Assembly: GCA_030141605.1 (NCBI GenBank)
Contig: JAQGDQ010000724.1
Location: 1 to 64,000, forward strand
Direction of reading: 5' to 3'
From: Tubiluchus corallicola
Taxonomy: Eukaryota; Priapulida; Priapulimorpha; Priapulimorphida; Tubiluchidae
Length of the DNA: 64,000 nucleotides
How positions within the stretch are numbered: the first letter of the stretch is position 1; each line of letters starts with the position of its first letter. The notes under the pieces are model-generated. The model was given only the letters and a program-made list of their open reading frames with translations, was not told the origin of the DNA and ran no database searches. Shown here piece after piece: positions 1 through 64,000 of the stretch. The translations under genes and the position numbers were made by a program.

Positions 1-1834
1 GTAAATGTGTATGGATTGCAATGTGGGCTTGGATTGCAAATGCTAGGAGGGTGCAAGACCTCATGTGGGCTTTCTAGCTCACATGGGGGCATGTAAATGT
101 GTATGGTGGAAGGAGAGCATGCAAATAAGCCCAGCCTGTGGGTAGAAGGCTGTGCATCCAAACTTACATGTGGGCTTGGATTGCACATGCAAGGAGGGCG
201 CAAGAATCCATGTGGGCTTTCTAGCTCACATGGTTGCATGTAAATGTGTACAGTGGAAGGAGAGCATGCACATAAGCCCCACATGTGGGGAGAAGGATGT
301 GCATCCAAACCCACATGTGGGTTTAGATTGCACATGGTAGGAGGGTGCAAGACCCCATGTGGGCTTACTAGCTCACACAGGGGCCTGCAAATGTGTATGG
401 GAGGAAGAAGGGCATGCATGTGCATCCAAACTTACATGTGGGCTTGGATTGCACATGCAAGGAGGGTGCAAGACCTCATGTGGGCTTTCTAGCTCACATG
501 GGGGCATGTAAATGTGTATGGTGGAAGGAGAGCATGCAAATAAGCCCAGCCTGTGGGGAGAAGGCTGTGCATCCAAACTTACCTGTGGGCTTGGATTGCA
601 CATGCAAGGAGGGCGCAAGAATCCATGTGGGCTTTCTAGCTCACATGGTTGCATGTAAATGTGTACAGTGGAAGGAGAGCATGCACATAAGCCCCACATG
701 TGGGGAGAAGGATGTGCATCCAAACCCACATGTGGGTTTAGATTGCACATGGTAGGAGGGTGCAAGACCCCATGTGGGCTTACTAGCTCACACAGGGGCC
801 TGCAAATGTGTATGGGAGGAAGAAGGGCATGCATGTGCATCCAAACTTACATGTGGGCTTGGATTGCACATGCAAGGAGGGTGCAAGACCTCATGTGGGC
901 TTTCTAGCTCACATGGTGGCATGTAAATGTGTATAGTGGAAGGAGAGCATGCACATAAGCCCCACATGTGGGGAGAAGGCTGTGCATCCAAACCCACATG
1001 TGGGCTTGGATTGCATATGGTAGGAGGGTGCAAGAACTCATGTGAGCTAATTGTCTCACACGAGGCCTTTGCACGTAAGCCCTACATGTGGGAGGTAGTA
1101 GGCATCCAAGCTCCTATGTGGGCTTGGATTGTGTGTGGTAGGGTGTGCAAGACCCAATGTGGGTTATCTACTCACACCTGGGCTTCGTAGTTAAGCCCCA
1201 CATTTTGGGAGGAGGATGTGCATCCAAGCACACAAGTGGGTTTGGATTGCACATGGTAGCAGGGCGCAAGAATCGATGTGGGCTTTCTAGCTCACATGGT
1301 GGCATGTAAATCTGTACAGTGGAAGGACAGCATGCACATAAGCCCCACATGTGGGAAAAGGATGTGCATCCAAGCCCACATGTGGGTTTGGATTGCACAT
1401 GGTAGGAGGGTGCAAGACCCCATGTGGGCTTTCTAGCTCACATGGGGGTATGTAAATGTGTATGGTGGAAGGAGAGCATGCAAATAAGCCCCACCTGTGG
1501 GGAGAAGGCTGTGCATCCAAACCCACATGTGGGCTTGGATTGCACATGGTAGGAGGGCGCAAGACCCCATGTGGGCTTTCTAGCTCACATGGTGGCATGT
1601 AAATGTGTACAGTGGAAGGAGAGCATGCACATAAGCCCCACATGTGGGGAGAAGGCTGTGCATCCAAACCCACATGTGGGCTTGGATTGCACATGGTAGG
1701 AGGGTGCAAAAACTCATGTGAGCTAATTGTCTCACACGAGGCCTTTGCATGTAAGCCCTACATGTGGGGAGGTAGTAGGCATCCAAGCTCCTATGTGGAT
1801 TAGAGATTGTGTGTGGTAGTGGGTTACAAGACCC
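1..1834. repeat. Satellite A, 147-bp monomer tandem array
   Basis: About 13 tandem monomers can be followed by the recurring word CATGTGGGCTTTCTAGCTC or its variants, at 62, 209, 356, 477, 624, 771, 892, about 1038, about 1150, 1274, 1421, 1568 and about 1713. The usual spacing is 147 bp, with 121-bp short monomers and diverged ones around 1038-1270. The monomer carries palindromes of the CCACATGTGG type. Because 147 is a multiple of three and the unit lacks stops in some frames, long repetitive frames appear on both strands. I treat these as non-coding. The array is cut by the start of the window. Confidence 0.95.
62..891. repeat. 415-bp higher-order repeat in satellite A (two copies)
   Basis: Monomers recur in the order 147 + 147 + 121 bp. 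The pattern 62-209-356 is repeated at 477-624-771, so 62-476 and 477-891 are nearly identical 415-bp trimers. A separate segment of about 210 bp (about 911-1121) recurs at about 1586-1797, an offset of 676 bp, so at least two scales of duplication are present. Confidence 0.9.
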
Positions 1835-4800
1835 AGATGTTTCGGGTTGTTTGTAGATGTTTGGGACTGCTCTAAATGAGTGGTTAGATGCTGCAGTTTT
1901 GTCAATATAGCTAAATAGATGAATAGAATTTGATGTACGTGTCAGATGTTTCAGATTGCTCTAAGTGAGCTCTGATTAGATGTTTCAGAATGTCTGTGGA
2001 TCTTAACTGATTATTGAGATCAGGTATAAATGCCTTCAGACATGATGTAGATGTTTTCGGTTGCGTATAGATGCCATCTCACCAAACGGTTGAGTCTTCC
2101 TACCAGATGCAAGAGTTTGGTCATTGATGTCTTCTAAGAAGCTAATTGAGGCTATCGCTGTATTTCTCTATCAGATACTTATCTCATTGCCTAACATTGC
2201 CTGTACAGGTCTTCTGGTTAGGTATCTGAGATTTGCAATAGATTTCATCAGTCTATGTGTTAGAGATTGTTCTAAGTGAGTTCTGACTAGATGTTTCGGG
2301 TTGTTTGTAGATATTTGGGACTGCTCTAAATGAGTCTGGTTAGATGCTGCAGTTTGTCTTTGTTTACGTGTCAGATGTTTCAGATTGCTTTAAGTGCGTT
2401 CTGACTAGATGTTTCAGAACGTCTGTGGATCTTAACAGATTATTGGGATCAGGTATAAGTGCCTTCAGACATGATGTAGATGTTTTCGGTTGCGTATAGA
2501 TGCCATCTCACCAAACGGTTGAGTCTTCCTACCAGATGCAAGAGTTTGGTCATTGATGTCTTCTAAGAAGCTAATTGAGGCTATCGCTGTATTTCTCTAT
2601 CAGATCTTATGTCATTGCCTAACATTGCCTGTACAGGTCTTCTGGTTAGATATCTGAGATTTGCAATAGATTTCATCAGTCTAAGTGTTAGAGATTGTTC
2701 TAAGTGAGTTCTGACTAGATGTTTCGGGTTGTTTGTAGATGTTTGGGACTGCTCTAAATGAGTCTGGTTAGATGCTGCAGTTTTGTCTATATATCTAAAT
2801 AGATGAATAGAATTTGATGTACGTGTCAGATATTTCAGATTGCTCTAAGTGAGTTCTGACTAGATGTTTCAGAACGTCTGTGGATCTTAACAGATTATTG
2901 GGATCAGGTATAAGTGCCTTCAGACATGATGTAGATGTTTTCGGTTGCGTATAGATGCCATCTCACCAAACGGTTGCGTCTTCCTACCAGATGCAAGAGT
3001 TTGGTCATTGATGTCTTCTAAGAAGCTAATTGAGGCTATCGCTGTATTTCTCTATCAGATCTTATGTCATTTGCCTAACATGTCTTCTGGTTAGGTATCT
3101 GAGATTTGCAATAGATTTCATCAGTCTAAGTGTTAGAGATTGTTCTAAGTGAGTTCAGACTAGATGTTTCGGGTTGTTTGTAGATGTTTGGGACTGCTCT
3201 AAATGAGTCTGGTTAGATGCTGCAGTTTTGTCAATATATCTAAATAGATGAATAGAATTTGATGTACGTGTCAGATGTTTCAGATTGCTCTAAGTGAGCT
3301 CTGATTAGATGTTTCAGAATGTCTGTGGATCTTAACTGATTATTGAGATCAGGTATAAATGCCTTCAGACATGATATAGATGTTTTCGGTTGCGTATAGA
3401 TGCCATCTCACCAAACGGTTGAGTCTTCCTACCAGATGCAAGAGTTTGGTCATTGATGTCTTCTAAGAAGCTAATTGAGGCTATCGCTGTATTTCTCTAT
3501 CAGATACTTATCTCATTGCCTAACATTGCCTGTACAGGTCTTCTGGTTAGGTATCTGAGATTTGCAATAGATTTCATCAGTCTATGTGTTAGAGATTGTT
3601 CTAAGTGAGTTCTGACTAGATGTTTCGGGTTGTTTGTAGATATTTGGGACTGCTCTAAATGAGTCTGGTTAGATGCTGCAGTTTGTCTTTGTTTACGTGT
3701 CAGATGTTTCAGATTGCTTTAAGTGCGTTCTGACTAGATGTTTCAGAACGTCTGTGGATCTTAACAGATTATTGGGATCAGGTATAAGTGCCTTCAGACA
3801 TGATGTAGATGTTTTCGGTTGCGTATAGATGCCATCTCACCAAACGGTTGAGTCTTCCTACCAGATGCAAGAGTTTGGTCATTGATGTCTTCTAAGAAGC
3901 TAATTGAGGCTATCGCTGTATTTCTCTATCAGATCTTATGTCATTGCCTAACATTGCCTGTACAGGTCTTCTGGTTAGATATCTGAGATTTGCAATAGAT
4001 TTCATCAGTCTAAGTGTTAGAGATTGTTCTAAGTGAGTTCTGACTAGATGTTTCGGGTTGTTTGTAGATGTTTGGGACTGCTCTAAATGAGTCTGGTTAG
4101 ATGCTGCAGTTTTGTCTATATATCTAAATAGATGAATAGAATTTGATGTACGTGTCAGATATTTCAGATTGCTCTAAGTGAGTTCTGATTAGATGTTTCA
4201 GAACGTCTGAGGATCTTAACAGACTATTGGGATCAGGTATAAGTGCCTTCAGATATGATGTAGATGTTTTCGGTTGCGTATAGATACCATCTCACCAAAC
4301 GGTTGCGTTTTCCTACCAGATGCTAGAGTTTGGTCATTGATGTCTTCTAAGAAGCTAATTGAGGCTATCGCTGTATTTCTCTATCAGATACTTATCTCAT
4401 TGCCTAACATTGCCTGTACAGGTCTTCTGGTTAGGTATCTGAGATTTGCAATAGATTTCATCAGTCTATGTGTTAGAGATTGTTCTAAGTGAGTTCTGAC
4501 TAGATGTTTCGGGTTGTTTGTAGATATTTGGGACTGCTCTAAATGAGTCTGGTTAGATGCTGCAGTTTGTCTTTGTTTACGTGTCAGATGTTTCAGATTG
4601 CTTTAAGTGCGTTCTGACTAGATGTTTCAGAACGTCTGTGGATCTTAACAGATTATTGGGATCAGGTATAAGTGCCTTCAGACATGATGTAGATGTTTTC
4701 GGTTGCGTATAGATGCCATCTCACCAAACGGTTGAGTCTTCCTACCAGATGCAAGAGTTTGGTCATTGATGTCTTCTAAGAAGCTAATTGAGGCTATCGC

Positions 4801-7800
4801 TGTATTTCTCTATCAGATCTTATGTCATTGCCTAACATTGCCTGTACAGGTCTTCTGGTTAGATATCTGAGATTTGCAATAGATTTCATCAGTGTAAGTG
4901 TTAGAGATTGTTCTAAGTGAGTTCTGACTAGATGTTTCGGGTTGTTTGTAGATATTTGGGACTGCTCTAAATGAGTCTGGTTAGATGCTGCAGTTTGTCT
5001 TTGTTTACGTGTCAGATGTTTCAGATTGCTTTAAGTGCGTTCTGACTAGATGTTTCAGAACGTCTGTGGATCTTAACAGATTATTGAGATCAGGTATAAA
5101 TGCCTTCAGACATGATATAGATGTTTTCGGTTGCGTATAGATGCCATCTCACCAAACGGTTGAGTCTTCCTACCAGATGCAAGAGTTTGGTCATTGATGT
5201 CTTCTAAGAAGCTAATTGAGGCTATCGCTGTATTTCTCTATCAGATCTTATGTCATTGCCTAACATTGCCTGTACAGGTCTTCTGGTTAGATATCTGAGA
5301 TTTGCAATAGATTTCATCAGTCTAAGTGTTAGAGATTGTTCTAAGTGAGTTCTGACTAGATGTTTCGGGTTGTTTGTAGATGTTTGGGACTGCTCTAAAT
5401 GAGTCTGGTTAGATGCTGCAGTTTTGTCTATATATCTAAATAGATGAATAGAATTTGATGTACGTGTCAGATATTTCAGATTGCTCTAAGTGAGTTCTGA
5501 TTAGATGTTTCAGAACGTCTGAGGATCTTAACAGACTATTGGGATCAGGTATAAGTGCCTTCAGATATGATGTAGATGTTTTCGGTTGCGTATAGATGCC
5601 ATCTCACCAAACGGTTGCGTTTTCCTACCAGATGCTAGAGTTTGGTCATTGATGTCTTCTAAGAAGCTAATTGAGGCTATCGCTGTATTTCTCTATCAGA
5701 TACTTATCTCATTGCCTAACATTGCCTGTACAGGTCTTCTGGTTAGGTATCTGAGATTTGCAATAGATTTCATCAGCCTATGTGTTAGAGATTGTTCTAA
5801 GTGAGTTCTGACTAGATGTTTCGGGTTGTTTGTAGATATTTGGGACTGCTCTAAATGAGTCTGGTTAGATGCTGCAGTTTGTCTTTGTTTACGTGTCAGA
5901 TGTTTCAGATTGCTTTAAGTGCGTTCTGACTAGATGTTTCAGAACGTCTGTGGATCTTAACAGATTATTGGGATCAGGTATAAGTGCCTTCAGACATGAT
6001 GTAGATGTTTTCGGTTGCGTATAGATGCCATCTCACCAAACGGTTGAGTCTTCCTACCAGATGCAAGAGTTTGGTCATTGATGTCTTCTAAGAAGCTAAT
6101 TGAGGCTATCGCTGTATTTCTCTATCAGATCTTATGTCATTGCCTAACATTGCCTGTACAGGTCTTCTGGTTAGATATCTGAGATTTGCAATAGATTTCA
6201 TCAGTCTAAGTGTTAGAGATTGTTCTAAGTGAGTTCTGACTAGATGTTTCGGGTTGTTTGTAGATGTTTGGGACTGCTCTAAATGAGTCTGGTTAGATGC
6301 TGCAGTTTTGTCTATATATCTAAATAGATGAATAGAATTTGATGTACGTGTCAGATGTTTCAGCTTGCTCTAAGTGAGCTCTGATTAGAAATTTCAGAAT
6401 GTCTGTGGATCTTAACTGATTATTGAGATCAGGTATAAATGCCTTCAGACATGATGTAGATGTTTTCGGTTGCGTATAGATGCCATCTCACCAAACGGTT
6501 GAGTCTTCCTACCAGATGCAAGAGTTTGGTCATTGATGTCTTCTAAGAAGCTAATTGAGGCTATCGCTGTATTTCTCTATCAGATACTTATCTCATTGCC
6601 TAACATTGCCTGTACAGGTCTTCTGGTTAGGTATCTGAGATTTGCAATAGATTTCATCAGTCTATGTGTTAGAGATTGTTCTAAGTGAGTTCTGACTAGA
6701 TGTTTCGGGTTGTTTGTAGATGTTTGGGACTGCTCTAAATGAGTCTGGTTAGATGCTGCAGTTTTGTCTATATATCTAAATAGATGAATAGAATTTGATG
6801 TACGTGTCAGATATTTCAGATTGCTCTAAGTGCGTTCTGACTAGATGTTTCAGAACGTCTGTGGATCTTAACAGATTATTGGGATCAGGTATAAGTGCCT
6901 TCAGACATGATGTAGATGTTTTCGGTTGCGTATAGATGCCATCTCACCAAACGGTTGAGTCTTCCTACCAGATGCAAGAGTTTGGTCATTGATGTCTTCT
7001 AAGAAGCTAATTGAGGCTATCGCTGTATTTCTCTATCAGATCTTATGTCATTGCCTAACATTGCCTGTACAGGTCTTCTGGTTAGGTATCTGAGATTTGC
7101 AATAGATTTCATCAGTCTAAGTGTTAGAGATTGTTCTAAGTGAGTTCTGACTAGATGTTTCGGGTTGTTTGTAGATGTTTGGGACTGCTCTAAATGAGTT
7201 CTGGTTAGATGCTGCAGTTTTGTCTATATGTCTAAAATAGATGAATAGAATTGGATGTACGTGTCAGATATTTCAGATTGCTCTAAGTGAGTTCTGATTA
7301 GATGTTTCAGAATGTCTGTGGATCTTAACTGATTATTGAGATCAGGTATAAATGCCTTCAGACATGATGTAGATGTTTTCGGTTGCGTATAGATGCCATC
7401 TCACCAAACGGTTGCGTCTTCCTACCAGATGCAAGAGTTTGGTCATTGATGTCTTCTAAGAAGCTAATTGAGGCTATCGCTGTATTTCTCTATCAGATCT
7501 TATGTCATTTGCCTAACATGTCTTCTGGTTAGGTATCTGAGATTTGCAATAGATTTCATCAGTCTAAGTGTTAGAGATTGTTCTAAGTGAGTTCTGACTA
7601 GATGTTTCGGGTTGTTTGTAGATGTTTGGGACTGCTCTAAATGAGTCTGGTTAGATGCTGCAGTTTTGTCAATATAGCTAAATAGATGAATAGAATTTGA
7701 TGTACGTGTCAGATGTTTCAGATTGCTCTAAGTGAGCTCTGATTAGATGTTTCAGAATGTCTGTGGATCTTAACTGATTATTGAGATCAGGTATAAATGC

Positions 7801-10800
7801 CTTCAGACATGATATAGATGTTTTCGGTTGCGTATAGATGCCATCTCACCAAACGGTTGAGTCTTCCTACCAGATGCAAGAGTTTGGTCATTGATGTCTT
7901 CTAAGAAGCTAATTGAGGCTATCGCTGTATTTCTCTATCAGATACTTATCTCATTGCCTAACATTGCCTGTACAGGTCTTCTGGTTAGGTATCTGAGATT
8001 TGCAATAGATTTCATCAGTCTATGTGTTAGAGATTGTTCTAAGTGAGTTCTGACTAGATGTTTCGGGTTGTTTGTAGATATTTGGGACTGCTCTAAATGA
8101 GTCTGGTTAGATGCTGCAGTTTGTCTTTGTTTACGTGTCAGATGTTTCAGATTGCTTTAAGTGCGTTCTGACTAGATGTTTCAGAACGTCTGTGGATCTT
8201 AACAGATTATTGGGATCAGGTATAAGTGCCTTCAGACATGATGTAGATGTTTTCGGTTGCGTATAGATGCCATCTCACCAAACGGTTGAGTCTTCCTACC
8301 AGATGCAAGAGTTTGGTCATTGATGTCTTCTAAGAAGCTAATTGAGGCTATCGCTGTATTTCTCTATCAGATCTTATGTCATTGCCTAACATTGCCTGTA
8401 CAGGTCTTCTGGTTAGATATCTGAGATTTGCAATAGATTTCATCAGTCTAAGTGTTAGAGATTGTTCTAAGTGAGTTCTGACTAGATGTTTCGGGTTGTT
8501 TGTAGATGTTTGGGACTGCTCTAAATGAGTCTGGTTAGATGCTGCAGTTTTGTCTATATATCTAAATAGATGAATAGAATTTGATGTACGTGTCAGATAT
8601 TTCAGATTGCTCTAAGTGAGTTCTGATTAGATGTTTCAGAACGTCTGAGGATCTTAACAGATTATTGGGATCAGGTATAAGTGCCTTCAGACATGATGTA
8701 GATGTTTTCGGTTGCGTATAGATGCCATCTCACCAAACGGTTGAGTCTTCCTACCAGATGCAAGAGTTTGGTCATTGATGTCTTCTAAGAAGCTAATTGA
8801 GGCTATCGCTGTATTTCTCTATCAGATCTTATGTCATTTGCCTAACATGTCTTCTGGTTAGGTATCTGAGATTTGCAATAGATTTCATCAGTCTAAGTGT
8901 TAGAGATTGTTCTAAGTGAGTTCAGACTAGATGTTTCGGGTTGTTTGTAGATGTTTGGGACTGCTCTAAATGAGTGGTTAGATGCTGCAGTTTTGTCAAT
9001 ATAGCTAAATAGATGAATAGAATTTGATGTACGTGTCAGATGTTTCAGATTGCTCTAAGTGAGCTCTGATTAGATGTTTCAGAATGTCTGTGGATCTTAA
9101 CTGATTATTGAGATCAGGTATAAATGCCTTCAGACATGATGTAGATGTTTTCGGTTGCGTATAGATGCCATCTCACCAAACGGTTGGTCTTCCTACCAGA
9201 TGCAAGAGTTTGGTCATTGATGTCTTCTAAGAAGCTAATTGAGGCTATCGCTGTATTTCTCTATCAGATCTTATGTCATTTGCCTAACCACATGTCTTCT
9301 GGTTAGGTATCTGAGATTTGCAATAGATTTCATCAGTCTAAGTGTTAGAGATTGTTCTAAGTGAGTTCAGACTAGATGTTTCGGGTTGTTTGTAGATGTT
9401 TGGGACTGCTCTAAATGAGTGGTTAGATGCTGCAGTTTTGTCAATATAGCTAAATAGATGAATAGAATTTGATGTACGTGTCAGATGTTTCAGATTGCTC
9501 TAAGTGAGCTCTGATTAGATGTTTCAGAATGTCTGTGGATCTTAACTGATTATTGAGATCAGGTATAAATGCCTTCAGACATGATGTAGATGTTTTCGGT
9601 TGCGTATAGATGCCATCTCACCAAACGGTTGAGTCTTCCTACCAGATGCAAGAGTTTGGTCATTGATGTCTTCTAAGAAGCTAATTGAGGCTATCGCTGT
9701 ATTTCTCTATCAGATACTTATCTCATTGCCTAACATTGCCTGTACAGGTCTTCTGGTTAGGTATCTGAGATTTGCAATAGATTTCATCAGTCTATGTGTT
9801 AGAGATTGTTCTAAGTGAGTTCTGACTAGATGTTTCGGGTTGTTTGTAGATATTTGGGACTGCTCTAAATGAGTCTGGTTAGATGCTGCAGTTTGTCTTT
9901 GTTTACGTGTCAGATGTTTCAGATTGCTTTAAGTGCGTTCTGACTAGATGTTTCAGAACGTCTGTGGATCTTAACAGATTATTGGGATCAGGTATAAGTG
10001 CCTTCAGACATGATGTAGATGTTTTCGGTTGCGTATAGATGCCATCTCACCAAACGGTTGAGTCTTCCTACCAGATGCAAGAGTTTGGTCATTGATGTCT
10101 TCTAAGAAGCTAATTGAGGCTATCGCTGTATTTCTCTATCAGATCTTATGTCATTGCCTAACATTGCCTGTACAGGTCTTCTGGTTAGATATCTGAGATT
10201 TGCAATAGATTTCATCAGTCTAAGTGTTAGAGATTGTTCTAAGTGAGTTCTGACTAGATGTTTCGGGTTGTTTGTAGATGTTTGGGACTGCTCTAAATGA
10301 GTCTGGTTAGATGCTGCAGTTTTGTCTATATATCTAAATAGATGAATAGAATTTGATGTACGTGTCAGATATTTCAGATTGCTCTAAGTGAGTTCTGATT
10401 AGATGTTTCAGAACGTCTGAGGATCTTAACAGACTATTGGGATCAGGTATAAGTGCCTTCAGATATGATGTAGATGTTTTCGGTTGCGTATAGATGCCAT
10501 CTCACCAAACGGTTGCGTTTTCCTACCAGATGCTAGAGTTTGGTCATTGATGTCTTCTAAGAAGCTAATTGAGGCTATCGCTGTATTTCTCTATCAGATA
10601 CTTATCTCATTGCCTAACATTGCCTGTACAGGTCTTCTGGTTAGGTATCTGAGATTTGCAATAGATTTCATCAGTCTATGTGTTAGAGATTGTTCTAAGT
10701 GAGTTCTGACTAGATGTTTCGGGTTGTTTGTAGATATTTGGGACTGCTCTAAATGAGTCTGGTTAGATGCTGCAGTTTTGTCTATATATCTAAATAGATG

Positions 10801-13800
10801 AATAGTGATGTACGTGTCAGATGTTTCAGATTGCTCTAAGTGAGTTCTGACTAGATGTTTCAGAACGTCTGTGGATCTTAACAGATTATTGGGATCAGGT
10901 ATAAGTGCCTTCAGACATGATGTAGATGTTTTCGGTTGCGTATAGATGCCATCTCACCAAACGGTTGAGTCTTCCTACCAGATGCAAGAGTTTGGTCATT
11001 GATGTCTTCTAAGAAGCTAATTGAGGCTATCGCTGTATTTCTCTATCAGATCTTATGTCATTGCCTAACATTGCCTGTACAGGTCTTCTGGTTAGGTATC
11101 TGAGATTTGCAATAGATTTCATCAGTCTAAGTGTTAGAGATTGTTCTAAGTGAGTTCTGACTAGATGTTTCGGGTTGTTTGTAGATATTTGGGACTGCTC
11201 TAAATGATTCTGGTTAGATGCTGAAGTTTGTCTTTGTTTACGTGTCAGATGTTTCAGATTGCTTTAAGTGCGTTCTGACTAGATGTTTCAGAACGTCTGT
11301 GGATCTTAACAGATTATTGGGATCAGGTATAAGTGCCTTCAGACATGATGTAGATGTTTTCGGTTGCGTATAGATGCCATCTCACCAAACGGTTGAGTCT
11401 TCCTACCAGATGCAAGAGTTTGGTCATTGATGTCTTCTAAGAAGCTAATTGAGGCTATCGCTGTATTTCTCTATCAGATCTTATGTCATTGCCTAACATT
11501 GCCTGTACAGGTCTTCTGGTTAGATATCTGAGATTTGCAATAGATTTCATCAGTCTAAGTGTTAGAGATTGTTCTAAGTGAGTTCTGACTAGATGTTTCG
11601 GGTTGTTTGTAGATGTTTGGGACTGCTCTAAATGAGTCTGGTTAGATGCTGCAGTTTTGTCTATATATCTAAATAGATGAATAGAATTTGATGTACGTGT
11701 CAGATATTTCAGATTGCTCTAAGTGAGTTCTGATTAGATGTTTCAGAACGTCTGAGGATCTTAACAGACTATTGGGATCAGGTATAAGTGCCTTCAGACA
11801 TGATGTAGATGTTTTCGGTTGCGTATAGATGCCATCTCACCAAACGGTTGAGTCTTCCTACCAGATGCAAGAGTTTGGTCATTGATGTCTTCTAAGAAGC
11901 TAATTGAGGCTATCGCTGTATTTCTCTATCAGATCTTATGTCATTGCCTAACATTGCCTGTACAGGTCTTCTGGTTAGATATCTGAGATTTGCAATAGAT
12001 TTCATCAGTCTAAGTGTTAGAGATTGTTCTAAGTGAGTTCTGACTAGATGTTTCGGGTTGTTTGTAGATGTTTGGGACTGCTCTAAATGAGTCTGGTTAG
12101 ATGCTGCAGTTTTGTCTATATATCTAAATAGATGAATAGAATTTGATGTACGTGTCAGATATTTCAGATTGCTCTAAGTGAGTTCTGATTAGATGTTTCA
12201 GAACGTCTGAGGATCTTAACAGACTATTGGGATCAGGTATAAGTGCCTTCAGATATGATGTAGATGTTTTCGGTTGCCTATAGATGCCATCTCACCAAAC
12301 GGTTGCGTTTTCCTACCAGATGCTAGAGTTTGGTCATTGATGTCTTCTAAGAAGCTAATTGAGGCTATCGCTGTATTTCTCTATCAGATACTTATCTCAT
12401 TGCCTAACATTGCCTGTACAGGTCTTCTGGTTAGGTATCTGAGATTTGCAATAGATTTCATCAGTCTATGTGTTAGAGATTGTTCTAAGTGAGAGTTCTA
12501 ACTAGATGTTTCGGGTTGTTGGTAGATGTTTGGGACTGCTCTAAATGAGTGGTTAGATGCTGCAGTTTTGTCAATATATCTAAATAGATGAATAGAATTT
12601 GATGTACGTGTCAGATGTTTCAGATTGCTCTAAGTGAGTTCTGATTAGATGTTTCAGAATGTCTGTGGATCTTAACAGATTATTGGGATCAGGTATAAGT
12701 GCCTTCAGACATGATGTAGATGTTTTCGGTTGCGTATAGATGCCATCTCACCAAACGGTTGAGTCTTCCTACCAGATGCAAGAGTTTGGTCATTGATGTC
12801 TTCTAAGAAGCTAATTGAGGCTATCGCTGTATTTCTCTATCAGATCTTATGTCATTGCCTAACATTGCCTGTACAGGTCTTCTGGTTAGATATCTGAGAT
12901 TTGCAATAGATTTCATCAGTCTAAGTGTTAGAGATTGTTCTAAGTGAGTTCTGACTAGATGTTTCGGGTTGTTTGTAGATGTTTGGGACTGCTCTAAATG
13001 AGTCTGGTTAGATGCTGCAGTTTTGTCTATATATCTAAATAGATGAATAGAATTTGATGTACGTGTCAGATATTTCAGATTGCTCTAAGTGAGTTCTGAT
13101 TAGATGTTTCAGAACGTCTGAGGATCTTAACAGACTATTGGGATCAGGTATAAGTGCCTTCAGATATGATGTAGATGTTTTCGGTTGCGTATAGATGCCA
13201 TCTCACCAAACGGTTGCGTTTTCCTACCAGATGCTAGAGTTTGGTCATTGATGTCTTCTAAGAAGCTAATTGAGGCTATCGCTGTATTTCTCTATCAGAT
13301 ACTTATCTCATTGCCTAACATTGCCTGTACAGGTCTTCTGGTTAGGTATCTGAGATTTGCAATAGATTTCATCAGTCTATGTGTTAGAGATTGTTCTAAG
13401 TGAGTTCTGACTAGATGTTTCGGGTTGTTTGTAGATATTTGGGACTGCTCTAAATGAGTCTGGTTAGATGCTGCAGTTTGTCTTTGTTTACGTGTCAGAT
13501 ATTTCAGATTGCTCTAAGTGAGTTCTGATTAGATGTTTCAGAACGTCTGTGGATCTTAACAGATTATTGGGATCAGGTATAAGTGCCTTCAGACATGATG
13601 TAGATGTTTTCGGTTGCGTATAGATGCCATCTCACCAAACGGTTGAGTCTTCCTACCAGATGCAAGAGTTTGGTCATTGATGTCTTCTAAGAAGCTAATT
13701 GAGGCTATCGCTGTATTTCTCTATCAGATCTTATGTCATTGCCTAACATTGCCTGTACAGGTCTTCTGGTTAGATATCTGAGATTTGCAATAGATTTCAT

Positions 13801-16135
13801 CAGTCTAAGTGTTAGAGATTGTTCTAAGTGAGTTCTGACTAGATGTTTCGGGTTGTTTGTAGATGTTTGGGACTGCTCTAAATGAGTCTGGTTAGATGCT
13901 GCAGTTTTGTCTATATATCTAACTAGATGAATAGAATTTGATGTACGTGTCAGATATTTCAGATTGTTCTAAGTGAGTTCTGATTAGATGTTTCAGAACG
14001 TCTGAGGATCTTAACAGACTATTGGGATCAGGTATAAGTGCCTTCAGATATGATGTAGATGTTTTCGGTTGCGTATAGATGCCATCTCACCAAACGGTTG
14101 CGTTTTCCTACCAGATGCTAGAGTTTGGTCATTGATGTCTTCTAAGAAGCTAATTGAGGCTATCGCTGTATTTCTCTATCAGATACTTATCTCATTTGCC
14201 TAACATGTCTTCTGGTTAGGTATCTGAGATTTGCAATAGATTTCATCAGTCTATGTGTTAGAGATTGTTCTAAGTGAGAGTTCTAACTAGGTGTTTCGGG
14301 TTGTTGGTAGATGTTTGGGACTGCTCTAAATGAGTTCTGGTTAGATGCTGCAGTTTTGTCTATATGTCTAAAATAGATGAATAGAATTGGATGTACGTGT
14401 CAGATATTTCAGATTGCTCTAAGTGAGTTCTGATTAGATGTTTCAGAATGTCTGTGGATCTTAACTGATTATCGAGATCAGGTATAAATGCCTTCAGACA
14501 TGATGTAGATGTTTTCGGTTGCGTATAGATGCCATCTCACCAAACGGTTGCGTCTTCCTACCAGATGCAAGAGTTTGGTCATTGATGTCTTCTAAGAAGC
14601 TAATTGAGGCTATCGCTGTATTTCTCTATCAGATCTTATGTCATTTGCCTAACATATCTTCTGGTTAGGTATCTGAGATTTGCAATAGATTTCATCAGTC
14701 TAAGTGTTAGAGATTGTTCTAAGTGAGTTCAGACTAGATGTTTCGGGTTGTTTGTAGATGTTTGGGACTGCTCTAAATGAGTCTGGTTAGATGCTGCAGT
14801 TTTGTCAATATAGCTAAATAGATGAATAGAATTTGATGTACGTGTCAGATGTTTCAGATTGCTCTAAGTGAGCTCTGATTAGATGTTTCAGAATGTCTGT
14901 GGATCTTAACTGATTATTGAGATCAGGTATAAATGCCTTCAGACATGATGTAGATGTTTTCGGTTGCGTATAGATGCCATCTCACCAAACGGTTGAGTCT
15001 TCCTACCAGATGCAAGAGTTTGGTCATTGATGTCTTCTAAGAAGCTAATTGAGGCTATCGCTGTATTTCTCTATCAGATCTTATGTCATTTGCCTAACAT
15101 GTCTTCTGGTTAGGTATCTGAAATTTGCAATAGATTTCATCAGTCTAAGTGTTAGAGATTGTTCTAAGTGAGTTCAGACTAGATGTTTCGGGTTGTTTGT
15201 AGCTGTTTGGGACTGCTCTAAATGAGTGGTTAGATGCTGCAGTTTTGTCAATATAGCTAAATAGATGAATAGAATTTGATGTACGTGTCAGATGTTTCAG
15301 ATTGCTCTAAGTGAGCTCTGATTAGATGTTTCAGAATGTCTGTGGATCTTAACTGATTATTGAGATCAGGTATAAATGCCTTCAGACATGATGTAGATGT
15401 TTTCGGTTGCGTATAGATGCCATCTCACCAAACGGTTGAGTCTTCCTACCAAATGCAAGAGTTTGGTCATTGATGTCTTCTAAGAAGCTAATTGAGGCTA
15501 TCGCTGTATTTCTCTATCAGATACTTATCTCATTGCCTAACATTGCCTGTACAGGTCTTCTGGTTAGGTATCTGAGATTTGCAATAGATTTCATCAGTCT
15601 ATGTGTTAGAGATTGTTCTAAGTGAGTTCTGACTAGATGTTTCGGGTTGTTTGTAGATATTTGGGACTGCTCTAAATGAGTCTGGTTAGATGCTGCAGTT
15701 TGTCTTTGTTTACGTGTCAGATGTTTCAGATTGTTTTAAGTGCGTTCTGACTAGATGTTTCAGAACGTCTGTGGATCTTAACAGATTATTGGGATCAGGT
15801 ATAAGTGCCTTCAGACATGATGTAGATGTTTTCGGTTGCGTATAGATGCCATCTCACCAAACGGTTGAGTCTTCCTACCAGATGCTAGAGTTTGGTCATT
15901 GATTTCTCCTAAGAAGCTAATTTTGAGACTATCGCTGTATTTCTCTATCAGATCTTATGTCATTGCCTAACATGTCTTCTGGTTAGGTATCTGAGATTTG
16001 CAAGATTTGTAGATGTTTGGGACTGCTCTAAATGAGTCTGGTTAGATGCTGCAGTTTTGTCAATATAGCTAAATAGATGAATAGAATTTGATGTACGTGT
16101 CAGATGTTTCAGATTGCTCTAAGTGAGCTCTGATT
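1834..16135. repeat. Satellite B, 429-455 bp unit, 32 units
   Basis: The anchor word GATGTTTTCGGTTGC occurs 32 times, from about 2051 to about 15828. Unit lengths are mainly 429, 455 and 445 bp. The 455/429 difference is a 26-bp indel in the stretch after TGCAGTTTTGTC. The 455/445 difference is a 10-bp loss that removes the palindrome CCTGTACAGG. Long and short units alternate in blocks, giving higher-order repeats of about 884 and about 1312-1329 bp. Internally the unit is built from related words such as TAGATGTTTCGG, AGATGTTTGGG and CAGATGTTTCAG, so an older, shorter subrepeat is likely. Five 72-codon frames (4274, 5586, 10484, 12274, 13185) are simply stop-free copies of one unit. Confidence 0.97.
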
Positions 16136-16945
16136 AGGTGTTTCAGGATGTCTAACTGAGGCTACCGGTGTTTTAACATTGCCTGTACAGGTCTTCTGAT
16201 TAGGTACTTGAGATTGGCGATAGATTTCATCTGCTACATGCTTGAGATTGCTCTCAGTGAGTTCTGTGATTAGATGTTTCAGTATGTCTGTAGATCTTAA
16301 CAGATTGTTGGGATTACATGTAAATGCCTTCAGACTTGAGGCGTTTGTGGATTTTTTAGATTGCTTATAAATGCCGTCTTGCCAGATGCTCAACATTGTC
16401 TGTACATGTCTCCTGCCATGTACTTTAAATTGGCACAACATTTCTTCTGATCGGATGTTTGTGATTAGTATGAATGAATTCTGACTAGCTGTTTTTGCCT
16501 AGATGTCTGAGTTTAAGTGAATTCTGACAGATGTTCCAGGTTGGTTGTAGTCCTTAACAGATTATTATGATTAGCTGCAGATGCCCTTTGACCAGATTTT
16601 TGATGTGTTATCAGATGCCTTAGATCGTTGTTGCTGGTAAACGTCTTCTGTAAGTGGATGTTGACGTTCTTTTACCAGTTGGTTGAGGTTGGCAGTAGAT
16701 GCCTTCATATCGAGTGCTGGAAATGCTTGTAGATTTCTTCTGATAAGGTACCTCAGCTTGGCAATAAAAATCTTCCTACCAAGTGATTGGGTTTAGCCAT
16801 TCCCGTCTTTTGACAAGGTAGTTTGTTTGCATATATCTCTATGCGGATGATTAACATTGCCTGTACAGGTCTTCTGATTAGGTGCTTCTGATTAAGTGCG
16901 TTCTAACTAGATGTTTCAGGATGTCTGTAGATCTTAACCATGCAA
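16136..16945. repeat. Diverged edge of satellite B
   Basis: Satellite B words continue with many substitutions and indels: TTGCCTGTACAGGTCTTCTG at about 16168 and again at about 16857, and AGATGTTTCAG with GTCTGTAGATCTTAAC at about 16275 and about 16910. These are older, unhomogenised copies flanking the uniform core. A 110-codon minus-strand frame here is a by-product of the repeat. Confidence 0.85.
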
Positions 16946-17189
16946 ATTTTGAAAAATTTTCAGCTAAATGTATTTAATCACCGCGATACTTTTTTTATTT
17001 TTTTGAAACTATATTTTAAAATTGTTTTTACGGGAGAAAGTTTAATGTCTCTTCAGGGATGAAGAAAATTTTCTGTTTGGAAACCTCTATCTTTGAAGTC
17101 CAGCGCAAATTAGGGGTATTGAAAAAGTTCGTTATTATACTGCATTTGAATGCTTTTTATGGCACGCATTGTTGGAGAAGTGTAAGGGT
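16946..17189. other. AT-rich spacer, nothing recognised
   Basis: AT-rich sequence between the satellite edge and the first retrotransposon remnant. It has no repeat structure or coding signal I can support. Confidence 0.5.
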
Positions 17190-18000
17190 CTATTTCACTG
17201 TTCTATTTCAGAATTCCCCATGTCTTTGGAGAATTCTTTACCTTCAGCGAGAGACTGGTTGATACTCAACCGTCTTAGAAAGAATGACACCAAAACTGAG
17301 TTTATAATTTTTGGAAACTAGATTCAATTAGACAAATGATTGAAAACGTAGACTGTCATAGTTAACCTAACTTGCAATGATCTTATGCAAGTAATTCAAT
17401 TACATATCTTGGAGTAATTCTTGATCATATTTTAAAAACCATGCTAAATCTAAATGCAAAAAAGTAGCATTTAATCTGCGTCGTTTTATCAAGCTAAAAA
17501 ATTCCTATCTAGTGATACTATGAAATGTTTGCTGTCTGCATTGGTGTTATCTTATTTTGATTATGCTAATTAATTATTCATTGGGATACCTGACTGCACC
17601 ATCCAACCTATGCAGCGCCTTCAGAATTTAGCAGCAAAGGTTAATGTTGGTGCAGGAAAGTACAACAATGCTACTGCTTTACTGCTTCTATATTTTACTT
17701 TCACTGGTTACCGCTTAGATTTAGAAGTCTTTATAAATTAATAGTTCTCACATACAAAAGTTTACACGAACTCTCTCTCCTTTCTAGTTGTCTGATAGGT
17801 TACATAAACGCAACTACTGAACGAGCAAGTAGATCTTCCCATAATGAACTTTTGGTACCTCCTTTTAATAGAAAAAACCTTTGGCGACCTTGAGTTCTTC
17901 TATTGCACCAAAATATTATAACTCCTTAGCTTAAAACCTCAGAACTATTTTACGGTGCAACTATTTAAAAACGCCTGAAAACACATCTCAAAATAAAAAC
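17190..18000 (+). mobile_element. Decayed non-LTR retrotransposon, 3' part (CR1/L2-like)
   Basis: Broken reading frames on the plus strand encode pieces typical of the end of a CR1/L2-type reverse transcriptase. A segment with NRL and KTEFIIFG lies at about 17260-17312, LSALVLSYFDYAN at about 17530-17570, QRLQNLAAKV at about 17610-17640, and FHWLPLRFRSLYK at about 17698-17737. Near about 17970-17990 there is a KTHLK-like end. Stops and frameshifts separate the pieces and the catalytic core is absent, so this is a 5'-truncated fossil. Class assignment is by remembered family pattern, not by search. Confidence 0.75.
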
Positions 18001-18849
18001 TATCATGATTAATTATGAATTTCAAACTGCTGTAAACTACACTTATGCCCCATTTTTTACCATAATTTCTGTCGTGAAGACAATTTGTGTGTTTTGTGCA
18101 AAATTTTTAATAATTTTATTATTGTTACATTTTTCTATTTGTGCAATTGTAACCATAGTATTTTACTGCTCTGCACCATTAAAAGCGTTTTTCTTGAATG
18201 TGCGCTTTATAAAATACATTTTATTATTATAGTAGAGTACAAAACTGCTATGCAGATGAAACGCTGGGATAAATATGAAGAAAGTTTATTGAAGATAAGA
18301 AAACGTTTCACACAAGTACAGGAAGACAACTAACAAGACAAGAAAAGAGAATGAGACAAGTCTGTTTACAGTTAATCGCAGTACGTATTATCATAATTTT
18401 ATGTTAGCGTTCTGCATACAAGAGCTAATTACTGCCTCTGCAATAACAGTGCATATAAATCACCTTAAGTTGCTATTTGGCATTTCTAGTGTTTAACCGC
18501 TTAAGCACTCTGCTGCCTTCATGCCTCGCTGGGGTTGGCTTCTCTTACTTTACTAATAATCTTGTAATACCTCACTGCAAAATGCTTTCAATGTTGATCC
18601 TGCTACTGAGGATCACTAGAGAGTTCACATTACGCACGTCTTTAAGCTCGACAGCCAGTAATTAACTCTCTACTCCCGCCTCGCTCTCTTCCTTATAGTC
18701 TTGTGACATAAGCAATCTTGTGGCCGTTTTCTGTATAGCCAATAGTCAAAATGACAAACTTTACATCTCTACTTCCTTTACTAAATCTTAATACAATTTC
18801 CTACTAATAACTCTACTCACACAAATTTGCTAAACAAGTCAATCAAACT
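18001..18849. other. Gap between retrotransposon remnants
   Basis: AT-rich at first, then a more balanced stretch (about 18490-18790). Short frames of 62-82 codons have no recognisable product. It may include the 3' untranslated tail of the preceding element. Confidence 0.4.
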
Positions 18850-19500
18850 CTCTCAGTTTCCACAAAATCTGAAACATGATGACATGTCGTCAGGTCAATC
18901 ATCGGACCAGTATTGGTATCTTCATGAATGACTTGCATTATTTCATTAAAGAATGTCATAATGAATATAATGAATATCATTAATGGATATTCTGATTTTA
19001 ATATTTTAAGTAGCTCTGCAAATAACATTGACGGTCTTGTAATGTCCTTAGAGTCTGATACAAAGATTTTTTTGTAAAACGGTCTAAAGAAAATCATATA
19101 GTGTCACTGGTGAAGAGTTACAGTTTGAACTTACTTTTGATGGTTATATTGAGGATTGCAAAAAGGCCGCCAAGCAAATAAATGAAGTAAAAGACTGTCA
19201 AAATTTCTTGACAAAAATAGTCGTACGGCCATTTCTCGGTCTTTTATCTTTGCAGAGCTAAAAATTAATACCCCAAAACTGGGAGAATTTCAGCAAAGAG
19301 TACGTAGATTTGTAAGAAATATAATTGTAACTATGAGCAGCTGTTGTCAAAAGGAAATCTAAAAATATTGAATCTTGGCAGATTTAGGTGCTTAGTAACT
19401 GAGATGTACAAATCGCTTAATAATCGAAACCCTATATTTGTTCAAAAACTTTTTATTCCCAAACACGCTATCTGTGAACTTCTGGGCCTAGAATAAACAA
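18850..19500 (+). mobile_element. Second decayed non-LTR retrotransposon fragment
   Basis: Plus-strand pieces resemble the GPVL...NDL region of a non-LTR reverse transcriptase: IIGPVLVSS at about 18898-18925, then, in another frame, MNDLHYFIKECHN at about 18924-18962. Near the end, YEQLLSKGNLKILNL (about 19333-19378) and MYKSLNN (about 19403-19425) match the usual C-terminal pattern of these elements. Several stops and frame changes show it is dead. It ends shortly before the PERK promoter. Confidence 0.6.
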
Positions 19501-19682
19501 ACAGATCAACAATGCATCAGAGAATGAAATAATAACTACAGTTGCTAGTCTTATGTATTATGTGCATGTATATGTATGTATAACGTACCTTAGGAGGCAA
19601 GAATTTAGATTCTTTGGAATATTGATTTAATTTTGTTTTCCGTTCCTAGATGGCAGCGTCAAGATTTTGATTATCATCTGTT

Positions 19683-19700
19683 CCACGTCAGCTAACCAAT
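19683..19700. promoter_or_regulatory. UPRE-like site next to a CCAAT box upstream of PERK
   Basis: CCACGTCA at 19683-19690 is, on the minus strand, TGACGTGG, the core of the mammalian unfolded-protein response element bound by ATF6/XBP1. CCAAT follows at 19696-19700, with 8 bases between CCACG and CCAAT. The pair lies about 160 bp before the PERK start codon. The spacing and order are not those of a classical ERSE (CCAAT-N9-CCACG). The match is seen; the regulatory role is inferred. Confidence 0.45.
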
Positions 19701-19860
19701 CACAGTGTTTGTTGTCTATAATGATTCATGTCTGTACAGTAGTTCTGTATTGTGTGAGCAGTATTAATATATTATTATTATTCTCTTTGGTATAATTACT
19801 GTTAGGTGGGAGTTTGTTACTAAAACGTCAAATTGCACGAATGTTTTGTTCAATATCTTC

Positions 19861-41953
<22,093 letters not shown>

Positions 41954-42346
41954 CTGAAGAGATGGTGTCTATAATGTACAGCATGTATATTTTTATGTGA
42001 TGATTCTGCATAAAAACCTGTCTTTCATAAGAGTGTCCAAAACACTTGATACAAGCAAATAGTTTGCTACTAGCAAATGTATAATCTGAGAAACCTAGAT
42101 AAGCATTTTTGTCAGGTGTATTGTGCAATTGAAAAATTCAATATCATATTCGGGTTTTTACTTTTAACATTGTGCATCGTTCTTAATTTACTGGCGCTAG
42201 GGTTGATCATACTTCTTTGTTTGTCATCTTAATTATTTTTCATTTTGTGCTTAGTGATAATGGCAATACAATTTTATGTTGTAATATTTAGTAGCTGAAA
42301 TTGTAACTCGTTCAAAGCTTAGGAATCACCAGTACTGGCTAATGTA

Positions 42347-42424
42347 AATAAATAGACTAGAAGTCACTAGATTATGATCCTCGCTTGTAGCTTATAAACT
42401 ATGTTTCCTGATACGTGTAATAAA
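42347..42424 (+). terminator. PERK poly(A) signals
   Basis: AATAAA at 42347-42352 and again at 42419-42424, about 400-470 bp after the stop codon. Either could end the transcript. The second is followed by a T-rich stretch. Confidence 0.5.
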
Positions 42425-43664
42425 GAGTAGTGAAATTAAAAATATTGCATATGTTCTAGTTTATCTTTTTTTTGTTTCGTATGGATGGAGCCAAATTGCT
42501 AAGCACACCATTTTGTTTAAGTAAACAAAAATAATGCTTTTGTTTCTATTTGTAATAAGTTATGCAATAAAAGTAATTGTCATTCATTTTATATCTCTTT
42601 ATATTATATCAATACTTAGTGTTAACACTGCAATAATAAACTAGTAAATGAATTTGAATTTTTTGGCAGCCAGCTTACACACAGATAATTTATTGTACAA
42701 TATTTGTGATTTAGGTACTAACAATTCAGTCGTCGTAAAAACATTGTACTTTTGATGCTTGTTTGAATTATTTTTTAATAAAGAATTGGAGTAAATCGAC
42801 GATTGTATGAATTTAGACAAGCACAAGTAAGCTTAAAGCAACAAAAAGAACACTGTTAGTAGCTAACAATCATTACATATAAAGATCTATAGTAAGTACA
42901 GCACAAACGTTAATTTACAATGCCATTAGAGTGCCCTGAGGCAAATTGTTTTTTTAAATTTTAAAAGACAAACAGATATTAATAAATAATGTCGCAGGCA
43001 AGCAGTAAGCAGATTATTTTGACAGATTTTTTAAGACTGAAACTGACTAGTCCTACTGCTGGGATGATCGGGAAAGCAACATATATAGTAAGATCAGCAT
43101 AGATTCAAAGTGCCATGAATAGAGTTAAGGTTCATTATTACATATGTTTGTTGTTGTTAGTTGTAATGGCACGTGAAGGGTGTATAGCGGGATGCATAAA
43201 CGAAGTGTGGACGAGCATCAGTGGGGTAAATACGAATGGAGTTTATTGAAGTTTACATAACATCTCAGTTTATAAATTCAACGATAACGCAGCATATGTG
43301 AATTCACATAAGTGAGTAATAAGCCTTAGCATACAAGTTACGTATCTATAATATCTAAACTAGGTGGATATGAGATAAAACTCAGAACAGTAGGTTGCTT
43401 GCTGACATGCTTTTTACTAACTAGATGACGTCATCGTCATGTGACAGTAAACTGACGATACTACTTTTCCTCCCACCCTTGATGAAAACTTTTCCATCAC
43501 TCTATGAAATGAACTGTTCATCTTACCCAGATTCTAAATGCACAATGTTTCATAAGGATTTTGCAAACAATCTTAACTGCTTCAATCTTCAAACAAGCAT
43601 TTACTTAAATATGTACTTTCTGGAAGATATTTAGCCACATGCATTCACCAAAAGTGCTAAGAAA
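42425..43664. other. Spacer between PERK and the Gypsy element
   Basis: AT-rich to about 43160, then a less AT-rich stretch to about 43520 that may be old mobile DNA. A 69-codon plus-strand frame at 43425 has no recognisable product. Confidence 0.4.
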
Positions 43665-43745
43665 TGTATGTATTTATCCATTTATGATATCTGGTGAATA
43701 AATTATGTTTATCAGCAATGGCTGCTTGTGCGTAGTTCACAATAA
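43665..43745 (+). repeat. 5' LTR of the Gypsy element
   Basis: Begins TGTATGTATTTATC and ends TTCACAATAA. About five substitutions and one indel separate it from the 3' copy. The primer binding site after it is not clear. Confidence 0.85.
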
Positions 43746-43805
43746 AATGTAGCGACTCTTGATGGGATAGTAATCGCTGTGTGAAGATTTTTAGTGAAAA
43801 TTTAG

Positions 43806-45038
43806 ATGGCGAATGCACAGATAATTGGGTCCGTCAGCGAGTTTAATTCCAGTACGGAAGATCGGTGTAATTACCAGTAACGGTTAGAAGCGTGGATGAG
43901 AGTGAATAATATTAATGACCAACAGAAGGTAGATGTTTTCTTGTCATTAATTGGTCCGGAAGCGTTTAGCTTAGTGTCCTCTCTTGTAACGCCAGAACGG
44001 TGAATAAAAAACCTTATGTGGAACTGACAAATAAATTATCGGATTATTATAAACCACGCCGTAATAAGATAGCCGAGAGACTAACTAGGTGAATCCATTG
44101 CGGAATATATTGTAGAGCTACAGAAATGCAGTAAATATTGCGAATTTTCAGCTCAAGAGCTGTCTGACAACTTGCGTGACACTTTTGTGTGTGGGCTTCG
44201 TACTGGATTCATACAAAAGAAATTATTGGAAAGCTCTGATTTAACGTGGAACACAGCTCGGGAGATAGCATTAAATATGGAGGCAGCTACACGAGATACA
44301 AGTACACTTTCTGGCAGCGGATATGGTTCATCCGAGGTAAACTACACTGGAAGAGGTAAAAATTTGAGAAAGAAATTGGTAAAACCTAGTTACCCGATGA
44401 CTGTAAATAAACCGCATGTTTCAAGTAAATGTGGTCGGTGTTTGGGTGCGCATGAGGCATGGAGATGTCAGTTTAGGAACGCCAAATGTTATAAATGTTC
44501 AAAAATTGGTCATATCGCAAAGGGATGTAGAAGTGGACGTGGACTACCGGGAAATACCAATAGTGTTAATCCAGACAGTGATTGTGCTGACGTGGTTCAA
44601 ATTAGTTCCTTGTATAATCTTGGTACAGCAAAAAGTGCTACTACAAATGAGTACCAAGTGAGTGTCATTGTGAACAGGAAGCGAGTTTTGTTTACAGTAG
44701 ATACTGGAGCTATGGTATCAGTTGTATCAGAAACTGAGTATCAGGAAAAATGTTCTATTCTGCCTTTGCAACACACTGATTTAAAACTTCGTAGTTACTG
44801 TGGTAATGAAGTACCGGTGTTAGGTCAAATACATGTTAGCGTGTGCTATGCAGGTCAGCAAGTGACCCTTCCACTTGTGGTTCAAGGTGATCGTGTTCCG
44901 TTATTGGGACGAAACTGGTTGAAGCATCTTAAGCTAAATTGGTCTGAAATTTTCAACGTATATAAGCCTACATGTGGTGCCACAGCTGATAGTGTGATGG
45001 AAGTCACACTGACACAAGTCAGTTTTTCAGTCATGTAG
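43806..45038 (+). pseudogene. gag and protease region of the Gypsy element (broken)
   Basis: The likely start is the ATG at 43806. A TAA at 43878-43880 stops this frame after 24 codons, and frame changes follow between about 44000 and 44110. From 44172 the original frame is open again to TAG at 45036-45038. The open part has a retrotransposon capsid C-terminus, a nucleocapsid zinc knuckle CYKCSKIGHIAKGC (about 44488-44530) with an upstream Cys-rich half-copy (about 44431-44470), and an aspartic protease with DTGA at about 44701-44712. Codon use and family pattern support a once functional gag-protease. Confidence 0.9.
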
Positions 45039-45079
45039 TAAACCGATTGAAAGCTACAAAGCACACATTGAGCTTAAAC

Positions 45080-46007
45080 AAGGTGCAAGACCTATATTTT
45101 GGAGATAGCGACCAGTACCCTATGCTCTTAAGGATGCTGTGGATGAGGAGTTAACCCGGTTAGAAAACAATGGTATTATAAAGAAAGTGGAAAATAGAAA
45201 TGGGCTGCTCCAATAGTGGTTGTCCCCAAAAAGAAAACTGGGAAGGTCAGGATTTGTGGTGATTATAAGGTCACAGTAAATCAAGTAGTGGAAGACGAAC
45301 CGCATGATTTTCCGACAACAGCTGATATGTTTGCGACCCTATCAGGTGGTAAAATTTTTACCAAGTTGGATTTAACAAATGCATATCAACAGCTAGAACT
45401 AGACGAAGAGTCTAAAGAATTACTGACTGTGAACACTCATCGAGGCCTTTACCAGTATCAACATCTTGCTTTTGGTGTGGAAACTGCGCCAGCAATTTTC
45501 CAGAAAATGATGGATAAAATTTTGTGTGGTGTTGAGCATACATGTTGTAAAATAGATGATATTTTAATTAGTGCACGTGATGATAATGTGCTTACTAGAT
45601 TAGCTAACCATAATATACATCTAGGCAGAGATAAATGTTATGTAGGTGTTCAAAGTGTTGAATTTTTAGGTCATATGATTGAGCCAGCTGGAGTTAGACC
45701 TACCGAAGAAAAGGTAGAAGCCATTCTTAAAGCTAAAACTCCCAGAAATGTTTCTGAGCTTAGATCATTCTTAGGTATTGTAAATTACTACTCACATTTC
45801 TTGCCTGATTTATAAACTACCTTTGCTTCTTTGTACCAGTTGTTGCAAAAAGGTGTTCCACGGAAATGGTCATCAGAGTGTGACAGTGCACAATGTAAAG
45901 TTAAACAGTGCTTAACTAGTGATTCATTGTTAGTGCACTATGATTTAAAGAAGCCACTCACCTTGGCATGTGATGCTTCACCATTTGGTGTTGGTTGTGT
46001 CATATAG
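45080..46007 (+). pseudogene. Reverse transcriptase and start of RNase H (broken)
   Basis: The fingers region begins at about 45107 in another frame. A frameshift near 45200 leads into the frame open from 45216 to TAA at 45813-45815. Visible motifs are KKTGKVRICGDY, FTKLDLTNAYQQL and LAFGVETAPAIFQ. The catalytic box reads KIDD instead of the usual aromatic-x-DD, and the segment just after it looks shortened. Past 45815 the same frame continues into RNase H (ACDASPFGVG) until a second stop, TAG at 46005-46007. Confidence 0.9.
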
Positions 46008-46013
46008 CACATC

Positions 46014-47693
46014 ATGGAAAATGGCGAAGAACGTCCGATTGCTTATGCGTCTAGAACTTTGACAGCTGCAGAGAAGGGTTACAGTCAGATTGAAAAGGAG
46101 GCACTTGACATAGTGTATGGTGTTCAAAAGTTTCACAAATATTTGTATGGGCAGCATTTTACATTGCATACCGATCATAAGCCTTTGACTGCCATCTTTG
46201 GGCCAAAAACAGCTGTGCCTACTCTTGCTACGTTAAGACTACAGCGTTGGTCTTTAATTCTTATGGGCTATGAATATGACATCCGTTACAGGAAGTCAAG
46301 TGACCATGAAAATGCTGATACATTGTCTAGGTTTCCATTATCTGGTTGTACTTTAGCAACTGAGTTGGATGTTAATTATTTTTCTTATGTAAATGATTTG
46401 CCAGTTACAGCAAAGAGTATCAGTGAAGAATCTCGTAAAGATCCTATTTTGTCTAGAGTATGGTATCATGTCATGAACGGTTGGCCTGCTCAGGTAGATC
46501 AAAATAGTCCTTTAATGCCTTATTTTCTTAGATGCCATGAGTTGTCTAATGACAATGGTTGTCTTCTTTGGGGGCTACGTGTCATTATACCACCCCGTTT
46601 CCAGTCTCAACTACTTGACGAATTGCACCGTGAGCATTTTGAAATGGTGCATATGAAAGCTTTAGCTCGTTCTTATTTTTGTTATCCTGGCTTAGATGCT
46701 GATATCGAAAATTTAGTAAAAGGCTGTAGTGTATGCCTTAGTGTTAGAAATAATCCAGTGCGTGCACCAGTAATTCCTTGGAAATTTCCGTCTAAAGTGT
46801 GGGAGAGAGTGCACATTGATTTCTTTGAGATTGATGGGAAGCATTTCCTTATCTTGGTTGATGCCTATTCTAAATGGTTAGAGATACAGTATATGCCATC
46901 TACAACTTCTACAAGAACAATCGAAGTACTTGGTACTTGGTTTGCTTCTTTTGGGCTACCTGTTGAGTTAGTATCTGACAATGGGCCTCAACTGGTATCT
47001 GAACAGTTTGAGAACTTCTTGAGATCAAATGGTGTAAAACATGGTGCTGCTGAGTGTAATGTTCAAACTGCAAAATTAGCTTTAACTAAATACATGATGG
47101 AAGCTAAGAATATACCTTACATGACTATTTGTAAAATGCTGAATAACTTTTTACTTACTTATAGGAATACTCCACATAGTACAACTGGACGTAGTCCAGC
47201 AGAACTTATGTTGCAGAGAATGCCTAGAATTAGATTTAGTATGTTAAAACCAGGTTTAAGAGAGGAAGTGGTTAGTAAGCAGGAGAAAACAGTTGATCAT
47301 GATAAAACTGTTTGTGAATTCTCTGTAGGTGAGACAGTTAGGGTGAGGAATCACCGTGGAGGTGTGCTTAAGTGGGACATTGGCAAAGTTGTAAAGAGAA
47401 TTGGTGTTGTTAGGTACAGAGTTAAGATTGGTTATCAGGTTAAGCATGTACATGTAAATCATATGCTGAAAAGTGGAGAATTTGTTAATGATGATGATTG
47501 TGTAAAATTGGATGGGTCTACAGATGATGTGATCAGAATTCCAGTTAGTCAGCCTGTGGCTGAATCTGAAACATTGCCTGTAAAAGATTCAAGTTCCATT
47601 GCTGAATCAGTTAAAAATTATGATGGTGATTTACCGACTGTAGACAAACCTTCAATTTTTGAAAAAAAATCATCCAGTAACTGTATTGCTTAA
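46014..47693 (+). pseudogene. RNase H and integrase region of the Gypsy element
   Basis: A 559-codon open stretch in the same frame as the upstream part, so it is separated only by the stop at 46005. It has the rest of RNase H (YASRTL, EKEALDIVYG, TDHKPL), the integrase zinc-binding HHCC region (HREHF...H...CSVC, about 46627-46735), and the first two catalytic acids in HIDFFEIDG (about 46813) and VSDNGPQ (about 46972). The segment leading to the third acid (GAAEC, about 47044) is shorter than usual. A chromatin-binding-like C-terminus follows. The length of the open frame suggests relatively recent inactivation. Confidence 0.92.
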
Positions 47694-48258
47694 ACCACCC
47701 ATAGAACCTGTTAGTCGATCCAGTAGAATCTGGAAGGCTCCTGATAGCTTGATTGAGTCTGTGTGATTTGTTTGCAAATTGGTACCTTAATTGAAATAAT
47801 CTAGTACTGATTTTGAATTTCTGTATTACTGCACATACAAATTGGTGTTTGTATTTTCACTGGCTAATTGTCATTATAGCTTATAATAGTTATTCTGATT
47901 GAAGATTTCTTTTGGTATACTATACCTAATTAGAGTTATATTACACGTACTTAGGTCTACTTGTTGCTTACGTATTTTAGTTGTCGCAATTCATTATAGT
48001 TATGTTCAATTATTTTGATAATTCAGTACATGTTACTCTGGCTGTTTGATGGGTTTCCCCAAATTACTTAACTGCGTAAATTTAAATGGTTTGAGAGAGA
48101 ATCAAACAAGTTAAATAATACCTAATTCTGTGTAAGTTCACAGTGGTGTATTCGTTGTGCATTGAAGTTGTATTGCACATTTCAAAAACTATCTTTTGTT
48201 GATTTTCCTAAATGTGTTAAGTTTATTTTGATGCTAGTTTATATCTAGAGGGGAAGAT

Positions 48259-48340
48259 TGTTATGTATTTATCTAATTGTGATGTCTGGTGAATAAATTA
48301 TGTTTATCAGTAATGGCTGCTTGTGCGTAGTTCACAATAA
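48259..48340 (+). repeat. 3' LTR of the Gypsy element
   Basis: Begins TGTTATGTATTTATC and ends TTCACAATAA. It is immediately followed by the 20-bp minisatellite. Confidence 0.85.
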
Positions 48341-48344
48341 CTAC

Positions 48345-48620
48345 TATGCCTGCAGCTGCATTGCTATGTCTGCAGCTACACTGCCTCGTCTGCAACTACA
48401 CTACTATGTCTGCAGCTGCATTGCTACGTCTGCAGCTACACTGCCTCGTCTGCAACTACACTACTATGCCTGCAACAACACTGCTACGCCTGCAACTACA
48501 CTGCCTCGTCTGCAACTACACTACTATGCCTGCAGCTGCATTGCTACGTCTGCAGCTACGTTACTGCACCTGCACCTACACTGATCTGCCTTCAAGTGCA
48601 TTGCTACGTCTGCAGCTACA
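48345..48620. repeat. 20-bp minisatellite, about 14 units, with 60-bp higher-order pattern
   Basis: Units of the form CGTCTGCAACTACACTACTA repeat every 20 bp. Three variant units (CTGCAGCTGCATTGCTA, CTGCAGCTACACTGCCT, CTGCAACTACACTACTA types) cycle to give a 60-bp period. Because 60 is a multiple of three, long open frames appear on the plus strand; they are not genes. The array starts within about 5 bp of the LTR end. Confidence 0.93.
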
Positions 48621-48624
48621 AACG

Positions 48625-50380
48625 TGTTTCCGAAATAATTTGGCATTCATAGTAGTGACCAAAGGATGTTCATTTATATGTGACGGTAAGGAATTCCATA
48701 TCGGCACTACACGATTTGAGTAGAAATGAGGAAACAACTTTTGGAAACACGTCTTACATATCAGTAAGATGATTCCGCCCAGTGTTATCGGTTATTCGGT
48801 TAGTGTGAACTACACTTAATATGCGAGAATTAAATTACTAAAAAAGAGAGTAATAAAAAAATGATAAACAAGAGATCGGTGGCAAGTGTTAGCATAAAAC
48901 TGAAGACCTTCTTGTTGCTTTTAATTTATGACTTTTTCGAATATGAAACTTTCTGTTGCTTTCGTAATCCGGTACTAGAAGATTTGAATAGGTTTGGAGG
49001 ACCTGTTCCAATAGTCAATATGCTGTTGTGACCCCCTCCCGCCCCAGCCCGCCATCTGGCATTTGTGCTTGTGTTGTGTTTTGTTTCTCTCGGAAGGCTC
49101 GTAGAAAAAACCAGAAAACACGTCATCAAATTAAACTAGTTTATTATACGAGAATTCTACAACACAAAAGTATGAAGGAACGCGAAATGTTTACAGTTAA
49201 TGTGATAATCTAGAAACGCGAAAGCGAGAAAGCGTATCTGAGAATACGAGGATACAAGAGAATAAACTCCAGCGGCCAGCTCCGCTTTATATATCAGTGC
49301 CAAGGAATAATCTAGAAATAGAAAGTTCTGGACATTTCTACAAGGCAAGAATATTGTTATCGGATTTGAAAATGGGGCAATATATGAAAAATCATCTTGT
49401 CTTCCTTTAAATTAATTTCCTTATATAGTTAAAGGTTAAAAGCTTTTTGGAATAAAAAGATTTTGAGACTTCTTTTAGAAATAAATAGTGATTCTGACTG
49501 CCGTATGTTAATTGGTGTTTTGTTCCACAATAGAGGAACGGGGAGGATGAGACTGACCGTCGTCCACAAGTGGCCAGCTTTATTCTAGGTTGGACGCTCC
49601 CATTTTCAATGCCCATGACGTCATTGGAAGAAAAATGGGCATTGAAAATGGCAGTCTTGAATAAAAGTATGTCTTACTCAAAAGTAAAATAAGTTTTTAC
49701 AAAAAAAATAGGTAGAGAATTTTGTAATATTTTTGCGTGAACATTAGGAAGCTGCAGAAATTTGAATAGTTTGTTAAGCATCGCGCGCTTACGGAAAGCC
49801 GCGACTCGCTTACGAAAAGTCACGAAGTCGTCGGTTACGTGAAAATATCTGTAAAGTGGTAGTACATTTTAAATTTATGCTTTATAGACAGTTTTTTTGC
49901 AAATTCCGTTGTTATATTTTTCTAAGTTTAACAGATAACAATAAATTCAACATACTGAGTGAGTTGCCCTTTCTTTTAAAGAAGGAGTGAATAATAGGTG
50001 AGAGACTTCAAATTTAAACTAATGTCATTGGTTTCTATTAAGTACTATGATATAGTAAGTACATGTAATTTTATGAGCACACATTAAAATGCATTTGTCC
50101 AAGGTTATAATTTAACAATTTTTTTTAAAACATTTACTTTTTTAGAGCATTACCTAACACTGTTACGTAACTTCAGTTTCAGAAAGCTGTCCTACTGTGT
50201 GCCTACAACACATCGTCCTAGAAAAAAATAAACCGTTTATGCTCAAGTGTCTGAAACGTTTTTCCGGCATCATCAATCTTTTAAAACAAAAACTTGCTTA
50301 AGGTGCTTCCTAGGCAGAAATTAGTTAATCCATTCTTGAGGTGGAGGTCGAATATCAAAGTTAGTTGTATAAAAAATTAT
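48625..50380. other. Spacer without recognised genes
   Basis: Mixed AT-rich sequence. It contains the hairpin listed below and a GC-richer stretch at about 49025-49110. Several 60-70-codon frames have no recognisable product. Confidence 0.5.
49600..49651. repeat. Perfect 17-bp inverted repeat (hairpin)
   Basis: CCATTTTCAATGCCCAT (49600-49616) and ATGGGCATTGAAAATGG (49635-49651) are perfect reverse complements around an 18-base loop containing TGACGTCA (49617-49624). Confidence 0.9.
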
Positions 50381-51097
50381 AAAAACAAGATGTTTGGAAA
50401 CTATCTTCGTATTTTCGATACTACAACAAATAAAAATAAATTAAAAAAACAAGATGTTTGGAAACTATCTTGGTATTTTCGATACTATGACAAATAAAAA
50501 TAAGTTAATAAAAACAAGATGTTTGGAAACTATTTTGGTATTTTCGATACTATAACAAGTAAAAAGAAATTAATAAAAACAAGATGTTTGGAAACTATCT
50601 TGGTATTTTCGATACTATAACAAATAAAAATAAATTAATAAAAACAAGATGTTTGGAAACTATCTTCGTATTTTCGATACTACAACAAATAAAAATAAAT
50701 TAATAAAACCAAGATGTTTGGAAACTATCTTGGTATTTTCGATACTATGACAAATAAAAATAAGTTAATAAAAACAAGATGTTTGGAAACTATGTTGGTA
50801 TTTTCGATACTATAAAAAATAAAAATAAATTAATAAAAACAAGATGTTTGGAAACTATCTTGGTATTTTCGATACTATAACAAATAAAAATAAATTAATA
50901 AAAACAAGATGTTTGGAAACTATCTTGGTATTTTCGATACTATAACAAATAAAAATAAATTAATAAAAACAAGATGTTTGGAAACTATGTTGGTATTTTC
51001 GATACTATAACAAGTAAAAATAAATTAATAAAAACAAGATGTTTGAAAACTATCTTGGTATTTTCGATACTATAACAAATAAAAATAAATTAATAAA
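50381..51097. repeat. 65-bp minisatellite, 11 copies
   Basis: The word GATGTTTGGAAACTAT recurs at 50389, 50453, 50518, 50583, 50648, 50713, 50778, 50843, 50908 and 50973, and in changed form at 51038. The period is almost always 65 bp. Copies differ by a few substitutions (CTTCG/CTTGG, TACAAC/TATAAC), and some variant pairs repeat. Confidence 0.95.
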
Positions 51098-51115
51098 ATA
51101 AACAACGGATTAACT

Positions 51116-51436
51116 TTAAAAAACCGCTCTTATGATCTCATATACAGGTGGATCTACCAGCCTAATTACAGTTGGACACTTCGTAGAAGAAATTGTGTTT
51201 AAAACTGTCGTTATTGTTTTTCTGTCATTATTGAACCATTTGGGTACAATTGCGAGCAATGACCTGAGCACGGAGTGTAAAATCTCCCATTTTTTACAAA
51301 ATGTGAACTTGTTCCTGAGGTGAATATATGGAGCACCGACCCAGTCATACTTGGTCAAAAACTTGAACACCAAGTCTCTGTGAATATTCGTGTAAGCCTG
51401 CTGTGACCGTCCTGTAGTGGCATTGTTGATCTGCAT
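51116..51436 (-). CDS. Unrecognised 106-codon ORF or exon
   Basis: A minus-strand frame starting with ATG at 51436 and ending near 51116. The protein is of normal complexity, mixed charged and hydrophobic (for example KYDWVGAPYIHLRNKF and LRSLLAIVPKW), with no repeats and no signal peptide. I do not recognise a family. It abuts the 65-bp minisatellite. It may be one exon, a fragment of a mobile-element protein, or chance. Confidence 0.3.
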   Translation of the reverse strand: MQINNATTGRSQQAYTNIHRDLVFKFLTKYDWVGAPYIHLRNKFTFCKKWEILHSVLRSLLAIVPKWFNNDRKTITTVLNTISSTKCPTVIRLVDPPVYEIIRAVF

Positions 51437-52297
51437 GATTTGAGTGTGTGAAGAAAATAAGTGACATCAGATTTTATCAGAAAGGTATAAATTCTTGTCA
51501 TCTAAATGTTTTTAATGGAGTGTTTACGATAGTAAGTAACTAAAAGAATTGTCACGTGACGTAGTCTAAGCAAGTTTGTTTGTTCTGCCATAGTAACGTT
51601 TTTTATTTAAGAAAATGGCAGGAGACACATTGCACTTATGCTAGCCATATAATACAATATATGTACGATTTACTTCGAATTATTGTAAATGCAATGCATG
51701 CATTCGGTTAGCTGTGTAAATAAAATAGCTGCGTAAACAATGTCGGTTAGTAGTCAAAAAAACCTACACATTCACACAAATAAAATGTGCCATTAACTAA
51801 CATACGTATACGATGTTGAGTTTGATTTTACAATTATTCACGACATAAATATTGTAGAATGACGATAAATTGCAGATTGTCTAAAAAGGAAAATTCACTT
51901 CTGGTTAAGTCATTTAAAACATCTTTGACAAATGAAAGAGTGAGTCTTTGAGCCTACGTAAGCTCTCTAGCTTTCTTACATATGAATCTTTTAATTTTTA
52001 AATAGTCACATTTGTTGTAATTATCATACTTACATTTAACAAATCGTAGATTGTAATACAAAGTAATTTGTGATATATATTTACAATCACAGTTGTAGAA
52101 AACGCATGCGCAGTAAAAACTTCATCATTAAACGAGAAAAAAACGTAAAAACCTTAAAAGAAACTTAAAACGGAGAAGCACTACATACAGTAAAGAAAAA
52201 ATGGCTTACATTAAACTATTAAAATGGCAAAAGCTTAAAAAATTGCATTTTGTTAGTTTACTGTTGAAAATGGCAACGTTTGTTGCATTAACCAGGT
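51437..52297. other. AT-rich spacer
   Basis: No repeat, gene or element that I can support. Confidence 0.5.
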
Positions 52298-52699
52298 CAT
52301 AATTAAGATCATTCCTAATAGGGACTACTCTATTTGAGAACGAATATTTGTGTACACGTCATAATTAAGATCATTCCTGATAGGGACTACTCTATTTGAG
52401 AACGAATACTGGTGTACACGTCATAATTAAGATCATTCCTGATAGGGACTGCTCTATTTGAGAACGAATACTCGTGTACACGTCATAATTAAGATAATTC
52501 CTGATAGGGACTACTCTATTTGAGAACGAATATTTGTGTACACGTCATAATTAAGATCATTCCTGATAGGGACTACTCTATTTGAGAACGAATATTTGTG
52601 TACACGTCATAATTAAGATCATTCCTGATAGGGACTACTCTATTTGAGAACGAATATTTGTGTACACGTCATAATTAAGATCATTCCTGATAGGGACTA
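52298..52699. repeat. 62-bp minisatellite, left block
   Basis: CATAATTAAGATCATTCCTG starts units at 52298, 52360, 52422, 52484, 52546, 52608 and 52670, with a 62-bp period. The last unit is cut at 52699 by the inserted element. Confidence 0.95.
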
Positions 52700-53980
52700 T
52701 GTAATGTGGGGCGGATCTCACAATCAAGTATGAGCAATCAGCGCTCTTATTGTTTGGTAGCGTGTGTCATACTACTCAGTTTTTACTCAATATATTTCTT
52801 GAACACAAAACGTGAAACTAATTTTATGCAGTTTTTATGATAAGATAAGCCTTTAATATTCATAAATGTTGATTATATAAAATTAGTTCAAACCAAATGA
52901 CAGCAGTTAATTTGTACCCGGGTACCAGTTCAATAAATGTGTTGCTACACAACTCAAAATTTACAGGCTGGAAATACTTTCAGATGCTACAAACAATACT
53001 CAAAAATTACTTTTGGCTAACGAAAGAAAATAATCTAATAGTTCACCAATACTTGTTAATAGTAAGTCTATAAAGTAAGGCTTCATCCACACGAGGTTGT
53101 AATGTAAGCTATCAGCACTTCCAACTGAGTCTTAGTTTTACCAGCCACTGCCAGTCGAAGCAAGTATCGTTGTACAAAAGGAAGCAACAGGCTGTGGCCT
53201 AGTAGTTAAACAAAAGAAACGAGAATTTATCACTTACAGTCTCTGCATCAATGAAAGTATACGTCAGCAATACTTATCGGCGGTAGCACGACGACGAAGG
53301 TGGCGGATCCACAACATCGGTGTGCAACACCCGGGTGTTTAGAGCATAGCTGAACTGCGAAGTCATAAGCAGATGGGAGTCATTCCCGGAAGCGTTCTGC
53401 GTTGGTAGCCCGGTAGTTTGGTTATCGCGTCAGATGTCACAATGTAACTCGATGTAAACAAATGGTGAACAGGGCTTAATACTAGAACTGCCCAAATAGT
53501 CACTAACACGTAGTTGGAACATTCACTAAACATTAGCGTTAGGTAGAGCCAGCTAAAGTTGCACGATTTATATGCAAAGAGGCAAAACATATGTTAAAAA
53601 AACTGTCCAGCATTATATCTGCCCACAAGTCACTCTTGCCAAGAGCCACGTCGTTCCCTACACATCTGTGTGAAAAGACCTCTAAAGCCGGTTGTCTAAT
53701 AGTCTGGCTTCAATAACACTATAGCAGGATAACCCGTATTTGCATATCCGTTCGACGAGTTTACCCTAGATTTGACCTATGCGCATAACTAAAGTGTAAC
53801 ACCTGGTTTATACATTGAACAGCTATAAACAACAATTTTATACAGCCTAAACTAAATTACGTATACTACCGTAAAGTTTACATTGGCTAGAAAAACATAT
53901 CTCGTTCTACAACGAAGTTAAGTTAGTAATAACTAAATCTAGTTACAAATACAAAGATATATGCTAAGCTGGTCGTTACA
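52700..53980. mobile_element. Probable solo LTR (1281 bp) inserted in the 62-bp minisatellite
   Basis: The inserted DNA begins TGTAATGTGGGG and ends GGTCGTTACA, so it has the TG...CA ends of an LTR with the short inverted termini TGTAA/TTACA. It is flanked by GACTA on both sides (52695-52699 and 53981-53985), a 5-bp target duplication of a sequence present once in the uninterrupted repeat unit. No coding region is inside, as expected for a solo LTR left by recombination. Confidence 0.8.
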
Positions 53981-54067
53981 GACTACTCTATTTGAGAACG
54001 AATACTTGTGTACACGTCATAATTAAGATCATTCCTGATAGGGACTACTCTATTTGAGAACGAATAT
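53981..54067. repeat. 62-bp minisatellite, right block
   Basis: The same unit resumes at GACTACTCTATTTGAGAACG (53981), with a second unit start at 54018, and runs to 54067, where repeat C begins. Confidence 0.95.
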
Positions 54068-55035
54068 ACCTGCTTGAAAGACTTGAGTATCTAAATTAAA
54101 CAAATGAGTCATTACAAAAGAAAATTCTTAGTAATTTAAAATATTCGCGCCACCTGGCAAAATGTCACTAACTGATCTTCCTAGTGTGAACCACTGACTC
54201 ACCAAAAAACGTATTTTTAGTTATTATTACGTAATTAAACATATTACTTTATCCACAAGATACAGTAATTTATATTTTTGCTTAGTTAGTGAAGAATGCG
54301 CTACGAATGCTATGATTACTTTTCCAAACTTTCGGCATGTTATCTAAACTTGTTTCAAACGGTTTGCCGTTAAAATGGATGCGCCTAACGTCATCGCCAG
54401 AGTTTAAATTTGCTAGTTTTATACAGCCTTGCGCACTATCCTTGCTAATAACGCACACCCTATATGCAACAAGACAGCATGTAAGTGATACAAATTTTCA
54501 AACGTTAAAAGGTGGCAAGCGCAAAAAACCTTTTACTTACATAAAGTAAAAGAAATTCTCTTGAAAAGTTGTAATCAGGGCATTCGTAGCGCACACGTCA
54601 CTAACTAAATAAAATTTTAAATGACTGTATCTTGTCAATAAGATTAAAATACGTTTTTGGTTAGCGAATGGCGCACCCTGGAGGGTGAGTCAGTGACATT
54701 TCACCAATTGGTGAAAACCTTTTAAATAAATAATATTTTTTTTCTATTTTCTAGTTACATAAGTCCTTCAAGCAGGTAAGCCAAACGCTAAGTAATGTAG
54801 AATTAATTTAACATTTCCTTTTCTTCCCCTGATTTACGTTGTGCGTATATGACGTCATGTAATAGCACCATCTAAACAGTATTGCGGGAGATTTAAAATG
54901 AAAACAAACGAAAATTCCTTTCAACGATTTACGATGTACACCAAAAATTACTATAAAGTAAAATAATAGTTTAAGGCGATTTTTCTGAAACCTGATTTAG
55001 GTTCCCCTTTTTTCTTGTCCTTTAATAGTTATCAA
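54068..55035. mobile_element. Two inverted copies of dispersed repeat C
   Basis: The left half begins CCTGCTTGAAAGACTT (54068). The right half contains its inverse, AAGTCCTTCAAGCAGG, ending at 54778. Between them, about 230-bp arms match each other in opposite orientation (for example ACTGACTCACC...CCAAAAA and AGATACAGTAATTTA). The right copy continues to about 55035, with a segment found at 21070-21345 in PERK intron 2. The left copy lacks that segment. Confidence 0.75.
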
Positions 55036-56219
55036 TACACAAAGTAGTTGTACATTAAATGCAATCTCGGATCTCTAGAGTATGACCAAATTCCAGTAAT
55101 CATAACAAAATACGAGGTAAGCTGTCTGTCATCATTTTTGGCTAGAAAAAAAATCATAAAACTTTATTTTTATCAAAATAAAATAAGTCTAACCAAATAA
55201 CAGGACGAGTTTATGAGAGATCCGTCAAACCGAGGTTGGTAACCCTGCCTAAAAAGTTGCTGCACTTGTTTTGCCTAGAAGTTGACAGCAAGAGCTGCAA
55301 AAGTCTTTAGGCTAATCATCATTAGAAACGTCGTTTATTAACTGTTTTCACGGGCGCCGCCAGAGTTTAAAAAATTTGTCGCACAAGCAGCTAGGCGGTT
55401 TGGGGGAGCGAAGTTCCCCCGGCGGGGTCCGGGCGAAACTACCAACATATTTTCCCGTATTTCAGCACATTTTGGAGACCTCAAATGAGATCTAACTGGT
55501 ACATAAACTTCCTCAAACGTTAAAAGTTCTCCTTTAATAACTATATTTTACCTACATTTACCTAGGTAATATTGATTGTATTCTATTGTAGTAGTCATAT
55601 ATCTTAAAATCAAGTTCGTAATACACTGCAATGCTGATGACCCATTACTTAAGCTTAATTTATTTAGTGTCAAGATTATCTATCCAGCAAAATGTGGATA
55701 GTGAAACATTAAACTGATTTGAGACTGTTAAGTTTACAGCCCATCCATTGTTCATACAAAATTTAATATGTTTGCATGTGTGCTAATTTTTCCCACCAGA
55801 CACAGCTAAACGACAGAACGTCTCGGCCTCACATGCATTTTACTGCATTTTAGACCATTTTGCGGTTGCTAGAAGCTATTTCCTCAGGTAAGTTCACTAG
55901 TTTAAAACTCATTATTGCCCAAACAAACGAGAGTTGACGTGTTTCTTAGTTTATTGCTAAAAAATCTTATATAGCCGTAAAATTTTTTTAATTTAAGAAA
56001 TTCTGTGGACGTACCACCGTGACTATTTTGCGACGTTCAATAGATTCTCTCGGCAATCGAAGAGCAGCTGCTAACAGCCCAAAAACTACCAAAATTTTGG
56101 AGCAGTAATAGTATTTTCTTAATTCACCAACTGCGTTGTTTATGCGGACACAAATTGTGATTAGTAATCTTGTGTATCGTCTTGAGTAAAATCTCACAAC
56201 ATTCAAGTTCTTGTGGCTT
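55036..56219. other. Spacer with a GC-rich transposon-like patch
   Basis: Mostly AT-rich. At about 55349-55440 a GC-rich block starts with CGGGCGCCGCCAGAG and contains the palindromic GGGGGAGCGAAGTTCCCCC followed by GGCGGGGTCCGGGCGAAACT. This resembles the end of an hAT-type element, but no opposite end is seen nearby. A 72-codon minus-strand frame at 55988 is not recognised. Confidence 0.5.
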
Positions 56220-56890
56220 AATTTTGATTTTGATTTAATATGTTATTTCAAACTTTACAAAGTTCATATACACATCACAAATTAATACAAATAATACAAT
56301 AAATCATGACACCCAATAATAACACAAATAACAATTAACGATATAACATACTGCGCGAATATCTTCTAACTACAGTAGTAAAGTTTACATCACTGTTTAA
56401 AATGCTGTTGCATATAAAATTTTCACTCTTATTCAGCCTGACATATAAACTGTATGCACATTCTGTGAATCACATCAAAATAAATAGTATTAAGTCTAGC
56501 AGAAATATATCTGGCGCTCATATCATATGAAAAGTTAAACAGCTTCCGTGTTGATACATTATATGCAACCTTGAGTTTACTAAGATTGTAAGAATAAAAA
56601 TGTCTCCAAGTGGATATACAATAAAAGTATTGCAGTGAGTATTAAACAATTATATCTTCACGTTAACTGAACAGTGAGTAAATTTCATGAGTAATCTATT
56701 TGCTCTGCCATAGTAAATTGAACGTTGTCGTAATATGCCTAAATCATCTCTATTGTCTTCTAATAAAATATGACCCAGATATTTTTCTTTTTTACTAGGT
56801 ACAAAACTTTTGCACTACAAAACAACAGACCCAAAAGTAAGCTGCTGCATGTGGGAAGAGTAGGCTAGATATTTACTGTTTTCCTACAAC
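56220..56890 (-). mobile_element. Decayed non-LTR retrotransposon, 3' part, minus strand
   Basis: Minus-strand translation of about 56790-56260 gives pieces typical of the region downstream of the reverse transcriptase core: KYLGHILLEDNRDDLGILRQ, YYGRANRLLMKFTHCSVNVK and LFNTHCNTFIV, followed by APDIFLLDLILF and RLNKSENFI. Stops separate the pieces. The element is 5'-truncated and inactive. Confidence 0.7.
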
Positions 56891-56987
56891 AAACATTAAT
56901 TGTATTGTTAAGTGGAACTATAAATAGTTATTGCGTCGTTCTCATTAGTTATTATTAATAATAAGCGTTTTCACAGTTTCGTTGCAC

Positions 56988-57047
56988 GCACGCGCAGTTC
57001 CTGCACTTCAAAGGTTGCGCACGCGCAGTTCCTGCAATTCAAAGGTT
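56988..57047. promoter_or_regulatory. 31-bp tandem duplication with an NRF-1-type palindrome
   Basis: CGCGCAGTTCCTGCACTTCA at 56991 is repeated 31 bp later at 57022 with one difference. At the junction, TGCGCACGCGCA (57016-57027) matches the NRF-1 consensus YGCGCAYGCGCR exactly. It lies about 530 bp before the collagen start codon, in an otherwise AT-rich region. The promoter role is inferred. Confidence 0.4.
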
Positions 57048-57534
57048 AAGTGCACCACAGCAACGCGCCTTAGCTACAACCGTCATCAGTAACATGTGGG
57101 TAAAGCAAACGCCCGTCTATCGCATCAGTTCAGTAAAGTCAGTTGTTTTACGTGCACTTTACTTAATTATGCGCTCAGTCTGTGAATGTAGAGTGATTTA
57201 CTAGCAGGATCTTGCTTTGGAACAAGAAAAAATGAACTACGTAAAGTTCTAGCTAGCTATTAAAATCGTTACTATTACAGTAGCATAGGCTGCGAGGCTA
57301 TGACTAGTGCACTCCAATGCGTTGTCTGGTGCAGTTAACCTTTGACCTTTTAACGATCATCATCAATCGCTGGAACTGTAAAAAGGGTTATTGATAGATG
57401 ACACTGTGTTGTCAGCTAACGTATTTTAATGAGTCAGTGACGATTAGTCTTGAATTTATAAATAGGCCTATATAATAAAATTATGTTACTGAAATGATTA
57501 TTGAACTCTCCCTGATTTGGTTTTTTTCTTCTAG

Positions 57535-60500
57535 GCTAGACAAACTAACCACAGATGGCAGCACCTGCTGAATGTTTCGTTTTCTTGGCCGTGCTGATAA
57601 TCTTTGCTATTACTGCTGTCCAATCAGAAGGTTATTTGATATGTTATATTTTATTAATTAAAATTTACATGTGATTTAGGGCCCGAATCCGAATGGTATT
57701 CGAAACGAGACCGAGACGTTTTGCATTTAAAACGCGGAAATTAAAAACGCGTGGATTAGCACAAAAGGTTAAAGGTCACGGTGGCAGGACAGCAGTGGCG
57801 GCTCGTGTATAAGGCTGAATTGTACAACTATTGTTTGCAAAATCTTCAGTCTCTGGCCACGTCAGAAACATTATCAACTAGTTCTATGATTACAACTGCC
57901 ACGTTTTCTTATCCTATATGTTATCGCTTACTGAGATTACAATGAGAAATGCTTTACCTAGTGGCAGCTCATGTATAGGTACTGTTGTACTGCAGCACCC
58001 CCAGTTTTCACTCGTTATGAGCGACAATATTCAATATAATAAGTCTTTTTTCTTTAGTTCTTTTTTAATACTTGTGCAGAACCGGAGCACGCGAGGGAAG
58101 TATAATTTGCTTCACAGCTCAAGCAGCGCGGTGTTTGGCTGTTGTGCGCATGCGGCCAGGTTCACATGTCTGAGATAAGATGCTGTACATTAGGTAGAAA
58201 AGGTACTGTTGCTCACTGCAGTATCAGTTGTCACGTGCTTAAAAGCCGTGTATCGGCATATTCTTGAACAATTTAGGCTATTCGTAAGAAAACAATACTT
58301 TTTGTTTAGGAGTTTATCAAGGTTATGTTTAAATTAGTTTGTTTGTTTAAAATTACAATTACAACATTATAATTACATAATGTTTGTTTCGTTTTACACA
58401 GTATTAAAACAATGGCTAAAAATCTTTTAATTTTGCGTCACCGCCACCAATTTAGCTACGAGCCGCCACTGAACGACAATTACAACATTATAATTACATA
58501 ATGTTTGTTTCGTTTTACACAGTATTAAAACAATGGCTAAAAATCTTTTAAATTTGAATCACCCCCACCAATTTTAGCTACGAGCCGCCACTGAACGACA
58601 GAAACCTGCTAATAATACAACTTGTTTTAAGGGCACTGTGAATTTTTTCTTTCCAAGTGCTGTTCTTTTTTTTTATATTTGATTGAATGTTTAACGAACT
58701 TTTATATTAAAGCTTTCAACGTGTAGCTTTTATTGTACTAGATACTCCAGGTCCTCCAGGGCCATCAGGACCTCCGGGACCTTCAGGAGCTCCGGGTCCC
58801 GAAGGCCCCTCTGGTCCATCAGGGCCATCAGGTCCATCGGGGCCTACCGGAATTGGTGTGCCAGGGCCCTCTGGACCACCTGGTCCATCTGGAGTATGCC
58901 CTGTATGTCCACCTGGTCTACCTGGCCCACCAGGACCGCCTGGAGAAAAGGGTGATCCTGGCGATTCAGGAGAAGGTAAAGGTCCTTCTGGTGAAAAAGG
59001 TGATCCTGGACCACCAGGTCAAGATGGGCAAGATGGTACAGATGGTAACCCAGGTGACCCAGGGCAACCAGGAAGAGATGGCCGAGATGGTGCAGATGGT
59101 ACACCTGGTGCAATTGGTGATACTGGTGCACCAGGCCCCCCAGGTGTTCCAGGGCCTGCTGGCGGACCAGGTGTTCCTGGAAATCCTGGGCAAGATGGTG
59201 ATCCTGGGCAACCTGGCCTACCCGGCAGAGATGGCCGAGAAGGAGAACGTGGAGAAAAGGGACACCCAGGTCCAGAAGGACATCCAGGAAACCCAGGATT
59301 GGATGGTTGGCCTGGTGTTGATGGTATTCCTGGAGAAGATGGAAAGGATGGTGCAACGGGTGAGCCAGGACCAAAGGGAGACCCAGGCGAACCCGGATTT
59401 GGAATGAAAGGAATGAAAGGTGATCCTGGTTCTCCTGGTCAAGATGGAACTCCAGGATCGGCAGGACATCCAGGACATCCAGGAGCCGTAGGAGCACCAG
59501 GACCACAAGGAGAACCAGGTCTGCTTGGTAAGACTCATTCATAGTTTTTACATTCGTGATGTTCTTCTAACTGTTTGACACCATTCACAATTGTTTTGAT
59601 TTATAATTTTGTTTTATGATGTCAATCTTTATACGTGCACGGACACGAACTGGCAGTTGCAAGCAAGTTTTCGGAAGGATGCCGTAATCATAAAATTTGT
59701 AAATAACACGGCCCATTTGAAGTCCTCTCCTAGGAATGCTCTCTTTGTGGCCTGCCCTTGTTATGGTATTTATGTAGAACTAGCCTACTTCAAGATCAAG
59801 TGTTTTGGAATTCTGCATTTTTATTCTTTCCATCATTTCTGAACCGTGTCATTTCAGCAATTCGGCCATTCGTAACTTGTCTTTCCACAAACTAGCTGCA
59901 CAGTATTTTAAAACTGACTTTCAGTTGCTATACAAGGTCAAAGATCAGTTGTTGACCTTCAGTTAGTAATTCAAGGTCAAAAGATAGTCCTTTATATTCA
60001 GTCGATAGTTCAAAGTCAAAGGACAGTTTTCTCATTAAAAATGCAACACATATATCGTTCTATAGAGTTTTAATAATAGAAAGTTCATCACATATAGATG
60101 GGCAGTTCACCACTTCCTATGACAGATCGCTCACAAAATAGTGATTTTAACTAATTTGACTTATTTTTTTTAAATAGATTAAGTTTAAGCTCAAAATTTC
60201 ACGGACGGTTAATTAATTATTGAAATGTTAATGCAAGATTATTAAATCCAGGCTACTTTTCAACTTTCTCACACGTCCTGGTTTTCGAAGCTTGATATCA
60301 AAACTTTATTAATTGTTGGTTTATAACTTTATTAATAATAATCCTGACATTAAGATTATAGTAGTTAAGAGAGCGGTATAGCGTTTGGTTTTGTTTGTAA
60401 GAAAGTTTATAGTTATAGGCGTACGTATAACAATACAGCACAGGTACCAATTACGGCACAGAACTATCGAGTGCATCAAAACTGAACAATGAGAAAGGCC

Positions 60501-60748
60501 AGAGTCTAACCGCACTTACTGCCGTCATTGTCATCGTCATCATCATCATCATTATCATCATCCATCATTATCATCGTCGTCATCGTCATCATCATCGCCA
60601 TCTTCAGTTAATATTATTAATTATATTTTTTGTCTATATTTCAGGTGATACACGTAGAGTAGTCAAACCTGTTGTTATGGACAAGCATTATCGATCAAAT
60701 AACAGAAACAGATTCAAGAATACGAAACTTTTTCCTTATTTCTCGTAA
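57535..60748 (+). CDS. Secreted short-chain collagen (3 coding exons, 321 aa)
   Basis: The coding exons 57555-57630, 58742-59527 and 60645-60748 total 966 bases (321 residues plus stop), with matching phases. Residues 1-23 are a signal peptide ([15 protein letters not shown] core). Residues about 27-288 are Gly-X-Y triplets with four short interruptions, one holding the pair CPVC (GVCPVCPPG), suited to disulphide-linking chains. The C-terminus (about 289-321) is short, basic and non-collagenous. There is no fibrillar or C1q-type C-terminal domain. The size and plan (short triple helix, Cys pair, long triple helix, short tail) recall nematode cuticle collagens, but the genome does not otherwise suggest a nematode. 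The start at 57535 is the end of a likely acceptor (TTCTTCTAG), so a non-coding first exon probably lies upstream. Confidence 0.85.
57555..57630 (+). CDS. Collagen exon with start codon and signal peptide
   Basis: ATG at 57555, 25 codons plus one base, ending at the donor AAG/GTTATT. It encodes a hydrophobic leader ending near AVQSE. Confidence 0.8.
57793..58593. mobile_element. hAT-like MITE in collagen intron 1
   Basis: The left end is CAGTGGCGGCTCGTGTA and the right end TAGCTACGAGCCGCCACTG (to 58593), an inverted terminal pair of the hAT type. The flanking 8-mers CAGGACAG and AACGACAG agree at six of eight positions, as expected for an old 8-bp target duplication. The last about 120 bp, including the terminus, are present twice (about 58355-58471 and 58476-58593). 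No transposase is seen. Confidence 0.75.
58742..59527 (+). CDS. Collagen main exon (Gly-X-Y domain)
   Basis: A 786-bp exon that codes almost only Gly-X-Y triplets. Interruptions are at a Gly-Ile pair (about residue 65), the CPVC segment (about residues 80-86), GEGK (about residue 104) and GF (about residue 258). Many triplets are GPP, GEK, GDP and GQD. Long frames on the other strand are shadows of the repetitive coding sequence. Acceptor GTACTAG, donor CTTG/GTAAGA. Confidence 0.93.
59528..60644 (+). other. Collagen intron 2
   Basis: 1117 bp, AT-rich. It includes three related GGTCAAAG-type words (about 59936-60020) and the microsatellite below. Nothing else recognised. Confidence 0.7.
60523..60602. 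repeat. (TCA/TCG)n microsatellite
   Basis: A run of TCATCATCG-type triplets with a few interruptions, located just before the acceptor of the last collagen exon. Confidence 0.95.
60645..60748 (+). CDS. Collagen last exon
   Basis: 34 codons plus stop TAA (60746-60748), encoding a basic tail ([20 protein letters not shown]...). The acceptor TTTCAG joins in phase to the Gly codon split by intron 2. Confidence 0.8.
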
Positions 60749-60757
60749 TTTCCTAAC

Positions 60758-60979
60758 CAGTGGTGTAGCTGAGAGGGGAGCAAGGGTATTGTGCGATAAA
60801 ACTAGAAGGCTTTAGAAGAATCCTGTAAAGTCATTACTTTATTTATTTACTTTCTTTAAAACTGTATCTTCTTCATGCTTTGATTTTAAACACAAAATTA
60901 AAACTGTAATAAATGTGTTAAAATTTGTTTCGTACGTGTCACGTGCTCTAACTAACCTTAGACCCTGGCTACGCCCCTG
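60758..60979. mobile_element. hAT-like MITE in the collagen 3' UTR
   Basis: A 222-bp element with inverted ends CAGTGGTGTAGCTGAG and CTGGCTACGCCCCTG. The flanking 8-mers TTCCTAAC and GTTCTAAC agree at six of eight positions. It starts 9 bp after the collagen stop codon and contains AATAAA at 60908-60913. Confidence 0.75.
60908..60913 (+). terminator. Collagen poly(A) signal, inside the MITE
   Basis: AATAAA, 160 bp after the stop codon. No earlier canonical signal lies between the stop and this site. Confidence 0.55.
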
Positions 60980-61261
60980 GTTCTAACTCCAGCTAATTGC
61001 ATTGATAATTAATAATTACCATTGTCTCAAGTATATTTTGTAGATAATATATACATAGTTTGTCATCCACTATCTAGGATGAAGTGTGACAGATATGCCC
61101 AGAGACCAGAGTAGCAAGCCTGTTTTTAGTGCATAGTTAGAGAATATAATTAAAATGAAGTAGCGAAATGTGTTCAGCCTACATAGAACACCTACCAGAA
61201 GTAGAAGTTTACTTTGTTGTGTTTGTTTATAAAACACGCAGAAGGAGTTTAAATTGCTACA

Positions 61262-61738
61262 AAATTTAAGTACCCTAACCCAAACCCTAATCCTAACCCT
61301 AACCCTAACCCTAAATTAAACCTTAACCCTAACCCTAACCCTAACGCTAATCCTAACCTTAACCCAACCCTAATCTTAACCCAGCCCTAACCCTAACCTT
61401 AAGCCTAACCCTAACCTTAACCCTAATCCTAACCTTAACCCTAATCCTAACCTTAACCCTAACCTTAATCCTAACCCTAACCTTAATCCTAACCCTAACC
61501 TTAACCCTAACCCAACCCTAACCCTAACACTAATCCTAATGCCAACCGTAACCCTAAGACAACACCAACCCGTAACGTTAGCCTTAACCGTAATGCCAAC
61601 CCTAACTCTAACCCTAATCCTAACCTTAATCCAAACCCTAACCCAACCCCAACCCTAACTCTAACCCTAATCCTAACATTAAGCCCAACCCTAACTCTAA
61701 CCCTAACCCAACCCCAACCCTAACTCTAACCCTAAACC
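61262..61738. repeat. Degenerate interstitial telomeric repeat (CCCTAA)n
   Basis: About 475 bp of CCCTAA on the plus strand, mixed with CCTTAA, TCCTAA, CCCAACC and CTCTAA variants. Unique-type sequence and another minisatellite follow, so this is internal rather than a chromosome end as assembled. Confidence 0.95.
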
Positions 61739-62309
61739 GTATGATGATCTAATTTCTTGCTGAATCATAGACTTTGGCCAAACACGTTATAAAAAGTCTC
61801 ACACAAATCACTTTTCTATAACCTGACTGAACAGATGAACTGAGCTTAAATGCTTAATAGCGAGTTTGGGTTGCATTCTGCACTAGTGGGTGATATTTGA
61901 GAGAGTCCAAGTCCGCCACATTTTCTTGCTGAATGAGTACTACTCCTGCTTGCTGGGCTTCTGCCCGAGTGATTCCCCTGTTAGTTCAATTTACAAAATC
62001 AATGTAAGCAAATACCGTGTTCTTGGTAACACAAACACATGTATACTCATGCGGCGGAAAAATGTGTCGAAGCTATAAACGTAGTATAAAAATAAAATAA
62101 AAAACAATTAAAAATTATTACAACTGTTGTTACAGACACTTGCGTATAAGCACCAAAAATTTGAAGTCATTTCTGCATATTTTTTCAAAGATACTGAAGT
62201 TCCAAAGCAACAAGTCAAAAAAAGTAACAAACGCGGGAAAACTGAGTGTCACTTTGCTAAAATTTACAGCAGGTGTTTTATGTGTCCGCCATTTTCTGAG
62301 TCCGCCAAG
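61739..62309. other. Spacer
   Basis: AT-rich. Overlapping 60-68-codon frames at 61890 and 62127 have no recognisable product. Confidence 0.5.
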
Positions 62310-63800
62310 TATTTTGTTCTGAGGATGAATTAAACTGAATTACAAAAGTATTTTGTTCTGAGGATGAATTAAACTGAATTACAAAAGTATTTTGTTCTGA
62401 GGATGAATTAAACTGAATTACAAAAGTATTTTTTCTGAGGATGAGTTAAACGAAATTACCAAAATATTTTGTTCTGAGGATGAGTTAAACTGAATTGCAA
62501 AAGTATTTTGTTCTGAGGATGAGTTAAACGAAATTACAAAAGTATTTTGTTTTGAGGATGAATTAAACTGAATTACAAAAGTATTTTGTTCTGAGTATGA
62601 GTTAAACTAAATTACAAAAGTATTGTGTTCTGAGGATGAATTAAACTGAATTACAAACGTATTATGTTCTGAGGATGAACTAAACTGAATTACAAAAGTA
62701 TTTTGTTCTGAGGATGAATTAAACTGAATTACAAAAGTATTTTTTCTGAGGATGAGTTAAACGAAATTACCAAAATATTTTGTTCTGAGGATGAGTTAAA
62801 CTAAATTGCAAAAGTATTATGTTCTGAGGATGAACTAAACTGAATTACAAAAGTATTTTGTTCTGAGGATGAGTTAAACTGAATTACAAAAATATTTTGT
62901 TCTGAGGATGAGTTAAACTGAATTACAAAAGTATTTTGTTCTGAAGATGAATTAAACTAAATTACAAAAGTATTTTGTTCTTAGGATGAGTTAAACTAAA
63001 TTGCAAAAGTATTTTGTTTTGAGGATGAATTAAACTGAATTACAAAAGTATTTAGTTCTTAGGATGAGTTAAACTAAATTGCAAAAGTATTTTGTTTTGA
63101 GGATGAATTAAACTGAATTGCAAAAGTATTTTGTTCTGAGGATGAGTTAAACTAAATTACAAAACTATTTTGTTCTGAGGATGAGTTAAACTGAACTGCA
63201 AACGTATTATGTTCTGAGGATGAACTAAACTGAATTACAAAAGTATTTTGTTCTGAGGATGAATTAAACTGAATTACAAAAGTATTTTTTCTGAGGATGA
63301 GTTAAACGAAAATACCAAAATATTTTGTTCTGATGATGAGTTAAACTAAATTACAAAAGTAATTTGTTTTGAGGATGAATTAAACTGAATTATAAAAGTA
63401 TTTTTTCTGAGGATGAGTTAAACGAAAATACCAAAATATTTTGTTCTGATGATGAGTTAAACTAAATTACAAAAGTATTTTGTTTTGAGGATGAATTAAA
63501 CTGAATTACAAAAGTATTTTGTTCTGATTATGAGTTAAACTAAATTACAAAAGTATTTTGTTCTGAGGATGAATTAAACTGAATTACAAAAGTATTTTGT
63601 TTTGAGGATGAATTAAACTGAATTACAAAAGTATTTTGTTCTGAGGATGAATTAAACTAAATTACAAAAGTATTTTGTTTTGAGGATGAATTAAACTGAA
63701 TTACAAAAGTATTTTGTTCTGAAGATGAATTAAACTGAATTGCAAAAGTATTTTGTTCTTACTTGACTTTAACTGAATTATAAATGTATTTTGTTTGGAA
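62310..63800. repeat. 39-bp minisatellite, about 38 copies
   Basis: The unit is TGTTCTGAGGATGAATTAAA plus CTGAATTACAAAAGTATTT, 39 bp. Variants (GAGTTAAACG, TTTTTTCTGAGG with a 2-bp loss, TTGCAAAAG) recur in the same order. For example, the block near 62376-62520 resembles that near 62700-62830, which points to higher-order duplication. In-frame TAA and TGA in the unit exclude a long repeat protein. Confidence 0.95.
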
Positions 63801-64000
63801 GATAAGTTACAACGATAGGCCAACTGGCTATGCTTCTCTTAGGCGTTTTTTCTTTTACTAAAATAAGCTTGGTTCCCCGGGTATTTCCATTTCTATTATT
63901 AAAAATAAACATGTTCACAATGATAACTTTTATAAACATAAAAAGATAAAGTTATATGTGTATATTAAAGCCGTCAAAATAATTTCTTGTTACTGCAAAC
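63801..64000. other. End of window, nothing recognised
   Basis: AT-rich single-copy-like sequence after the minisatellite. Confidence 0.5.

Follow-up and report, generated by a model that had tools for sequence, protein, structure and literature searches.

In the genome of Tubiluchus corallicola, a UPRE core and a CCAAT box lie 5 bp apart just upstream of the predicted start codon of the PERK gene. The pair itself is real: in the 64-kb window (the whole stretch of DNA that was analyzed), the plus strand at 19683-19700 directly reads CCACGTCA-GCTAA-CCAAT. We tentatively interpret it as a candidate proximal regulatory element of PERK, which would bring together NF-Y and an ER-stress-linked bZIP factor for basal and stress-raised expression, and we place this reading somewhat short of an even chance. 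It is supported by the exact agreement with the UPRE and with the mouse XBP1s consensus, by a CCAAT box that is unique in 1.1 kb and by a TATA-like stretch, and further by the identity of the gene as PERK, the precedents for mammalian Eif2ak3 and an XBP1-like exon in the genome. The post hoc choice of the pair, its chance-level frequency and its flat spacing speak against it, as do the BiP upstream DNA, which lacks the motif (further 5' exons are possible there), and an acceptor-like sequence ending at 19649.

The earlier note had called the downstream gene PERK, and its kinase domain bears this out. When compared with the eIF2-alpha kinases, the sequence at 36438-36653 finds its best match in EIF2AK3 (8e-19), followed by GCN2 (2e-9), PKR (3e-6) and HRI (2e-5). 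Judged by this similarity, the gene is PERK (EIF2AK3), with an eIF2-alpha kinase domain nearest to that of EIF2AK3. The predicted first coding exon joins exon 2 in phase, and the luminal part is represented by a hydrophobic N terminus and a weakly propeller-like exon, the matches of which lie below any curated cut-off. Two interspersed repeats with many genomic copies (77-84% identity) are located within PERK introns, at 21069-21670 and 26046-26678.

Features of the PERK locus, in positions of the window
Feature	Position	Strand	Remarks
Possible splice acceptor ATTTTGTTTTCCGTTCCTAG	19630-19649	+	score 6.0
UPRE core TGACGTGG	19683-19690	-	CCACGTCA on the plus strand; ACGT-core bZIP site of the XBP1/ATF6/CREB3 class; consensus from PMC8301375, PMC6959563
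Spacer GCTAA, 5 bp	19691-19695	none	direct reading
CCAAT box, candidate NF-Y site	19696-19700	+	context TAACCAATCAC
TATA-like stretch CTATAATG	19717-19722	+	about 17 bp 3' of the CCAAT box
17-codon upstream ORF	19841-19894	+	runs across the PERK ATG in another reading frame
PERK coding exon 1, predicted	19861-20045	+	ATG 19861-19863; hydrophobic, signal-peptide-like N terminus
PERK exon 2, end approximate	20895-21029	+	start of luminal beta-propeller-like domain; weak beta-propeller/PQQ matches
PERK kinase N-lobe exon, ends approximate	33088-33261	+	Pkinase E 5e-4
PERK kinase exon, ends approximate	34714-34905	+	weak match
PERK kinase insert and hinge/HRD exon, ends approximate	35994-36653	+	Pkinase 4.5e-8; EIF2AK3 8e-19
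PERK activation-loop exon	38048-38236	+	Pkinase 7e-9

The motif pair is positioned 161-178 bp 5' of the PERK ATG, with 161 bp between the CCAAT box and the start codon, and the coordinates, the five-base gap and the distance of about 160 bp given in the earlier note are all exact. A search for the core in the form TGACGTGG/A returned an exact match on the minus strand at 19683-19690. The mammalian UPRE core claimed for this site is thus present with all 8 bases, and it is at the same time the mouse XBP1s consensus. The CCAAT box is the sole CCAAT or ATTGG within 19001-20100. NF-Y recognizes CCAAT preceded by RR and followed by SR. The context TAACCAATCAC agrees with this pattern and is a fair one for a candidate NF-Y site. 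As a positional criterion for NF-Y, we used a CCAAT box some 60-100 bp 5' of the transcription start. If the TATA-like stretch at 19717 is used, the transcription start would fall near 19745, with the pair about 50-60 bp upstream at the usual position of a CCAAT box, as would fit a promoter site. Use of the acceptor-like sequence ending at 19649 would not agree with this criterion. A promoter site predicts a transcription start 3' of 19700, which the earlier note had counted, when combined with a lack of conservation, as refuting; the case that threatens the promoter reading is a start 5' of 19683.

We compared the pair to the ER stress elements known from mammals. The ERSE (CCAAT-N9-CCACG) shares both half-motifs with the PERK locus, where they are read on one strand, but their order is reversed to CCACG-N8-CCAAT; the only CCAAT sits 3' of CCACG with a gap of 8, and we thus rejected an ERSE. 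Likewise rejected was an ERSE-II, as neither ATTGG-N-CCACG nor CGTGG-N-CCAAT occurs at the locus. Read on the CCAAT strand, ERSE-II and the PERK locus both have the bZIP half-site on the 5' side of CCAAT, but at the PERK locus the CCACG half is inverted and the center of the ACGT core is about 4 bp farther from CCAAT, which is near half a helical turn. The statement that the arrangement differs from ERSE is therefore correct, with order and spacing both deviating, and it holds for ERSE-II as well. The mammalian UPRE (TGACGTGG/A), the full core of which is the form preferred by XBP1s (PMC8301375), has all 8 core bases in common with our site; its definition includes no neighboring CCAAT, and the site at the PERK locus is a putative UPRE in function.

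That PERK is a target of ER-stress bZIP factors has already been shown in mammals, for XBP1s and for Creb3l1. In mouse liver, Eif2ak3 is among the genes with XBP1s binding and an XBP1s-dependent rhythm, the promoters of these XBP1s-bound rhythmic genes have the consensus CCACGTCA, and an Eif2ak3-promoter reporter requires Xbp1 (PMC6959563). In rat and human, Creb3l1 peaks are located close to the Eif2ak3/EIF2AK3 start; the activity of an Eif2ak3-promoter reporter responds to Creb3l1, and Eif2ak3 falls when Creb3l1 is knocked down (PMC9294333). The Tubiluchus site shares with these the gene, the bZIP motif class and an identical XBP1s consensus; the mammalian regulation was established by ChIP-seq, reporters and knockdown or knockout, whereas our locus offers sequence only. 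The pair is a plausible candidate for a UPRE of the kind known for the mammalian orthologue. In the mechanism we propose, NF-Y would occupy the CCAAT box beside a bZIP factor on CCACGTCA, the bZIP partner would be XBP1s or a CREB3/Luman/OASIS-type factor, and the pair would set basal PERK expression and raise PERK under ER stress. We infer promoter location, factor binding and stress response of the pair.

It is a real possibility, if on the doubtful side, that the 8-mer happens to lie near a CCAAT and the PERK start by chance and has no regulatory role. We counted 3 copies of TGACGTGG in the window versus 0.67 expected; one of the other copies (44588) falls in a retroelement ORF at 44085-45038. 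Retroelement ORFs with zinc knuckle, aspartyl protease, RNase H and integrase core extend over 44085-47693. Across the genome, the 8-mer is expected about 3,300-3,500 times. A first-order Markov model assigns a probability of about 0.003 to the 8-mer in one given 300-bp region, and of about 2e-4 to the 8-mer together with a CCAAT on either strand no more than 15 bp away. The latter value argues against coincidence, but it holds for a preset gene and motif, and our pair was singled out from many conceivable ones once the sequence had been read. Markov expectations were used because a reversed-pattern control lacks CpG. Genome-wide, CCACGTCA-N(0-14)-CCAAT was seen 54 times (3 of these are copies of the PERK locus) versus 58-61 expected. 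Distinct pairs occur at all spacings, and spacing 5, with 4 of them, is not favored. The order TGACGTGG-N(0-12)-CCAAT is rarer than expected (33 versus 50-53), and CCAAT-N(0-14)-CCACGTCA was found 67 times, about a fifth of which are one repeated sequence. These three orders, out of four possible ones, are those scanned. ERSE occurs 207 times in the genome versus 187-201 expected, a count inflated by the repeat CCAATTCAGGCGAACCACG; the individual sites listed end ahead of the BiP and GRP94 contigs, and the count therefore has no bearing on these two genes. If 343.5 Mb hold some 52 independent pairs, about 0.003 of them would fall by chance in the 300 bp before about 60 UPR genes, the number 60 being assumed; this small value favors a regulatory role. 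The agreement of pair count and expectation, the flat spacing and the absence of such a pair near other ER genes in the three orders scanned all fit coincidence. Against it stand the uniqueness of the CCAAT box and the fact that, in mammals, factors binding this very motif are known to target the orthologue of the gene that the site precedes.

Another, rather unlikely reading is that the motif pair is part of a PERK 5' UTR exon located 3' of a cis- or trans-splicing acceptor at 19649, the true promoter being elsewhere; this reading overlaps with chance occurrence. If the acceptor is used, the pair is inside that exon. We scored acceptors with a small matrix, in which 13 protein-supported acceptors, each left out in turn, reached 1.1-11.2, and ATTTTGTTTTCCGTTCCTAG scores within this range. 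Acceptor-like sequences are also present 27 and 14 nt upstream of the ATGs of BiP and of a BiP-like gene, respectively, a hint of introns in 5' UTRs, or of trans-splicing of a spliced leader, in Tubiluchus corallicola. However, 4% of antisense AGs reach the score of the one at 19649, so that about one is expected by chance per 360 bp, and a UTR starting at 19650 would contain four upstream ATGs. Besides that of the 17-codon ORF, such ATGs are located at 19650, 19721 and 19728. Moreover, the human XBP1 ERSE is found at +33 to +51 (PMC8301375), and placement in the transcribed region thus need not abolish function.

We consider it unlikely that the pair is an ordinary promoter site, at which NF-Y and a constitutive CREB/ATF- or CREB3-type factor would drive basal expression without an ER-stress response. 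What speaks for such a site is that CCACGTCA alone cannot separate binding by XBP1, ATF6 and the CREB3 family. Luman acts via a site in the PRNP promoter that contains AGCCACGTCAGG (PMC5304227), and a role as constitutive enhancer of Eif2ak3 has been ascribed to Creb3l1 (PMC9294333). The preference of XBP1s for the full UPRE core points the other way.

We searched for the same layout at other UPR genes. BiP is located at C1874:1722546-1729194, with its ATG at L095:762, where the first exon lies, and a BiP-like tandem neighbor at C1874:1714872-1719126 has its ATG at L096:1287. GRP94 maps to C2232, and calreticulin (C147) and calnexin (C77) were named from translated exons. An XBP1-like basic region is encoded on C1787, C2138 and C2264, in an exon with 68% identity over 34 residues. 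In the genome-wide scan of three orders, the matches to BiP, GRP94, calreticulin, calnexin and XBP1 all lacked a motif pair nearby. No CCACG, CGTGG or CCACGTCA is present in the 761 bp upstream of the BiP ATG or in the 1,286 bp upstream of the BiP-like one; the acceptor-like sequences before both ATGs imply that the true promoters may lie beyond the DNA read. The suggestion of a lineage-specific layout found no support in these comparisons, as the pairs are no commoner than chance predicts, show no favored spacing and are missing around the other ER genes. We rejected a lineage-specific grammar CCACGTCA-N5-CCAAT, as it is neither over-represented nor shared with the UPR genes named above; the layout is probably incidental and not a distinct type of element. 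A lineage-specific composite with the bZIP site before CCAAT, at which NF-Y and an XBP1s- or CREB3-type factor would cooperate in a stress-induced PERK feedback with a geometry unlike ERSE or ERSE-II, is very improbable.

The assembly contains three copies of the 264 bp surrounding the site, with 100% identity (PERK regions at C2243:19600, C1238:17758 and C486:17816), and full identity among these loci extends over 3,264 bp. The XBP1 exon is likewise triplicated, with identical scores on its three contigs, and the triplicate PERK and XBP1 regions are probably redundant contigs. We rejected the three copies as evidence of conservation: being identical, they carry no information on selection. 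In C1238 and C486, the PERK region is shifted toward the contig start by 1,842 and 1,784 bp, offsets that arithmetically amount to about four 455-bp units fewer. Such units form a tandem repeat array at 1942-15973 of the window (about 14 kb, 31.6 copies, 91% matches), which ends less than 4 kb before PERK exon 1 and is preceded by an array of 147-bp period at 21-1724. Toward the other end of the window, we found a collagen triple-helix ORF at 58711-59541 (277 aa, Pfam 7e-39), a telomere-like ACCCTA tandem repeat at 61272-61735 (78 copies, 74% matches) and, after it, a 39-bp tandem array at 62307-63795. Elsewhere in the assembly, C861 (L080) and C1997 (L081) carry intronless HtpG-like genes with bacterial neighbors, which suggests that these contigs are bacterial DNA of a symbiont or contaminant.

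If the site upstream of PERK works as a regulatory element, the mammalian wiring that places PERK under ER-stress bZIP factors would extend to another animal. One branch of the UPR would then tune another, via PERK as the sensor of the translation arm. The idea itself being established in mammals, this would, if true, be a modest evolutionary point.
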